From assembly GCA_023131975.1 (NCBI GenBank), contig JAGLYV010000045.1:1-64000 (forward strand): a stretch of DNA of 64,000 nt. The letters run 5' to 3'. The notes under the pieces are model-generated. The model saw nothing but the letters and a program-made list of their open reading frames with translations. It was not told the origin of the DNA and did not search any database. The DNA is from Candidatus Krumholzibacteriia bacterium. Its GTDB lineage: Bacteria; Krumholzibacteriota; Krumholzibacteriia; Krumholzibacteriales; Krumholzibacteriaceae. Within the stretch, counting starts at the first letter, position 1, and each line of letters opens with the position of its first letter. Positions 1 through 64,000 of the stretch are shown here, piece by piece. Made by a program: the position numbers and the translations under genes.

Positions 1-375
1 ACGGCTCTGGCAGATATCGATGGAGACAGGGGTGCGGGTCTCTTGACAAGCGGAGTGGCACTCGGCAGACAAAAGGGAATGATCCTCGCCACTCTGCTCA
101 TGGCAGGCGCCGCAATAGCCTGCGTACGGGTCGGAAACAGGCCAGCCCTCTATGCCACCTTGCTGTCGCTGCCACTGATGGCCATAATGATCAGGACCGG
201 AAAAGGAAAAGCGGATCAGAACAGGATACTGCTGCCCGCGAGAGCGGCTACGGCCTTCTTCTCCCTGGCAGCGGCCTTCTTCTTTCCTTTTTACCTGCCC
301 TTTCTGGTGACAATAGTCCTTCTTACCAGATTGTATTACAGCCGTCGATTCGGCATGAAATACCCTTCGCTGTAA
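1..375 (+). CDS. UbiA-family prenyltransferase, C-terminal part (partial)
   Basis: The reading frame is open to the left window edge, so only about the last 124 residues are present. The visible start has the second Asp-rich motif of UbiA prenyltransferases in the form LADIDGDRGAG followed by L-T-S-G-V-A-L-G. In this family the segment (DxxGD...G..T....LG) binds Mg-prenyl-diphosphate in membrane enzymes that attach isoprenoid chains to aromatic or other acceptors. After it come three to four hydrophobic segments and a basic end (YYSRRFGMKYPSL), as expected for the last helices. An internal TTG at 43 could act as a start but would cut the motif off, so I read the gene as running in from upstream. 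The acceptor (quinone, heme, digeranylgeranylglyceryl phosphate or other) cannot be told from this fragment. Confidence 0.7.
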   Translation, partial: TALADIDGDRGAGLLTSGVALGRQKGMILATLLMAGAAIACVRVGNRPALYATLLSLPLMAIMIRTGKGKADQNRILLPARAATAFFSLAAAFFFPFYLPFLVTIVLLTRLYYSRRFGMKYPSL

Positions 376-444
376 TAACAGGGATTTCTGGCCCGGCATC
401 CACAGGCCCGCAAAAACGGGCTGCTGGTATAGAGCTTCTGCGGC

Positions 445-1260
445 TCAGGGAAGCCTTTGCTTCATGGCTCTGTACCCGGCCGCGTTTCTTTCTCCGGTAC
501 CGACAGGAAAGGACCCTATGATCAGGTCGACCTGCCTGATCCTGTCCACGGTCGGCGGATGGGTCGAAAGCAGCTCTTCGAGTCTTCCGGGTTGCCTTTC
601 GTGCATCGAGTGAAGTTTACCGAGAAGCTCTGACACTCCCGCGGGATCATATCCGGCGGAACTGGAATACCATACACCCAGTTTGTCGGCTTCGAATTCG
701 TTCTTTCTGCTGTAGGCGAGGAATCCTCCCGTCGAGAAAATATTCGCCACCATTTCCGCCCACATATTAGGGTTTTCGCCGAGGATCAAACCAGCCAGGA
801 TCTGGTACCCGTACATGGTGGAAAGCCTCTCCGTAGAATGTCTGGCCGTAACGTGTCCTATCTCGTGAGCCAGGACTCCGGCCAGCTGGGCCTCGTCATC
901 GAGTTCGGAAAGAAGCCCGGTGTATATGTATATATATCCTCCCGGCAACGCGAAGGCGTTCATCTCGTCTTTCTTTATGACCTTGAAACTGTACCGTATA
1001 TCGGGGCGGTCGCTGACCCTGGCCAGCCTCTGCCCTACGCGGTCGATATACGCCGCCACTTCGTAGTCATGATATACCTCGAATTCCTTTTCGACTTCCA
1101 GGGACAGATCCTGCCCCATCGTCACTTCTTCCGCCGACGATATAAAGTTCATCTGCCCCGCGTTGATACCTGTCGTCGCGCATCCCCCGGTGACCATCGT
1201 AAAAACCGCCAGCAGCAGGAGCATTCCGGCCAATACGAACATTTTACTCCGCATCTTCAT
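445..1260 (-). CDS. M48-family zinc metalloprotease, lipoprotein
   Basis: The 271-residue protein starts with a signal peptide and a lipobox (TGGC, Cys27), so it is predicted to be membrane-anchored in the periplasm. The zinc motif HEIGH lies at residues 132-136 and the third ligand region is EFEAD at 188-192, the M48 pattern (HExxH...ExxxD). A THPPTVDRI segment near residue 233 is typical of the end of M48C (BepA/LoiP/YggG-like) peptidases. Members degrade or help assemble outer-membrane proteins. No TPR tail is present, unlike BepA. The start ATG has AAAGGAA just upstream, inside the end of the methyltransferase gene, which it overlaps by 17 nt, so the two are translationally coupled. The substrate is unknown. 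Confidence 0.85.
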   Translation of the reverse strand: MKMRSKMFVLAGMLLLLAVFTMVTGGCATTGINAGQMNFISSAEEVTMGQDLSLEVEKEFEVYHDYEVAAYIDRVGQRLARVSDRPDIRYSFKVIKKDEMNAFALPGGYIYIYTGLLSELDDEAQLAGVLAHEIGHVTARHSTERLSTMYGYQILAGLILGENPNMWAEMVANIFSTGGFLAYSRKNEFEADKLGVWYSSSAGYDPAGVSELLGKLHSMHERQPGRLEELLSTHPPTVDRIRQVDLIIGSFPVGTGERNAAGYRAMKQRLP

Positions 1261-1987
1261 TTCCTTTCTCTTCCCTGATCCTTCCCGTCATCGGCACAAA
1301 ACGCACCGATGTAGACGAGATCAGTTCGAGGCCTTCCGGCCTCTTGATATATACCTGCAGTTTCTGAGGGAACCTGCCGACCGGGATGACCAGCCTCCCA
1401 CCGATATTGAGCTGGGAAGTCAGTTCATCTGGAAGACGGGGCGCCGCGGCCGTAACGATAATCCCGTCGAACGGCCCTTTCGCGGGCCACCCGTAATACC
1501 CATCGCCCGTCTTTACCATCACATTATCATATCCCAGGCTATCGAGAAGGGCTTCGGCGCTCGCCGCAAGGCCCGGGATGATCTCTATACTAAAGACCGA
1601 ATCTACGATGCAGGCCAGCACTGCCGCCTGGTATCCTGAGCCTGTCCCGATCTCGAGTATCCTGTCTCCCGGCCCCGGCTCGAGAGATGCTGTCATCAGA
1701 GCCACGATATATGGCTGGGAGATCGTTTGCTCCTCACCGATCGGAAGCGGACTGTCTATATAGGCCATGCTCATGTACTCACTCGGCACGAAGAAATGCC
1801 TGGGCACTCCTCTCATCGCCTCCAGAACGGCCTCGTCCTCTATCCCCCTGGACTCGATCTGCTCCCTGACCATCATAAAACGATGTTTTTCATAGACCTG
1901 TTCACCTGAAGAACATCCCGACGATGCAGCCAGGAGGGCCAGCAGCATGACAGGAACTATCACTATCGATGATCGCTTAGATCCCAT
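1244..1987 (-). CDS. pcm: Protein-L-isoaspartate O-methyltransferase, exported lipoprotein form
   Basis: The 247-residue protein carries the PCMT signature: VPRHFFVP at about residue 61, then QTISQPYIVALM, and the SAM-binding loop LEIGTGSGYQ at 111-120. PCMT methylates isoaspartyl residues in damaged proteins using S-adenosylmethionine. Unusually, the N-terminus (hydrophobic VPVMLLALLAASSGC, Cys25) is a lipoprotein signal, so this copy seems to be exported. It is transcribed ahead of, and overlaps, a periplasmic M48 lipoprotease, which suggests a joint role in repair or removal of aged envelope proteins. How SAM would be supplied outside the cytoplasm is unclear. The hydrophobic N-terminus might instead be only a membrane anchor. 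Family call is strong; location is inferred. Confidence 0.85.
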   Translation of the reverse strand: MGSKRSSIVIVPVMLLALLAASSGCSSGEQVYEKHRFMMVREQIESRGIEDEAVLEAMRGVPRHFFVPSEYMSMAYIDSPLPIGEEQTISQPYIVALMTASLEPGPGDRILEIGTGSGYQAAVLACIVDSVFSIEIIPGLAASAEALLDSLGYDNVMVKTGDGYYGWPAKGPFDGIIVTAAAPRLPDELTSQLNIGGRLVIPVGRFPQKLQVYIKRPEGLELISSTSVRFVPMTGRIREEKGNEDAE

Positions 1988-2166
1988 CTGTCACATCCTC
2001 ATCCAGTGGCCGGTACGGTAGCGACAACAGGCCGGGGCAGGCCCCGGACGCCGGATACCGAAAAGTTGTTTTAATCAAAACTATATTGTCTTACATTAAA
2101 GGGGATTTCAAGTCATTTTGGTCCAGCCGGGACTCACGAAGGCCGGTCAGTGGAAAGAGGAAAAGA

Positions 2167-3450
2167 TTGAAGCTCTTCAAAGCCTTTATGAACACGAAGC
2201 TTCATACCAAGATCCTTATCGGCCTGGTAGCCGGTATCCCGGTCGGTCTGCTCTTAGGCCCTCACGCTGAAAAGATCGAGCCCATCGGTAAACTGTTTAT
2301 CCGCCTCATAAGAATGATAGTAGTACCCCTGGTCTTCTCCTCTCTCTTTGTCGGAACGGCAAGCCTCGGCGATATCAGAAAACTGGGCAGAATAGGCCTG
2401 AAGACGATCGGGTATTACCTGTGTACTACGGCCATCGCCATAACAATAGGTTTGATCCTCGGCAATCTTATCGCGCCGGGAAAGTCGATCGACGAATCGA
2501 CCAGGGAACGCCTCATGTCATCGTACCAGGCAGAAGCGGCGGGCAAGATAGAGATCGCCATGGATAAACCGGGTGTAGTCGAGACCCTTACACGGATCAT
2601 CCCGCAAAACCCGATTGAAAGTCTCGCCGAAGCGAACATGCTCCAGATCATATTCTTCGCCCTGCTGTTCGGGATAGCGGTCACTCTCATCCCTGGAAAT
2701 AAGGGAAAACCTGTGATCGAGTTCTTCGATGCCGTCAGCGAGGGAATGATCCAGATGGTCCACCTGGTGATGAAACTCGCTCCTCTCGGAGTGCTGGCCC
2801 TTATCGCGGCGGTAGTCGGAAAGTTCGGGATGGATATCCTGCTCTCCCTTCTCGGTTATTCACTCGTCGTTATCTCGGGACTGGCCATCCATGGCATTTT
2901 CGTGTATTCGACCGCGGTGAAGTTATTCTCGGGGATGGGACCAATCGATTTCTTCAGAGCTATACGCCCAGCCCAATTGATCGCTTTCTCTACCTCATCG
3001 AGCAACGCCACCCTGCCGGTGACGATGGAATGCGCCGAGAAAAACCTTGGGGTCTCCGACGAAGTATCGAGCTTCGTCCTCCCCCTTGGAGCAACTATAA
3101 ACATGGACGGCACGGCGCTCTACCAGGGAGTGGCGGCGGTCTTTATCGCACAGATCTACGGGATCCCGCTGACCTTCGGAGACCAGCTGACTATTGTACT
3201 GATGGCGACCCTGGCGTCGATAGGAGCAGCCGGAGTCCCTGGCATCGGCGTGATCACTCTTGCCATGGTACTCGACCAGATCGGCATCCCCCTCGAAGGG
3301 ATAGCGCTCATACTCGGGGTAGACAGGCTCATCGACATGTGCCGGTCGGCGGTGAACATCACCGGCGACGCATCGGCGGCGGTGATCATCGCGGCAGGTG
3401 AAGGCGAACTGGACAGGAAGACCGCAAAAAAGGAAAGCAGGGATCGATGA
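2167..3450 (+). CDS. Dicarboxylate/amino acid:cation symporter (DAACS family)
   Basis: This multi-membrane-span transporter has the family hallmarks: the serine-rich reentrant loop STSSSNATLPVT, the NMDGTALYQG sodium-site motif and the final substrate-binding segment DMCRSAVNITGD. Members (GltP, DctA, GltPh) import glutamate, aspartate or C4-dicarboxylates with Na+ or H+. I chose the TTG at 2167 because AAGAGG lies about 6 nt upstream and it gives 427 residues, the usual family length. An upstream TTG at 2086 would add 27 residues not typical of the family, and an ATG at 2188 is also possible. The stop overlaps the start of the next gene (ATGA), so the two are one transcription unit. Substrate cannot be assigned from sequence alone. 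Confidence 0.88.
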   Translation: MKLFKAFMNTKLHTKILIGLVAGIPVGLLLGPHAEKIEPIGKLFIRLIRMIVVPLVFSSLFVGTASLGDIRKLGRIGLKTIGYYLCTTAIAITIGLILGNLIAPGKSIDESTRERLMSSYQAEAAGKIEIAMDKPGVVETLTRIIPQNPIESLAEANMLQIIFFALLFGIAVTLIPGNKGKPVIEFFDAVSEGMIQMVHLVMKLAPLGVLALIAAVVGKFGMDILLSLLGYSLVVISGLAIHGIFVYSTAVKLFSGMGPIDFFRAIRPAQLIAFSTSSSNATLPVTMECAEKNLGVSDEVSSFVLPLGATINMDGTALYQGVAAVFIAQIYGIPLTFGDQLTIVLMATLASIGAAGVPGIGVITLAMVLDQIGIPLEGIALILGVDRLIDMCRSAVNITGDASAAVIIAAGEGELDRKTAKKESRDR

Positions 3451-5678
3451 ACCGTTTTATCAGGATATTCTTCATCGTTATGATCGGCCTTATTCTCGCT
3501 TCGTCCGCCTTTTTTCCGTCGGCCCTGTGGGGAGTCAGCGCCTGGCACGACGCCTCGTTCACTCTGGGGTTCATCATAGCCGGCCTCTCTCTGCTTCTCC
3601 TGTTTCCCGGAATACGGGACAGGGGGCTGAGACTATTCACCACTGAAAGAAAATATCCCCTGTGGGCCCGGGTCATATTCTACCTTGCGGCATTCGGCTC
3701 GATATTCCTCCTGCGGCAGGGCCACCTGTTATGGGGAGAACTGAATGAGGCGGCGACTCTCATCGAAAGCGGCAGATGGGTGAGCCCCGGGGCTCCCCTG
3801 GCCACGGCCATCAACCAGGCCGTTTTCAGGCTGTTCAATCCCCTGTTCTTCTGGACTCCGGGTATGGTGACCGCGCTGGTCAGCATCCTGTCAGGGCTTC
3901 TATTTATCCCGTGCGCGAAGGCTGCCGCTCTCGCGGTTGCTGGAGGTCATAGTGGCAACGATGCCACAAGCATCGGAGATGGCGATACCGGTGGGACCGG
4001 AATCGGCGAAAAAGATGATCCGGCCCGGCTGACGCCCGAACGGACGATAACCCTGTCCACGCTATATTTGATCGCGAATGGTTTTGTCGTACTCTTTTTT
4101 GGAGGAAGCGGCCTGATCCCGCCAGCCATCGTTTTTTCTACTCTTTTCATTGTAACTTCGATCAGGTTTATAGAAGGCCGATCGAGACTGTTTATCCCTG
4201 TTTTCCTGTTCATACTGGCGGTAGCCTCTCATCTCTCGGCCGTCTATCTTGTGGCCGGACTCGCGACATTGATGATAATCGCCTTTCGAAGAACCTCGAC
4301 TCGCAATGAGGCCCTTGTCTCTACAGCTATACTGGTCCTCGCGGCAACCGCCATCGAGATCATTATGCGGAACGTTCCAGGCGGTGTCTCCCCGATACGG
4401 TTCATCTGGTTCTCCTGTTCAAGCGCGGTGACATCGATATCAGCCGTATCTGCCGGAAGGACCATCGCGAACTGGGGTAACGCACTGCTCATCATCGGTC
4501 CCGCAAGCATAGCGTCGCTGGCCATTTTTGTTCGAGGACCGAAGAAACCTGAGGAAAAAGATAAAACAGGGACTGTCGAAAGATTTCTTTCCGTTCTCGT
4601 CATATCCGCACTGACTATCGCCCTCATCCTTTCTCACAGGATCGAGAACGGCCTCGGATGGGATATGATCGCCGTCATGGGACCGGCACTTGCCATTCTG
4701 GCTCTTTTCAGTATCCGCCGTCGTTCGGTCACATTGAAAAGCTTCGTCTCATCGATCCTGCTACTTGCAGTCCTGGGATCGATTCATTCGGCGGCGCTCG
4801 TAATTATATCCAGTTCCCAGGACAGGGGTGTAGCCCGCCTCTCTTCCCTGCCCCTGGCTCCCGGACTGGCCTCAAAAATCGCCGGGATCAGGGCATACGA
4901 AAGAGAAGACTACGAAGCAGCCGCGGCCTCGCTCGAAATATCGGTGGAAGAAGCCGCGGATGACGCGGCCACATGGTTCTACCTTGGGAAGGCTGACATG
5001 AAAAACGAAGATTACATCGACGCGATCTCGTATTTCATCAGGTCTCTCAGGATCGAACCGGAGAACAGGGCCTACAGGGAAAACCTGGCCGAAGCATATA
5101 TGGAAAACAGATGGTTCGGCGATGCCGTGAACGAATTCAGTACACTCGCCTCTTCCGATCCTGCCAACATCCATTACTGGAAACGGCTGGGCTTCGCCGC
5201 GAACAGGGCGGGAGAATACGAAATAGCGATAGATGCCTATAGCAGGGTACTTTCGCTCGAACCCCAAAAGGAACAGAACATCAGGAGCCTCGCGTCGGCA
5301 ATCCTGAATCAGGGAGCTGAATTCCACCAGGACAAGATGTTCGAAGAGGCAAAGCGGAACTATTACAGGGTTCTCAGCATGCTACCGCGCAACTGGGCCG
5401 CGAAAAACAACCTTGCGAATGTCTTTATGGACGAGGGAGATTTCGATGAAGCGTGGAACATCCTCGATGGGGCTCTGCGCGACAACGACATGGCCCCGAA
5501 ACTGCACTTCAATATGGGAATCGTCCAGGAAGCCCGGGGGAACTATGAAGACGCCTACAGGCACCTTACCAGAAGTGTGGAACTGAATCCAAACGCGCCA
5601 GCGCCCCAGGATATACTGGACAGAGTGTGGGAAAAATTACAGGCAGAGAAAGAATCGCCCGCCGACAGTCGACGCTGA
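3447..5678 (+). CDS. Multi-pass membrane protein with C-terminal TPR domain
   Basis: The first roughly 480 residues contain about ten hydrophobic segments with short loops, and the last 250 are soluble TPR-like helices (YLGKADMKNEDYIDAISYF, LGFAANRAGEYEIAIDAYS and NLANVFMDEGDFDEAWNIL at roughly 34-residue spacing). The layout resembles GT39/PMT-like membrane glycosyltransferases with TPR tails, including a soluble loop after the first helices (GELNEAATLIESGRW), but I see no clear catalytic Asp pair, so a transferase function is only a guess. It starts at the ATGA overlap with the symporter gene. A second protein of similar architecture is encoded at 15759-17645. An Asp/Gly-rich loop near residue 175 (GNDATSIGDGDTGGTG) looks like a flexible linker. 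Confidence 0.7.
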   Translation: MNRFIRIFFIVMIGLILASSAFFPSALWGVSAWHDASFTLGFIIAGLSLLLLFPGIRDRGLRLFTTERKYPLWARVIFYLAAFGSIFLLRQGHLLWGELNEAATLIESGRWVSPGAPLATAINQAVFRLFNPLFFWTPGMVTALVSILSGLLFIPCAKAAALAVAGGHSGNDATSIGDGDTGGTGIGEKDDPARLTPERTITLSTLYLIANGFVVLFFGGSGLIPPAIVFSTLFIVTSIRFIEGRSRLFIPVFLFILAVASHLSAVYLVAGLATLMIIAFRRTSTRNEALVSTAILVLAATAIEIIMRNVPGGVSPIRFIWFSCSSAVTSISAVSAGRTIANWGNALLIIGPASIASLAIFVRGPKKPEEKDKTGTVERFLSVLVISALTIALILSHRIENGLGWDMIAVMGPALAILALFSIRRRSVTLKSFVSSILLLAVLGSIHSAALVIISSSQDRGVARLSSLPLAPGLASKIAGIRAYEREDYEAAAASLEISVEEAADDAATWFYLGKADMKNEDYIDAISYFIRSLRIEPENRAYRENLAEAYMENRWFGDAVNEFSTLASSDPANIHYWKRLGFAANRAGEYEIAIDAYSRVLSLEPQKEQNIRSLASAILNQGAEFHQDKMFEEAKRNYYRVLSMLPRNWAAKNNLANVFMDEGDFDEAWNILDGALRDNDMAPKLHFNMGIVQEARGNYEDAYRHLTRSVELNPNAPAPQDILDRVWEKLQAEKESPADSRR

Positions 5679-5717
5679 TCATCCCCACTTGCGATCTGCC
5701 CTGACAATCGCCACTGA

Positions 5718-7373
5718 TCACTCCCAGCGGAATCCTCCGAGCAGCCCCTGGGCTATGTTGGCCAGGTGATCCCCGATCTTCTCCATGTAATCGACGCAGT
5801 CAAGAAAAATCAGTCCGGAATATATATCACAGCTGCCCTTGTTGAGTCTTCTGACATGGCTGTTCCTGTACTCGATCTGCAAGTGGTTGATCTGGTCTTC
5901 CTTCTTAAGGGCTCTCTTGGCATATTTCATATCGTTGGTCTCGAGACCATTCAGCACGTCGTCGATCATTCCCATCGTGATCTCTACCATTTTCCCCAGT
6001 TCGTCACTGGCCTGATCAGTCAGCTTAAGCCTCTGCTCGAACTTTCTCTGGGCGAGTTCCGCGACATTCTCCGCATGATCGGCAATACGCTCGATATCGT
6101 TCACCGAATGGATAAATACGGGGATCTTCTCCGCTTCCTCCTGATCGAGGTTCTCCATCGAGATACCGATAAGGTAGCGAGTGATCTCCGCCTGGAGATT
6201 GTCGACAGCTTCTTCCCTCCTCGTTACCTTTTTGCCGAGTTCCATCTTTCCGCTCGCAAACATCTCGTAAGAGTTCTCAAAGGCAGAACGCGCGAGCTGG
6301 AGCATCCTGACTATCTCTTTTCTGCTCTGCTGGAGAGCCAGCACGGGAGTCTCCAATAGATTTTTTTCGAGGAACTGAGGTTCGACACTGACAATATCAC
6401 CCTTTTGTGTGACCAGTCTCTCGACCGCCTTCTGGAGCCAGGGGACAAAGGGAAGGAATATCACCGCGTTGAAGACATTGAATATCGAATGGGACAGGGC
6501 TATATGAAGCATGATATTGTTATGGGTGACCGGCCCTGGCACGAGATTCTCGATAAAACGGCTGTATAGCTTCATGTAGAGGAAGACCAGCATATACAAT
6601 GTTCCGATGACGTTGAAGAGCGTATGAGCCCAGGCTACCCGCTTGGCAGCTGTGGTGCCCCCTATAGTCGCGATCTGGGCGGTGATCGTCGTCCCGATAT
6701 TGTCCCCGAGGATAATGGGGATGGTCGACGGGAAGTCGATAAGCCCCTTGAACGCGAGAAGCTGAACGAGGGCGATCGTCGCGGAGCTGCTCTGGAGGAC
6801 CATCGTTATCACCGTTCCCACCAGGACTCCGAGAATCGGGTATTTGCTGAAATTGACCATGATGTCCATCACAGCCTGGCTGCTCTCGAGCGGCTCGAAG
6901 GCATCCTTCATAAACCCGATCCCGACGAACAATACACCGAACCCGAAAAGAACCTCGCCCCACTGTTTGGCGCCGGGCTTATTCTCCAGTAGCATCAGAA
7001 AAAAACCGAGGCCCACAGCTGGAAGGGCATAGTGAGTTATCTTGAATACAGCCAGGAAACTGACCAGCCAGGCTGTAAAGGTCGTCCCGATATTAGCTCC
7101 CAGTACTACGGGGATGGCCTGTTTGAGAGTGAGAAGGCCGGCGTTCACGAATCCTACGACCATAACCGTCATCGCGCTGCTGCTCTGGATAAGGGCCGTG
7201 ACGCCAGTCCCTACAAAAAGGGCCAGGATCCGGTTGCGGGTAAGCAGATTGAGGATGTTCTTGAGCTTGTCACTCGAGACCCTCCTGAGTCCCTCCGACA
7301 TGATCTTGATGCCGAAGAGAAAGAAACCCAACCCTCCAATAATCTGGAACGTCATATCCAGAGCCAATTTCAA
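5718..7373 (-). CDS. Na+/phosphate cotransporter family protein with PhoU-like tail
   Basis: The 551-residue protein has the inverted-repeat signature of the Na/Pi-II (NptA/YjbB) family: QSSSAMTVMVVGF and GANIGTTFTAWL in the first half, and QSSSATIALVQ and GDNIGTTITAQIA in the second. After about residue 340 it becomes a soluble helical domain with PhoU-like repeats (VNDIERIADHAENVAE and VDYMEKIGDHLANIAQG). The family moves inorganic phosphate with sodium across the inner membrane, and in bacteria often exports it. The PhoU part probably senses or gates flux. The start is TTG. It is convergent with the TPR gene and has no co-directional partner. Confidence 0.88.
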   Translation of the reverse strand: MKLALDMTFQIIGGLGFFLFGIKIMSEGLRRVSSDKLKNILNLLTRNRILALFVGTGVTALIQSSSAMTVMVVGFVNAGLLTLKQAIPVVLGANIGTTFTAWLVSFLAVFKITHYALPAVGLGFFLMLLENKPGAKQWGEVLFGFGVLFVGIGFMKDAFEPLESSQAVMDIMVNFSKYPILGVLVGTVITMVLQSSSATIALVQLLAFKGLIDFPSTIPIILGDNIGTTITAQIATIGGTTAAKRVAWAHTLFNVIGTLYMLVFLYMKLYSRFIENLVPGPVTHNNIMLHIALSHSIFNVFNAVIFLPFVPWLQKAVERLVTQKGDIVSVEPQFLEKNLLETPVLALQQSRKEIVRMLQLARSAFENSYEMFASGKMELGKKVTRREEAVDNLQAEITRYLIGISMENLDQEEAEKIPVFIHSVNDIERIADHAENVAELAQRKFEQRLKLTDQASDELGKMVEITMGMIDDVLNGLETNDMKYAKRALKKEDQINHLQIEYRNSHVRRLNKGSCDIYSGLIFLDCVDYMEKIGDHLANIAQGLLGGFRWE

Positions 7374-7715
7374 CCTCCAGTTCAGTCAATTCAAGAGTTT
7401 CGGGCCAAAACCGATCCAACCCCTGCAATCGGGGAATCACTATAAGGCATGCCCCCACCTCACGCAAGAAAAGAGTTGCGCATCGGGACGCTCTCAAGAT
7501 CTTCGTATTTTTCCAGCTATCCGGCCAAACCACACTCGATACTCCTGTTGCTTGTCCTGTTTGCATTTATCGTTGTTGTTTATCAAACCGATGATGTATC
7601 TTGAGGTAGTGGGGACTCTTTTTTCTGGATTATATTGTTCGAAAATACAGACGGTTGACCTCGACTTGGATAATTTATTACTCGACCTGGATAATTTATC
7701 ACAGGAAGTGGAATA
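7374..7715. other. Intergenic region between divergent genes, no gene seen
   Basis: This stretch lies between the starts of the Na/Pi cotransporter (minus) and the heparinase-like gene (plus). I see no supported coding frame. It becomes AT-rich toward 7600-7700 and holds the 21-bp tandem repeat listed separately, so it probably contains both promoters. No clear sigma-70 -35/-10 pair with ideal spacing could be fixed by eye. Confidence 0.5.
7660..7701 (+). repeat. 21-bp direct tandem repeat, two copies
   Basis: Two adjacent 21-base units share the core TCGACYTGGATAATTTAT and differ at only two positions. They end about 14 bases before the start codon of the heparinase-like gene. The spacing of two helical turns would place both copies on the same face of the DNA, fitting a dimeric regulator or a promoter duplicated with its TAATTT element. 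Function is inferred from position only. Confidence 0.7.
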
Positions 7716-10361
7716 ATGTCAGTTTTCAGAAGATTCTTGTGTTTAGGCCTGTGTTTCTTATCCACCCTCCTCCTGCCCACAGAGAACATGAAGGCTGCTG
7801 CTTCAGCAAATACCAGGTGCCTTGTGGAGAATTACCGCTTCGAAGAGGCCATGGATATTTTCTCGATATTATCCGGCAAGAACTCCATAACCGGAACTGA
7901 TACCAGCAGGATTGTTCCGATCGAATCGATCCTTGATTATTTCTGCCAATCTGATCGGCTTGTGCCATTATCCCGATGGAATTCTGAACCCGATATAGTC
8001 CTTAGAGCAGACAGCATCCTGCAGAACAAATACAAGTTCTGGGTACATGATATAGTTGAACTGCCAAAAGATCTCTCCTGGTCAGAAAATCCAGACGAGA
8101 ACCGCAACTGGGTTTATCACCTGCACAGCTTCGATTTCCTCTGGATACTCTCTGAAGCCTACAGAATGACTGGAAACACCGCATACCTCACAAGAGGAAT
8201 CGAGCTGACATTAGACTATATTGATGATAATTGTGACCCTTTAAAACAAACCTGCGCGCTCTCATGGTCCGACCATACTGTGTCCAACAGGATGATATTC
8301 CTTACCGATTGCTGGCCTCTGCTCGTAGAGAACGAATTGATGAACAGACATGTGGCATCCAGGCTTCTGGAATTCATTTGGAGACATGGAAGGTTTCTGC
8401 ATGACAAGAGAAACTACGTAGCCTACTCAAACCACGGAATATTCAGTTCTATAGCTTTGTTACGGATTGCCCTGAGTTTCCCCGAATTCCGGGATTCATC
8501 AAAATGGGAGACAACCGCCATCGATAGAATGGAAAGACAGTTAGAAGAAAATTTTTCATCGAACGGCGTCCATAAGGAATTCAGCCCGTGGTACCAGATC
8601 TGGTGCGCCGCAATCATATCAAAATACATGGAAGACTGTAAACTCTCCGGCATTGAACTTTCCCCAGGATTCTTTAATAATTATTCTAAGATCGTAGAAG
8701 CTGTACCCTGTTTCATTTATCCCGACAATACTATATCCCTTGCGGGCGATTCCGGGCTTGAACCAAACGAGAAACTCATGCGGAGATTTCTTGCTGAAAT
8801 CCTTCGTAAGCCTCATAAAAACACTGTTCAATGCAAGGAGACAGGCGTTTTTGTCATGCGAAGCCAACGGAGAAGATTCTCGGACCCGCAAAACGAGAGT
8901 TGCCTTATGGCCTTTTTCTCCAACAAAGCCAAAAATCACGATCATATCGATCCGCTGAACATAGAGCTTTACTCCAGGGGACAAAAATGGATCACCGATT
9001 CCGGCAGATACGCGTATGAACCTAAAAAGATCCAGAGGAAATTCGTCCGGTCTCAGAGAGCGCATAATACGATAATCCCATTCATCGCGCGTAACAATGT
9101 CGAACCCGGCAGGCAGGATCGATTACAATCCCCTACGATAAAAAGGCCTCAAACCCATTACCACATTACTGAATCAGAAACATTTTCCCTGCCCGACAAT
9201 TCCCCGGAAACCCTGGAAAAGTTGAAAACCGAATTCCTCGAGAAAAACAAAGGCCTGTTATCATCGGTCCACACAGATACCCCTGCCAGAAAACAGACCC
9301 TTGAAAAACTGTTCGACAGGATCAACACAATAAAAGACCCTACCCTTAAGATCGAAATATTGAAACATCTTGAAGGAACATGCACGGAAATCCTGCGAGA
9401 AAAAATCTTCGTGATGATCGCGCTGGTTTACATGGAAACAAATAATGATTCCGCGATGAAAAAATACCTCGAAAAAGTCGTCGAATTAAAAAGTAACAGC
9501 GAATACTACAATATTGCGATTCAATTGCTAAACACGGCAGATGAAAAATACGAAGACAAATCCGACAAGTCGTCTCTTTCAAGCCGCATCGGGATGGATC
9601 AAAAAATGGAAACTCGGCCGGTGCCCTTTCAACAGGAACCTGGCAGTAAAAACAGTGAGACAGGCGACAAGCAACCGGAAGCGGATTCCTTTAATCAATT
9701 GCCGATCAGGCGAAATTCTAAAACAGATATTCTGACATGGATCTCGAAAAAAGGATTTGATTACCTTGAGGGTTCTTTCTGCTATACTTCCAACTTTTCA
9801 CATTCTCGGGCTGTTTTGTTCGTCAAGCCCCACTACTTTATCATAGTAGACAAGGTGAAAAACAAACAGCAACGGATGAAGATAGAGCAGACCTTTCATT
9901 TCCCGCCAGAAGTGAATGTTGAAGATCTCGGAGACGGGAAATACATGTTGAGCTCTCACGACTCCCTCTATTGTCTGATGACCCCACTGATCTTTCCCGA
10001 GAATATCGACTCGAAGATATTGAGGGGACAAACAGAACCTTTCTACCAGGGATGGTATTCCGGACATTACAACGAGTTGCTGCCAGCTTCCACTCTTGTC
10101 AACCAGGGTGACAACATGATCGGCACACATTATCTGGTGTACCTCCTGGTTCCCACCGGCACTACGAATCCAACCCGGACCAGAATCCGTTCAACTCATC
10201 CCAATACCTGGAATGGACACGATGACAAACCGATTCGTGTCTGGATAAATGATCCGGCATACAGAGTCCTATTATCGTTCATGCCATCTGAAAATTTTAT
10301 CCGTGGTAGCAAAACCGCGCCCGGAGCGCCAGTCATCAAAATACAGCGATTTAACAACTAG
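7716..10361 (+). CDS. Heparinase II/III-like polysaccharide lyase, exported, with internal insertion
   Basis: The 881-residue protein starts with a hydrophobic signal (LCLGLCFLSTLLLP). Residues 80-330 form an all-helical (alpha/alpha)-toroid-like domain, including NWVYHLHSFDFLWILSEAYR and KRNYVAYSNHGIFSSIALL, typical of Hepar_II_III N domains. The C-terminal beta-sandwich signature follows at about 405-460 (NKAKNHDHIDPLNIELYSRG, then W-I-T-D-S-G-R-Y-A-Y). Such enzymes cleave uronic-acid glycans by beta-elimination. From about residue 475 to 675 the beta domain is interrupted by a charged, helical, TPR-like and low-complexity segment (LEKLKTEFLEKNKGLL, EKSDKSS-type linkers). The sandwich then resumes at FDYLEGSFCYTSNFSHSRAV. 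The gene is visibly more AT-rich than its neighbours, suggesting a different origin. Glycan substrate unknown. Confidence 0.75.
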   Translation: MSVFRRFLCLGLCFLSTLLLPTENMKAAASANTRCLVENYRFEEAMDIFSILSGKNSITGTDTSRIVPIESILDYFCQSDRLVPLSRWNSEPDIVLRADSILQNKYKFWVHDIVELPKDLSWSENPDENRNWVYHLHSFDFLWILSEAYRMTGNTAYLTRGIELTLDYIDDNCDPLKQTCALSWSDHTVSNRMIFLTDCWPLLVENELMNRHVASRLLEFIWRHGRFLHDKRNYVAYSNHGIFSSIALLRIALSFPEFRDSSKWETTAIDRMERQLEENFSSNGVHKEFSPWYQIWCAAIISKYMEDCKLSGIELSPGFFNNYSKIVEAVPCFIYPDNTISLAGDSGLEPNEKLMRRFLAEILRKPHKNTVQCKETGVFVMRSQRRRFSDPQNESCLMAFFSNKAKNHDHIDPLNIELYSRGQKWITDSGRYAYEPKKIQRKFVRSQRAHNTIIPFIARNNVEPGRQDRLQSPTIKRPQTHYHITESETFSLPDNSPETLEKLKTEFLEKNKGLLSSVHTDTPARKQTLEKLFDRINTIKDPTLKIEILKHLEGTCTEILREKIFVMIALVYMETNNDSAMKKYLEKVVELKSNSEYYNIAIQLLNTADEKYEDKSDKSSLSSRIGMDQKMETRPVPFQQEPGSKNSETGDKQPEADSFNQLPIRRNSKTDILTWISKKGFDYLEGSFCYTSNFSHSRAVLFVKPHYFIIVDKVKNKQQRMKIEQTFHFPPEVNVEDLGDGKYMLSSHDSLYCLMTPLIFPENIDSKILRGQTEPFYQGWYSGHYNELLPASTLVNQGDNMIGTHYLVYLLVPTGTTNPTRTRIRSTHPNTWNGHDDKPIRVWINDPAYRVLLSFMPSENFIRGSKTAPGAPVIKIQRFNN

Positions 10362-10534
10362 GATTGACATGAAATCATCGCCGACACACGATTGACAGGA
10401 TCATCTGATAACGACAAGTTTAATGACTCGTCGACACTTTGAACACGGCAAGACCTTCCAGGATGTTCTCTTCTCCGCATCCAGCCGGCGCAGGGGCTTT
10501 CTGACCAGAGTTTAGATGTTGACTGGCCCGAAAG

Positions 10535-12181
10535 ATGCCATATATAATGCTGAAGAGTTTTAATGATAGTTTTTTAGACAGGGAAGTGTCATTTTTGCGT
10601 CCATGGATTGCATTTTTATCGATTCTGTTCCTGATCCTTCCGGCTTTCTTTGCTCCGGTGGAGGCGGGACAGGTCACTCTGATCATCAACTTTCCCTCGA
10701 TATCACCGAATGACGACGGGGTGAAAGATTCGATGACCGCGGCCATGACGCTCGCGGGCGCGGTCGACACCCTTCTTGTCACGATCGAGACCCTGGCGAT
10801 GACGGAAGTCCTGGATACCATCTACCAGGAGACAGGATGGCCGGCAGGACAGTATTCCGCCATCTGGGACGGCCGTGACCATACAGGGACACTGCTGCCA
10901 GAGGGTGAGTACCTGCTGCGGCTCTATGAATACAGCGGAGGTACGGGAGAATACCAGCAGAGAACGGTAGTAATCGATCTGACTCCACCCTCTGTGAATA
11001 TCGACAGGATCGAGCCAGGGGTCTTCTCCCCCGGATTCCCCACGGACTCTTCGACTGTCGCTGTCTATTACATGGTCTCTTTGTTTGAGACAGGTTCGGC
11101 GACATTCATAACGATTACCGATCCTGAGGAAACTTCGTGGACTACCGCTCTCGAAGTGACCGCTGACGGCGAGTATCTGTACGAATGGCTGCCAGCCGAT
11201 GACGTCCTTCCAGGCCTCCATTTGCTGGCGATCGATATCACCGATGTAGCAGGGAATACTGCGACTGCTTCGGGCGCCGCCCTGATAGACACGGGATCTC
11301 CCGAAATCACCCTCCTTACCGTTATCGAAGCAGAGACCAGGACCGTACCACTCGACATAACAGGCTATTGCCATGACCCAGCCGGAATACAGACCGGATC
11401 CCTCAAAATGGCCTGGGGACAGTTCGACACAGAAGACGTTTATTATGAGAGTGATTACCTGGCCCCTGACAGTTCATGGTACCAGGTGGACACCCTCTAC
11501 TGGAGATTCGATGTCCCGGACACTGTGAACGGAACGGTATCGTGGTTCGAAAATCAGTATACCCTGAATATAAAATGCAGCGACAATTACAATCAGTTGA
11601 GCCTGCGGCCTGTCAAATTCACCCTGGACAGGACTTCACCAGCACCTCCCCTGATATTGAACCGGCCGGGGACGGTCCTGACGTCTCCGATAGAACTGGA
11701 ACTGGAGTTTGCCGAAGACGTTGACTCCCTGATCATATTCAGATCGTATGAGAGTACAGTCACCAACACGACTATCGCATCTTATATGCCTTCTACCGTA
11801 GAGCTGGGCACTGGACAAAACTTGATCTGGGTCGTCGCCAAAGATGTGGCCGGCAATGAAAGCGGAAGTTCGGAGATCCTTGATGTGACATACTCTTTAG
11901 GAACGGGGATATCCTACCCCGAAGCTTTCCGCGGTCCCGATGTATTCCATATAGTGACCGACTCCGCGGCCAGCGGAGTCGAGATCGATATTTACGACCT
12001 CGGAGGTGAAAAGGTCAGGACGCTTAGAGACTGGTCTATCTCCTCCGCTTATGAGATCGAGTGGGATCTGCTCAACGATGACGGTGAGACCGTGAGAAAC
12101 GGCGCGTATCTGATGGTGATGACGATACATTCCGGAGGGTCCAGGACGATTGAGAAAAACTTTATAGCAGTGGTGAAATAA
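10535..12181 (+). CDS. Secreted multi-domain Ig/FlgD-like protein
   Basis: The 548-residue protein has a late hydrophobic signal (WIAFLSILFLILPAFFAPVEAG), so the true start may be one of the internal codons (ATG at 10547 or GTG at 10586) rather than 10535. It contains FlgD-like Ig folds at both ends: SPNDDGVKDS...IWDGRDHTGTLLPEGEYLLRLYE near residues 55-145, and a last one at about 475-545 (VEIDIYDLGGEKVRTL...WDLLNDDGETVRNGAYLMVM). Between them lie Ig-like repeats with IDLTPPSVNID and LDRTSPAPPLIL joints. This is a cell-surface or secreted structural or adhesive protein; no catalytic motif is seen. The next gene, a PorV-like barrel, begins 2 nt after the stop codon, so the two are co-expressed. 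Confidence 0.7.
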   Translation: MPYIMLKSFNDSFLDREVSFLRPWIAFLSILFLILPAFFAPVEAGQVTLIINFPSISPNDDGVKDSMTAAMTLAGAVDTLLVTIETLAMTEVLDTIYQETGWPAGQYSAIWDGRDHTGTLLPEGEYLLRLYEYSGGTGEYQQRTVVIDLTPPSVNIDRIEPGVFSPGFPTDSSTVAVYYMVSLFETGSATFITITDPEETSWTTALEVTADGEYLYEWLPADDVLPGLHLLAIDITDVAGNTATASGAALIDTGSPEITLLTVIEAETRTVPLDITGYCHDPAGIQTGSLKMAWGQFDTEDVYYESDYLAPDSSWYQVDTLYWRFDVPDTVNGTVSWFENQYTLNIKCSDNYNQLSLRPVKFTLDRTSPAPPLILNRPGTVLTSPIELELEFAEDVDSLIIFRSYESTVTNTTIASYMPSTVELGTGQNLIWVVAKDVAGNESGSSEILDVTYSLGTGISYPEAFRGPDVFHIVTDSAASGVEIDIYDLGGEKVRTLRDWSISSAYEIEWDLLNDDGETVRNGAYLMVMTIHSGGSRTIEKNFIAVVK

Positions 12182-12183
12182 CG

Positions 12184-13125
12184 ATGAGGGAATGCAGAAA
12201 TAAAACAGTTTTATTCATTATCGCCGTGGCTATGCTGCCGCTGCTCCCGTACGGATTATCGGCGACCGAGGGTTCCCGGGGTGGAACATTTCTCCCGATG
12301 GGTTGGGACGCGCGAGGTGAGGCGCTCGGAGGAGCTGCCACCCTTCTCGCGAGAGACGATGGAGCCGCATATTACAATCCCGCGAATCTCGTCTTTCTCC
12401 GCTCGACGAGGGTGACGGCAGGAGTGACGAGGCCCGTTCCCGGCCTTGACAACCTCTACAGCATCGTAACAGCCGGTACAGGACTGATGGACACCAGGAC
12501 CTCGCCTGACGGCACAGTCGAGGTCAGAAGACTGGCTGCCGCCGTCTCGATATCCCATCTGGGATTAAAACTGGCGGGCGGATCTGCCTGGAACGAGGGA
12601 ACGGCCGGATTCTCGGCCGCATTCAGCATCAATCATTTCAACAGCATCGGGGCGACAGTCCGATTCCTGAGAAGCTGGACCGATCTGGACGATGCCGATT
12701 CCTGGGGGATGGCATTCGATTTTGGATGGACGACCCGACTGTATCGCAACTTATGGTTTGGACTCGTTGCCAGAAACACCAACAGCGTAATACATTACCC
12801 GGAGATCGACGAAGAACTGGACAGCTCGGTCAATCTTGCACTTTCACTGGAAGAACTGTTCGGACGCGTATCGATCGAGGGCGACGTAGTGACGAGGGCC
12901 GGAGAACTGAACAGGATCCTTCTCGGTTCCGAGATAGTGATCGTAGAAGGCACGTTGTCCATCCTTGGCGGCGTCGATGCCAGGCTGGTCAATTATTCGC
13001 GGACAATCACGAGTTTCGGACTTCTCACAAGCCTCGCGAACGCGGATATAGCCCTCTCATTCACTTTCGACCCTGAAGACGCATTCGGCAGACAGACCAG
13101 GTTATCGGTCAGCTACCAGTTCTAG
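12184..13125 (+). CDS. PorV/PorQ-like outer-membrane barrel protein
   Basis: The 313-residue protein has an N-terminal signal (LLPYGLSATEG) followed by the PorV/PorQ (UPF0164-like) signature: FLPMGWDARGEALGGAAT, then DDGAAYYNPANLVFLRS near residues 58-75. The rest consists of alternating hydrophobic beta-strand-like segments ending in an aromatic residue (LSVSYQF), as in outer-membrane barrels. In type IX secretion PorV shuttles cargo carrying a C-terminal domain to the PorU sortase. Here it is paired with an Ig/FlgD-like secreted protein 2 nt upstream. A FadL-like transport role is the alternative. Confidence 0.72.
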   Translation: MRECRNKTVLFIIAVAMLPLLPYGLSATEGSRGGTFLPMGWDARGEALGGAATLLARDDGAAYYNPANLVFLRSTRVTAGVTRPVPGLDNLYSIVTAGTGLMDTRTSPDGTVEVRRLAAAVSISHLGLKLAGGSAWNEGTAGFSAAFSINHFNSIGATVRFLRSWTDLDDADSWGMAFDFGWTTRLYRNLWFGLVARNTNSVIHYPEIDEELDSSVNLALSLEELFGRVSIEGDVVTRAGELNRILLGSEIVIVEGTLSILGGVDARLVNYSRTITSFGLLTSLANADIALSFTFDPEDAFGRQTRLSVSYQF

Positions 13126-13142
13126 CTTCCACTCGATACGAT

Positions 13143-14510
13143 TCATTTTTTCAGAGGAATAAATTGTCTGCCCGTACAGGCATACCAGGCGATCGTGGGT
13201 AGCAGCATCGTCAACCAGAGAATCATGTGGTGGGCCACGGGGATGAACATCGAATTTACAAATACCCCCACCTGCTGCACGAACAGCAACCTTCCGATCT
13301 GAGCCGCTTCAGGATCTTCCTTGAGATTCATCAACCCCCTGGTCACTCTCAGGGTATAGGTCATTATCCATAAATAGACGATGAGCGCCGGAATGCCCAG
13401 ATCAGAAAAGACCTGCAGGATGCTGTTGTGCACAAAATTCGGAAATGAGGTGTACCTTGCCGCGTGAAAAAGGAAATTCTCGATACCGATCCCGAATAAC
13501 GGGTGCCTGATTCCCAGGATGACAGCGATCTTCATCGTATATATCCGCGAGAGTATGGCTGTGTCCTCAGTCATACTGTTTCCGATCTCCACGAGAGACG
13601 CGATCCGTTCCCAGTACACCGGGGGAGCGAGAAGCGCTCCCACAGCCATCATGGCCAGGCCGGTAAACAGAACCGATTTGTTACGGCGTTCCACGATCAG
13701 AAGTGTGAGGAACATGGCGGTGAGGGCGACAAACGCGCCCCTCGAAAAGCTCAGGACCATCACGAATACCGTCCCTGCCGTCACAACAGCGATAACCGGC
13801 CTCACGAACCACGGCCTTCTAAGCCTGACAAAAAGGATAAAGAGTATAGGGATGAGAAATGTAAGAGAAAACGCGAACATATTCGGTTCCCTGAGATATC
13901 CTTCATACCTCAACAACGCCTGCCCCCAGATAAGCGACAGATCGGCATACTTTTCGGGAGGGGGCACCAGGAAAGGCAGAAAATTGCTTATCAGGCTTCC
14001 GAGAGATAAAACGAGAAGTACCATGAAAAATTCATCCCTCGACCGGGAGAATTGTACTATTAAAAAGAGAGATATGAGAGTACTCAAAAAATAGTCCATA
14101 CGGAATATGGAGCTCCCGATATCCCTCGCGAAGATCATCGACTGAAAAGAAAAGAGAAAGAAAGCGGCGGCGAGAAAAAAGAGCCTCCTGTCATGAATGA
14201 TGATCTTCCGTCCCATTAACACAGCCACACCCCACGAGGCTATTAGAAGCAGGGCCGACATCCGTACAAGTGGAAAATGAAAAAAGATGAAGATGTTGGA
14301 AAACAGCAGGGTGAGAAGGAAATAGAACGACCACTTCGGATGATCGAAAAGAATCATCAGGATCGGAAGAAGAAAAATTCCGACAATGGTGAGCCTGACC
14401 AGCCCTCTCGGCAATAAAACAAGCGCGATGGCGGCAAAGACGACCAGCACGATGACTACAAGGGCCAACCTGCCCCTATGGACCGGCTCACCGAAAATCT
14501 CGAATCTCAA
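13143..14510 (-). CDS. O-antigen ligase/polymerase family membrane protein
   Basis: About 455 residues with ten or more hydrophobic helices and a large periplasmic loop between roughly residues 290 and 360. That loop contains the Wzy_C/WaaL-type motif GIRHPLFGIGIENFLFHAARYT followed by HNSILQVFSDLG, with the conserved His that family members use in glycan transfer. These enzymes polymerise or ligate lipid-linked oligosaccharides in the periplasm. The start is TTG with AGGAGAGA upstream. It is the third gene of a minus-strand operon (GT39-like, Wzz-like, this one), 15 nt after the Wzz-like gene, which supports a role in surface polysaccharide assembly. Confidence 0.85.
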   Translation of the reverse strand: MRFEIFGEPVHRGRLALVVIVLVVFAAIALVLLPRGLVRLTIVGIFLLPILMILFDHPKWSFYFLLTLLFSNIFIFFHFPLVRMSALLLIASWGVAVLMGRKIIIHDRRLFFLAAAFFLFSFQSMIFARDIGSSIFRMDYFLSTLISLFLIVQFSRSRDEFFMVLLVLSLGSLISNFLPFLVPPPEKYADLSLIWGQALLRYEGYLREPNMFAFSLTFLIPILFILFVRLRRPWFVRPVIAVVTAGTVFVMVLSFSRGAFVALTAMFLTLLIVERRNKSVLFTGLAMMAVGALLAPPVYWERIASLVEIGNSMTEDTAILSRIYTMKIAVILGIRHPLFGIGIENFLFHAARYTSFPNFVHNSILQVFSDLGIPALIVYLWIMTYTLRVTRGLMNLKEDPEAAQIGRLLFVQQVGVFVNSMFIPVAHHMILWLTMLLPTIAWYACTGRQFIPLKK

Positions 14511-14525
14511 CTTTTCTCTCTCCTG

Positions 14526-15668
14526 TTACAGGGGATCCTGAGCGGAAGCGTCTGCCCCGGACTCATCTTCCGCGTCGGAGAAACGCCCTGCCTTTATCTG
14601 CTGCCTCAGCAGCAATATGAAACATATCCAGAGGAAGGCCGATGCCGTTCCGACAAGGACGATCTGTTTTCTCTTCGGCCACGACCTCATCTCGGGGACG
14701 AACGGAGGGTCGATGATCCTGATAACACTCACATCGCTGCCCGCTGCTATTCTGACATCCTCCAGCTTGAGATTGACGAATGCGAGGGCGAATTCGTGTA
14801 CGATCCTCTCACTCATCAGGCCCAGATATTCCGACGATATTGCCTGGAGTTCGTCGAGAGGGGGGAAAAGCTCTCCACCCCCATCACCCTCGACAAGGTC
14901 AGAGACCCTTTTCCTCACCGCGTCAAGTTCCAGTTCCAGTCTTTCCAGTTCCGGGTTTGTCGGCTTCATCGTCATCTCGAGCATCGTTTTTTCAATTTCT
15001 ATCAAAGTCTCCCTGGCGGTAAGTCCAGCTATGACCCTGTATGTGGCCCTGGCCTGCTGCTGCACTTCAAAGACACCGTTCTCCTTCATAAACCGGACGA
15101 TCTCATCGTCCAGGCCCGCGATCATCTTCTCCCGCCGGACTTTTTCAGTTTCGAGAAAATCACGCTTTGACGACGCGTTCTCCATCGTAAATTCCACAAG
15201 AAGCATATCAATAAACTCAAGATATGCCGAGGCCATGTCCCTTGCTCTGACCGGGTCCGAATCTTCGATCGATATCGTGAGCACACCTTCATTCCCCACG
15301 ATCATCCCCGTGCGTTCGCTCAGTTTCTTGCACGCACGGACACTCTCGTCGACGTGGTATATCGACCCAAGGTCAAACCTCTCTGACATGAGCTCGCACA
15401 TCCTGCGGCTCCTGACGATATATTCGATGATAAAATTCCTTTTTACCCTGACGAAAGTAGCGTAAGTCTCGCCGAGAGACCCGAGACCCGAAAAGAAACT
15501 CTCACCACCGGCAAGCTCCTTTTCCACCCCCGCTGGAAGAAAGGCCCCTCTCGCAATATACCGGGGAGAGATCATGAGACTGGTCACAGCGGAGATGATC
15601 ATTCCGGACACAGTGACGATCATGACTATTTTCTTGTGTTTGAGAATAATTGATATGATGGCAAGCAT
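14526..15668 (-). CDS. Wzz/GumC-like polysaccharide chain-length determinant
   Basis: The 380-residue protein has a transmembrane segment near each end (residues about 12-32 and 335-355) with a long, largely helical periplasmic middle, the Wzz/PCP architecture. The second helix is preceded by the usual Pro-rich stretch (IRIIDPPFVPEMRSWPKRK). No Walker motifs follow it, so there is no fused tyrosine kinase. Family members set the length of O-antigen or exopolysaccharide made by Wzy. Lies 90 nt downstream of the GT39-like gene and 15 nt upstream of the ligase/polymerase gene. Confidence 0.85.
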   Translation of the reverse strand: MLAIISIILKHKKIVMIVTVSGMIISAVTSLMISPRYIARGAFLPAGVEKELAGGESFFSGLGSLGETYATFVRVKRNFIIEYIVRSRRMCELMSERFDLGSIYHVDESVRACKKLSERTGMIVGNEGVLTISIEDSDPVRARDMASAYLEFIDMLLVEFTMENASSKRDFLETEKVRREKMIAGLDDEIVRFMKENGVFEVQQQARATYRVIAGLTARETLIEIEKTMLEMTMKPTNPELERLELELDAVRKRVSDLVEGDGGGELFPPLDELQAISSEYLGLMSERIVHEFALAFVNLKLEDVRIAAGSDVSVIRIIDPPFVPEMRSWPKRKQIVLVGTASAFLWICFILLLRQQIKAGRFSDAEDESGADASAQDPL

Positions 15669-15758
15669 ATTCAGATCCTGACGCAGAAGCCCTTACGGGG
15701 ACGTTCCCGTGAACGGGACTTTATCACTGCCTGCAGATCCCGGCAAGGTTAAAACGAT

Positions 15759-17645
15759 TTATTGTTCTCCCTGTTCGAGCATCAGGAGAAGGCCCTTAAG
15801 CCTTTTGTCCCCGGGCACTATCTTAAGGGCTCTTCTTACCCAGGAAGCCGCTTCTTCTGTCCGGCCCGCATCGTAAGCCGACCGGGAAAGCAGTTGGCAG
15901 GCCAGCAGAGTATCTCTGCTGCGCCCCATTTCCAGCGCGCTCATATACAGCGCGACGGCCTCATCCTTCATCCCCATCTGATCCAGAAGGGAACCGTACT
16001 CGATGGCGAGCATGGGGAAATCAGGTTGAATCCTGTAAGCCCGATCGTACAACAAACGGGATTCCTCCAGCTCCCCCTTTTTCAGCAGGGCCCTGCCGTA
16101 GTTTATGTTGGTCATCACGAGTCTCGGGGCAAGTCTGTACGCCTCGGCAAAGGCCTTTTCCCCTTTTTCGATCTCCCCGGTCTGCATAAAATGATTTCCA
16201 AGAAAAGTATACGCGGCACTCTTGTCCACAAATACCATATTACGGTTAGATACGAAGAAAAAAACAAATGCCACAAAAAGAATCGCCACCACACCTCTCT
16301 TCCATTCCCTGGATCGCAGGGTGCCGAGCGTCCACACCGAAAAGACAGCGCCGAGGACGATCAGGACAGGGACAGAAGGGATCCGGTACCTGGCATTTGT
16401 ATAAAAGAGGAGGATAGACGCTATGGCCGCGCCCGCGAATATACCGGTCAGCCACCTGCCTTTCTTTAACAGAAAGACCAGGATCAGGCCTGGAAGCGCG
16501 AACGCGGATATCAGGCTGAATGGAACTATGGCAGAATGGAGAATCGGACACTCCCGTTTGAATATCGAAAGCTCTACTATATCGGACACCTCTGTCCCGT
16601 TCCAGAAAAGCAGCAGTTTCCTCCCGAGAAGTCTCATCCAGCCAACAGGATCGCTCGAAATAGACTGCCTGGCTTGAGCCATCCAGTAATCAGAAGTCTC
16701 GGCATCGGTCATCCTCGTTCCCGTTTCTCTCTCGGCCACGACTCTGGCATCCTCGATCAGTCCCCTCATATCCGATCTCATCCCTTCGGGGGGGCTGTAT
16801 ATGCCCGTTGCCCCCGACCTGTTTCCGATATAGAAATTTATCCCTCCATGTGTAGACACTGGCACAAACTTCCCTGTCTGCGCCGCGTTATAGATGACAG
16901 GAGGCAATAACATCGCGATCATACCGGCCAGACAGACGGCGCCAGTGATAAGCCCCCTGCGCCCCCTTCCCGAACGAAAATATAACCAGAGAGGAATCGC
17001 GGGGACGAGAAGAAGAAAAATATTCGGCCTTCCCAGCGCACCGGCGCCGATAAACAGGCCCAGCAGAAGACAGCAGATCCAGAGAGGGACCTCTCTACCG
17101 GCAATGACGGGAACACTTCCCTCGGCGAGAGGCCTGTCGACGATCAGGGCCATCAGGTATGAGGCCGAAAAGATAAAGATCACCAGGGTCGTGGCAAGGA
17201 GGCTACCCTCGTACAGCAGAAACTGCGGATACAACGCCGAGGCGAAAGCTGCGATAAGACCCGTGAGTCGAGGATCGATCCTCTGGTCGCCCATATTGAG
17301 CGCAAACCTTCTCCCCATCGCATATATGAGAACTATTGTCAGGATGCCTGTGACCGATTGCAATATTCTGGTCCATATCATGGCCTCGCCGAACAGCCTG
17401 TAGACACCGGCAAGGAAAACCGGGTAAAGCGGATTGAACGAGATCGCTCCTCCGGAAATCCCGGCTCCGGACGATATTCCCGAGGCAAGTTCGCGGTAAA
17501 ACATCATGTCCAGTGGCAGGACTGCCCCGATATCGGATCTCTCGATCTGTATGATGAACAGGACCCTGATAACGGCCGCCACCACCAATAAGGCGGGAAG
17601 AACGATCGAAACCGCATTGAATGTATACTTTTTATTCTTTGTCAT
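15759..17645 (-). CDS. GT39-like membrane glycosyltransferase with TPR tail
   Basis: The N-terminal roughly 440 residues are multi-spanning. They contain a first-loop acidic motif (AVLPLDMMFYRELASGI) and FNPLYPVFLAGVYRLFGE, similar to the PMT_2/GT39 type of polyprenyl-phosphate-sugar-dependent transferases. After the last helix, residues about 470-620 form TPR repeats (AYTFLGNHFMQTGEIEKGEK, NYGRALLKKGELEESRLLY, EYGSLLDQMGMKDEAVALYM). The TPR tail may recruit protein or lipid partners. It is the first gene of the polysaccharide operon that continues with Wzz-like and ligase genes. The start ATG has AGGATGG upstream. The sugar donor and acceptor are unknown. Confidence 0.72.
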   Translation of the reverse strand: MTKNKKYTFNAVSIVLPALLVVAAVIRVLFIIQIERSDIGAVLPLDMMFYRELASGISSGAGISGGAISFNPLYPVFLAGVYRLFGEAMIWTRILQSVTGILTIVLIYAMGRRFALNMGDQRIDPRLTGLIAAFASALYPQFLLYEGSLLATTLVIFIFSASYLMALIVDRPLAEGSVPVIAGREVPLWICCLLLGLFIGAGALGRPNIFLLLVPAIPLWLYFRSGRGRRGLITGAVCLAGMIAMLLPPVIYNAAQTGKFVPVSTHGGINFYIGNRSGATGIYSPPEGMRSDMRGLIEDARVVAERETGTRMTDAETSDYWMAQARQSISSDPVGWMRLLGRKLLLFWNGTEVSDIVELSIFKRECPILHSAIVPFSLISAFALPGLILVFLLKKGRWLTGIFAGAAIASILLFYTNARYRIPSVPVLIVLGAVFSVWTLGTLRSREWKRGVVAILFVAFVFFFVSNRNMVFVDKSAAYTFLGNHFMQTGEIEKGEKAFAEAYRLAPRLVMTNINYGRALLKKGELEESRLLYDRAYRIQPDFPMLAIEYGSLLDQMGMKDEAVALYMSALEMGRSRDTLLACQLLSRSAYDAGRTEEAASWVRRALKIVPGDKRLKGLLLMLEQGEQ

Positions 17646-17798
17646 TGTACCATCCTGTCTCCCATTACTTTACAGATGGAGAGCCTCACACGCAAGGAAT
17701 ATCAGCAATACGAGGGATGACCTGACGTTCCCTTGCCAGAAGATCGGCCGTATGCTATCATTGTAGTGCAACTTATAGTCATGGAAGGAATTACTGCA

Positions 17799-19817
17799 AT
17801 GAGAAAACTCGCCATCATCATCCTGTCGTTGATCGTTCTGACTCCCTCCCAATCCAAAGCCCAGGACCGGTTCGAGATCATACACAGGGATATCATCCAG
17901 CAGATGGATGCACTGCGGGGTTCGGCCTCGTGGGAGAGAGGTATGCTGATGATGCCCGACCCCACTCCCGCTCAACTGGAGTACGACGTCATCCGGTACG
18001 ATATAGATATAGCAATAGACCACTCTCTGGAGAGAGTCGAGGGACGCGTAGGGATAGAATTCGAAAGTCTGGTAGACGGATTTCTGGCCATGGATATAGA
18101 CATCGACCCGGTACTCGAGATCCTGTCAGTCACCGCTTCCGGATATGGCGAACTGACCTGGGTCAACGGGGGAAGCATCCTTCAGGTCACACTCCCGGGA
18201 CCTCTTGCCACAGGAGAACAATTCAGGGTCGATATCTATTATCAGGGCTATCCGGCAGGAGCCGCTCATCCCGGACTCTTTTTCCGGTCGTACGAGGGGG
18301 CTCCGGTGATCTATTCGCTCAGCGAGCCCTGGGGCGCAAGGACGTGGTATCCCTGCAAGGATTATCCTGACGACAAGGCTCTCTTCGATATACAACTCGC
18401 GGTAGATCCTTCCCTTATCGCGACCTCGAACGGCGAGTTTATCGGAGCCAGCGATACCACCCACTGGGGGGCGCCTTACAGGCGTTTTCAGTGGAAAGAA
18501 AATTACCCGATGGCGAATTATCTCTTCAGCGTGACGGCCTCCGATTACGTTGTCCTCGAAGAACCCTGGGTATACGCCCCGGGCGAGACGATGATGGTGA
18601 CAAACTACGTCTACCCGTCCAAAATCGCCCAGGCTACGGAGGATTTCAATATTCAGATCCCCGTCCTGGACTTCTTCTCATCGATATACGGCCTTTACCC
18701 CTTTGTCGATGAAAAATACGGTATCGCCCATTGTGCCATCGGGGGAGGAATGGAGCACCAGACCCTCACAAGCTATGGAGCGGCCCTCACGCTCGGTTCG
18801 CATAAATACGACTATGTATGGGTACATGAATTGTCGCACCAGTGGTTCGGGGATCTGGTCACCTGCAGTGACTGGGTCAATATCTGGCTCAACGAAGGCT
18901 GGGCCAGTTACAGTGAGGCCCTCTGGTTCGAACACATCGAGGGCGCGGCAAAACTGAGAAGCTATATGGAGACAAAAGACACGCCTCATCTCTGGGACGG
19001 CCCGGTGCTGCGGGATCCGGATAATGACGACCCATGGTATTATTTCAACATAGTGGTCTATCACAAGGGCGCGTGGACACTTCACATGCTCAGGCATATC
19101 CTCGGAGACGGCACATTTTTCGCGGCGTCTCGAGCCTACCTCGAAGACCCCCGATACAGATTCTCTTACGCCAATACCGACGAGATGAGACAGGTCTTCG
19201 AAGACCATTATGGCGCCTCTCTGTCCTGGTTCTTTGATCAGTGGCTGACACGGGAGGACCGGCTGGTTTATTCTCTCACATGGGACCAGTTCGAAGCGGG
19301 CGGAGAAAACCATCTCTCCTGCGCGATAGCACAGACTCAGGTTATTCCCTACACAATGCCGGTGGACATGAGAATCACCACCACCTCGGGGACCATCGAT
19401 ACGATTCTCTGGATCGACGAACCGCTCGAGTCGTTCACCATCGTCACCTCAGGTCCGGTAACATCGGTCGAGATCGATCCGGACCACTGGATCCTCTGCG
19501 ACGTGGAACTCAACCTGACCGACTCGGAAGAAGTGCCCTCAATGGCATTTCTCGGACAGAACATCCCCAACCCCTTCAATCCCGTGACCACAATAGAATT
19601 CGGGCTTGAAGTGGAAGGCAGGATCACGCTCGATATCTTCGACGTGAATGGAAGACTCGTCAGGAAGCTGGCCAGCGGACATTTCCCGGCCGGCCGCCAT
19701 ACGCTGGCATGGAAAGGCCTGGCTGACAACGGATCGAAAGTGAGTTCGGGAGTCTATTTCTACAGGCTGACTTCCGGTTCCGGCACCATCAACCGCAAAA
19801 TGGTGCTGCTCCGTTAA
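17799..19817 (+). CDS. M1-family aminopeptidase, secreted, with C-terminal FlgD-like sorting domain
   Basis: I place the start at the ATG at 17799 because GGAAGGA lies about 9 nt upstream and it gives a proper signal peptide (LAIIILSLIVLTPSQSKAQ). The catalytic zinc motif HELSH is at about residues 343-347, with the third ligand Glu 18 residues further (LNEGWASYSE). The exopeptidase motif is GGGMEHQ, a variant of GxMEN with His in place of Asn. M1 enzymes remove N-terminal amino acids from peptides. The last about 90 residues are the surface cassette: NIPNPFNPVTTIEF, a FlgD-like fold, then GVYFYRL and KMVLLR. Together these predict an extracellular or surface-attached peptidase for nutrient peptides. 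Confidence 0.88.
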   Translation: MRKLAIIILSLIVLTPSQSKAQDRFEIIHRDIIQQMDALRGSASWERGMLMMPDPTPAQLEYDVIRYDIDIAIDHSLERVEGRVGIEFESLVDGFLAMDIDIDPVLEILSVTASGYGELTWVNGGSILQVTLPGPLATGEQFRVDIYYQGYPAGAAHPGLFFRSYEGAPVIYSLSEPWGARTWYPCKDYPDDKALFDIQLAVDPSLIATSNGEFIGASDTTHWGAPYRRFQWKENYPMANYLFSVTASDYVVLEEPWVYAPGETMMVTNYVYPSKIAQATEDFNIQIPVLDFFSSIYGLYPFVDEKYGIAHCAIGGGMEHQTLTSYGAALTLGSHKYDYVWVHELSHQWFGDLVTCSDWVNIWLNEGWASYSEALWFEHIEGAAKLRSYMETKDTPHLWDGPVLRDPDNDDPWYYFNIVVYHKGAWTLHMLRHILGDGTFFAASRAYLEDPRYRFSYANTDEMRQVFEDHYGASLSWFFDQWLTREDRLVYSLTWDQFEAGGENHLSCAIAQTQVIPYTMPVDMRITTTSGTIDTILWIDEPLESFTIVTSGPVTSVEIDPDHWILCDVELNLTDSEEVPSMAFLGQNIPNPFNPVTTIEFGLEVEGRITLDIFDVNGRLVRKLASGHFPAGRHTLAWKGLADNGSKVSSGVYFYRLTSGSGTINRKMVLLR

Positions 19818-19839
19818 GTTCCGCGTCCCGAGGATAGGC

Positions 19840-20982
19840 TCACTGATCAAGGGAAAGAGTGCCTGAAACGACCATGACGGGAAGTCTGTCGGCAAAGAGC
19901 ATCCCGCGTATCGTCGGGATCGCTCTGCCATTCTCAACGGTGACAAGTGCCCCGGCTATGAGCTTCTCCAGTAGTTCTCCACCATTTTTTCCGCTCTGGA
20001 TATCACCGAAATCGTTACCGCGCAGTGTCCGGAATCCGAAATAGAGCCTCTCGAGCCGTAACTGGTCTTCAGAAAGATCCTCTCTCCCTTCCACCGGAAG
20101 TTCCCCATCCAGGATCATGCTGGAATACAGGTCAAGGTCACGGTGATTCCACCATCTCGATCTCCCGTCGAAAGAATGTGCCGACGGACCCAGGCCAAGA
20201 TACGGAGTATGGTTCCAGTATCTGGAATTATGACGTGAGATGTTTTTCTCACCGAGAGCAAAATTCGAGACCTCATAATGTAGATATCCTCTGCTGATGA
20301 GAAATTCTGACGCCAGCACAAACATGTCATGCTGGATATCCTCGCCGGGAGAAGTAATCGACCCCTCTTTCAGCATCCGCCCCATCGGGGTCCCCTTTTC
20401 GATGGTCATCTGATAGCATGATATATGGGAGGGTCGTAGCCCGGCCGCTTTTTCGAGTGCGTCTCTCCAGTCATCCATCGTCTGCCCATGAAATCCGAAT
20501 ATCAGGTCGATCCCAAGATTTTCGAAGCCGGTATCTGATACCATCCCGATGGCCGCGACCGAGGATGATCCATCATGCCTGCGCCCCAGGAATTCGAGAT
20601 GACGATCGTCGAAAGACTGTATGCCGAGACTGATCCTGTTCACACCAGCCCGTCTCCACGCGTCCAGCAGGGTCGGCCCGACGTCATCCGGATTTACTTC
20701 GACAGTTATCTCGGTTCTTTCCGGTATGTGAAAGGACGATCGAACCTTTTCGAGTATTCGCGTCAGGACCTCTCCCCCGATCAGAGACGGGGTGCCCCCA
20801 CCCAGATAGATCGTATCAAAAGAGGAAAAACGTTCCCTGTACATCTCCATCTCACCGATCAGCAGGTCCGGATAGCCGGTCAGCGAGTCATGACATGTTA
20901 TAGAATAGAAATCACAGTAAGGACATTTCGTCTTGCAGAAGGGGATATGGATATAGAGGCCTGCTGAACCATCAATCTTCAT
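19840..20982 (-). CDS. hemW: Radical SAM heme chaperone HemW-like protein
   Basis: The 380-residue protein has the radical SAM cluster motif with Cys16, Cys20 and Cys23 (IPFCKTKCPYCDF). The HemW/HemN-type continuation follows: YLGGGTPSL, EVNPDD, GVNRISLGIQSFDD and GIDLIFGFHGQT. The 4Fe-4S cluster and SAM are used by the family; HemW is now regarded as a heme chaperone, not a coproporphyrinogen oxidase. The HNSRYWNHTPYLGLGPSAHSF segment is the usual HemW hallmark. It overlaps the end of lepA by 11 nt. lepA-hemW is a very common bacterial pair, which supports the HemW rather than the HemN assignment. Confidence 0.9.
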   Translation of the reverse strand: MKIDGSAGLYIHIPFCKTKCPYCDFYSITCHDSLTGYPDLLIGEMEMYRERFSSFDTIYLGGGTPSLIGGEVLTRILEKVRSSFHIPERTEITVEVNPDDVGPTLLDAWRRAGVNRISLGIQSFDDRHLEFLGRRHDGSSSVAAIGMVSDTGFENLGIDLIFGFHGQTMDDWRDALEKAAGLRPSHISCYQMTIEKGTPMGRMLKEGSITSPGEDIQHDMFVLASEFLISRGYLHYEVSNFALGEKNISRHNSRYWNHTPYLGLGPSAHSFDGRSRWWNHRDLDLYSSMILDGELPVEGREDLSEDQLRLERLYFGFRTLRGNDFGDIQSGKNGGELLEKLIAGALVTVENGRAIPTIRGMLFADRLPVMVVSGTLSLDQ

Positions 20983-22768
20983 TTGTCTTGAGGACTGCCA
21001 CGAAAGCGTCCTGGGGGATCATCACCCTGCCTACCGATTTCATCCGTTTCTTGCCCTTGGCCTGTTTCTCCAGGAGCTTTCTCTTTCTCGATATATCGCC
21101 ACCGTAGCATTTTGCCGTGACATCCTTTCGCATAGCCGATATCGTCGACCTGGCGATTATCTTCCCACCCACGGCTGCCTGGATCGCGATCTTGAACATG
21201 TGCCGGGGTATCTCTTCCCTGAGACGATCACACATCAGTTTCGCTTTCGTCCTGGCTCTCTCCTTATGGACTATGATCGAGAGTGCATCCACCTTCTCGC
21301 TGTTCACCAGAATATCGACCTTGATGAGGTCGTCCTGCCGGTAGTCGAGAAGATCGTAATCGAACGATCCGTATCCCTGAGTGATGGTCTTGAGCTTGTC
21401 ATAGAAATCATGGATGACCTCGGCGAGCGGCATCTCGAAAAAAACCTCTATCCTGCCGGCGGTCGGATAATGAAAATGGGAATTGACTCCCCTTCTGGCC
21501 AGACAGAGCTGCATTACGGCGCCCATGTATTTTTCCGGTATCATGATGGTCGCCTTGATATATGGCTCGAGGGCTTTCACTATCATGGCCGGGTCCGGAT
21601 AGTATTCGGGGTTGTCTACTTCCACTTCCGTTCCGTTGGCGAGGATGAACTTGTATTCCACGCTCGGAGCGGTCATGATTATTGCCTGGTTGAATTCCCT
21701 GTCGAGCCTCTCCTGGAACACCTCGAGGTGAAGCATCCCCAGAAAACCACACCTGAATCCATGACCCAGCGCGGCCGACGAATCCCTCTGGTAGCTGAGC
21801 GACGCGTCATTGAGTTTGTATTTTTCCAGAGCATCTGCCAGGGCGGCGTTATCATCCGAATCTATCGGATAGATCGAAGAGAATACTACAGGCTTTACTT
21901 CCTTGAAACCGGCCAGCGCGGGAGGCATAGGATCCTCGTCCAGGACTACCGTATCACCGATCCGGGTATCGCTGACCGTCTTGATCCCGGCAATGATATA
22001 TCCTACTTCGCCAGCACTCAGCCTCTTCCTCTTTTCCATGTCGATCTTGAAGACCCCGACTTCCTCCACCTTGTGTGTCGTTCCGAGAGACATCAGCCTG
22101 ATCGTATCTCCCGGTCCGACCGAACCATCTACTACGCGGCAGCTGATGATCGCTCCGCGGAACGCGTCGTATTGCGCGTCGAATATCAGAGCCCGTAGAG
22201 GCGCTGACGGGTCGCCTGCGGGGTCCGGGATCTGCTCGACTATAGCCTCCAGGACGTCCTCGACCCCCTGCCCGGTCTTGGCGCTGCACAGGATAGTCTT
22301 ATCGGAATCGAGCCCCAGCTCGACTTCGATCATCTCTTTCGCCCGCTCTATGTCGGCGGATGGAAGATCTATTTTGTTGATAACGGGAATAATGGTCAGG
22401 TCATGTTCCAGCGCGAGATAGAGATTGGCCATTGTCTGGGCCTCTACTCCCTGGCTGGCATCCACAAGAAGGAGCACCCCTTCGCATGACGCAAGCGCCC
22501 TTGAGACCTCGTATGAAAAATCGACATGTCCCGGAGTATCGATAAGGTTCAGGACAAAGTCCTCCCCCGCCTTGCTGCGGTATGGCAGGCATACTGTCTG
22601 GCTCTTGATCGTGATTCCGCGCTCACGCTCGATATCCATCGTATCAAGCATCTGGTTCTTGAATCTTCTCTCGTCGACCAGGTGGGAATGCTGGATCAGC
22701 CTGTCAGCCAGGGTGGATTTACCATGGTCAATATGGGCCGTAATGCTGAAATTCTTTATTCGTACCAC
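20972..22768 (-). CDS. lepA: Elongation factor 4 (LepA)
   Basis: The protein has all GTPase motifs of LepA: IAHIDHGKST-type P-loop (here ITAHIDHGKST), RERGITIKSQTV in switch I, DTPGHVDF, and NKIDLPSA. The C-terminal LepA-specific domain contains KCYGGDISRKRKLLEKQAKG. EF4 is a ribosome-associated GTPase that promotes back-translocation or helps initiation. I prefer the GTG start at 22768, because AGGAG lies 5 nt before it and it yields 598 residues, matching the E. coli size. A start at 22801 would add 11 unlikely residues. Its stop overlaps the start of hemW. Confidence 0.95.
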   Translation of the reverse strand: MVRIKNFSITAHIDHGKSTLADRLIQHSHLVDERRFKNQMLDTMDIERERGITIKSQTVCLPYRSKAGEDFVLNLIDTPGHVDFSYEVSRALASCEGVLLLVDASQGVEAQTMANLYLALEHDLTIIPVINKIDLPSADIERAKEMIEVELGLDSDKTILCSAKTGQGVEDVLEAIVEQIPDPAGDPSAPLRALIFDAQYDAFRGAIISCRVVDGSVGPGDTIRLMSLGTTHKVEEVGVFKIDMEKRKRLSAGEVGYIIAGIKTVSDTRIGDTVVLDEDPMPPALAGFKEVKPVVFSSIYPIDSDDNAALADALEKYKLNDASLSYQRDSSAALGHGFRCGFLGMLHLEVFQERLDREFNQAIIMTAPSVEYKFILANGTEVEVDNPEYYPDPAMIVKALEPYIKATIMIPEKYMGAVMQLCLARRGVNSHFHYPTAGRIEVFFEMPLAEVIHDFYDKLKTITQGYGSFDYDLLDYRQDDLIKVDILVNSEKVDALSIIVHKERARTKAKLMCDRLREEIPRHMFKIAIQAAVGGKIIARSTISAMRKDVTAKCYGGDISRKRKLLEKQAKGKKRMKSVGRVMIPQDAFVAVLKTNED

Positions 22769-22931
22769 GTATACTCCTGGCCCGCTATGGAGCCTTTCCA
22801 TAAAATAACTTTCCCTGGTCCCTGAGAAAACCGATCACTCCAGACAGGAACCCGACAACCCGCAATCTAATGGTTTGTCCGCCTCCTGTAAAGAAGTTCC
22901 CCGACATTCAGATCTCTCTGAAAAACAGAAA

Positions 22932-22967
22932 GGCCCGGCAGCATGAAACAGATACATGTGCCGGGCC
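22932..22967 (-). terminator. Rho-independent terminator after hcp
   Basis: On the minus strand, 27 nt past the hcp stop codon, GGCCCGGCA and TGCCGGGCC form a perfect 9-bp GC-rich stem around an approximately 18-nt loop in which CATG can pair with itself. A T-rich stretch (TTTCTGTTTTTC) follows. It separates hcp from lepA. Confidence 0.8.
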
Positions 22968-22993
22968 CCGTTTCCATCAACCGGATACTATTC

Positions 22994-24634
22994 TCAGTTT
23001 CCGGCCATCATTGCCGCAATATCACCCTCGACATCGCCGATCGGCTTGATATCGAAGTTTTCGACCAGCACCTTCACTACGGCCGGGGACAGGAAGGCGG
23101 GAAGCGTCGGTCCAAGACGGATCCCCTTGAATCCAAGATAGAGCAGAGCTAAAAGAACTGTTACAGCCTTCTGCTCGTACCAGGCTATATCAAACGATAT
23201 AGGCAATTCGTTGATATCCTCGAAGCCGAATACCTCTTTGAGTTTCAAAGCGATAACGGCGAGAGAATAGCTGTCGTTACACTGTCCGGCATCCAGGACC
23301 CTGGGTATCCCGCCGATGTCGCCGAGTTCCAGCTTGTTGTAGCGATACTTGGCACAACCCGCGGTCAGGATGATCGTGTCCGAAGGAAGGGTTTCGGCGA
23401 CGTCTGTGAAATATGATCTGCCCTTCTGACGTCCGTCACACCCGGCCATTACTACAAATCTCTTTATGGCGCCGCTTTTGACAGCATCTACGACCTTGTC
23501 GGCAAGGGCCATTACCTGGGCATGGGCGAATCCGCCGGTTATCGAACCGGTCTCGATCTCAGTGGGCGCCTCGCTCTTCAGAGCCAGTTCTATCAGCGCG
23601 CTGAAATCTTTTTCTCCACCTTCGGCCCTGTCAGCGATATGCGTAAGCCCGGGATATCCGGCAGCACCCGTGGTGAATATCCTGTCCCTGTATGAATCCT
23701 TTACAGTGATAATACAGTTGGTCGTCATCAGTATGGGACCGTTGAACGACTCGAACTCGGATGCCTGTTTCCACCAGGAGCCGCCGTAATTCCCGACCAG
23801 ATGGTCATACTTCTTGAATTCGGGATAATAATGAGCGGGAAGCATCTCGCCGTGAGTATAGATATCGATCCCTTTTCCTTCAGTCTGACGCAGAAGCTCC
23901 TCGAAATCCTTCAGGTCGTGTCCCGACACGAGGATTCCCGGCTTCGAGCCCGTACCGATATCGACTTTCGTGATCTCAGGAGATCCGTATGCCGTCGTGT
24001 TGGCCTTGTCCAGAAGAGCCATCGTATCGACGGCTACCTTACCTGTCTCCATGACCATTCCGACCATCTCGTCAAGAGACAGCTCTTTCGTCGTAGAGGC
24101 TAAGGCCTTGAAGATAAATTTGTATATCTCATCGTTTTCATGACCCAGCACGAGAGCGTGATGAGAGTAGGCCGCCAGACCCTTGAGACCGTAAATGGTA
24201 AGTTCCCTGAGAGACCTTGCGTCCTCGTTCTCGGTGGCAAGAACGCTCGCCTCTTTACTTCTGTCAAGAAGGTCCTCGCCCGGTGCCGGATCCCAGGTAG
24301 CACTGTCGTGAAGGGTGCCGGTGATCTCGCCGCCATATTTTGTGGCGAGTCCGCGCTTCATCTCCAGGCCTTCCCTGATCACCGCTTCGATGGCCGGATC
24401 GTCAAAGTTCGTGTTGGTGACAGTAACGAAGAGGGCATGCGCGATATATCGGCCGATATCGGTGATATCGTCACCCTTTTCTGCAGCTATCTGGGCATAT
24501 ATAGATAATCCTTTTGTCGTATAGATCAGCAGGTCCTGAAGATTGGCAGTAGATTCTTTCTTTCCACAGACACCACTTACCTTACATCCTTCATTCTTTG
24601 CCGTTTCCTGACACTGAAAACAGAACATTCCCAT
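22994..24634 (-). CDS. hcp: Hydroxylamine reductase / hybrid-cluster protein
   Basis: Starting at the ATG at 24634 (AGGAGA upstream), the product has 546 residues, the usual Hcp size. The N-terminal cluster ligands are Cys5-x2-Cys8-x8-Cys17-x5-Cys23 ([15 protein letters not shown]...GVCGKK), the pattern of 4Fe-4S type Hcps. Hybrid-cluster ligands lie in segments such as [62 protein letters not shown] and [11 protein letters not shown]. Hcp reduces hydroxylamine or NO and protects anaerobes against nitrosative stress. It is divergent from a Crp/Fnr regulator with a palindromic site between them. No hcr reductase lies beside it. Confidence 0.95.
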
Positions 24635-24715
24635 CTTTCTCTCCTTTCGAGGCACTACCCCGGTCAATGAATTACAGATCATGGTGCTATTTAATATTAT
24701 CTGTGGGAGTTTTGC

Positions 24716-24731
24716 CTTGACCTGGGTCAAG
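24716..24731. promoter_or_regulatory. FNR/HcpR-type palindromic operator upstream of hcp
   Basis: The sequence CTTGACCTGGGTCAAG is a 16-bp palindrome with 7-bp perfect arms. Its core TTGAC-N4-GTCAA has the spacing of CRP/FNR-superfamily boxes (TTGAT-N4-ATCAA). It lies in the divergent region between hcp and the Crp/Fnr-type gene. On the hcp side an AT-rich TATTAA lies about 27 bases further, so the centre would be near -40 of the hcp transcript, the class II activation position. On the other side it is about 70 bp from the regulator start, allowing autoregulation. Confidence 0.72.
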
Positions 24732-24791
24732 TATATCGCTTTTCTTTAACAAAAGTAACTTTATTTTTAAATAAGAGGGTTAAACAATCAA

Positions 24792-25448
24792 ATGAGTTCG
24801 AGGATAAGAGACGCTGAGATATTCAGGGGCCTTGATGAAGAGATCCTCGCCAAGATCGAAAATTCCGGTGTCATAAGAAGATTCGAAAAGGGTGACTTCG
24901 TCTTCTTCGAGGGCCGCCCCGGTGACGAACTGTTCATACTCCTCGAGGGCCGCATCAAACTGACCAAGACCTCTGCCGACGGCAGAGAGATCACGGTAAA
25001 ATTCCTCGAACCTCCCGAGAACTTCGCGGAGATCGTTCTTTTTGAATCGAATCGATATCCTACTACCGCACAGTCTGTAGCTGATTCTTCGATCTTCTGT
25101 ATGACCCGCGGGATGCTATTGCGAATGATCGAAAGACCCGAGTTCCGGAACAGCTTCATCGCGATGCTGATGAAAAAGCAGCGGTACCTTGCCGAACGGA
25201 TCCTCTACCTCACTTCATATGACGTGGAAGCGAGGTTTTTCATGTTCCTTTCCGAGAATTACGGGATCCATGAACATTACAAGATAGAACTCTCGAAAAA
25301 GGACATAGCCTCGTCGATCGGTACCATTCCAGAAACTTTTTCCCGGTTGATCACTCGATTGAAAGAAAAAGGCATTATCGCATGGGAAAAGGAGACCCTT
25401 ACACTGCCAGATGGATTCTGGGACGAAAACGGCAACGAATACCTTTGA
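24792..25448 (+). CDS. Crp/Fnr-family transcriptional regulator, probable regulator of hcp (HcpR-like)
   Basis: The 218-residue protein has an N-terminal cyclic-nucleotide-binding-like beta-roll (FEKGDFVFFEGRPGDELFIL, then EGRIKLTKTSADGRE). A dimerisation helix follows at about residues 110-140, and a C-terminal HTH_Crp with KKDIASSIGTIPETFSRLITR, where the recognition helix carries the T-x-E-T-x-S-R pattern. No N-terminal Fe-S cysteine set is seen, so it is not a true FNR; an HcpR/DNR-like NO sensor is more likely. It is divergent from hcp and shares the palindromic operator. The ligand (heme-NO, cNMP or other) is not determined by the sequence. Confidence 0.82.
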   Translation: MSSRIRDAEIFRGLDEEILAKIENSGVIRRFEKGDFVFFEGRPGDELFILLEGRIKLTKTSADGREITVKFLEPPENFAEIVLFESNRYPTTAQSVADSSIFCMTRGMLLRMIERPEFRNSFIAMLMKKQRYLAERILYLTSYDVEARFFMFLSENYGIHEHYKIELSKKDIASSIGTIPETFSRLITRLKEKGIIAWEKETLTLPDGFWDENGNEYL

Positions 25449-25750
25449 TCTCTTTATCAGCCCCACACAAACGCGGATAACAAGTGACAACACAAACGGT
25501 ATCCTGAAAATGATCGTGAAACATAACCGTCCGGCATTACGTATCAATACCTGGAGGCTGAGAAAAGACAGGCCGGGTTCAGAATCCTCATCGCCAGTTC
25601 TATTGCTGCTTTAAGCTTGTAACTACCCGGTCGTTCTGAGAGAATCTTCCATGGATGGGAAGTGTTTCTGATCGGTCAGGCTCAGTACAGCTTTTTCAAT
25701 AACGAGTGCCGCGATGTCGCAGGCTTCTTTGAGATTCTGGAGGTATCCAA
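25449..25750. other. Intergenic region, no gene seen
   Basis: About 300 bases between the Crp/Fnr regulator and the LiaI-like gene. No reading frame has a convincing start, composition or family signature. The last bases hold a good ribosome binding site (GGAGGT) for the next gene. No strong terminator hairpin with a T-run was found. Confidence 0.4.
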
Positions 25751-26281
25751 ATGAGCGGGAAGAACAAAAAACCGTCGATCGTACCGGGACTGATCCTGAT
25801 CGTCATCGGATTGGTCGCGATACTGAGCAACTTCGGGACGATCGATCTCGACTGGGATGTCATGTGGACATACATGGTCCTTCTGCTAGGCCTTATTTTC
25901 TGGGTAGGCTTTATATTCGACCGGAGCAAGGACGGCCTGATAATGCCAGGGACGATACTTCTGACCTACGGAATGATATTCAACCTCAGCGCCCGTTACG
26001 ACTGGGAATGGATGGGAGGGTTGTGGCCCTTTTTCATCCTTGGCCCGGCCTTCGGTTTTTTCGCGATGTATATCTTTGGGAAGAGAGACCGGGGGCTACT
26101 GGTGCCGGCCGTCATTCTGACCATCGTCGGAATGATCTTCCTCCTGCAGAGTTTTTACTTCATTAAATATATCTGGCCCCTGTTCGTAGTAGGAATCGGT
26201 GTCATGCTGTTGATGAGAAAAAATAAAACTGAGACCGGACAGCCCAAGAATGACGAATGGCAGTCTGGAGGTGAAGAATGA
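25751..26281 (+). CDS. Small multi-pass membrane protein (LiaI/DUF5668-like)
   Basis: The 176-residue protein has six or so hydrophobic segments arranged as short helix pairs (IVPGLILIVIGLVAILSNF, WTYMVLLLGLIFWVGFIF, and WPLFVVGIGVMLLM). The pattern G-x-x-L-I-x-x-G-x-x-x-L-x-N-x-G is that of the LiaI-LiaF-like transmembrane region (DUF5668 type). GGAGGT lies 6 nt before the ATG. Its end overlaps the next gene (ATGA), which is LiaF-like, so they are likely partners in envelope-stress sensing. No enzymatic motif is present. Confidence 0.7.
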   Translation: MSGKNKKPSIVPGLILIVIGLVAILSNFGTIDLDWDVMWTYMVLLLGLIFWVGFIFDRSKDGLIMPGTILLTYGMIFNLSARYDWEWMGGLWPFFILGPAFGFFAMYIFGKRDRGLLVPAVILTIVGMIFLLQSFYFIKYIWPLFVVGIGVMLLMRKNKTETGQPKNDEWQSGGEE

Positions 26282-26862
26282 AAAAGGGAATGAGCAACAA
26301 GAGGACAGGAATAATCCTGATAATCATTGGGTTTCTGTTTATTATCAACAATTTCAGGATCTTCGACCTGGGGGGCTCTTTATGGAAACTCTCACCTCTT
26401 CTCCTGGTCTGGTGGGGATTCCACCTGCTGAGGAAAAGGGGAAAACACACAAGGGCCGAAGGTGATTTCCAGGTATTCGGCGATACTTCGACCACGACTT
26501 CTTCACCCTTCATAAAACATTCGAGCGCCTTCGGCGATATCAGCGTAAAGATCGAGAACGAAGAATTCTCGGGAGGAAATATCAGCAGCGTATTCGGAAA
26601 AATATCTCTCGACCTTCAGGACATCGGCAGAATAGGCAGTTATGGACAGCTGGATCTGCATTCGGTCTTCGGAGATATCTCGATAAGGCTTCCTGCCCAT
26701 CTCGCCTTCGAGATAGACGGCAGCACCCTGTTCGGATCGATCACGACTCCGAACGGCTCCAAGGTGGGCGGAAGTTACAGATCGCCGGAATGCGACGGAT
26801 CAGACCGCATACTTCGGCTGAAACCATCTCTGGTCTTCGGTGATATGGAGATCGTTCGCTGA
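26278..26862 (+). CDS. LiaF-like envelope-stress protein (DUF2154-type C-terminus)
   Basis: The N-terminal 50 residues contain two hydrophobic helices (GIILIIIGFLFIINNFRIF and LWKLSPLLLVWWGFHLL). Residues about 65-194 form a repetitive beta-solenoid-like domain with the recurrent motif S-x-F-G-D-I (HSSAFGDISVKIEN, SSVFGKISLDL, HSVFGDISIRL, STLFGSITTPNG, LVFGDMEIVR). This is the pattern of the cell-wall-active antibiotic response (LiaF/VraT-like) C-terminal domain. In Firmicutes LiaF restrains a LiaRS two-component system; no such system is visible here, so the role is inferred. Translationally coupled to the upstream membrane protein. Confidence 0.72.
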   Translation: MKKGMSNKRTGIILIIIGFLFIINNFRIFDLGGSLWKLSPLLLVWWGFHLLRKRGKHTRAEGDFQVFGDTSTTTSSPFIKHSSAFGDISVKIENEEFSGGNISSVFGKISLDLQDIGRIGSYGQLDLHSVFGDISIRLPAHLAFEIDGSTLFGSITTPNGSKVGGSYRSPECDGSDRILRLKPSLVFGDMEIVR

Positions 26863-26898
26863 AAATCGGGCTTATGGTCAGGTAGCGGTTGTCCCTGA

Positions 26899-29091
26899 TC
26901 AATGCAGGATGACCGCTTTTACCGAGGTTGTCTCCCCTCCAGCCTTCAACCTGATGAAATAGACTCCGCTGGCAAGGCCTGATCCGGCATCGTTCCTGCC
27001 GTTCCAGATATACATGTATCTGTCAGGATCCACGCGGTCGTCTATCAGCAGGGCCAGTTCCCTTCCCGTCACATCATGCACCGACAACCTTACATCCATC
27101 TCACTCGGGATCTCGAAGGTGACCCTGGTGAAAGAGGAGAATGGATTGGGATAGTTCTGGTGAAGGACTACATCGGCGGCGGGCGCCAGACCATATCCAG
27201 CCAGTTCGGCCACCGCAGCAAGAGCAGTCCTCGCGACATCCGCTATATAGTCCACATCGACGAATTCGAAAAGATCGGAACAATTATGGTAATGAGGATT
27301 ATTCCTGTATCCGCTTTCAATGATACATGCCACCGGCATGTCCACCACTTCCTTGAAAGAAAGCTGATCACTGGTCGGCTGGTTATGTGCCATCCGGTAG
27401 GGCCAGTCAAGCGGGTATAACAGAGTATAGTCTTCTGAGCAGCGGAGAAGCAGCCCTGCCAGCGTAGAATCCTGCGAATCCTCTACCGCTCCAAGAGAGG
27501 CAGTTCCTGTCCCACCGTAATCGTTGCCGACCATATCCAGATTTATCAGAGCGTCATAAACGGCCCCTGTGTCGGCCTCCGCGGCAAAGGCGGAACTGCC
27601 GACGAGCCCCAGCTCTTCTCCGTCAAAGAGAACGAATTCGACCGTCCTGTCGAGCCACGCGTCTGACAGTATCCTCGCGCATTCCAGGACACACGCGATC
27701 CCGCTGGCATTGTCATCGGCACCGGGAGCGCAGACCAGAGGGTCCGTATCCCGGTTGATAGAATCATAGTGTCCGCATAGAACGACCCTGTGTTCAGGTT
27801 CTTTCATCCCTTCCCTGCGGAAAACGATATTCGAGCCACGGATGGTATCGGCAACGATGTATGTCCTGCATTCTTCCACGGCAGGCCATCCCGGCTCGAC
27901 TCTCAGTATCTCGTTCCTGCCTGCCGTCCAGATTCCACCTCCGGAATCCAGAGAGAATCTCCAGATATCCTCCGTGCCGACGCACGCGTTCTCCAGGGAT
28001 GTCCACACCACACCTCCATCTTCGCTGATCCAGACCTCTCCACCACTTCCCGCGGCGACCACATTGATCGAATCTATCATCTCTACACATCTCAGCTCTG
28101 CCGGATGGGCGGTCTCGTTCCAGGTAGTCCCTCCGTCCGAAGTGGAAAACACCACACCGGCCCCCACTATTACACCATGGACCTCATCCGAAAAATCGAT
28201 ATCGGTCAGGCGCACAGCCGTCAGGTTGGTCGAGGACCAGCTGTTGCCGCGATCGATGCTTTCGAACAGATAACCGGCATCTGTAACTACCATATAATGC
28301 ATGAACCCGAGAGCCGTCGACCCGTTGATGCTGTAGGGCAAGGGCAAGAACTCTGCCCACCAGCTCTCCCCTCCATCACCTGTGATGAGAATAGACCCCC
28401 AGTCTCCCGCGGCAAAACCAAACTGTTCGTCCCAGAAACTGATCGTGTTCAGGGAATATATATGGTTTTCGCTGCCGTCCTTCTTCATCTCCCAGGTTAT
28501 TCCGCCGTCATCCGAAACAAATATCTTTCCATAACCGGTACCCTTGGCCTTGCACGCGGCCCAGAGGCGCCTGCCGCCTGATATCGCCAGTTCGTTCACC
28601 CTGCCATCGAACCCTGTAAGTCTGTCGAAACTGGACCAGCCATCGTCGTTTGAAGAGATGAATATATCGCCGTCCATCGACCCTGCCCACACCGTGTCCG
28701 CGCCGGAAGAAACAACGACCCCTGTAAGTTCGGGGCGGTCGATCGTCAGTATGAAACTGTGGATTAAAGGTGAATACCCATAACTCGCGGCCAGATCCAT
28801 CAGATAGTTTGTGGCAATCGCCTTTTGAGGTGAGAAGGCGTACCTCGTATTGATGGTCACCAGACTATCGCCTGTATCAATCGGATCTTCACCACTCAGA
28901 CTTCTTATCAGCCCTGCCATATTTTCGCTGTCTATCCTGCCGGTGAGCTGGCAGATCGGACAGGACTGCCCGAAAAGCACGGGAGAAAGAGAAAGGGACA
29001 GGATAAGATTAATAACGATAATAGAAATCGACTGCCTGAACTTGCGCTGCGCGAACATTTCTGAAATTAGTTCTTTAAAAATAGTGCACAT
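26899..29091 (-). CDS. Secreted M28-family zinc peptidase with BNR/Ycf48-like repeats and FlgD-like C-terminus
   Basis: After a signal peptide (ISIIVINLILSLSLSPVLFGQ), residues about 100-390 form a photosystem-II-stability (Ycf48)/BNR-type beta-propeller with repeated S-x-D-G-G-x-x-W blades (VSDDGGITWEM, ITGDGGESWWA, TSDGGTTWNE, ISEDGGVVWTS). The peptidase domain follows, with M28 zinc ligands in VVLCGHYDS, GADDNASG, FDGEELGLVGS, NLDMVGND and the late His in NPHYHNCSDLFE. The end is the NYPNPFSSFTRVTFEI motif plus FlgD-like fold and GVYFIRLKAGG. It is predicted to be an extracellular aminopeptidase. The start is uncertain: ATG at 29091 or 29058 both give a signal peptide. Confidence 0.85.
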   Translation of the reverse strand: MCTIFKELISEMFAQRKFRQSISIIVINLILSLSLSPVLFGQSCPICQLTGRIDSENMAGLIRSLSGEDPIDTGDSLVTINTRYAFSPQKAIATNYLMDLAASYGYSPLIHSFILTIDRPELTGVVVSSGADTVWAGSMDGDIFISSNDDGWSSFDRLTGFDGRVNELAISGGRRLWAACKAKGTGYGKIFVSDDGGITWEMKKDGSENHIYSLNTISFWDEQFGFAAGDWGSILITGDGGESWWAEFLPLPYSINGSTALGFMHYMVVTDAGYLFESIDRGNSWSSTNLTAVRLTDIDFSDEVHGVIVGAGVVFSTSDGGTTWNETAHPAELRCVEMIDSINVVAAGSGGEVWISEDGGVVWTSLENACVGTEDIWRFSLDSGGGIWTAGRNEILRVEPGWPAVEECRTYIVADTIRGSNIVFRREGMKEPEHRVVLCGHYDSINRDTDPLVCAPGADDNASGIACVLECARILSDAWLDRTVEFVLFDGEELGLVGSSAFAAEADTGAVYDALINLDMVGNDYGGTGTASLGAVEDSQDSTLAGLLLRCSEDYTLLYPLDWPYRMAHNQPTSDQLSFKEVVDMPVACIIESGYRNNPHYHNCSDLFEFVDVDYIADVARTALAAVAELAGYGLAPAADVVLHQNYPNPFSSFTRVTFEIPSEMDVRLSVHDVTGRELALLIDDRVDPDRYMYIWNGRNDAGSGLASGVYFIRLKAGGETTSVKAVILH

Positions 29092-29189
29092 ACGACTAAT
29101 ATACCTTCTGGTCTGATCTGGCGCAATTGCAGAGGAAGACCGTCGCGGCTCATATGGGGGAATCATACATCATCGGAGGGGCAGAACGC

Positions 29190-30605
29190 TTGCCAGACTA
29201 TATAGATCATTTCGGAATCAGTGACGAGGATATAGAAAAAGTAGTCTCTACCGCGCTGTCACGCGGATGTGATTTCAGTGACCTTTTCTTCGAACATTCC
29301 ATAGAAAATATCATCACGATGGAAGAGGGAATAGTCAAAGAGGGCCTCAAAGCGGTATCGCTGGGGGTCGGGATCAGATGCGTAAAAGGTGAAGGCACCG
29401 GTTACGCGTATACAGAGGAACTCTCTCTCGAGAAGATGCGGAAAGCGGCTCTTACCGCCGCCGCGATAGCCGATTCGGGAAGCGCCCCGGCTCCCGCCTC
29501 GTATCGTGAGATCGAACACAGCAACTATTATCCACTCGACCGACTCACCACAGACGAGCCCCTTGGCAGAAAAACCGGCTGGATCGAACAGGCCGAAAAA
29601 GCGGCGAGAGACAGTGATCCCAGCATAGTGAAGGTATCTGTCACTCTCGCGGACAGTCTGAGGACCGTAAGACTGATCACATCGGATGGCCGTTCCCTGA
29701 GAGACGTAAGACCGATGACCCGGATATCGGTGTCCGCGATCGGAGAACGAAACGGTAACCGCCAGGTGGGCATATCGAGTGGTGGTGGAAGGATCGGGCC
29801 AGGGTACTTCGCCGAAAAGACTCCGGCCGAACATGGTTCGGAAGCAGCCAGGCAGGCACTTCTTCTCCTCGAAGCTATCGATGCCCCTGCTGGTCAGATG
29901 GAGATCATACTGGCTCCGGCCGAATCCGGCATCCTTCTTCACGAGTCTGTCGGCCACCCGCTGGAGGCTGACTTTATCCGAAAAAAGACTTCGGCCTATA
30001 CTGGCCGCGTGGGCGACAAGGTCGCGAGTGAACTTGTTACCGTCATAGATGACGGCACAATCATGCACGACCGCGGATCCCTGAATTTCGATGACGAGGG
30101 CGTTCTTACCGAACCGACCGTCCTTATAGAGAACGGTATCCTGAAAGGCTTCATGCAGGACAGAATAAGCGCCAGCTTCTTTGCGACTTCACCGACAGGA
30201 AATGGCCGCAGGGAAAGCTACAGGTACCCCCCCATGCCGCGCATGACCGTCACATACCTTGCTAACGGAGAGACCGACCCGGGCGAGATATTCAGCTCGA
30301 CAAAAAAGGGGATCTACTGCAAGTCTTTCAAAGGCGGTCAGGTCGATATCTCCAACGGCGATTTCGTGTTCGTCCCGATCGAAGCTTATCTGGTCGAAAA
30401 CGGAAAAATCACTGTACCTGTGAAAAACCTTACACTGACGGGAAATGGCCCCGAAGTCCTTTCGAGGGTGACTCATGTAGGCAATGATTTCGCGTTCAGT
30501 GATGGCAGGTGGACCTGTGGCAAGGGACAATCTGTTCCGGTGGGAGTGGGACTTCCCACGATAAAGATATCAGGCATCACGGTCGGAGGCAGCGAACTGG
30601 GCTGA
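29190..30605 (+). CDS. tldD: TldD-family metalloprotease
   Basis: The TldD subunit signature is clear: ILLHESVGHPLEADF contains the HExxxH zinc motif, followed by LVTVIDDGTIMHDRGSLNFDDEG and the C-terminal KGIYCKSFKGGQVDISNGDFVF. TldD and TldE form a heterodimeric cytoplasmic protease that trims unfolded peptides and matures modified peptides such as microcin B17. I favour the TTG at 29190 because GGAGGGG precedes it by 8 nt; an ATG at 29154 or a TTG at 29127 would give a longer N-terminus. The tldE gene follows 22 nt downstream. Confidence 0.93.
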   Translation: MPDYIDHFGISDEDIEKVVSTALSRGCDFSDLFFEHSIENIITMEEGIVKEGLKAVSLGVGIRCVKGEGTGYAYTEELSLEKMRKAALTAAAIADSGSAPAPASYREIEHSNYYPLDRLTTDEPLGRKTGWIEQAEKAARDSDPSIVKVSVTLADSLRTVRLITSDGRSLRDVRPMTRISVSAIGERNGNRQVGISSGGGRIGPGYFAEKTPAEHGSEAARQALLLLEAIDAPAGQMEIILAPAESGILLHESVGHPLEADFIRKKTSAYTGRVGDKVASELVTVIDDGTIMHDRGSLNFDDEGVLTEPTVLIENGILKGFMQDRISASFFATSPTGNGRRESYRYPPMPRMTVTYLANGETDPGEIFSSTKKGIYCKSFKGGQVDISNGDFVFVPIEAYLVENGKITVPVKNLTLTGNGPEVLSRVTHVGNDFAFSDGRWTCGKGQSVPVGVGLPTIKISGITVGGSELG

Positions 30606-30627
30606 TAAATGGCGGAGTGACCGAACG

Positions 30628-31971
30628 ATGAATATGGATGAGATGAAAACCCTGGCCATGAAGGCCATAAAAACGACAATCGGGGAGGGCGCGGATACCG
30701 CGGAAGTCACCGTTTCCGGACAGGACCGGTTCAGTGTGACGGTTCGAAACGAGCGTACGGATAATCTCACGGAATCCGTTTCCAGCCGCATCTCGATCAC
30801 CCTGTCCGCGGGAAAAAAGAAAGCCTCTATCACCACGAGTGATCTCTCACCTGAAAATATCAGAAAAATGATCGTAGAAGCTGTAGAACTCTCTTCTGTT
30901 ATGGACAGGGATGAGTATTTCGACCTGCCTGATCAGGAGGAGACCGGGGTCGCGGACGAGATCAAAGGTCTTTTCGATCCTGAGACAGTCGGAATTCCCG
31001 CGGACGAGAAGATATCCATCGCCCTGGCACTGGAAAGGGCAGCCTGCGGACTCGACACAAGGATCATTTCCGATGGTGCATCATTTTCATCAGGAATGTA
31101 TTCTCTCGTCTTCGCGAATTCGTCGGGATTCTGCGAGGGATACGAGCAAACCGGGTTCTCCACAGACATTTCCTGCGCGGTCGAAGATACTGCCCGGAAA
31201 GGCAAAAACACCGCGAGAAAACAATCTTCCTTCTGGTTTTCAACCTCCTGTGACAGGGCCGGACTGGATCCGATAGAAAATACGGCGAGCATAGCCGTCA
31301 ACCGCACCTTGCGAAAACTGGGGGCCGTCAAACCAAAGACCTGTAGCGTTCCTGTCATCTTCGATCAGGTAACAGCCAGAAAATTCCTGGGCTGCATAGC
31401 TTCGGCGGTCAATGGGGGGAACATATATAAACGAGCGTCATTTCTCGCCGACATGATCGGCAAAGAAATATCTTCACCGCTCGTAACGATCATAGACGAC
31501 CCGTTGATGCCGGGCAGGCTCGGCAGCAGACCTTTCGATGCTGAAGGAGTGAGAAGCAGAAAGAACACGGTAGTCGAGAACGGCGTCCTGACAAGCTACC
31601 TCCTCAGCAGCTACCAGGCCCGTAAACTTTCGATGAAGACTACGGGAAGTTCAGGAGGGATCTCGAATTTTTATATGGTCCCGGGCAGTCACACGCTTGA
31701 CGAGATCATATCCAGTATCGATGAGGGCCTGTTTATAACAGCCCTCTCGGGACCGGGAGCGAACTGGTCGAGTGGTGATTTCTCCCAGGGGGCCCAGGGC
31801 ATCTGGATCTCCGGAGGAAAACTCACTCACCCGGTGACCGAATTCACGGTTGCCGGCACATTCAGCGAAATGCTCTCAAAAATAAGCATGGTCGAAGACA
31901 GCCTCGACTGGAAATCGACTGTCGCCTCCCCCGCTTTCAAGATAGACCGGATGACGATCAGCGGCAGCTGA
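30628..31971 (+). CDS. tldE: TldE/PmbA-family protein, partner of TldD
   Basis: The 447-residue protein matches the PmbA/TldE side of the family: EVTVSGQDRFSVTVRNERTD at the start, CSVPVIFDQVTARKFLGCIA in the middle with no HExxxH motif, DDPLMPGRLGSRPFDAEGV, and the C-terminal GPGANWSSGDFSQGAQGIWI. The lack of zinc ligands is normal for TldE. It would form the inactive-site half of the TldD/E protease. It lies 22 nt after tldD in the same operon. A GGAG sequence precedes the ATG. Confidence 0.92.
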   Translation: MNMDEMKTLAMKAIKTTIGEGADTAEVTVSGQDRFSVTVRNERTDNLTESVSSRISITLSAGKKKASITTSDLSPENIRKMIVEAVELSSVMDRDEYFDLPDQEETGVADEIKGLFDPETVGIPADEKISIALALERAACGLDTRIISDGASFSSGMYSLVFANSSGFCEGYEQTGFSTDISCAVEDTARKGKNTARKQSSFWFSTSCDRAGLDPIENTASIAVNRTLRKLGAVKPKTCSVPVIFDQVTARKFLGCIASAVNGGNIYKRASFLADMIGKEISSPLVTIIDDPLMPGRLGSRPFDAEGVRSRKNTVVENGVLTSYLLSSYQARKLSMKTTGSSGGISNFYMVPGSHTLDEIISSIDEGLFITALSGPGANWSSGDFSQGAQGIWISGGKLTHPVTEFTVAGTFSEMLSKISMVEDSLDWKSTVASPAFKIDRMTISGS

Positions 31972-32030
31972 GTACCGGCCCCCCCAATTCGTAATCAGCC
32001 ATTTCCAGAACAACACCAGCCGGATCCATA

Positions 32031-33980
32031 TCATCGGAGTAACACCATCTTCTTCGTGAACACATCCTTGCCGGCTCTCAACCTGTAGAAATAGACCCCC
32101 GATGAGACCCTGTTTCCTCTGATATCAGTCCCATTCCACACGACCTCGTGTGTTCCTCGCGGCCGGGTTCCTTCCTCCAGCACTATTATTCTTCGTCCAG
32201 ACGCATCGTAGACAGTCAACTCGACTTTCAGATCCGCCGCAAGATAGTAGCCTATGGTCGTGACGGGATTGAACGGATTCGGATAGTTCTGACGGACAAT
32301 ATTCGCCCCTGCCCCGATGCTCAGGGGCTCAGTCTCAAAAAGCAGCTTTGTGCCTTCTGAACCTGTCACCGAGACCCTGTACCTGTATTCCACACCCGGT
32401 TCGATATCGACGTCCCTGAAGGCAAAGGTCTCTGGCGCGGATTCGTCCGGCCTGATAGCGAGAGATCCGAAAATCGACTCTCCAGATGCCTGTCTGGAGA
32501 TGTCGAACACCATTTCCGGCTCACTTTCATTCATCGTCCAGACGACCTCTATCGCGTCATCCCGGGCGTCTGCCGTAAAGCCTGCCAGCGTGGTGGCCAG
32601 ATAGTGTCCTTCGCTGTCGATCCGCTGACTATAGATATCGGAATCGCCATCATACTGTTCCCATGTGACAAGTGCTCCTCCGGCATCATCAGCGATTATC
32701 TCGGGAAGGCGCTGATCATCAGAAAACGACAGGATAGATTGACCGTCGATGTCCCATAACGCCATACCGGCAACATCGATACACTGCGCGTATATATCAT
32801 AGTCGTCCCCGCGGCCATCCTGCCATACGATGAAGATATCGTTCCCGGAATTCACATCCATCCTCGGATTCAGCTGATGCCCCGCAGCCCCACAGATCCG
32901 GTTGCCTCCGGCAGACCAGAGAAGATCTCCATCTGACCCTATCTTCTGCGCGTAAATGTCGGAGTCATCATTCCGGGCATCCACCCAGACGACGATAACG
33001 CTTCCGTCAGTGACGCGGACCGCCTGGGGAAACCATTTTTCTCCTTCACTGATTGAAACATGCACACCTTCCGGATCCCAGAGCAGGTCACCGTCACCAT
33101 CCAGCCTCTGAGAGTAGATATCCCTCCGACCGTTACGAAGATCCTCCCAGACGACCGTGCACCCTCCAGCCGCATCCCCGAGTATTACCGGAAAACTGTT
33201 TGCGACTCCCGGAGAACAGACCACGACTCCAGGCTCTCCCCACATCCGCTGGCCCGCGGAACTTACTCGCTGAGCCATGATCGTACTGGCCGATGCATCC
33301 CCGGCTACCCACATGACGATCATGCCCCCACTCCCATCTTCACTGACAACCGGAAGGAATTGTCCCGATCCGATTGACAGGTCCACTCCCCCGGATGTCC
33401 ACTGTGGTTCTCCCGAGCCATTCACCTTCTGCACCCTGATCACACTCGTTTCATCGAGTCCCCTCTGCCATGCCAGAAGAACGCCCCCCTCACCATCGGA
33501 ACAGATGCCCGGGTAATAATCATTCCCGGAACTCGTGGATACCTGCACCCCCTGTCCGGACCAGACGGAAACTCCCTCACTATTCACCCTCTGGACGAAG
33601 ATATCGACAAAACCGGTTCGATGATCTGTCCACGCGAGGATCGCCCCTCCCGATCCATCAGAAATGGCCTGACGAAAAAATTCCCTGCCGGCCGGGTCCG
33701 TACACGCGGCTACCCCGTCCAGACTCCACTGAGCGTCACCCCCCCCATCGATCTTCTGTACATAGACATTTCCACTGCCCGAACGATAATCCTGCCATAT
33801 CAACAGAGTGTTGTCTGCGTCTCCCCTGATTATTGCCGGATACCACTGGTTCCCTGCCGCGGTACAGACGGAACGACCCGTTTCGTTCCACGCTGCCTGT
33901 AACGGCCCTGTAGAAACGATCAGAAGAACAGGTATCAGTATAGAAATAATTCCTGCTGCGTGAAGAATTCGAAATGTCAT
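32031..33980 (-). CDS. Secreted repeat (beta-propeller-like) protein with FlgD-like C-terminus
   Basis: A signal peptide (IISILIPVLLIVSTGPLQA) is followed by about nine repeats of roughly 48 residues with the consensus W-x-D-x-R-x-G-x-x-D-I-Y-x-Q-K-I-D-x-x-G-x-x-x-W-x-x-x-G. Examples are LLIWQDYRSGSGNVYVQ, VVWEDLRNGRRDIYSQR, VVWVDARNDDSDIYAQK and IVWQDGRGDDYDIYAQC. A fibronectin-like segment (residues about 460-550) precedes the NYPNPFNPVTTIGY motif and FlgD-like fold ending in GVYFYRL and KMVLLR. It is most likely a surface-exposed binding protein. No enzyme motif is seen, and the family is known mainly from hypothetical proteins. Confidence 0.75.
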   Translation of the reverse strand: MTFRILHAAGIISILIPVLLIVSTGPLQAAWNETGRSVCTAAGNQWYPAIIRGDADNTLLIWQDYRSGSGNVYVQKIDGGGDAQWSLDGVAACTDPAGREFFRQAISDGSGGAILAWTDHRTGFVDIFVQRVNSEGVSVWSGQGVQVSTSSGNDYYPGICSDGEGGVLLAWQRGLDETSVIRVQKVNGSGEPQWTSGGVDLSIGSGQFLPVVSEDGSGGMIVMWVAGDASASTIMAQRVSSAGQRMWGEPGVVVCSPGVANSFPVILGDAAGGCTVVWEDLRNGRRDIYSQRLDGDGDLLWDPEGVHVSISEGEKWFPQAVRVTDGSVIVVWVDARNDDSDIYAQKIGSDGDLLWSAGGNRICGAAGHQLNPRMDVNSGNDIFIVWQDGRGDDYDIYAQCIDVAGMALWDIDGQSILSFSDDQRLPEIIADDAGGALVTWEQYDGDSDIYSQRIDSEGHYLATTLAGFTADARDDAIEVVWTMNESEPEMVFDISRQASGESIFGSLAIRPDESAPETFAFRDVDIEPGVEYRYRVSVTGSEGTKLLFETEPLSIGAGANIVRQNYPNPFNPVTTIGYYLAADLKVELTVYDASGRRIIVLEEGTRPRGTHEVVWNGTDIRGNRVSSGVYFYRLRAGKDVFTKKMVLLR

Positions 33981-34310
33981 CTACGCTCACCTTGCGAATG
34001 AGCTGCTGCCAGGATGGATATGAGCAATCGGTATTCCACAAACAGGGCGGGACCATTTCCAATAAGTCTGAACGGAGAAGAGCCTTTAAAGTGGAAACAT
34101 AGTATGGTAACATCGTCACCTGACAGGTCCGCATGAGGAATGATCGAGAACAAGCTGGAGCGGTCGGCAGCGAACGTTTCAACTCGTTTTTTTTCGACGC
34201 GGAAGACTGAGATACTGTCACGGAATCTGTTGAACAGTCTATTTTTATTGCTTATTGCGATTTTACTGCCCCACGACCCGAATGAGGGCAGTTTACCTGA
34301 AGGGAGTAAG
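33981..34310. other. Divergent intergenic region, no gene seen
   Basis: About 330 bases between the start of the secreted repeat protein (minus) and the ATG of the beta-CASP nuclease (plus). A reading frame that extends the nuclease upstream to 34140 lacks the family signature. The AGGGAG before 34311 marks the likelier start. No repeat or strong hairpin noticed. Confidence 0.4.
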
Positions 34311-35708
34311 ATGAGCGTCAAAACCACATTTATCGGAGCTGTAAGGGAAGTAACGGGTTCGAATCACCTGATCTCGACGGAATCATCGAAAGTGATCATC
34401 GACTGTGGGCTCTTCCAGGGCCGCAGAAAAGATTTCTATGCCAGGAACTCGACATTCCCGTACGACCCGGCGACCCTTGACGCGTGCATCCTCTCCCACG
34501 CCCATATAGACCATAGCGGAAATATTCCTAACCTGGTCAAACAGGGATTCAATTCAAGGATCGTGACCACAGACGCTACGAGGGATCTCTGCACGATGAT
34601 GCTTCCAGACAGCGGTCATATCCAGGAAGAAAGTGTCAAGTACGTCAACAAGATCCACAAAAGGAAGGGACTCCCTGCTGCTAAGCCCATTTATACCCGG
34701 CAGGATGCTGAAGACTCTCTTCAGTTTTTCTCCGGACACCCGTACAGGCAGAAAGTCAGGGTGACTGACGATATCTCCGTGACATTCTTTGACGCCGGAC
34801 ATGTCCTCGGCTCCACGAACCCTCTTATCGAGATCGAGAAAGATGGCCGAACGATCCGGGTCGCCTACGCGGTCGACCTTGGAAGAAAGGATATGCCGAT
34901 CCTGAACGATCCGGAGACTCCACCCGACATAGATTACCTGTTCCTGGAAAGCACCTACGGGGGAAGACTCCATGATTCGGTCGATACGACCAAGAACCGT
35001 CTGGCCGAGGTGATAACTTCTACAGTTAACAGGGGCGGGAAAATCATCATCCCGTCATTCGCGCTCGAACGGACCCAGGAGATAGCTTACTATCTCAACC
35101 AGCTCCTGCAGGAAGACCGCATCCCCGGCATCCCGATCTACGTGGACAGCCCCCTGGCAGTGAACGTGACGGAAGTCTTCATCAGGCACCCGGAATGCTA
35201 CGATGAGGAGATGTACGACGCGTTCCGATCCGGACAGGATCCCCTGGGAACGAACAGGATCGAGTATATAAGGGATGTCGAAAGGTCGAAGAGCCTCAAT
35301 CATGAGGACAGACCGATGATTATCATATCGGCCTCAGGAATGTGCGAAGCGGGCCGTATCGTTCATCATCTGAAAAACAATATCGGCGATCCGAAGAACA
35401 CCGTGATGGTAATCGGTTATATGGCAAAGAATACACTGGGCAGAAGGATCGTGGAGAAACATGAAAAGGTAAAGATCTTCGGAGAAGAACGGGCATTGAG
35501 AGCAAGAGTGGAAGTGATGAATTCATTTTCCGCACATGCCGATCGGGACGATCTCCTGAACTACGTCCTGCCTCTGAAAGGCTCAGTAAAAAAGATCTTC
35601 ATAGTCCACGGCGAAGAAGACCAGTCAAAGCAACTATTCGATCTTCTTGAGAGCAAGGGCCTGCCGGTCTTTCTCCCGGAAGCCGGGGACGAGATCGAGC
35701 TAGTTTGA
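34311..35708 (+). CDS. MBL-fold beta-CASP RNA-processing nuclease (YSH1/CPSF73-like)
   Basis: From the ATG at 34311 (AGGGAG upstream) the product is 465 residues. It has the metallo-beta-lactamase motifs: IDCGLFQG, SHAHIDHSG (HxHxDH zinc site), DAGHVLGS and VDLGRK. The beta-CASP motifs follow: IIPSFALERTQEI, YVDSPLA, IIISASGMCEAGRIVHHL and the late NSFSAHADRDDLL His motif. Such bacterial proteins resemble the 3'-end processing nuclease CPSF73 and act as RNA endo/exonucleases, differing from RNase J in lacking its C-terminal extension. A stem-loop follows the stop codon. Confidence 0.9.
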   Translation: MSVKTTFIGAVREVTGSNHLISTESSKVIIDCGLFQGRRKDFYARNSTFPYDPATLDACILSHAHIDHSGNIPNLVKQGFNSRIVTTDATRDLCTMMLPDSGHIQEESVKYVNKIHKRKGLPAAKPIYTRQDAEDSLQFFSGHPYRQKVRVTDDISVTFFDAGHVLGSTNPLIEIEKDGRTIRVAYAVDLGRKDMPILNDPETPPDIDYLFLESTYGGRLHDSVDTTKNRLAEVITSTVNRGGKIIIPSFALERTQEIAYYLNQLLQEDRIPGIPIYVDSPLAVNVTEVFIRHPECYDEEMYDAFRSGQDPLGTNRIEYIRDVERSKSLNHEDRPMIIISASGMCEAGRIVHHLKNNIGDPKNTVMVIGYMAKNTLGRRIVEKHEKVKIFGEERALRARVEVMNSFSAHADRDDLLNYVLPLKGSVKKIFIVHGEEDQSKQLFDLLESKGLPVFLPEAGDEIELV

Positions 35709-35726
35709 CCGCTATGGATATCATCG

Positions 35727-35751
35727 ACTTGCCGGCCCCGGGCCGGCAAGT
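35727..35751 (+). terminator. Perfect GC-rich stem-loop after the beta-CASP gene
   Basis: ACTTGCCGGCC, a 3-nt loop CCG, and GGCCGGCAAGT form a perfect 11-bp hairpin starting 19 nt after the stop codon. There is no T-run, so it may be a Rho-type or 3'-end stabilising structure and not a classical intrinsic terminator. Confidence 0.55.
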
Positions 35752-35993
35752 CATCCTCAAGCCCTCTTGTTCAAATATCCTTCCTGATCCATCTACCGTC
35801 AGATAAATATCTGATTGGTGGAACTCTTCTTGCAATTTTCCAGCTACGACAAAAGTCACACATCGATTAGTCGAGTTAAATACATGCAAGGCATCATGTC
35901 ATGCCTGTGGTGCCCGGAAAGTCCGGGCCACGTTGAATAGTATTCTCTCATATTGCAACACGGCGTGCCCGTGTGCAGCATAGAGGCAACACG

Positions 35994-37592
35994 ATGTTCA
36001 TCATCCCTGTCGGCACCAAGAGTGCGCTGGCCCTTAAGCCGAAGGTCACGATCTCCCTCATCGTCATCTGTATAGTCGTCCATATGTTGACGAGCATGAC
36101 CGGCGGCGATATCCAATCCGACCTCTTTAAAGTCGAACGGAAGATCTACCATGTACAGGTCCACCTCTTCCTTCTGGAAAACGATGAGTTCTATCTCGAG
36201 AACGGATATATAGATAATCTTCAGGAAATGGCGATGGACGGCATCGCCGGTTCGAGCGACTACGCCGACCTGGAATCCAACATATTCACGGCGATGGGAA
36301 ATTCCTTTTCCTGTTTCAAGGATCTCGAAAGTTTCGGAAATACCCTTTACAAACGCGACGCATCTTTCTACGAAGGCGAACCTTTCAGACAGGAACTGCT
36401 GGCAAAATGGAAAGATATTCAGAAAAAAGAGGAAAGCGTCCTTAACAGGATCCCTTCATTTTCACTGGGACTGGTTCCCAGAAATATGAACAGGTTCTGG
36501 ACCTTCGTCACTCATCTTTTCCTCCATGGTGACATATGGCACCTACTCGGCAACATGCTCTTTCTCTGGGTAGTAGGATGCCTCCTCGAAGACACCTGGG
36601 GCCGCGGCCCGTTTCTCGCCTTTTATCTCTGTGGAGGGATATTCGCCGGCCTGGCTCACTGCCTGCAGGACACTTCCTCGGGGATGCCTCTCATAGGCGC
36701 TTCAGGAGCGATTGCCGCCGCGATGGGCGCTTTTACAGTCCGTCATTTCATGACAAAGATCAGATTCTTCTATTTTTTCCTGCTTCTGTTCCGACCGTTC
36801 TGGGGAACCTTTCACCTCCCCGCGTTTGTCTTTCTTCCCTTCTGGTTCATTCAACAGGTAGCTCTCAAGTCGCTATCCGATTCAGTCGGCGGTTCGAACG
36901 TTGCCTACCTCGCTCATATTATGGGATACCTTGCGGGCATAGTCACGGCACTCATTTTCCGGACAACGGGGTTGGAAGAGAAGGTCATAGACCCGCTGGT
37001 CAAAAAGAAGCGGATCAAGGAGGGAGTACTGAAAGACCCGAGATTCGACGAGGCCTGCGACAGCCTCCGACAGGGGGGCGTGGAACGGGCAAAGATACTC
37101 TTTTCCCAGCTTGTCCGTGAAAATCCCGAGAACTTCGACCTGGCCGGGGACATAGCCATGATCTACAGGGAAGCCGGTATCGAAAATGACTATCTCTCCA
37201 TAAATGAACTCACGATGAAGAACCTGCTGCTCAAAGGCAGAATGGATGAAGCATCCGGACTGGCTCTGGATATGATCCATGTTCAGGCTGATACGGCAAT
37301 AAACCCGCAACTGCTGCACAAGGTAGGAAAACACCTGCAGAACGCTGGCAGGCACGGTGAAGCTCATGACATATACAGGTCGATCATAAAAGCCAACATT
37401 TCTCCCACCATGAGCGCCAAGGCCTCGATCGCCCTGGCGAAACTGCTGAGCTCCGAATTGAACAACGTCTATGATGCCATAGAAACACTCGACTACGCGC
37501 TGACCCTGGAGATCGAACCAGCGCTCAAATCAACGATCCTGGAGATAAAGAGTACGATGGAGAGCCTTGCGGGAAGCCCCTGCAAGACATAA
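35994..37592 (+). CDS. Rhomboid-family intramembrane serine protease with TPR-like C-terminus
   Basis: I choose the ATG at 35994 (AGAGG upstream). A first hydrophobic helix at about residues 15-33 is followed by an unusual soluble insertion of about 125 residues, rich in acidic amino acids, before the rhomboid core. The core has HGDIWHLLGNMLFLWVVG, GASGAIAA with catalytic Ser237, and AYLAHIMGYLAG with catalytic His308. The last about 180 residues are helical, TPR-like repeats (FDEACDSLRQGGVERAKILF; LHKVGKHLQNAGRHGEAHDI). Rhomboids cleave membrane-protein helices. The inserted loop and tail may bring substrates. Substrate unknown. Confidence 0.85.
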   Translation: MFIIPVGTKSALALKPKVTISLIVICIVVHMLTSMTGGDIQSDLFKVERKIYHVQVHLFLLENDEFYLENGYIDNLQEMAMDGIAGSSDYADLESNIFTAMGNSFSCFKDLESFGNTLYKRDASFYEGEPFRQELLAKWKDIQKKEESVLNRIPSFSLGLVPRNMNRFWTFVTHLFLHGDIWHLLGNMLFLWVVGCLLEDTWGRGPFLAFYLCGGIFAGLAHCLQDTSSGMPLIGASGAIAAAMGAFTVRHFMTKIRFFYFFLLLFRPFWGTFHLPAFVFLPFWFIQQVALKSLSDSVGGSNVAYLAHIMGYLAGIVTALIFRTTGLEEKVIDPLVKKKRIKEGVLKDPRFDEACDSLRQGGVERAKILFSQLVRENPENFDLAGDIAMIYREAGIENDYLSINELTMKNLLLKGRMDEASGLALDMIHVQADTAINPQLLHKVGKHLQNAGRHGEAHDIYRSIIKANISPTMSAKASIALAKLLSSELNNVYDAIETLDYALTLEIEPALKSTILEIKSTMESLAGSPCKT

Positions 37593-37664
37593 CAGGCCAT
37601 TCTGACCGGAACGGCTGGTGGAATTTCTCGAACTGGATAGAATTTCTCGAACCTGACAACATAC

Positions 37665-38882
37665 TCACAGTGATCCGACGATATTCATCAGAACCTGTTT
37701 GAAATCTTTCGAACCACCGACAAGACGCGCTCTCAACCGGCCTTCCCTGTCGATAACGATAGTTGTCGGAGTATACATCGTCGTAAGGACATTCCTCGAA
37801 TAGAACCTGGAATCTATCAGCAGAGGGATCGTGACTTTCTTTTCCTTGAGAATCTCCCTGCTGCGTTTCACCATACCTTTGGAATCGATGAGCAGGAGTT
37901 TGAAACCTTTTTCACTTTCGGACCTCTTCAACTCTTCCAGTTGCGGCAACTCCGCAATACAGGGCGGTCAGGTAGGGCTCCATGCGCTTATTATGAGTAT
38001 ATTTTCCCTGTATTCCGACAGTCTGTGGGTCCTCCCGTTCAGATCAGAAAAATCCATATCGGGAAGTACACCCTCGTCGATTATCCTCACAGCCAGGATC
38101 CGGTCATCGAGATCCTTCCTGTCCGGGTAGACAATGCTGTACAGGCTGTCGATATTTACATGCTCGCCCGCTCCCGGCGCTCCGGCAACGAACAGCAGGT
38201 ATGACTCGACTGCCTTCTCCCGCATATCCTTTTCCCAGAGATAGCTGGCCAGTTTATCATTGGCGAAAGGATAATCTCCCGCTTCGGCAAGGACGGCCGC
38301 GCCTTCATCATCTCTATTCCGGTCAAAGAGAAATTCGCCGTAAACCGATCTCGCGTGCTTCAATTTGTAATCGTTGCTGGTCAGTCCCTGCAATTTCTCG
38401 AATAGACTCTCTGTCAGCTGATCGCTGGATTCCTCGCTCATCAGGTAATAACAGAGGTACAGATGCAGACGGTAATCGCTCTCTTCCCCGCCCAGTATCT
38501 GTCCGGCAAGTTTAATCGCGGATTCCCTGTCCTTTTCCCACAGAAAGGCAAATTTCCTGTAAAGAAGGTCACCTCGGATGAAGGGTTCTTTCTCCTTTTC
38601 CATTACCTGGTCGAACCACGTCAGCGCGCTGTCTGAGTCGTTCATATCTACGACCATAGTCTCGAATATCCTTGAATAGGCTATCGACCTTGCGGGGTGT
38701 TCCTGATTGTTGACAGCGAATATCTTCAACCTCTCTACCCTTCTGGACGGAGCTTCGAGAGCAGAAGCAGTCTCAAGTTCCTCAAAGATGTAAAGATCCT
38801 GATTCCCGTCTCTGCCGGAACATCCGGATAAAGCGGCAGACAATAGAAAAATTGCGACTACCATCGGGACAAGCTGTCTCAT
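37665..38882 (-). CDS. Predicted selenoprotein: helical-repeat lipoprotein with UxxC thioredoxin/TlpA-like domain
   Basis: One reading frame of 406 codons is interrupted only by TGA at 37970-37968. Reading it as selenocysteine gives a 405-residue protein. Residues 1-21 are a lipoprotein signal (LSGC, Cys21). About 30-265 is an all-helical, TPR-like region (LTWFDQVMEKEKEPFIRG; YRKFAFLWEKDRESAIKL). About 275-405 is a TlpA/AhpC-type thioredoxin fold: DFSDLNGRTHRLSEYRENIL, IISAWSPT-U305-PPCIAELPQLEEL, YTPTTIVIDREGRL with the cis-Pro loop. The TGA sits exactly at the first Cys of the CPPC active site, and the second Cys (308) is kept. A hairpin follows (see SECIS entry). The start is set by the ATGA overlap with the upstream glycosyltransferase gene and by AGAGGAG. 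It is predicted to be a periplasmic thiol/selenol oxidoreductase. The alternative, a nonsense mutation or sequencing error, would have to fall by chance on this codon. Confidence 0.82.
37941..37957 (-). promoter_or_regulatory. Candidate bacterial SECIS hairpin
   Basis: On the minus strand, 10 nt after the in-frame TGA, UUGCGG-AGUUG-CCGCAA forms a perfect 6-bp stem with a 5-nt loop. The apical loop begins 16 nt after the UGA and has G at its second position. Both features fit the general bacterial SECIS description, in which SelB recognises a short hairpin just 3' of the UGA. The hairpin lies inside the coding sequence, as expected in bacteria. Confidence 0.65.
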
Positions 38883-40033
38883 CGACACTCCTCTTTTTGG
38901 CTTTTTGAAATACGGCTTTTCCTGATAAGGGCGATCATAGCATCGGCACGCGACTGCCAGCTGCATGCCATCGCGAATTCACGCAATTTCGCGGAATCCG
39001 CGCCCTCTTTCAGCGCTTTCCTTATGCCCTCGACAAATTCCTCCCGGCTTTCCGCCAGATATATCATCCCATCCAGTTCATCCATCTCGGGAGCGAATTT
39101 GTATGTGACGATCGGTTTTTCAACAGCGGCGTATTCATATATCTTGTTAGGATCCGCCATACGCATGAGTTCGTTCATCTGCAACGGGATCATACAGATA
39201 TCAAGCGCGTTGATATAGGCACCCAGGCGTTCATATGGTTTCGACCCCAGGTAGAAGATATTTCCCTTTTCGGCTATCATCTTCTCGAGCCTTTCACGCG
39301 ATGGTTCGAAAAGCGGGCCCATCAATATTATCGACGCCTCAGGGAAACCATCCGCGATCATATCGAGAAGTTCCATATCAAACCATGGAGCTATAGCTCC
39401 CGAGTAACCGAGAACAGGCTTATTGAATTTTTTCATCTCTTCAGGGATGCCTTTCTCGATCGCTTCCCTGAAAAGTCCGTAGTCGACACCATTACCTATA
39501 TAGTCCACATCCTTCACTCCCATGGAATGAAGACGTTCTACCAGCCCTCTGCTTACCGCTACCAGAACATCGGATATGGATACCAGCTTCCTGAAATATT
39601 TCCCTGCCCAGCGGGGCGATCCTGGAAATTCAAGAGGATCGTCATTGCAATCGTAGAGGATGAAAGAGCGGTTGAACAGGGGGAGCACCGCCGCGTAGTA
39701 AATGTTAGAGACGAAAAAGACTCTGTCTCTTCCGGAAAACCCCGTAATGGAAAGAATGACCCGGACCCAGAAAAAGAGGATTATGTTCCAGAGGAACCTG
39801 GCGGGAGGAAACGAAAAGAGAGCCTTCAGACATTTTTGGGGAAAATTCTTCAAAGCAGGGACACAGACATAAGTGATATTACCATCCCTGACAGGCCTGA
39901 AATTGTTTTTCTTGCCCTTGACGACGCTGGACAGGAAAAGGATCTCCCAGTCTGACGGAAAACGGCCGATGATCTGCTGCTTTCTCGTCCTCACGTACTG
40001 CCACTGGATCTCAGAAAAACAAACTACTTTCAA
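38879..40033 (-). CDS. Glycosyltransferase family 4-like protein
   Basis: The 384-residue protein has the GT-B C-terminal half: KPVLGYSGAIAPWFDMELL, ASIILMGPL, NIFYLGSKPYERLGAYINALDICMIPLQ, and the E-x7-E-like PNKIYEYAAVEKPIVTY. The N-terminus (EILFLSSVVKGKKN and a hydrophobic ARFLWNIILFFWVRVILSI) suggests membrane association, as in sugar transfer to lipid-linked acceptors. The start is TTG with AAAGG upstream. Third gene of the operon, 20 nt after the DegT-type gene; its stop overlaps the start of the selenoprotein gene. The sugar is unknown. Confidence 0.85.
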   Translation of the reverse strand: MKVVCFSEIQWQYVRTRKQQIIGRFPSDWEILFLSSVVKGKKNNFRPVRDGNITYVCVPALKNFPQKCLKALFSFPPARFLWNIILFFWVRVILSITGFSGRDRVFFVSNIYYAAVLPLFNRSFILYDCNDDPLEFPGSPRWAGKYFRKLVSISDVLVAVSRGLVERLHSMGVKDVDYIGNGVDYGLFREAIEKGIPEEMKKFNKPVLGYSGAIAPWFDMELLDMIADGFPEASIILMGPLFEPSRERLEKMIAEKGNIFYLGSKPYERLGAYINALDICMIPLQMNELMRMADPNKIYEYAAVEKPIVTYKFAPEMDELDGMIYLAESREEFVEGIRKALKEGADSAKLREFAMACSWQSRADAMIALIRKSRISKSQKEECR

Positions 40034-40053
40034 TGGAAGCCTTTTCTCCGTCG

Positions 40054-41187
40054 TTAAGTACCGGCCAGAGGTTCTACTTCTCTGCCCGCATAGAATTCCC
40101 TTATTTTCTCTATAACGAAATCCTGCTGCTCCCCGGACAACTCGGTGTAAACAGGCAGAGCCAGAGTCTGTTCAGAGGCTTTTTCCGCTTCAGGCAGGTC
40201 TCCTTTCGCCCCTCCCAGAAAAGAAAAACACTTCTGCAGATGAAGCGGTACCGGATAGTAGATCTCGCAGCCGATACTTTCCGAAACAAGGAACGATTTG
40301 AGCGAATCTCTATCTCTTGCCCGGATCACATATTGATTGAAGATGCTTATATTACCTTCGGCTGTCACAGGAGTGGAGACTCCCGGCAGACCGGCCAGCC
40401 CTTCGGAATAATAAGCGGCGTTCCGACGCCTTCCCTCACTCCACTCATCAAGATATTTCAGCTTTACTTCGAGGACCGCGGCCTGTATCGCGTCCAGCCG
40501 GCTGTTGACCCCGACCTCGTCATGGTAGTACCGCTCCCGCGCTCCATGTCCACGCAGCAGACGTAGCCGCGAATCGATATCCTCATTCCCGGTCACTACC
40601 ATCCCGCCGTCCCCGAACCCACCGAGATTCTTGGATGGAAAAAATGAAAAACAACCGCAGAGTCCGAAAGCGCCGGCTTTCTTCCCATTGTACGATGCTC
40701 CGATCGACTGACAAGCATCCTCTATGATCGGAATATCGCGCGAATCGGCCATCGCGCAGATACTCTCCATCTCCGCCAACTGACCGAACAGATGCACGAC
40801 AAGGACAGCCTTCGTCCTGGGCGTGAACGCCTCCTCGATCCTGTCCGGTGAGATGTTATATGTGACAGGATCTATATCGACCATGACCGGGGTAGCACCC
40901 AGTCTCGTTATCGAACTGACTGTCGAAAAGAAAGTATAGGGGGTCGTGATCACTTCGTCTCCGGGACCGATATCAAGCGCCATCAGGGCCAGGAGAATAG
41001 CATCTGATCCTGAAGCTACGCCAGAGGCATATTCTACACCGCAATAAGCTGCCACGGATCGTTCAAACTCGGCTACTTTCGGTCCCATGATGAAATACTG
41101 GGATTCCATGACTTCACGGACTGCGCCTTCTATCTCACTTCTGATCTTATCATACTGTGCAACCAGGTCGAGCAGCTTCACTTCCAT
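40054..41187 (-). CDS. DegT/DnrJ/EryC1/StrS-family PLP sugar aminotransferase
   Basis: The 377-residue protein shows the family pattern: YCGVEYASGVASGSDAILLALMA, PGDEVITTPYTFFSTVSSI, IPIIEDACQSIGASYNGKKAG, and the PLP-lysine segment CFSFFPSKNLGGFGDGG. RLDAIQAAVLEVKLKYLDEW is the usual substrate-side motif. Members transfer an amino group to nucleotide-linked keto-sugars to make amino sugars for surface glycans. It lies 9 nt after the first glycosyltransferase gene and ahead of another, so the operon likely builds an amino-sugar-containing glycan. The sugar identity cannot be told. Confidence 0.92.
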   Translation of the reverse strand: MEVKLLDLVAQYDKIRSEIEGAVREVMESQYFIMGPKVAEFERSVAAYCGVEYASGVASGSDAILLALMALDIGPGDEVITTPYTFFSTVSSITRLGATPVMVDIDPVTYNISPDRIEEAFTPRTKAVLVVHLFGQLAEMESICAMADSRDIPIIEDACQSIGASYNGKKAGAFGLCGCFSFFPSKNLGGFGDGGMVVTGNEDIDSRLRLLRGHGARERYYHDEVGVNSRLDAIQAAVLEVKLKYLDEWSEGRRRNAAYYSEGLAGLPGVSTPVTAEGNISIFNQYVIRARDRDSLKSFLVSESIGCEIYYPVPLHLQKCFSFLGGAKGDLPEAEKASEQTLALPVYTELSGEQQDFVIEKIREFYAGREVEPLAGT

Positions 41188-41196
41188 CGATATCCC

Positions 41197-42399
41197 TCAC
41201 TTCTTCCTTTCGGCCAGCCCACGATAAAGCTCCTTGAGCTCATCGCTGGTGCTGTCCCAGTTATATCGGTCGAGGAAGGCCTCGCACCCTCGCTCTCCTG
41301 TCTCTTTCCTGAATTCCTCATCCTCATAAAGTCTCCTCACACTCTCGGCGAATTCCTCGGGACGGTCCCATGTAAAGACCAACCCTCCACCGGAGTCCTC
41401 GATCACCCTCTTCAGAGGGGGACAGTCACTCACGATCACCGGTTTTTTCAGCATCATGTATTGAAATATCTTGTGCGGAATCGTGGTGTCTGTATGCGGA
41501 TTTCTCGCGTGCGGGACAAGGCATACGGAACTGGCATCGATATAGCTCCATATCTTATTGAAGGGCTGCCATCCGGGCATCTCGACCGTATCTCCGCACC
41601 CAAGGCTGGCGGAAAGTCTCTTGAGGTGATCCATGTACGGCTTGTTCCTGTCGCCAACGAGAACAACCCTGAGATCCTTTATCCTGTCTTTCATAAACGG
41701 AACGGCCCTGATGACCGTGTCCAGCCCCCTGTGAGGAGCAAAGCCCCCGATATAGGAGATCATGAAACTTCCTGAATACTTTTTCGTGATAGTAGGATCG
41801 AGGGGAATGTTGATCCTCTCCACATGAGCGGTGTTCGGGACCACATGTATCTTCTCCCCTGGAATTCCCAGGTCCTTGATCCTTTCCTTCGATTCTTCGA
41901 TCACCGCTATGATGGCATCGACTTCTCTCAGTATCTCTCTTTCGTATCGGGCCCAGCGCCTGAACCCGTATATGGTCTTCTTTTTTAACTGGTTCGTGTA
42001 CCAGACCTGCAGGCCTCCGGGATAATTCTCGTGCAGGTCGGCGACTACGGGGATCCCTTCCATTCGACCTACCCTGACCGCTATGCCCACCAGCGGAAGA
42101 TCGTGAATATGAAGCACCTCTATTTTTCGGCTTCTGACAAAATCTATTATAGCCTTTTCCCAGAGCCGATCCCTGTATGTGAAGTTGAAAGTGTACCTGT
42201 GATACTTCTCTCTCCACTTGCCCATCTCGATACCCCGGTACATGTGGATAGGGCCGTTCATGGCCTCCAGCGCCTCTCCCTCCCCACGCTCAAGGAGGAG
42301 ATGGACTTCGTGACCTTCCGCTGCCAGGGTCCCGGCTTCCTTTTCCACACGGATATCAGGAGGAGGTATCCTGCCCTTCAATACCATACCGATACGCAA
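41197..42399 (-). CDS. Glycosyltransferase family 4 protein
   Basis: The 400-residue GT-B enzyme has an N-terminal nucleotide-fold start (IGMVLKGRIPPPDIRVEKEAG), VLHIHDLPLVGIAVRVG, VVADLHENYPGG, and the C-terminal GSFMISYIGGFAPHRGLDTVI. LRVVLVGDR, VEMPGWQPFNKIWSYIDASSV and an H-K-I-F-Q-Y-M-M-L-K-K-P-V segment (nucleotide-sugar site) complete the pattern. It starts with TTG after AAAGGAAA and is the first gene of the four-gene minus-strand operon that ends with the selenoprotein. Confidence 0.88.
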   Translation of the reverse strand: MRIGMVLKGRIPPPDIRVEKEAGTLAAEGHEVHLLLERGEGEALEAMNGPIHMYRGIEMGKWREKYHRYTFNFTYRDRLWEKAIIDFVRSRKIEVLHIHDLPLVGIAVRVGRMEGIPVVADLHENYPGGLQVWYTNQLKKKTIYGFRRWARYEREILREVDAIIAVIEESKERIKDLGIPGEKIHVVPNTAHVERINIPLDPTITKKYSGSFMISYIGGFAPHRGLDTVIRAVPFMKDRIKDLRVVLVGDRNKPYMDHLKRLSASLGCGDTVEMPGWQPFNKIWSYIDASSVCLVPHARNPHTDTTIPHKIFQYMMLKKPVIVSDCPPLKRVIEDSGGGLVFTWDRPEEFAESVRRLYEDEEFRKETGERGCEAFLDRYNWDSTSDELKELYRGLAERKK

Positions 42400-42559
42400 A
42401 AGATTTCCTTTCCGTTACAGCGGAGAAGGCCTTTCAGCCATAGCGACCTGTGAATAATAGCTGTCCATCTGACCGTATTCAATACAAATCATCTATCATA
42501 AGGGGCCTGAAAGATGTATCATGCGTGGAGAAACAATGGATAAACTTTGGAGGACCCTT

Positions 42560-43708
42560 ATGAGCCGGGAACCTGTGGAGATCAAAAAAATAGTATATGG
42601 CGGACTGGGACTGGGCCATTTCGAGGGCAGGACCATTTTTCTCCCGTATACGGCGCCCGGCGACGTGGTCACTTTCGAGATAACAGCAGACAAAAAGAAG
42701 GTCCTGTTCGGCAACCCGGAGGAGATCATCGAACCATCACCACTTCGGATCAAACCGGAGTGCCCGATATTCGGGATCTGTGGCGGGTGCCATATGCTTC
42801 ACCTCTCCTATGAAAACGAGATCGAGGTGAAAAAGAACACCACACTGGAAAGCCTCGAAAGAATCGGCGGAATCAAGACATCGATCGACGAATTCACCTC
42901 CTGCCCCGACCGTTACGGCTACCGCAATCATTCTGTCTTCCATGTTGACCGGGACGGAAATCCGGGTTTTATCCGCCGCGAATCGGACGATATAGTCCCG
43001 TTCCCCGAGGGAGGATGCCTTCTACTACCCGAGGAGATGAGGTCGGCGATAGCCGCCATTCCCGCGAGCAGCCTTGTTCCGGTCAGCGAGGTCAGGGTGA
43101 GGATGGACAGGTATGGCACCGTGCATTTCTGGGGACTGAAGGATCACATAAGTCCACCGGATGTACTGATGGAAGCCGGGGGATATCATTTCCCCATATC
43201 CCCTCATTCATTCTTCCAGGTGAACCGCTTAATGACCGACACTCTTATCGAGAAGACCCTCTCTCTCTCCTCTTCGACTCCCCGCAGGGTTTTGGATCTG
43301 TATTGCGGAGCAGGATTTTTTACTCTCCCCTTTTCGAAGATAGCGGGCGAAGCCATGGGCATCGAAAGCGACCCGAAGGGGCACAAAAGCGCGCTTGCGG
43401 CAAAAAAACTTAACAAAATATCGAATGTGACCTTCAGAAAAGGCAGGGTTGAGAAAGAAATATTCAGGGTCGGGGAAACGGATCTGCTGATTGCCGATCC
43501 ACCCAGGAGTGGCCTCCCCGCGGAAGCGGTCAGAGGCATATTAAAGCTCCGGCCATCTGAGATAATATTGGTATCCTGTGAGCCTCCCACCTTTGCCAGA
43601 GACGCTTCACGCCTGATCGAGTCCGGTTATTCGCTGAGCAGACTCCACCTCGTAGATATGTTTCCCGGAACATACCATGTCGAAATGGCTGGATTGTTTA
43701 AAAGATAA
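42560..43708 (+). CDS. TrmA/RlmD-like RNA uracil-C5 methyltransferase
   Basis: The ATG at 42560 has GGAGG 6 nt before it and gives 382 residues. Residues 1-60 form a TRAM domain (IKKIVYGGLGLGHFEGRTIF). A Fe-S cysteine set follows (CPIFGICGGCHMLHL). The methyltransferase domain has VLDLYCGAGFFTLPF, and the catalytic Cys/base motif is SCEPPTFARD. The family uses SAM to make 5-methyluridine in tRNA or 23S rRNA; the presence of the TRAM domain and cluster points to the RlmC/RlmD type. Divergent from the glycan operon. The RNA target cannot be told from this sequence. Confidence 0.9.
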   Translation: MSREPVEIKKIVYGGLGLGHFEGRTIFLPYTAPGDVVTFEITADKKKVLFGNPEEIIEPSPLRIKPECPIFGICGGCHMLHLSYENEIEVKKNTTLESLERIGGIKTSIDEFTSCPDRYGYRNHSVFHVDRDGNPGFIRRESDDIVPFPEGGCLLLPEEMRSAIAAIPASSLVPVSEVRVRMDRYGTVHFWGLKDHISPPDVLMEAGGYHFPISPHSFFQVNRLMTDTLIEKTLSLSSSTPRRVLDLYCGAGFFTLPFSKIAGEAMGIESDPKGHKSALAAKKLNKISNVTFRKGRVEKEIFRVGETDLLIADPPRSGLPAEAVRGILKLRPSEIILVSCEPPTFARDASRLIESGYSLSRLHLVDMFPGTYHVEMAGLFKR

Positions 43709-43715
43709 GTAAACC

Positions 43716-44804
43716 CTAATCCGCCTCGTCGGTCCACTCGATCTTTACGTTCAACCTGTCGGTGTCATAGTACTTGTCGACATCGACCAGACTCGGGGAG
43801 TTCTTTACCTCCGCGAGCGGGACCTTGACAAGCCGTGAACGCTGGACCGCGACCATATATCCCGTGTCTCCGTTATTCAGCATCTCGACAGCGTTATGTC
43901 CGAAACGCCTGCCGATCTGCCTGTCTTTCTGGGATGGCGGGGTGCCTCTCTGCAGATACGCGAGCGCCGAGTATCTTGTATGCCGGAACCTGTGTTCCAT
44001 AAGACCCTTCAGGTAGTTTCCTACCCCCCCAAGGCTATAGTGTCCGAAGTCGTCGATCTTGGCATCTTTTCTGACTTCTTCTTCACCGGTGATATGGGCT
44101 CCTTCGGCAACCACGATTATCTTGTAGACATGGTCAAAACCAATCTTGGTACTTGTTTCCAGCTGCTCGCGCAAGACATCTGAAAGTTTGTCGATCGTGA
44201 AGGCATGTTCCGGGATCAGGATGACGTCCGCGAAAGCCGCCTCTCCACCCCTCAATGCCAGCCACCCCGCGTGTCGACCCATCACTTCCAGAAAAAAGAT
44301 CGTCTGGTGCGATTCGGCAGATTGAGCGATACGCTCGGCACAGTCGGTGATCACATTGAGAGCTGTATCATACCCCAAAGAGTATTCGGTGCCAGCAAGG
44401 TCCCTGTCGATAGTCTTGGGGATACCTATTATAGGCACTCCACGCTCTGACAGGACAGCCCCGGCACCCAGGGTATCGTCTCCACCTATCGCGATCAGAG
44501 CGTCCAGCTTGAGTTTCTTGATATTCTTCAGGACCATCTCGGTCCTGTCGTTTTCTTCCGAAACGGGATTGGTCCTGCTGCACAGAAGTTTACTGCCGCC
44601 AAGCCTGCTGTACTCACGGATTATCTCCGGACCGAGTTCTACTATGTGATTCTTATTTTCCTTGATACTCAGCGCTTCCCATCCACGCTTGAGGCCGATC
44701 ACCTTGTGCCCATACATCGACGCGCGCTCAACCACTCCGGCGATAGCCGGGTTCAGGCCAGGGGCATCCCCACCACCGGTCAGAACTCCAATTCTCATTC
44801 CCAT
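43716..44804 (-). CDS. 6-phosphofructokinase, PPi-type active site
   Basis: The 362-residue enzyme has the PFK motifs GVLTGGGDAPGLNPAI, IGGDDTLGAG (107-111 is GGDDT) and IPKTIDRDLAGTEYSLGYDTA, plus VMGRHAGWLAL and YLQRGTPPSQKDR. In this superfamily, Asp in the GGDD motif and Lys in PKTID mark enzymes that use pyrophosphate or have relaxed donor use, whereas ATP enzymes have GGDG and PGTID. It catalyses fructose-6-phosphate phosphorylation in glycolysis. The DRD in place of DND is a small variation. It follows a STAS-like gene by 24 nt. Confidence 0.92.
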   Translation of the reverse strand: MGMRIGVLTGGGDAPGLNPAIAGVVERASMYGHKVIGLKRGWEALSIKENKNHIVELGPEIIREYSRLGGSKLLCSRTNPVSEENDRTEMVLKNIKKLKLDALIAIGGDDTLGAGAVLSERGVPIIGIPKTIDRDLAGTEYSLGYDTALNVITDCAERIAQSAESHQTIFFLEVMGRHAGWLALRGGEAAFADVILIPEHAFTIDKLSDVLREQLETSTKIGFDHVYKIIVVAEGAHITGEEEVRKDAKIDDFGHYSLGGVGNYLKGLMEHRFRHTRYSALAYLQRGTPPSQKDRQIGRRFGHNAVEMLNNGDTGYMVAVQRSRLVKVPLAEVKNSPSLVDVDKYYDTDRLNVKIEWTDEAD

Positions 44805-44828
44805 CTTCCTGTCCTTTCACCGCCGGCT

Positions 44829-45221
44829 TCAGCCTGTCGGTTCTTTTCCTTCCAGTAGCCAGTCAAGTCCCTGCTGTTCCCAATCGGGATTGTCAAGGGA
44901 ACTGATATATCTCTCTGTATTGTAGATGCCCGTTTCCCTGGCAAGCCTGATGAGCTGAAGGGTCGTGAGGTTGTCCCTGAGTATGACGACAGATCTTATC
45001 ATACCAAGTTCCCTCGCGAATCGCTGCCCTTCCTGAAGCGGTTCCTGCGCCTCATCGGAAAAGGGAATAAGAGTCCTCATGTCGACGAAGACATTGAAAG
45101 GCTCCCCTGCTTCCTCTACCAGAGCCCTGAATTCTTTCAACCATTTCCGGGCTTCCTCGACTCCGACCACTCCTCCCAGAACGATCCTGAAACCATAATC
45201 CATTTTTTCGATACTATACAT
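44829..45221 (-). CDS. STAS/SpoIIAA-like domain protein
   Basis: The 130-residue protein fits a small single-domain STAS-like fold. It alternates strand-helix units: YGFRIVLGGVVGVEEARKWL, FNVFVDMRTLIPFSDEAQEP, and RSVVILRDNLTTLQLIRLAR. No phosphorylatable Ser in a clear anti-sigma-antagonist motif is seen. It lies between a thioredoxin lipoprotein gene and phosphofructokinase on the same strand. Function unknown. Confidence 0.55.
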   Translation of the reverse strand: MYSIEKMDYGFRIVLGGVVGVEEARKWLKEFRALVEEAGEPFNVFVDMRTLIPFSDEAQEPLQEGQRFARELGMIRSVVILRDNLTTLQLIRLARETGIYNTERYISSLDNPDWEQQGLDWLLEGKEPTG

Positions 45222-45274
45222 CTCTACATCCTCGAATTATCTTCAACCTCTCACATCGAAGAACACGGAGGCGA

Positions 45275-45787
45275 TCAGCTCCCACATTCTCCGCCATTGC
45301 GCAGGTACTGATCGAGAGTGACGTTTTTCTTGTAACAGCCCCCTGTAACATATCTCAGGGTCGGCATGAATACATTCGTTTTTTTGAAACCGGGGACGAC
45401 CATGATAATCTTCCCATCGCTCTCCAGATATGCGAGAGAGGGAAATCCTCTTACCTTGAACGATCTCGTCAATTCCACGGAAGTATATTCTTTTCCCTTA
45501 AACCGGAGTTTATCTTTCCTGTTCTCAGCATTGATCCGGATTGTGATAAAATCCTTTTCCAGTACCGTCTTTACCTCGGGATTGGAAAAAGTGTCCCTGT
45601 CCATGACCTTGCACCATTTGCACCACGAAGTATAGAAATCGATTATTACGGGCTTTCCGGAACTGGCGGCCAGTTCCATACCCTCGTTAAAACCGAGCCA
45701 GCCATCAGCAGCCTTCTCTCCACTGCCACCACCACACCCAGCCAATACTATCATTACCAGTCCTATAAAAACAAGATTTCTCGACAT
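45275..45787 (-). CDS. Thioredoxin-fold lipoprotein with CKWC active site
   Basis: Starting at the ATG at 45787 (AGGGAGGG upstream), the product has 170 residues. It has a lipobox (LAGC, Cys18), then VIIDFYTSWCKWCKVMDRDT with the CxxC active site (CKWC), VKTVLEKDFITIRINAE, and a C-terminal RGFPSLAYLESDGKI carrying the cis-Pro loop. It resembles DsbD-gamma-like or thiol:disulfide interchange proteins (thioredoxin_7 type) in the periplasm. In contrast to the selenoprotein at 37665-38882 both active-site positions are Cys. Longer upstream starts would destroy the signal peptide. Confidence 0.82.
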   Translation of the reverse strand: MSRNLVFIGLVMIVLAGCGGGSGEKAADGWLGFNEGMELAASSGKPVIIDFYTSWCKWCKVMDRDTFSNPEVKTVLEKDFITIRINAENRKDKLRFKGKEYTSVELTRSFKVRGFPSLAYLESDGKIIMVVPGFKKTNVFMPTLRYVTGGCYKKNVTLDQYLRNGGECGS

Positions 45788-46074
45788 CTCCAAGCCCTCC
45801 CTCATGTTGTTTTGGCGAAAATTTAATATAACCCAGACATTGAATGACTTCAAGAAGAACTGGCCCCGTCTCTTCCAGATAATCATGGAATAGCTTTCCA
45901 GGGCCGAATTCGATGTTTCTTTCAGGAACTTTTCTCTCACTGATATTTATACAATAGCCACGATAGTATCCTTGAACAACAGGTGCGATGCCTGTATTAT
46001 TCATCGGTCGAAGATGATTGAATCTGAAACATATATACTACTACGACCCGCTCACCAGAAACGAAAGGAAACAG

Positions 46075-49000
46075 ATGAAGAACCTGCTGAAATCAGGGCT
46101 CGTGCCGGTCATGATCGCCTTCATTATCCTGTCGGCCATCCCGGCTGTATCCCAGACAGATACGAAGTCGCAGGAAAAACCGGACAGCTCCGCGACAATT
46201 GAAAAACTGGAAGACGCGAAGATCCATATCGACCAGTGGTTGCGCCTGGGCCCTGTAACATCACAATTTCCGGCATTTCATGATGAGGACGGGAAAGACA
46301 ACGACGCGGCATTTCTTTTGTCTTTTAAAAACATGGACTTGAACCGTCTTTCGCCGTCCGCGGGTACTCCTGTCAACACGCTCGAGGGGCCGATGTCATG
46401 GACCGTAGTTTCAGCCGACACTCTCGGAGTCCTGCTTGAAAGCCTGACAGACATACCTTCCACCTCATACCTGGCAACATGGATCGAACTGCCGCGATGG
46501 ATGAAGATCGAGATCGAAGCAGCTTCGACAGACCCGTTCGAATTGTTCATCGACGGGGTATCGCTGGTAAAATCCAGCTCAGTCAGCGGAACAGGCAGGC
46601 CCGGTAAACCAAAAACAGGAAACACAGATCTTAAACAGGGGAAACATCTTCTTATTGTAAAAATGGTCCATGTCCCCGGCGACACGCTCGCCGACTGGCG
46701 GATGAACGCCTCCCTGAGGGCAACGGAAGATTTCAAAGAAATACCGGTCGTCTCGATCGACCCGACGACAAGATTGAACATATCACATATTCTCGACGTC
46801 CCCAATATCAGCGGGATCGACGTATCACCGGACGGAAGACTTGCCCTTATCAGTTACTGGAGATTTCTCCCCCCCGAGGGACAAAGGGAGAATTACAGGG
46901 AGATCCGAAGACTTCCGGACGGAGAACTCGTCAACACGATCCGCGAAAGCGAGATGTCGAACATGGATTGGGCCCCGACAGGAAACCGTCTGTCGTATGT
47001 AGCGAAACGAAAGGGAAAAGGTTCCATACGGATCCTCGACCTGGATACTGGAAAAACCGAGACCATCATAGAAGATATAAAAGACCTCGGAGATTACACC
47101 TGGAGTCCTGATGGTACATGGATGGTCTATTACATCAATGAAAAACCGAAAGATAACAGTACAGGCGTAAAAAGGCTGCAGGGGATACAGGACAGGCAGC
47201 GCTTCGCGAGAGGCAGGACATCCCTGATGATGACTTCCGTACCGGGTGGCTCGGTAAGGAAACTGGCCACCGGGAAATTCGACTCGTCCGTCAGTGATAT
47301 CCATCCTGACGGCCGGAAGATCCTGCTCTCGAGATATTATGAAGACCTGTCCGAGAGGCCCTTCGGCACATCGGAACTTATCCTTCTCGACCTCGATGAT
47401 ATGAGTACCAGGCAACTTCACAAGGGACACTGGGTCAACGGAGCTCAATGGTCTCCGGACGGGAAAAAGATCCTGATCAAGGGGGCCCCCTCCACTTTCG
47501 GCGATATCGGAGTCGACGTGAAAGAAGGAGTGATTCCGAACGATTACGACGGCCAGCTCTATATCATGGACCTCGGGACAGGTGAAGTAAAAGCCATATC
47601 AAAAGATTTTGATCCAGCCATTTCCGGAGCAATCTGGTCAAAAGCCGATAACAGGATCTATATTACCGCGGCAAAGAAAGATCTGAAGAAATTTTACAGA
47701 TACGATTCCCGCAAACAGGCATTCCGGGAGATAAAGACAGAAGCCGATGTCGTCAGCAAACTGAGCATTTCATCAAAAAGGTCTATTGCGGCATTTGCGG
47801 GTGAAGGAGCGAGCCTGGCTCCGGCAGTATATTCTATCGATCTGAAGAAAGACAGAGTCAGAAAGATAGCCTCTCCCGGCTCCGGAATGCTGGATAACGT
47901 GAAAATCGGTGAGATCGGAGACTTCGACTTCGTCACTGAATCGGGGACTACGATCATTGGAAGGATCCACTATCCCCCCGATTTCGACTCGACTCGTCTC
48001 TATCCATGCATCGTCTATTATTATGCTGGGACTTCTCCTGTCGACAGGCGTTTCGGAGGCAGATACCCGTTCAACCTCTGGGCCGCCAAAGATTTCATCG
48101 TGTACGTCCTCCAGCCCAGCGGCGCGACAGGATTCGGCCAGAAATTTTCCACCGCGCATGTCAACGACTGGGGAAAGGTGACTTCACAGGAGATCATCTC
48201 TGGAGTAGGAAAATTCCTCGAGGCCCACCCGTTCGTGAACCCATACAGGGTAGGATGCGAAGGCGCCTCATACGGCGGATTCATGACCCAGCTGTTGATC
48301 ACACGCACCGATATCTTCGCCGCGGCGGTATCACATGCCGGCATCAGTATGATCGGGAGCTATTGGGGAGAGGGCTACTGGGGATACGCCTATAACGCCG
48401 TCTCCGCAGCCGAGAGTTACCCGTGGAACAGGCCCGATATCTACGTTGACCAGAGTCCCCTCTTTGCGGCTGACAAGATCGTCACCCCCCTTCTGCTTCT
48501 GCACGGGGCGGCGGACACCAACGTACCACCCGGCGAAAGCGAGCAGATGTATACGGCGCTGAAGATCCTCGGCAAGGATGTCGAATATATCAAATATGAG
48601 GGACAGAACCATTTCATACTTGATTACAAGAAAAGAAAATCATGGTCCGATGCGCAACTCGCCTGGTTCGACAAGTACCTCAAAGACCAGCCTGAGTGGT
48701 GGGACGAGATGTATCCTCCGATAGATCCTCCGAAGAAAAGTCTACCCGCTTACCACGGGCTGCACGAGGTCGTCCTCAAGGAAGACTACCGGGCGCTACT
48801 GGGAGAAGTGACAAGAGAGGATATTGCGAAAACTATCGCCGGATGGGACGACGAATTTTTCGACTATACTCCCGACCAGGAGACGCTTTCCGCCATCGAA
48901 GAGGAGATCTACGGAGTAGAGATCACCTGTGTCCTCGGTACCTGGTGCTCCGACTCGCAAAGAGAGATACCGAGACTCTGGAAAATACTGGAAACGGTCG

Positions 49001-49242
49001 ATTACCCCGTCTCGGAAATAAAGATGTATGCGGTGGGGAGCTCCCGTTTCTCGGCCGACCTGCAAGTACCGGCAAGAGTCCTCACCTGGTCAGAGAGACT
49101 GAAAGATCATTACGATGTCGAAAGGGTCGCCACGATAATTATATCCCGGGGCGGCAGGGAGATCGGAAGGATCGTCGAGACTCCCGAAGAATCTCTTGAA
49201 AAAGATCTGATGAAGATCCTGGAAAAGGAAACGGATCGGTAG
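46075..49242 (+). CDS. S9 prolyl-oligopeptidase-family peptidase fused to thioredoxin-like domain
   Basis: From the ATG at 46075 (AAAGGA upstream) the product is 1055 residues with a signal peptide (VPVMIAFIILSAIPAVSQ). Residues about 235-600 form a WD40/TolB-like beta-propeller (DVSPDGRLALISYW; WSPDGTWMVYYI; WSPDGKKILIKG). The alpha/beta-hydrolase domain has the nucleophile motif GASYGGF near residue 730, then HGAADTNVPPGES and GQNHFIL for Asp and His. After about residue 930 a separate domain carries CVLGTWCSDSQREIPRLWKIL and a late ATIIISRGGREIGRI, a thioredoxin-like fold whose active site reads C-S-D-S with only one thiol. Such S9 enzymes cleave short peptides after Pro or Ala. The fused domain is discussed as a finding. 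Confidence 0.87.
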   Translation: MKNLLKSGLVPVMIAFIILSAIPAVSQTDTKSQEKPDSSATIEKLEDAKIHIDQWLRLGPVTSQFPAFHDEDGKDNDAAFLLSFKNMDLNRLSPSAGTPVNTLEGPMSWTVVSADTLGVLLESLTDIPSTSYLATWIELPRWMKIEIEAASTDPFELFIDGVSLVKSSSVSGTGRPGKPKTGNTDLKQGKHLLIVKMVHVPGDTLADWRMNASLRATEDFKEIPVVSIDPTTRLNISHILDVPNISGIDVSPDGRLALISYWRFLPPEGQRENYREIRRLPDGELVNTIRESEMSNMDWAPTGNRLSYVAKRKGKGSIRILDLDTGKTETIIEDIKDLGDYTWSPDGTWMVYYINEKPKDNSTGVKRLQGIQDRQRFARGRTSLMMTSVPGGSVRKLATGKFDSSVSDIHPDGRKILLSRYYEDLSERPFGTSELILLDLDDMSTRQLHKGHWVNGAQWSPDGKKILIKGAPSTFGDIGVDVKEGVIPNDYDGQLYIMDLGTGEVKAISKDFDPAISGAIWSKADNRIYITAAKKDLKKFYRYDSRKQAFREIKTEADVVSKLSISSKRSIAAFAGEGASLAPAVYSIDLKKDRVRKIASPGSGMLDNVKIGEIGDFDFVTESGTTIIGRIHYPPDFDSTRLYPCIVYYYAGTSPVDRRFGGRYPFNLWAAKDFIVYVLQPSGATGFGQKFSTAHVNDWGKVTSQEIISGVGKFLEAHPFVNPYRVGCEGASYGGFMTQLLITRTDIFAAAVSHAGISMIGSYWGEGYWGYAYNAVSAAESYPWNRPDIYVDQSPLFAADKIVTPLLLLHGAADTNVPPGESEQMYTALKILGKDVEYIKYEGQNHFILDYKKRKSWSDAQLAWFDKYLKDQPEWWDEMYPPIDPPKKSLPAYHGLHEVVLKEDYRALLGEVTREDIAKTIAGWDDEFFDYTPDQETLSAIEEEIYGVEITCVLGTWCSDSQREIPRLWKILETVDYPVSEIKMYAVGSSRFSADLQVPARVLTWSERLKDHYDVERVATIIISRGGREIGRIVETPEESLEKDLMKILEKETDR

Positions 49243-49288
49243 GTGATCCCGACCGCAATACTCTGGTGACACTACCCTCAGACACAGA

Positions 49289-49322
49289 GAGAGGCCCGGG
49301 AAATTATTCCCGGGCCTCTTTT
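49289..49322. terminator. Bidirectional intrinsic terminator between convergent genes
   Basis: GAGGCCCGGGAA and TTCCCGGGCCTC form a perfect GC-rich stem around ATTA, followed by TTTTT on the plus strand. It can stop both the S9 peptidase transcript and the opposing MFS transcript. Confidence 0.88.
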
Positions 49323-49358
49323 TACGCGAATCCTGGTGCGAAAGTCTGTAAAAACGTT

Positions 49359-50618
49359 CTAGGCCTGTGCCTCCTTGCTCGGCAGCTGCAACCCTGTACC
49401 GAGCCTCTTGTCGGTCCTGAGAAGGATGAGGGCCGATATCAGCCCCACAAAACCCAGAGAGGCAAACATGATCTGCATCGGAAAATACCCGTTCCTGTCG
49501 ACCACGATCCCGGCAAGCCACGGGAAGAGTGTCAGCCCCGCGTTCTGGATCCATCCGATCATACCGTACGCGGTCCCCAGGTAATTCTCCTTGACCAGGA
49601 TAGGAACGGCCGGCCAGAGGGCCGCGGGAACGAGAGAAAAGGAAACGCCCAGTATGATAAATGGTACGGCAGGATGTATATTCGTCGATCCCAGAAGAAG
49701 ATGGGCGGGGAAAAGCAGAAGCGATCCGAGCAACATCAGTGTCCCCCGCTTACCGAACTTATCGACAAGAAAACCGAAGATCGGCGTAAAGATCATCGTA
49801 CTCCCTGAAGCCATCGCTGTATACCATCCGGCCTGCGTCGCGCTCATCGCAAACTGCTTCTGAAGCATGCGCGGCGCGTGTGAAAGGAAAGGGAACATCG
49901 CCGAATAGAAGGTCACGCACAGAAGACTCACCAGCCAGAACGATGGGCCGAAGTTCCGGACTTCCTTGAGGATCTTTATCATGCCGACCTGTTCCTCGCT
50001 ATCCTCCCCGGCGCTCGCACCCTTCTTGTCCACGGCCAGATATACGAGGAAGAGAAGGAATGTGACGAACATGACCGCGGTACCGGCCCAGACCGACCAG
50101 GTCCACGAACCCAGGCTGTTCCTGATCATCGCGGAAGTGCCCATCGCCAGAAAAGTACCCATCCTGCATACCGTGATATTGAGCCCGAAGGCCAGTGAAA
50201 GCTCTTTTCCCCTGAACCATCTCGCTATCACCTTGTTGACGACGAGGATCGCCGCTTCCGATCCGAATCCGAATATCCCTCTTCCGACCAGCATCCAGAC
50301 AAAAGACTTGTCTGCGGCCACAGAGGTGACAAGAGACCCTAAAACACAGAGCCCGGCGTAAAGGATCCCTGCCTTTTTTATTCCGAGCCTGTCCAGCAGA
50401 ACGCCAGCAACAACCACCAGGAAAAAGAGGTTAGGCAGAGAATATAACGTAAACAGCAATCCGTACTGGGAGTTGTCGATATTCATCGACTGCTGGATAT
50501 AATCGTTGATCGGTGTGACCGCGTCATAGACATAATAGGATCCGAAAAGGACCATACTGATCAAAAACAGTATCAGCCACCGCCACCAGGGTTTCTCCGC
50601 CTGTGCCTGTTCTTCCAT
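49359..50618 (-). CDS. Major facilitator superfamily transporter
   Basis: The 419-residue protein has twelve predicted helices and the MFS loop motif between helices 2 and 3 (GVLLDRLGIKKAGIL), with a second copy after the central loop (GFLVDKFGKRGTLML). GRGIFGFGSEAAILVVNKVIARWF resembles the motif region of the nitrate/oxalate/formate and anion:cation symporter branches. Substrate cannot be assigned with confidence. AGGAG precedes the ATG. A soluble linker (VDKKGASAGEDSEEQV) separates the halves. Confidence 0.85.
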   Translation of the reverse strand: MEEQAQAEKPWWRWLILFLISMVLFGSYYVYDAVTPINDYIQQSMNIDNSQYGLLFTLYSLPNLFFLVVVAGVLLDRLGIKKAGILYAGLCVLGSLVTSVAADKSFVWMLVGRGIFGFGSEAAILVVNKVIARWFRGKELSLAFGLNITVCRMGTFLAMGTSAMIRNSLGSWTWSVWAGTAVMFVTFLLFLVYLAVDKKGASAGEDSEEQVGMIKILKEVRNFGPSFWLVSLLCVTFYSAMFPFLSHAPRMLQKQFAMSATQAGWYTAMASGSTMIFTPIFGFLVDKFGKRGTLMLLGSLLLFPAHLLLGSTNIHPAVPFIILGVSFSLVPAALWPAVPILVKENYLGTAYGMIGWIQNAGLTLFPWLAGIVVDRNGYFPMQIMFASLGFVGLISALILLRTDKRLGTGLQLPSKEAQA

Positions 50619-50751
50619 CCGTCCACTCCTTGTTAAGAGGTGCGTCCCCGCATGTCTGATCTCATGAATACTGATCTCTTCCGGCGACTATATCATTTAT
50701 CCTGGAACTCATCAACCATCCGTACAAAATCAGTCTTGCTGCTTCGTCCTG

Positions 50752-52326
50752 TCAGAACTTACCTGTGTATTTCCACCAGAGATGGTCTCCAAGGTCCCAG
50801 TACGCGGCCGTTGTCTCTTCGGCAAACCCGCAGGAATATCCGGTGAGTAACTTTCTGGCTTTCTTCGGGCTTTTCTCGAACAGGGCCATCGCTTTCTTTT
50901 CCAGATCTGCCTGGTCATCGAAAGCCCTGTCTTCGAACGCCACTCTTACCGAATCGACATCGACTCTCATCTGTCCCCATTTCTGGGCGGACAGGTCGGC
51001 GACACGGTTGAACCCCCACCACGCGCAATCCCTGTCGAATGCCTGGCGACCACTGAGTTTCCAGCTTTCGGGCAAATCGGAGATCCCGCAGTAGAGAGGA
51101 GTAAAAGCGGTCATAGCAGGGTTGTCCCATCCGAACCAGACCAGGCCTCCTACCGGATCGGGCATCCATCCGCGAGACTGGGTCACCGTGATATACGCGC
51201 AATAATACCTGGCTATGCATCTCTCACCCATCTTGCCCCATCCCCCATTCACCTTCATCAGGGGCATTAGATCGTAATGCATGAACGGGTTCGCGTACGG
51301 GCTCTTCTCAAATTTCCCGTCCTCGCCTTCCACATACATGAACTTTGTCATATCAAACTCTGTCCCCTCGAAAGTATCCCTGAATACCTCCATTACCTGC
51401 CTTACAGTGACAAGGGTATCGGGTTTGACCGAGATGGGATAGTTTTCAGAGTTTGGGTCGAGCCCGATGGATGGCGCAAGCAGGTCGAGAACCCTCCATT
51501 CCCTGCGACGCGCGGCCATACTGGCACGTCCCCCCGGATCATACGCGTAGCAAAACCTGAACACCTCTCCCGACCCGGGATCGTACCAGCCGTTTTCTAT
51601 AGCGACATCGAAGACATTTTCGCTGACCATGAAATTTTCCGTATCATCAGGATCGATCTCCATGATCCTGCTCGCGTTGGCCGTCACCCCGACATGGTCG
51701 TCCGGTATACGCTGCGCCGCCCACACGGCGCCCACCCTGTCCTTTCCCGAACCGATGATCTCGAAATGCCATATCTCGTCCGGATCGGCAAACATGAGAC
51801 ACTCTCCGCCATCGTTATATCCGAATTTTCTGGTAAGCTCGTCTATCAACCTTATTGCCTCTCTGCAGGTAGAAGCCCTTTCCAGGGCAAAACGGCAGAG
51901 TTCCTCGCAGGAAAAGAACGCATCCTTATTCCTCAACTCGACCCTTCCACCGAATGTGGATTCCCCGATCGCGAGCTGCTTTTCGTTCATGCATGGAAAA
52001 GCTGAATTGAGATATCCAAACGTCTCCCTCACCTGGGGGATCTCACCCATCAGCCTGACACCCGCGGTATCGCCAGGATACCTGGTGAACCTTGACCCAA
52101 GATATACTCCGCAGGTACTACCCTTGCGGTATTTTGCCCCAGGTACGATCTCCATCCATGTCCTGTCGATCCGGCTGTCGCAGGTATGGCTTGTCGTAGT
52201 CGAACCATCGGTCGAAGCCTTCTTCCCGACAAGAATACATGTACACGCCTCGAGTCCGGGACCGGCCAGGACACCGATCAGAAAAACGACAGTCAGGAAA
52301 ATACTCATGAACCGGGAAAACACCAT
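50752..52326 (-). CDS. C69-family dipeptidase, exported
   Basis: The 524-residue protein has a signal peptide (MSIFLTVVFLIGVLAGPGLEAC). The C69 N-terminal nucleophile signature follows directly: ACTCILVGKKASTDGS, where the first or second Cys would become the N-terminal nucleophile. Other typical parts are GECLMFADPDEIWHFEIIGSG and PDDHVGVTANASRI. C69 peptidases such as PepD hydrolyse dipeptides with broad range. Export is not usual for lactobacillar PepD but is seen in anaerobes. GGAGGA lies 6 nt before the ATG. Its last residues reach toward an MFS carrier gene; linkage with transport of amino acids is a guess. Confidence 0.87.
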   Translation of the reverse strand: MVFSRFMSIFLTVVFLIGVLAGPGLEACTCILVGKKASTDGSTTTSHTCDSRIDRTWMEIVPGAKYRKGSTCGVYLGSRFTRYPGDTAGVRLMGEIPQVRETFGYLNSAFPCMNEKQLAIGESTFGGRVELRNKDAFFSCEELCRFALERASTCREAIRLIDELTRKFGYNDGGECLMFADPDEIWHFEIIGSGKDRVGAVWAAQRIPDDHVGVTANASRIMEIDPDDTENFMVSENVFDVAIENGWYDPGSGEVFRFCYAYDPGGRASMAARRREWRVLDLLAPSIGLDPNSENYPISVKPDTLVTVRQVMEVFRDTFEGTEFDMTKFMYVEGEDGKFEKSPYANPFMHYDLMPLMKVNGGWGKMGERCIARYYCAYITVTQSRGWMPDPVGGLVWFGWDNPAMTAFTPLYCGISDLPESWKLSGRQAFDRDCAWWGFNRVADLSAQKWGQMRVDVDSVRVAFEDRAFDDQADLEKKAMALFEKSPKKARKLLTGYSCGFAEETTAAYWDLGDHLWWKYTGKF

Positions 52327-52845
52327 GACAGTCCTCCACCGAAAATGTTGCCAGAAAAACGGCGATTGAAGCGCCGCGCACAGGGTGCCAGAATATCAAT
52401 GAAAAGGATGGCAGGCAATCAATATCTTCCAATAGACACGCGCCTGACGGACATCGATGAGGCAGCGGGAAAAGGGGACCATGACCCTGAAAACCGGAAA
52501 AAATGCTGGCATTTCCCTGACATGTAGTTGTATATTTGTATTGTGGAAACAGTTCCGACAAAGGAGAAAGCAGGGACTCTTAACCAAAAGCGTACAGATA
52601 GCGGCCGGGTTCAAGAAACGGTTCGAAAAAGTAATTTACCTGTCATATATTTTCCAGGACAAATCTTATTCGAAGCATGACTTGTGAACGGTGTCGAATC
52701 GATTCGGCAGAACGCGATCCACGATGTCTTCTTACGCTTGTAAACCGGGGTGATGCCTGAAAAAAAATGTAGACGCTGCAGGCTACAACAGTACCTGCGG
52801 CTAGATTCCGACCAAGTTTTTGTTTTAGAAAGGACCCTTAAGAAA
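52327..52845. other. Long intergenic region and probable leader of the RRM gene
   Basis: More than 500 bases between the C69 gene (minus) and the RRM gene (plus) without a supported gene. Near 52776-52800 the sequence GCAGGCTAC/GTACCTGC can fold into a hairpin of about ten pairs with a single bulged C, roughly 45 bases before the RRM start. AT-rich TTTTTGTTTTAG and the ribosome binding site AAAGGA follow. A perfect 12-base palindrome CGAATCGATTCG lies near 52693. Confidence 0.45.
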
Positions 52846-53148
52846 ATGGCAAAGAATATTTATGTTGGAAACCTTCCGTTTTCAACAAGCGATGATGATC
52901 TTAATCAGCTCTTCAGCCCTTTTGGCTCAGTGAGTTCAGCCCGCATCATCAAGGACAAGTTTACAGATCGTTCCAGGGGCTTTGGTTTCGTAGAGATGGA
53001 CAATGACGAAGAAGCATTGAAAGCCATCGAAGGTGTCAACGGCAAGGAAATCGATGGCCGCGCCCTCAAGGTCAGCGAGGCAAAACCCCGCGAGGACAAA
53101 CGAGGCGGCGGCGGCGGTGGCGGCGGATACGGCCGGGACAGATACTAG
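52846..53148 (+). CDS. RRM-domain RNA-binding protein with glycine-rich tail
   Basis: The ATG at 52846 gives a 100-residue protein with a single RNA recognition motif: RNP2 as IYVGNLPF near residues 4-11 and RNP1 as RGFGFVEM near residues 44-51. A short Gly-rich tail (GGGGGGGGYGRDRY) follows. Such small bacterial RRM proteins (Rbp, known from cyanobacteria and many others) bind single-stranded RNA and are often cold-induced. An upstream in-frame start at 52750 would add a Cys/Arg-rich piece not typical of the family. A strong terminator follows, so the gene is monocistronic. Confidence 0.93.
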   Translation: MAKNIYVGNLPFSTSDDDLNQLFSPFGSVSSARIIKDKFTDRSRGFGFVEMDNDEEALKAIEGVNGKEIDGRALKVSEAKPREDKRGGGGGGGGYGRDRY

Positions 53149-53178
53149 AAGCCCTGGTTTGATATTCCATATAAAGAA

Positions 53179-53212
53179 AGCGGAGGATGTCCATCCTCCG
53201 CTTTTTCTTTTT
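53179..53212 (+). terminator. Rho-independent terminator of the RRM gene
   Basis: AGCGGAGGATG and CATCCTCCGCT form an 11-bp perfect stem with a minimal loop, followed by TTTTTCTTTTT, 30 nt after the stop codon. Confidence 0.92.
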
Positions 53213-53220
53213 ATCCAGAC

Positions 53221-53254
53221 AAAAAAAAGACCGACCGATCATTTGATCGTCCGG
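53221..53254 (-). terminator. Rho-independent terminator of tRNA-Asp
   Basis: On the minus strand, just past the tRNA 3' end, CCGGACGATCA and TGATCGGTCGG pair over 11 positions with one mismatch and a wobble around AA, followed by TCTTTTTTTT. Confidence 0.75.
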
Positions 53255-53264
53255 TACTAAAAAA

Positions 53265-53339
53265 CGGGGCCGACGAGACTCGAACTCGCGACCTCCTGCG
53301 TGACAGGCAGGCGTTCTAACCAAACTGAACTACGACCCC
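53265..53339 (-). tRNA. tRNA-Asp (anticodon GTC)
   Basis: The 75-nt minus-strand sequence folds into a complete cloverleaf. The acceptor stem GGGGTCG pairs with CGGCCCC (one U-G), the anticodon arm is CCTGC-CTGTCAC-GCAGG with anticodon GTC, and the T arm includes TTCGAGT. The discriminator base is G73, normal for bacterial tRNA-Asp. The CCA end is not encoded (TTTT follows). Confidence 0.96.
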
Positions 53340-53462
53340 GTACTAATCGTCTTCGGACGCTGAGCGTTTCGGATGGCCGAAAAAAAACAGGCAGCCATCC
53401 CTGCCCAACACAAATATTTATAACAGGGTATGGTCTCAATGTCAAATAAATTCTGATGCAGC

Positions 53463-55079
53463 TCAGGCTCCCTCGCCACTCAACAGGCCGGCTACGGCTG
53501 AAGCAGCCGAATCACATATTCCATAGGTAGTTATAATCTTTTTCTCCGTATCGATAAACCTTGAAACCCATGGCCAATCTGTCACCACTATCGTATCGAA
53601 TCCCTCTGTCAGACGATTGAGGTCTTCGACCGTGACAGGCCTGCGTCCCATCATGACCAGGACACCGGAAGGCTTTCCCTCCCGCGAACCGTAAGACAGG
53701 CTGAAGAACCTCATTGGTTCGCGTGAGTGGGGAGACAAACCTTCGAAAAGCGGTTCGAGGCCCCTGTCCGTAACTGGAACGGGGCCTTCCGCCCGGCCGG
53801 TCCCGGCTAACAGGGTCGAGATGAAACTTCCTGCCGTAAAATATGAAAAATCCTTTTCTTCCCCGCAAAATACTATCGGCGTTGAATCATCGAACGTGGG
53901 CTTACCCACCGATCCGACGCTGTCGGCAGCTCCTGTCACTATAACCGATACTCTCTCATACATTTCGTCCGAAGACTCCCATATCCTGTCTGACCCCGAC
54001 CTTCCAGCAGCTACGGCCCTGGACCTCAACTCGTCCACGCGGGGCCTCGACCGAGCCGATATATCATCGAACCGGTCATGCCAGAAATCCAGATCATCTT
54101 CAAGAAGAGGCAGCATCTCTTTGATCTCCGCGTAGACTTCCGCTGCCGGTCTCGAAAACAGAAGAATATCATTTCCCGCTTCCAGAACGGTCCTCAACAC
54201 ACAGGCTGGCTTGAGAAGACAGCCTTCCCCGGCGTAAAGTCCGGAAGCAGCTCCCATCAGCCCCCTGCCAGTCAGGATACCTGCCATTTCGAGGCCATCC
54301 GTGATAATAGCTCCATCGAAACCCAATTGTCCCCGCAGTAGATCGCCGATGATAAACGGATCGAGCGATGTGGGGAGAGAACGGTCAGCGGGCGCGATAT
54401 GCGCGGTCATCACCGTATCCGCTCCGGCCCTGATTCCCGACCTGAACGGTTCGATATCACTCTGTATCAACTCATCGGTCGTCTTTCCGACAATGGGCAG
54501 GACCAGATGGGAATCACCCGTAGTAGATCCATGCCCGGGAAAATGTTTTATCGATGTTAATATCCCTGTCTCTCTGAGCGCCACTACCGCCCTTTGAACC
54601 GCGTCACAGACGGGATCGGCAGATATATCGAATGCTCTGGTCCCGATGATGGGGTTGAGATACTCGGAATTAATGTCAGCCACGGGGCTCAGTGTCATAT
54701 TGATACCACAGGAAAGCATCCTCAGCGCCGTCTCCCTGAATATTTCTTCCAGAATTCCCTTCTCTCCAGCCAGTGACTCTGCTCTGAGCAGAGACATCTG
54801 TGAAGGGGGCGCTCCGATCGCCTGGGCCAGGACAGAGGTCCGTCCTCCTTCATGATCCGCCATGATAAGGGGGACCAGGCCTGAAGCATCCATGATGATA
54901 TCTGATACTTCAGAAGCCAACCCTTTCAACTGGTCCGCATCCGCGACATTGCGAGCAAAGAAAATCACTCCGGCTGGCGGAAAAGCAGCCAGGAGTTCCC
55001 TTTCCCGGTCGGTGAGGACGGTCCCTTCGAGGCCGACCACGATAAGGGGCGAAAGTCTACTGATGATATCATTGATCAT
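53463..55079 (-). CDS. nagZ: NagZ-like beta-N-acetylhexosaminidase (GH3)
   Basis: The 538-residue protein has the GH3 N-terminal domain with the NagZ hallmark KHFPGHGSTTGDSHLVLP (catalytic His/Asp loop), GVIFFARNVAD, MADHEGGRTSVL and NMTLSPVADINS, plus AIITDGLEMAGI with the nucleophile Asp. Residues about 350-538 form an extra C-terminal domain absent from the approximately 340-residue E. coli enzyme. NagZ removes GlcNAc from GlcNAc-anhydroMurNAc peptides in peptidoglycan recycling. It overlaps the SpoIID-like gene by 4 nt. No signal peptide, so cytoplasmic. Confidence 0.9.
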   Translation of the reverse strand: MINDIISRLSPLIVVGLEGTVLTDRERELLAAFPPAGVIFFARNVADADQLKGLASEVSDIIMDASGLVPLIMADHEGGRTSVLAQAIGAPPSQMSLLRAESLAGEKGILEEIFRETALRMLSCGINMTLSPVADINSEYLNPIIGTRAFDISADPVCDAVQRAVVALRETGILTSIKHFPGHGSTTGDSHLVLPIVGKTTDELIQSDIEPFRSGIRAGADTVMTAHIAPADRSLPTSLDPFIIGDLLRGQLGFDGAIITDGLEMAGILTGRGLMGAASGLYAGEGCLLKPACVLRTVLEAGNDILLFSRPAAEVYAEIKEMLPLLEDDLDFWHDRFDDISARSRPRVDELRSRAVAAGRSGSDRIWESSDEMYERVSVIVTGAADSVGSVGKPTFDDSTPIVFCGEEKDFSYFTAGSFISTLLAGTGRAEGPVPVTDRGLEPLFEGLSPHSREPMRFFSLSYGSREGKPSGVLVMMGRRPVTVEDLNRLTEGFDTIVVTDWPWVSRFIDTEKKIITTYGICDSAASAVAGLLSGEGA

Positions 55080-56425
55080 CGATCTGGTCCCTGTCCATTC
55101 TGATAGATTCTTTCGATAGTTATACCCGGATAGTAATGGAGCAGTATCTCCCTGAAATCATACCCTTCCTCGGCCATCTTGATCGCCCCGTTCTGGCACA
55201 TGCCTGTACCATGTCCATTCCCGGCCCCCTTTAATGAAACGGAAGCAACCCTTCCACCCGACCTGGTAACTTTCATCTTGAATAGTGTGCTTCGGAGGAT
55301 CGACCCGCTGGCTGACTTGGGTCTCATCACCCACCTTAACCTGTCTCCCTCGACCCTGTACCTGCCCCTGTCAGTCACAAAGACGAGAGCCTTGACCCGG
55401 CCGCTCTTCGAAAGGCCGTCTACCTTTATATCGACAAGCCTGGAAAATGGCACGACGCGATTGCCCAGCTCGGCAGGCAGGGTCTTCTTGAGAATCTGCA
55501 GAAGAGCCCGACCGTCCCAGCTGTGCTCCCACCTGAAATGCCCTGAATCACGACAGAAAGACTTTTTCCCACGGCCTTCCGAATCCCTGCTGCCGTATAG
55601 ATACGGAAAATCAGCTTTCCAGGGCCACCCATCCCGGATATCGGCCGTATGCCCCCCACAGCAGGAACTGTAGTAGGCGGTGATCACCCTGCCATTCCAC
55701 AATCCGACGAGTCCCCTGGTCTCATCGACCGCCGCCGACGCTTCGGCATTTTCACCACCGATTCCCCTGTAGACCTGGTCCATGATCGTCGCTTTCAGAT
55801 CATATGGAGAATCTTTCTTTTCTTCGAGCTTCCCCATCGCGTAGGAACGGGCCGCGACGGCCTGCACCCTGTATGCCTCATACTGGCCTTTGCGGAGATA
55901 TCCTATCTCCGACGGAAGCACCCCCTTGATATAGTCGTCTACACCTATCAGGTTGATCGCCTGAATACGGCTGCCCGTGTTCCTCAGAAGAAGATCCCCT
56001 CTATATGTCTTTCCCTCGATACTGAAATCCATACCGGAATCCGGTCTGATCACGATCCGGGAAGAGCTGGCGATCATCCGGCCGCCCCCGGCTATTTTGA
56101 CTTCCTTTCCCTTTCGGGCAATATCGAGTCGGCCCCGAATATCGATCTTCGTTTGCGAGTTGGCCCTTCCGGTCACATCTGACCCGGCCACCTCTACGCG
56201 GGCCCCATCTACTTCGACCCTTATCCTGTCCGAAGTCTCCAGGATCAGGACCCGGACCCGGGGCGAACGGTCAGCTTCCGTATGGACTGAAGGTACGGTC
56301 CCGGATACCGCCGATTGCTCATCGGGTGCTTCCGGGTCTCCCGAGATATAGACAGGTTTCGGCCTTCCACACGAAATGACCGCCGCGAGAGCGAGTATAG
56401 CTATTCCCACAATTGCATGTCTCAT
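55076..56425 (-). CDS. SpoIID/LytB-domain lipoprotein
   Basis: From the ATG at 56425 (AAAGG upstream) the protein has a lipoprotein signal (ALAAVISCGRPKP). The SpoIID core follows: LRNTGSRIQAINLIGVDDYIKGVLPSEIGY, YRVQAVAARSYAMGKLE, TRGLVGLWNGRVITAYYSSCCGG and the late GAGNGHGTGMCQNGAIKMAEEGYDF. SpoIID enzymes are lytic transglycosylases acting on denuded glycan strands. The VDDYIKGVLPSEIG and GHG-x-GMxQ motifs are those of the family. A WHATEVER-type amidase partner is not seen. Sits between an AnmK-like gene and nagZ, making a peptidoglycan turnover cluster. Confidence 0.88.
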   Translation of the reverse strand: MRHAIVGIAILALAAVISCGRPKPVYISGDPEAPDEQSAVSGTVPSVHTEADRSPRVRVLILETSDRIRVEVDGARVEVAGSDVTGRANSQTKIDIRGRLDIARKGKEVKIAGGGRMIASSSRIVIRPDSGMDFSIEGKTYRGDLLLRNTGSRIQAINLIGVDDYIKGVLPSEIGYLRKGQYEAYRVQAVAARSYAMGKLEEKKDSPYDLKATIMDQVYRGIGGENAEASAAVDETRGLVGLWNGRVITAYYSSCCGGHTADIRDGWPWKADFPYLYGSRDSEGRGKKSFCRDSGHFRWEHSWDGRALLQILKKTLPAELGNRVVPFSRLVDIKVDGLSKSGRVKALVFVTDRGRYRVEGDRLRWVMRPKSASGSILRSTLFKMKVTRSGGRVASVSLKGAGNGHGTGMCQNGAIKMAEEGYDFREILLHYYPGITIERIYQNGQGPDR

Positions 56426-56481
56426 CAAACAGCCTTTCACGTGATAGTTTCACTGGAGGGGGGAGCTGTGGCCAGAAAGGC

Positions 56482-57135
56482 TCAGGCAGGATAATAGAAC
56501 TCTCCGTAAAGACCGGCTCTCTCCCTGTCCCCGGAATCCGCCTCTTCAGCTTCCACCCCGTCGCTGTACACGGATTCATTGGCCATAAGGGCCACCGCGA
56601 CAGCTTCGCTGGCTTCCAGGTCGATCTCGAGCTTCTCCATGATCTCTCCAACCATTTCCCTCAGGATAGGCTCCACGATATCGAGTTCCGGGCCCTTGCC
56701 ATTCTCCAGCCCTATCCTGAACCGACTCGCCACTATACAACCGGTCATCTCGCTGATCACCGAAGGATCCTCGGGGAGCCGTTTACCCGCTATTTCCACA
56801 CATTTGACCCCCAGCACATCTACATCTTCCGGTTCCAGCTGGATATCGTCGAAAAGGGTCTGAAAAAGGCCGTTTATCTGGTGGATAAGGAGAAAATTAA
56901 TGCCGGCTATCTCCTCTGAATCGAAATCGTCCTTCCTGCCAAGCGCTTCCAGCGCGGCGACAAGTTCCCCGGGAAGTTCGACATTATCGAACGAATAGAT
57001 ATCTATTAGAGTATCGTCTCCCCTGCCCGAGACTTCCACGATGGCGGCAGAGATACTCCGGTTATTGTTTCCGGCTTCTATCCCGACGATCAACCGATTA
57101 CTCCTGCTCCTGAGCTCTTCCAGGCGCGTATCCAA
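56482..57135 (-). CDS. Shortened AnmK-like protein (anhydro-MurNAc kinase relative)
   Basis: The 217-residue protein has pieces resembling both ends of AnmK. The N-terminus LIVGIEAGNNNRSISAAIVEV corresponds to the GxMSGTSxDGxD nucleotide loop, and VDVLGVKCVEIAGKRLPEDP to the IGxHGQTxxHxP segment. PSVISEMTGCIVASRFRIG corresponds to the IAxxTGIxVVxDFR segment, and the end GEFYYPA to LGxIFPA. The middle part with the GGQGAPL and NIGGIAN motifs is missing, so kinase activity is doubtful. AnmK (about 370 residues) phosphorylates anhydro-MurNAc. The start is TTG with GGAGGT upstream. Its place beside SpoIID-like and NagZ genes supports a role in the same pathway. The family match is by eye and moderate. 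Confidence 0.5.
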   Translation of the reverse strand: MDTRLEELRSRSNRLIVGIEAGNNNRSISAAIVEVSGRGDDTLIDIYSFDNVELPGELVAALEALGRKDDFDSEEIAGINFLLIHQINGLFQTLFDDIQLEPEDVDVLGVKCVEIAGKRLPEDPSVISEMTGCIVASRFRIGLENGKGPELDIVEPILREMVGEIMEKLEIDLEASEAVAVALMANESVYSDGVEAEEADSGDRERAGLYGEFYYPA

Positions 57136-57301
57136 GTCCCGACCTCCGTTTGTTTACAAACTGATCCTTCCAGGACCATTCTAGTGGGGAAGAGTTCGCG
57201 AGGTAAAGAGATTTCTTGAGTATCTCACCGTGCGGGCAAGCGGAATCTAAAATCGTTCTTTTCGCAATTGACGATGAGTGACTACTATTGACGACGAGTA
57301 A

Positions 57302-60300
57302 CTACTCGAGTTTCACCGAGATAGACTGAAGTCTCGTATCCCTGCCGTCCTTGACCATTTCGAGAAGTATGATATAGCTGCCGTTGGCAATGCGGTCACC
57401 GGCCATATCCCTGCCGTCCCAGTAGATCACGTTCGGAGCGCCATAATCGGCAGCTTCGAGCATATCCGAAGGAACGGGCAGAATCCTGATCAGCCGACCA
57501 CTGACATTATATATCTTTATGCTTCCCGAATCGGCGGGGAAGTTCAGGGTATAACATATGTTCGTACCGGTATTGAACGGGTTGGGGAAATTGTAACTGT
57601 TCACGACCAGTCCGCTCCCCGATATCATGAAGGTGAACTCGACCGAATGCTGCCCCACATATACCGAAAATGTATGGCTGCCGCCCGAAAAGACGGCGTC
57701 GAAAGTCCCTTCCCAGTGTGTCGAGTCGGCCCAGTCCGGCACTCCCAGATTCGCTCCGGTAAACTCTATTCCGTCAAGTTCCAGAAGAGGCGGTTCCTGC
57801 AGATATACGGGAAGATCGATCACGATACGGAACTCACCCTCCGACGGAGCTTCTCCCCCGGGGAATATCTCAATATTACTACCATGAAAAAGCCTGACTC
57901 CGGTCTCCACCTTCAATTCGATACTGCCCGCTTCCGTCCCCTCGGGGGTCAGAACCGAAAACAGCAGGGAATGATCGTCGAGCGAGACCTCGTAGTCGAT
58001 CTCCGCCGACCAGCTTCTCGGCCAGGTCAGAGCTTCGTCACCAAGCCGCGTTATCTCCATGTCGCCCGTCAAATCCTCCCCGTCTACCTCGAACTTCACC
58101 CCTCCCAGTCCCACCACATCCGTAGCGGTAAATCTCAGTCGGCCGACGTTAGAGCTGTTTCCCGATCTCAGTGTGTCGCTGTCCAGCGTGACCCAACCGT
58201 CACCCCAGTCGGCCTCCACGGCCATATTGGGAGGCCCGGCATCGATCGTCAGCATCGGATCACCCAGTAGTACGTACCGGAACGTCTGGTCAAAGCCATA
58301 ATAGGTAGTACCGATATGTTCGATCTCGGCCATGGTCATCATTTCACCCAGGACCCAGTGTGCTCCGGTCCCGGTTCTGGAAGGCGGGATCGAGTCCGAC
58401 GGCGGTGTCTTGAAAATATGATCGTGAAGCGTGTCGAAGAGATACTCGTTCTGGTCCAGGACCTCAAACCCCGAGCTGGCATATGCTCCCACGGCTCCGG
58501 ACCGGGATTTGAAAAGCATCTGTTCGGTTATACAGTCCCCGTTTGGCCCATCGGTGAGCCTTCCGAGCTCGGAGACAAGGGCAAACTGGCTGATATGGCA
58601 TCCCGCACCGAGAAAAATGAAATTCCTGGCTGCTGTGAGCTGATTGAGGTCCCTGTACTGGCTGAACATCGAGAATCCGGACTCGCTGCTCAGATGCGCC
58701 CTGTGAGCGTGCCCCTGAAAGGAAAAGAAGAGGGCTCCTTCGTTCAACCTGTCGAGAAGGTATGGAGTGAAATATGTCCTCGCCGAATCTGTCGCTTCGC
58801 TGAATACCGCGACGCCCGATTCGCCGATCTCATGAGCCCCGTCTGTCCATCTGGAAAGGAAAAGACGCCCCACATCGAATCCGCCGGGAAGCGCGTCCTC
58901 TATCGCCAGGGCTATCCTCTCCATCCCCTGTTCGAAGTGGAGTTCTCCCGACTTGAACCGGTAGTTGGGATAGTCGGACCAGGCATCGTCGGCGAACAGA
59001 ACGACATTCCTTCTCCATCCATCATCATCTTCCGTACCCTCGTATCCCCTGATCTTGGTCATCAGCGCCCTGAGCTCGATACTGCTCCCCACCGGAAGCC
59101 GCCCGAGAAAGACATCGGGATACCCGCTCTCCGGCCATGTCTCGTCCAGATACGTATAATACTTGTCAGTGGCGATCACTTCATCGTCATAGAAACTCCC
59201 GATCACATCTACGCTGTAAGTAAATGGCGGTATAAAGTCAGGTGGCGTTCCCCTGAGCGGACTGGGATCGTAGAATATCTGTTTGTGGTCTTCGTTCCCG
59301 TCTCCCACCAGGACCACATACTCGACTCCCCAGTTATCGAACCCATACTTGATAAATCGTCTGATCGCCTCGCTCGATTTCAATCCTCCATTGAACTCGT
59401 CATATATGTCTTCGATATTGACGGTAAGGGTCCTGAACCCCATACCTTCCCTCCAGGCCACATAGTCTGCCAGCACGGTTTCGGCCGGAGGGAGAAAATC
59501 CGGGTGGGAGATGACGAGAGCATCGAAAGGGCCACCCTCGGCAATGAGAGACACAGGATCGGCCACCGAGATCCAGTCACCCTGGATGTGTCCGCCCGCC
59601 CCCCTGCCGAGAAATACGAATCTCGAGTCGGATGAAACCTCGAATTTCAGGGTCGCCGAGAACGAAGTGGTATTGTCCTGAAAATTTCCCTTGGGGACAT
59701 CATAAAAAACAGGCGCGTAGGGGTCTGATATGTCGATGACATATCCTTCATCGATATCAAGGCCAGTGACCTCCATCTCCTGGACTGGCAGGGTGGTCTT
59801 CAAAGTGAACTCAAGCATATTGTCTGACGAGGCAAATCCAGCGGAATAATCTATCGTGAAATCGTTCACGGTAAAACCCCACGAAGTCCCACTTGAGATA
59901 AGCAGTTCGTTTTCTCCGTCCACAAGGTATCCCGAGGAAAGTCCGCTGAAAGTGTAAACCTCGTTGTTCATACCGGATACTTCATCAGAACCGATATCGT
60001 ACGTACCCGACGAATTTCTCAACTGGAAGGTCAGGAACTGGTGAAGAATGAGTTTGTTCAGGCCCATAAGACGTATAGTCAGGTCGAATGTCGAAAGTGG
60101 CTCGGGATCGTTCAGGGTAAACGGCATTACTGCCTGGGCAGATACGGGCTCCTTGAGAAAATAGAAATCTTCAGTCCCCGCGTTGATATTGTTCTCGTAC
60201 CAGGTATCCTTCCTCTCGATGACGGTTGCATCGAATACGGTAACAGACAGGCCCGTGCCTGTCGGCATGGTCGACTCCGCCATCAGGACTCCGGGAATGT

Positions 60301-61384
60301 CCTCCTCGAGCCAGATGACATTAAAATCCGTATGAGAGGCATAGACATCTCCCGCCTCTACATCGTCCTTGATACCGTACGAATGGAATATGACCAGATC
60401 GTCCCCCGAAAAGATATCGGGCGACGAAGATCCTCCTTTTACGATATGTATGGGGATATCGACTTTCCTGACAAGACCGGGTTCGGTCCCGTCGTAATAA
60501 TATTTTTTCAGAGCAAACCCGGTATTCGAAAGGTCGGGTGAAAGGCCTGCCGCTATCAGAGAATCCGCCCTGATCGAGTATAGTCCCGTCTCGGGTATCC
60601 TGATCTTGAGCCTTTTGCCTGCTTCAAAGGGGGATCTTACGAATCGACGGCTTTTCACCGGCAGAGCGTGTCTCTCTACGTCCAGGGGATTCACCAGGAG
60701 ATCATCGTACAGATTCTTCCAGCCATCCGAGATCTTTATCCCTTCGCCAACCGGGACCATCTCCGCCCGATCGACTCCTGTCGAAACGACTATTACCCTG
60801 ATCTTCGTCGCCACAGCAAAACGGTCACCGACGCTGAATACGGGGTTGACCCTTACGGGAAAGACCCTCTGACGCCCCATAAAAGAGGGCTTGCCGCCTG
60901 CGACCTTTTCGAGTCTGATCTGACCATCCCACGGATCGTCTGCTGTAAAAAACTCTGTCAGCGCTGTGCCGTCCTCTCCCTCAACCAGTCTCTTTCCGGG
61001 AACCCTGTACAGATCGAGTATGCCCAGGTCCTCCTGTGAGACGATGCTCCATTCGACGCGGACATCCCCCGTGGCTGGAACAGCCACAAGAAAGGTCCGT
61101 CCCGGAATCTCTGCCGCGCCCTCCGGAGAGAATGTGCCATATCCATCTATCCTGAACCTTACAGTTCCATCTTCCCTTCTCTCGATATCGATAGCAGGGA
61201 CATCGATCTCGAAAACGACCGATGAGATATCAGAAGAGACAAGCCGCGTTCCCGCACCCATCAGAGTCGAAAGCAATAAAGGCAAACTGACTATTACCAG
61301 CAGGACCGCTCTCGTGATCGGTCTGAAAGAGAGAGGATATATTGACAAGTGTAATCTCCTGTTCCAGGGGGGAATTTGCAGCAT
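57302..61384 (-). CDS. Gingipain-like C25 peptidase with FlgD-like C-terminal domain
   Basis: The 1360-residue protein has a signal region (AVLLVIVSLPLLLSTLMGA) and a propeptide-like start (FSPEGAAEIPGRTFLVAVPATG). The C25 catalytic domain runs from about residue 640 to 1060. It includes LVISHPDFLPPAETVLADYV, YVVLVGDGNEDHK and FLGRLPVGS, the catalytic His in FFSFQGHAHRAH (near 893), and the Cys in IFLGAGCHISQF (near 927). Ig-like modules follow, then SYNFPNPFNTGTNICY and the FlgD-like fold. The size and layout resemble the type IX sortase PorU, but PorU does not normally carry a sorting domain. It might be a sortase or a secreted protease. Confidence 0.8.
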   Translation of the reverse strand: MLQIPPWNRRLHLSIYPLSFRPITRAVLLVIVSLPLLLSTLMGAGTRLVSSDISSVVFEIDVPAIDIERREDGTVRFRIDGYGTFSPEGAAEIPGRTFLVAVPATGDVRVEWSIVSQEDLGILDLYRVPGKRLVEGEDGTALTEFFTADDPWDGQIRLEKVAGGKPSFMGRQRVFPVRVNPVFSVGDRFAVATKIRVIVVSTGVDRAEMVPVGEGIKISDGWKNLYDDLLVNPLDVERHALPVKSRRFVRSPFEAGKRLKIRIPETGLYSIRADSLIAAGLSPDLSNTGFALKKYYYDGTEPGLVRKVDIPIHIVKGGSSSPDIFSGDDLVIFHSYGIKDDVEAGDVYASHTDFNVIWLEEDIPGVLMAESTMPTGTGLSVTVFDATVIERKDTWYENNINAGTEDFYFLKEPVSAQAVMPFTLNDPEPLSTFDLTIRLMGLNKLILHQFLTFQLRNSSGTYDIGSDEVSGMNNEVYTFSGLSSGYLVDGENELLISSGTSWGFTVNDFTIDYSAGFASSDNMLEFTLKTTLPVQEMEVTGLDIDEGYVIDISDPYAPVFYDVPKGNFQDNTTSFSATLKFEVSSDSRFVFLGRGAGGHIQGDWISVADPVSLIAEGGPFDALVISHPDFLPPAETVLADYVAWREGMGFRTLTVNIEDIYDEFNGGLKSSEAIRRFIKYGFDNWGVEYVVLVGDGNEDHKQIFYDPSPLRGTPPDFIPPFTYSVDVIGSFYDDEVIATDKYYTYLDETWPESGYPDVFLGRLPVGSSIELRALMTKIRGYEGTEDDDGWRRNVVLFADDAWSDYPNYRFKSGELHFEQGMERIALAIEDALPGGFDVGRLFLSRWTDGAHEIGESGVAVFSEATDSARTYFTPYLLDRLNEGALFFSFQGHAHRAHLSSESGFSMFSQYRDLNQLTAARNFIFLGAGCHISQFALVSELGRLTDGPNGDCITEQMLFKSRSGAVGAYASSGFEVLDQNEYLFDTLHDHIFKTPPSDSIPPSRTGTGAHWVLGEMMTMAEIEHIGTTYYGFDQTFRYVLLGDPMLTIDAGPPNMAVEADWGDGWVTLDSDTLRSGNSSNVGRLRFTATDVVGLGGVKFEVDGEDLTGDMEITRLGDEALTWPRSWSAEIDYEVSLDDHSLLFSVLTPEGTEAGSIELKVETGVRLFHGSNIEIFPGGEAPSEGEFRIVIDLPVYLQEPPLLELDGIEFTGANLGVPDWADSTHWEGTFDAVFSGGSHTFSVYVGQHSVEFTFMISGSGLVVNSYNFPNPFNTGTNICYTLNFPADSGSIKIYNVSGRLIRILPVPSDMLEAADYGAPNVIYWDGRDMAGDRIANGSYIILLEMVKDGRDTRLQSISVKLE

Positions 61385-61427
61385 GTTCTACGGGTAATTA
61401 TAACAGATGGAGCCAAAAGATACAAAA

Positions 61428-61456
61428 AAAAAGGACCCGGGTTACCGGGTCCTTTT
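61428..61456 (-). terminator. Rho-independent terminator after the small secreted protein gene
   Basis: On the minus strand, AAAAGGACCCGG and CCGGGTCCTTTT pair perfectly over 12 positions around a 4-nt loop, with a T-run (TTTTTTTTT) after the stem. It separates the small secreted gene from the C25 peptidase gene. Confidence 0.88.
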
Positions 61457-61479
61457 CAATATCAAAACTTTTTCAGCAT

Positions 61480-62043
61480 TTACTCGCTGATCAAGCTCTT
61501 GATAGCTCCCCAACTCGCCTCGTCGTTCGCAATGACGAATTCACAATCCATATTCAAACCAAAACTGTTCAGAACAGTCGCAGGTTCAATCGGATAATCC
61601 GGGAGAATACAATTCGCTATCTGAGGACCACCAGCATCGTCATGAGCTAAAATCGTAAAAAGACCCGCAACTGTATCCGTACTATAAATGGGAATCTGAA
61701 ATGTCCAGAACCAGTCGGTCTGACACATTCCAAAACATATACTCGCACCGGGAGCACCAATAGCGCTACCCATCGATACGGTCGCATCCGGATTCACTTC
61801 TGCAGCCTGAATAATCAGACCAGGGCCAACCGGAGCCTCGACCTTGTACTCAGCACACATCGCACCATTGTCATTGGGCTGAACCCAAGTCCATAGCGTG
61901 AATATATTGAATCCACCAGGATTATAAAAGTCACAAGCTTCGTGACTTGCATCTGTGTAAAGGCCAATATAAGCAATCGGTCCGGCGGCTACTGTGCCAG
62001 CAAACAGAGCGAGAGCTGCAACAATCATCAATATCTTCTTCAT
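61480..62043 (-). CDS. Small secreted protein, SWGAIKSL C-terminal motif family (copy 1)
   Basis: From the ATG at 62043 (GGGAGGGAG upstream) the protein is 187 residues. A signal peptide (LMIVAALALFAGTVAAG) precedes IAYIGLYTDASHEACDFYNP, LWTWVQPNDNGAMCAEYKV and AAEVNPDATVSMGSAIGAPG. The protein has four or more Cys and beta-rich composition. It ends DEASWGAIKSLISE. The next gene upstream encodes a close paralog. I recognise no named family; the fold looks like a small beta-sandwich. A secreted or surface function is inferred from the signal peptide. Confidence 0.75.
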   Translation of the reverse strand: MKKILMIVAALALFAGTVAAGPIAYIGLYTDASHEACDFYNPGGFNIFTLWTWVQPNDNGAMCAEYKVEAPVGPGLIIQAAEVNPDATVSMGSAIGAPGASICFGMCQTDWFWTFQIPIYSTDTVAGLFTILAHDDAGGPQIANCILPDYPIEPATVLNSFGLNMDCEFVIANDEASWGAIKSLISE

Positions 62044-62138
62044 ATTTCTCCCTCCCAAGTTGAACAAGTTGTTTAAAACAGGGGAATCTCCCGGGAAAGA
62101 GAGATTCCCACTTCAACTTTATCGATGACTGGACGTCA

Positions 62139-62696
62139 TCAGTTATTGATCAGGCTCTTGACCGCACCCCAACTGGCTGTCCCGGTGGCAACGACGCCAT
62201 CCTGGTTCAAACCGAACTTGGTAAATGGTGTGGCGGGCTCAATGGGATAATCAGGAAGGATACAATTCGCTACCTGAGGGCCACCAGCATCGACATGAGG
62301 GGCAAGCACGAAAAATCCAGGAACGGTGTCTGTACTATAAATGGGCACCCGAAATGTCCAGAACCAATCGGTCTGGCAGGCTCCAAAACATACACTCGCA
62401 CCGGGAGCACCAATAGCGCTACCCATCGATACGGTCACATCCGGATTCACTTCTGCAGCCTGAATAATCAGACCACTGGTCGTCGGTGGCACTATCTGGT
62501 ACTCGGCACACATTGCGCCGTTGTCACTGGGCAGAACCCAGGTCCACAGCGTGAACATATTGAATCCACCAGGATTAATGAACTCTTTTACAGCGTGTCC
62601 GGCGTCAGCGTACAGGCCTATATAGGCCACGGGACCAGCGCTCACGGTACCGGCAACAAGCATCAGAGCCATTGCAAGCATAATAACTTTTTTCAT
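62139..62696 (-). CDS. Small secreted protein, SWGAVKSL C-terminal motif family (copy 2)
   Basis: The 185-residue protein is a close paralog of the neighbour downstream. It has a signal peptide (VIMLAMALMLVAGTVSAG), then VAYIGLYADAGHAVKEFINP, CAEYQIVPPTTSGLIIQAAE, GSAIGAPGASVCFGACQTDW and the end TASWGAVKSLINN. AGGAG lies about 9 nt before its ATG. No promoter was fixed. Function unknown; the shared C-terminal segment may act in sorting. Confidence 0.75.
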   Translation of the reverse strand: MKKVIMLAMALMLVAGTVSAGPVAYIGLYADAGHAVKEFINPGGFNMFTLWTWVLPSDNGAMCAEYQIVPPTTSGLIIQAAEVNPDVTVSMGSAIGAPGASVCFGACQTDWFWTFRVPIYSTDTVPGFFVLAPHVDAGGPQVANCILPDYPIEPATPFTKFGLNQDGVVATGTASWGAVKSLINN

Positions 62697-62870
62697 TCCA
62701 ATTCACTCCTGTTTGAGAAGTAACATTTACAATTCGACCAGCCCGGTCAGCATCAGAAAGACCCTGGGGTTGAGCATTATGAGCTTTCGCCTCTGCTCAC
62801 CACCCCCTTTCGCGGCTCTGTGGCTGGATGACTGTTTCACCCAGCCACTTACCAACGAATTGCATCTTCC

Positions 62871-63416
62871 TTATTCACACAAGGACTTGATCGCACCCCA
62901 ACTCGTGTCGTCATTCGCCACACCCTCGGTCAGACATATCCATGATGTCAGACCGATGATCGAGAACATCTCGTTGTCGGGGCTATAGGTACCACGAAGC
63001 TCTCCACTATCAGGATGGGGACCGATCGTCAAAGGCGCATCCGGCATCTCTGCACAATCTAGCTTTGCATACAGAGTATAAGTCGCCAGCAGATCGTAAC
63101 CGTCAGGATAACCAGTCATCGGGGGCCAGAACGTAATCGCATGGCCAGTAAGAGGGTCGCCCATCTCCAGCGCAAAATTCGCTGGATAGGAAACACCACC
63201 CAATATGACATTCGGATCCATAAGCAGTTGATACTCAACCGCAGTGACGAAATAACTGTCCTGTACGAGGTACAGGTACGCGTTGAACGGCGTCATCGGC
63301 GCCACGGGGGTATAGTGCAGCACTCCACTGAACCATATACCCAGCGTCGGCGTGGCCGCCATCAACAATCCTGGTATCAGGAGAGCTACAGCAACTGTCA
63401 GCAGTACTCTCTTCAT
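62871..63416 (-). CDS. Small secreted protein, SWGAIKSL C-terminal motif family (distant member)
   Basis: The 181-residue protein has a signal peptide (LLTVAVALLIPGLLMAA). The domain includes FNAYLYLVQDSYFVTAVEYQ and LLATYTLYAKLDCAEMPDAP, and the end is NDDTSWGAIKSLCE. Overall similarity to the two downstream paralogs is weak (AVEYQ versus CAEYK at comparable position), but the last nine residues are almost the same. AAGGGAG precedes the ATG. It may be a divergent member of the same family or share only the C-terminal tag. Confidence 0.72.
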   Translation of the reverse strand: MKRVLLTVAVALLIPGLLMAATPTLGIWFSGVLHYTPVAPMTPFNAYLYLVQDSYFVTAVEYQLLMDPNVILGGVSYPANFALEMGDPLTGHAITFWPPMTGYPDGYDLLATYTLYAKLDCAEMPDAPLTIGPHPDSGELRGTYSPDNEMFSIIGLTSWICLTEGVANDDTSWGAIKSLCE

Positions 63417-63492
63417 AATCTAACTCCCTTTTCAATGCAGCCCAAAAGATGAATCATGTTCACAGGGTCGCCAGATAAATACAGCTTAGTGC

Positions 63493-64000
63493 TTAGAAGC
63501 ACTCGTGCTGGTAATGCTCCCCGATGAATGCGAAGTCACTCAGGTTACAATTGGTGTCGTCGTTGAAATCACAGCAGTCGTCATAGGTGGGATCACCAGT
63601 CGCCGTGTTGTACGCGAGACCAAAGATACCGAGATCGGACAGATTCACGAAACAGTCAGCGTTGAGGTCGGGGCTGACGATGATGATGTCGACACATGTG
63701 ACATCTACGCAACCCGGAGCATCAACCAGAGTCTTGCCCTGGATGGCAAGATAGATACCGTCGGTGAGAATACAGCCACCGCCGGCGATACGGCCGGAAA
63801 TCTCGGCGTATCCATTAGCATCGGTAAGCGCATCCGCAGCGAACGGAGACGAACACAGGCAGAGTTCCTGAAGAGGATCGCATGCCTGAATCCAGTAATC
63901 CGTCCAAGGAATACCCTCAATACCGTTGCCGAGTAGATCCCTAGCATTCAACCAGAGAAAATCGTTCCCAGTTCCACAACCATCATAGATGAACTCGAAA
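63493..64000 (-). CDS. Secreted protein with dockerin-like C-terminus (partial, 5' end beyond window)
   Basis: The frame is open to the right window edge, so the N-terminus is missing. The visible 168 residues contain a Cys-rich Ig-like module (CDPLQELCLCSSPFAADALT and ADANGYAEISGRIAGGG-type text, with a disulfide-rich pattern). The last about 60 residues form a dockerin-like pair of Ca-binding loops: DLNADCFVNLSDLGIFG and DFNDDTNCNLSDFAFIGEHY. The dockerin-type loops (DxNxDxxVNxxD) appear in many FCB secreted proteins. No cohesin partner is visible in the window. The first full internal start would be a TTG at 63951. Confidence 0.68.
   Translation of the reverse strand, partial: FEFIYDGCGTGNDFLWLNARDLLGNGIEGIPWTDYWIQACDPLQELCLCSSPFAADALTDANGYAEISGRIAGGGCILTDGIYLAIQGKTLVDAPGCVDVTCVDIIIVSPDLNADCFVNLSDLGIFGLAYNTATGDPTYDDCCDFNDDTNCNLSDFAFIGEHYQHECF

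Follow-up and report, generated by a model that had tools for sequence, protein, structure and literature searches.

A putative exported selenoprotein that joins a helical solenoid to a UxxC thioredoxin-like domain in Krumholzibacteriota

The window analysed in this study, a stretch of 64,000 nucleotides from contig JAGLYV010000045.1 of a Krumholzibacteriia bacterium (assembly GCA_023131975.1), carries on its minus strand a run of glycan-synthesis genes that ends with a long reading frame interrupted by a TGA codon. The features of the locus and the evidence for each assignment are as follows:

37665..38882, minus strand: predicted complete selenoprotein coding sequence, 405 residues and a TGA terminator, with the internal TGA read through (translation; homologs co-linear across both halves)
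37968..37970, minus strand: predicted selenocysteine (Sec) codon TGA, residue 305, the N-terminal active-site position of U-P-P-C (TGA in 34/34 U-form homologs)
37941..37957, minus strand: SECIS-like hairpin UUGCGG-AGUUG-CCGCAA (synonymous freeze, covariation, 39/40 Cys relatives without the hairpin, fit to the bSECIS model)
38888..38893, minus strand: Shine-Dalgarno sequence GAGGAG, 5 nt upstream of the ATG at 38882 (sequence)
38820..38882, minus strand: lipoprotein signal peptide, lipobox LSG-C21 (sequence; Cys also in the other f1 and f2 rows that cover the site and in some of the distant ones)
38085..38798, minus strand: N-terminal all-helical solenoid, residues 29-266 (AlphaFold2 model, pLDDT mostly >90; no Pfam match)
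37671..38069, minus strand: thioredoxin-fold (ResA/TlpA-like) domain, residues 272-404 (Pfam AhpC-TSA/Redoxin; Foldseek to ResA 1st9)
37959..37961, minus strand: codon TGT of the resolving Cys308 of UxxC (invariant in alignments A1 and A5)
37950..37952, minus strand: codon of Glu311 in UxxCxxE (invariant in alignment A5)
37767..37769, minus strand: Pro372 of the cis-Pro loop, Y-T-P-T (invariant in alignment A5)
38879..40033, minus strand: gene of the upstream glycosyltransferase GT_a, whose last 4 nt (ATGA) are shared with the start of the selenoprotein gene (syntenic at most loci examined)
40054..41187, minus strand: DegT/DnrJ-family sugar aminotransferase (syntenic)
41197..42399, minus strand: GT4-family glycosyltransferase GT_b (syntenic)
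35973..37592, plus strand: rhomboid-protease gene in convergent orientation that bounds the run

The frame extends from 38882 to 37665 on the minus strand, the TGA at 37970-37968 (codon 305) is its sole interruption, and a second TGA at 37667-37665 terminates it. Since the window contains dozens of TGA codons that are flanked on each side by at least 60 open codons, the open frame around the TGA is by itself no evidence. The AhpC-TSA domain of Pfam (residues 273-385, E 1.3e-13) extends across the TGA codon, which aligns exactly with the residue that opens the active site in thioredoxin-fold relatives; in 3kcm, for instance, it is a Cys. Moreover, a comparison of the two species of the genus revealed purifying selection both upstream (NG86 dN/dS 0.090/0.630) and downstream of the TGA (0.022/0.315). 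These results and the homologs described below agree with the original prediction, which had proposed a single continuous frame interrupted only at this codon and had placed the TGA at the first active-site position of a T-U-P-P-C motif.

The AlphaFold2 model based on the family alignment has a mean pLDDT of 91.5 and a pTM of 0.86, and a signal region of low confidence precedes both predicted domains. The best match in the PDB as judged by Foldseek is ResA (1st9, E 2.6e-8, TMt 0.86), followed by TlpA and DsbE-like proteins. Among the hallmarks of the ResA/TlpA-like proteins, the thioredoxin fold is found in the predicted structure and the C/UxxC motif and the cis-Pro in the alignment. The spacing of Glu311 in UxxCxxE equals that of the active-site residue Glu80 of ResA. 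Even at about 20% identity, Pro303, U305, Cys308, Glu311, Pro313, Pro372, Asp378 and Gly389 are invariant (alignment A5). For the solenoid, Pfam and NCBIfam yield no family. The helical domain, the lipoprotein nature and the retained cis-Pro loop that had been claimed from the sequence are supported by the confident model, by the lipobox LSGC at residue 21 and by the invariance of Pro372, respectively. In the distant members L094, L102 and L103, a signal peptide is present but an obvious lipobox Cys is not; export therefore looks general, but lipidation does not.

The site could be read in 34 distinct homologs of the U-form, all with TGA at the same codon: 29 belong to five families of the Krumholzibacteriota and five lie outside the phylum. 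In the source family, each of the 17 loci that cover the site has the TGA in the context PT-U-x-x-C, and the TGA form recurs in f2 (the second family of the order, four genomes), f4 (three), f6 (two) and f8 (three). Outside the phylum, three genomes encode a long U-form including a helical-looking N-terminal region, and this region is absent from the short U-form of two others. The latter (L132 and L133) are redoxins with the motif FPT-U-GGC that lack the solenoid and have the TGA as well as a hairpin, GUGUGG-AGUUG-CCACAC, indicating that the Sec redoxin domain also exists alone. Cys occupies the Sec position in more distant TlpA paralogs within the phylum and in proteins with helical repeats and a TlpA domain outside of it; among the full-length orthologs of the phylum, no Cys version was found. 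G019 contributed an N-terminal fragment only, located at a contig end, and no ortholog was recovered from G001, G003 and G033. A scan of viral contigs detected no relative, and none of the plasmid matches covers 80% of the query, the ten listed being ordinary TlpA/redoxin proteins that cover 29-40%. The position thus holds TGA or Cys rather than the unrelated residues that the original prediction had named as counter-evidence. Another of its caveats was a TGC or TGT in place of the TGA; however, assemblies obtained independently from other species have the TGA as well, which excludes a sequencing error.

The homologs also revealed a feature beyond the observations of the original prediction, a covarying SECIS-like hairpin. 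It begins 10-11 nt after the UGA and consists of a 6-bp stem and a 5-nt loop with a G at loop position 2. All six pairs are present in 32 of the 34 U-forms and five in the remaining two, and the loop reads AGTT[G/T/A] or AGGTT in every case. Of the 40 Cys relatives, 39 have at most four of the six pairs and one has five. In 21 homologs, the codons 309-314 that underlie the hairpin show a mean pairwise codon identity of 0.94, and the value drops to 0.42 in 218 conserved columns elsewhere. Ala310 (GCG), Glu311 (GAG) and Pro313 (CCG) are frozen in 21/21 homologs each, and the nearby codons 303, 307, 315 and 318 vary freely. The covariation score of 0.461 was not reached by any of 500 shuffles (0.205, sd 0.034). 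Across the phylum, 99.2% of the cells are paired, variants of the stem such as GCGUGG/CCACGC and UCGUGG/CCACGA keep the pairing, and changes on both sides were seen at three stem pairs. In L067 (f2), Gln CAA is replaced by Arg CGA and ATT in the opposite arm by ATC, so that the base pair is preserved despite the change of the amino acid.

Thermodynamic folding alone gave no signal (z -0.1 to -0.6), and the case for the SECIS element is thus a comparative one: the 60-nt fold at the source TGA is no more stable than shuffled sequences (z about -0.1), and its minimum-energy structure differs from the hairpin, which is seen in the 40-nt fold and in the 50-nt centroid. The published bSECIS model (PMC13188914, Fig. 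2A) has an apical loop of 3-9 nt on an upper stem of 4-16 bp, a G within the first two loop positions that is usually followed by G or U, a distance of 16-37 nt from the UGA to the apical loop, and a minimum free energy of at most -7.5 kcal/mol. Our hairpin combines a 5-nt loop with 6 bp, the loop G is present in 34/34 U-forms (AGUUG, AGUUU, AGUUA or AGGUU), the distance from the UGA to the apical loop is 16 nt and thus at the lower limit, and folding of a 40-nt stretch with the hairpin yields -9.6, the 60-nt minimum-energy structure being without it. As the hairpin is short, has a nearly invariant shape inside and outside of the phylum and comes with natural compensatory changes, this set of sequences offers a clean natural test of recognition by bacterial SelB. 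In the source genome, a Cys paralog (WATWCAPCIAEMPH; L141/L044, G000:C125) has a hairpin with five of the six pairs, TTGCGG-AGATG-CCGCAT, at the SECIS position; the similar residues may have produced it by coincidence, or it may be left over from a replacement of Sec by Cys.

The draft genome (2.79 Mb, 96% complete) contains the complete machinery for selenocysteine insertion whose absence would have spoken against the original prediction: a tRNA-Sec (68 bits, anticodon TCA, long variable arm), SelA (516 bits), SelB (343 bits) and SelD (396 bits). SelA was found in 78 and SelB in 74 of 80 Krumholzibacteriota genomes, and with nearly every genome of the phylum having both, a correlation between the presence of our gene and that of the sel genes is uninformative. 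The source genome has a second gene with an internal TGA, encoding a peroxiredoxin with the motif PGDFTFV-U-ATEV (L139; G000:C144, about 3231-3626), and this TxxU arrangement is the layout of verified Sec-peroxiredoxins (PMC13188914). A single 737-aa frame (L016:1387-3600, G000:C2) has SelD as its C-terminal half and, judging by the sequence, what looks like a cysteine desulfurase of the NifS/IscS type as its N-terminal half. Such a fusion could feed Se0 straight into selenophosphate synthesis.

Selenoproteins with a UxxC motif in TlpA-, Prx- and redoxin-like proteins have already been catalogued (PMC1088965, PMC13188914). The combination that the original prediction had called unusual is therefore unusual in its architecture, a lipoprotein with a solenoid, but the UxxC theme is less so, and we consider the solenoid-fused lipoprotein subgroup, rather than UxxC TlpA/Prx-like selenoproteins as such, to be new. 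A close entry is the thiol-disulfide isomerase-like selenoprotein (cd02966), known from the Sargasso Sea (PMC1088965) and from the 2026 catalogue (PMC13188914): it shares the UxxC TlpA-like fold and the UGA with a downstream bSECIS, and our protein has its defining UxxC in a TlpA-like domain by motif and fold, the catalogued representative being compared by description. By that description, the entry is listed by the TlpA domain alone and mentions neither a helical-repeat lipoprotein domain nor Krumholzibacteriota. The Prx-like thiol:disulfide oxidoreductases (PF00578, UxxC/UxxU) and the Redoxin family proteins (PF08534, UxxC) of the same catalogue (PMC13188914) also have UxxC, and their Pfam families match residues 273-392 of our protein; the latter differs by its additional solenoid and lipoprotein signal and by having ResA/TlpA as the nearest structures. 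In NCBIfam, no model reaches its cut-off for the window protein, and the matches of other family members are to the same set of general ResA/TlpA models. The best selenoprotein model is NF041054, the ResA-like WAxxUGC motif-containing protein (37.9 bits, cut-off 300). Like our protein, it has a ResA-like domain and a catalytic motif that includes Sec, but our motif is PT-U-x-x-C, and the redox domain is C-terminal here whereas it occupies positions 76-193 of 354 in the model. The ResA subfamily model NF002854 yields 49.1 bits (cut-off 170). ResA/TlpA proteins of known structure (1st9, 3kcm, 1jfu) have the same fold (TMt up to 0.86-0.88) and the layout of UxxCxxE and cis-Pro, but they are Cys-based, lack a solenoid and are about 20-28% identical. 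Finally, proteins of other phyla (L130, L131, L134, L135, L136) combine a helical N-terminus with a TlpA domain, but have Cys at the Sec position and no hairpin. In the literature searched, no paper links Krumholzibacteriota with selenoproteins, and PMC8674449 alone mentions selenocysteine together with the phylum. In the Krumholzibacteriota genomes that carry the gene, automatic annotation would probably divide it in two or drop it, and an exported selenoenzyme of much of the phylum would thus remain invisible.

How else might the locus be read? A standard stop codon that interrupts a frame can be a nonsense mutation or a miscall. However, this TGA is shared by 29 Krumholzibacteriota genomes of five families and five genomes outside the phylum, and both the purifying selection downstream of it and the conserved hairpin are at odds with a pseudogene. 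The independent assemblies with TGA refute this reading, to which we give practically no credence. We think just as little of two separate proteins, a solenoid lipoprotein terminated by the TGA and a redoxin fragment with a start of its own, even though gene finders would make such a split call and a TTG is present at codon 312 in the source gene and many relatives: no in-frame ATG, GTG or TTG after the TGA is conserved (the best candidate occurs in 13 of 21 homologs), in line with the earlier claim that no start fits the downstream piece, the fragment would be without the initial strands of the fold and without the U/CxxC motif, and frame and TGA are retained in all homologs. A suppressor or reassigned tRNA that reads the UGA as Cys or Trp, giving a thioredoxin-like protein of the usual kind with CxxC or WxxC, might be suggested by the Cys of the relatives and is hardly more probable. 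TGA terminates 18 of the 30 long genes in the window, so that the genetic code is not globally reassigned, the genome has the full selABCD set, and the hairpin required for Sec is present here but in at most one of the 40 Cys relatives. Judged by the sequences, it is nearly certain that UGA 305 is decoded as selenocysteine, and the selenoprotein reading as a whole, i. e. a single full-length exported lipoprotein with Sec at this position, is very probable.

Two further alternatives accept the selenoprotein and concern its function. The protein might reduce peroxides in the manner of the Prx proteins rather than disulfides, as suggested by the Pfam match to AhpC-TSA/Redoxin and by the Prx-like UxxC selenoproteins of the catalogue (PMC13188914). 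We regard this as unlikely: ResA and TlpA are the best structural matches, and the protein has UxxCxxE and the cis-Pro, but not the PxxxTxxU layout of the genome's own Sec-peroxiredoxin, its motif being PT-U-PPC. A disulfide reductase rather than a peroxidase is thus the chemistry that we moderately favor. The UGA might also act as a switch between two functional products, a solenoid-only lipoprotein at low and the full enzyme at high selenium availability. The truncated product would consist of one complete predicted domain; however, this argument is equally valid for any C-terminal Sec site, and we consider the switch very doubtful.

For the disulfide reductase, we suggest the following mechanism. 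UGA 305 would be decoded by SelB and Sec-tRNA under the direction of the SECIS hairpin, and the exported protein may be tethered to the membrane by its lipid anchor. The probable task of the N-terminal solenoid is to bind a partner or substrate, and it would thereby select the partner for the redox domain. Outside the cytoplasm, Sec305 would act as the nucleophile that attacks a disulfide or another oxidised group of the substrate, and Cys308 would resolve the mixed selenenylsulfide. The genome encodes a single DsbD, with a signal, transmembrane segments and a WCIPC thioredoxin domain, and this membrane reductase may recharge the Sec305/Cys308 pair; we rate the chance that it is the electron donor as about even. 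A role as an extracytoplasmic selenol-disulfide reductase fed by DsbD appears likely.

The gene order at most loci of the family that were examined is phosphofructokinase, the divergent rlmD, GT_b, DegT, GT_a, the selenoprotein, and the convergent rhomboid and beta-CASP genes. In part of f2, the selenoprotein gene directly follows DegT, and over the short stretch read at the distant f4 locus none of these neighbours is present. The same-strand neighbours are glycan-synthesis genes, and neither a redox partner nor an obvious substrate is linked to the gene in an operon; the association with glycan synthesis may reflect either a real functional link within the order or an inherited gene order. 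The convergent rhomboid protease probably has no functional link to the selenoprotein. It is tempting to speculate about a widespread, uncatalogued Sec family, for which no Krumholzibacteriota ortholog with Cys was found, in which an exported, solenoid-bound selenol reductase is co-inherited with a glycan-synthesis operon, possibly acts on a partner in surface assembly, and gives way to a solenoid-only product of UGA termination at low selenium; taken as a whole, this scenario is improbable.

Two other proteins of the window deserve mention. A Thioredoxin_7/DsbD-C-terminal-like protein (45275-45940, minus strand), encoded at a distance of a few genes from the selenoprotein, has a weak likeness to the C-terminal part of the selenoprotein TsoB (58 of 805 bits) and is a possible redox partner. 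The beta-CASP metallo-ribonuclease (34140-35708, plus strand), which adjoins the locus in most relatives, scores 300 bits with aCPSF1 and 424 bits with the NCBIfam model for Cas14 of type VII CRISPR, which has a cut-off of 800.
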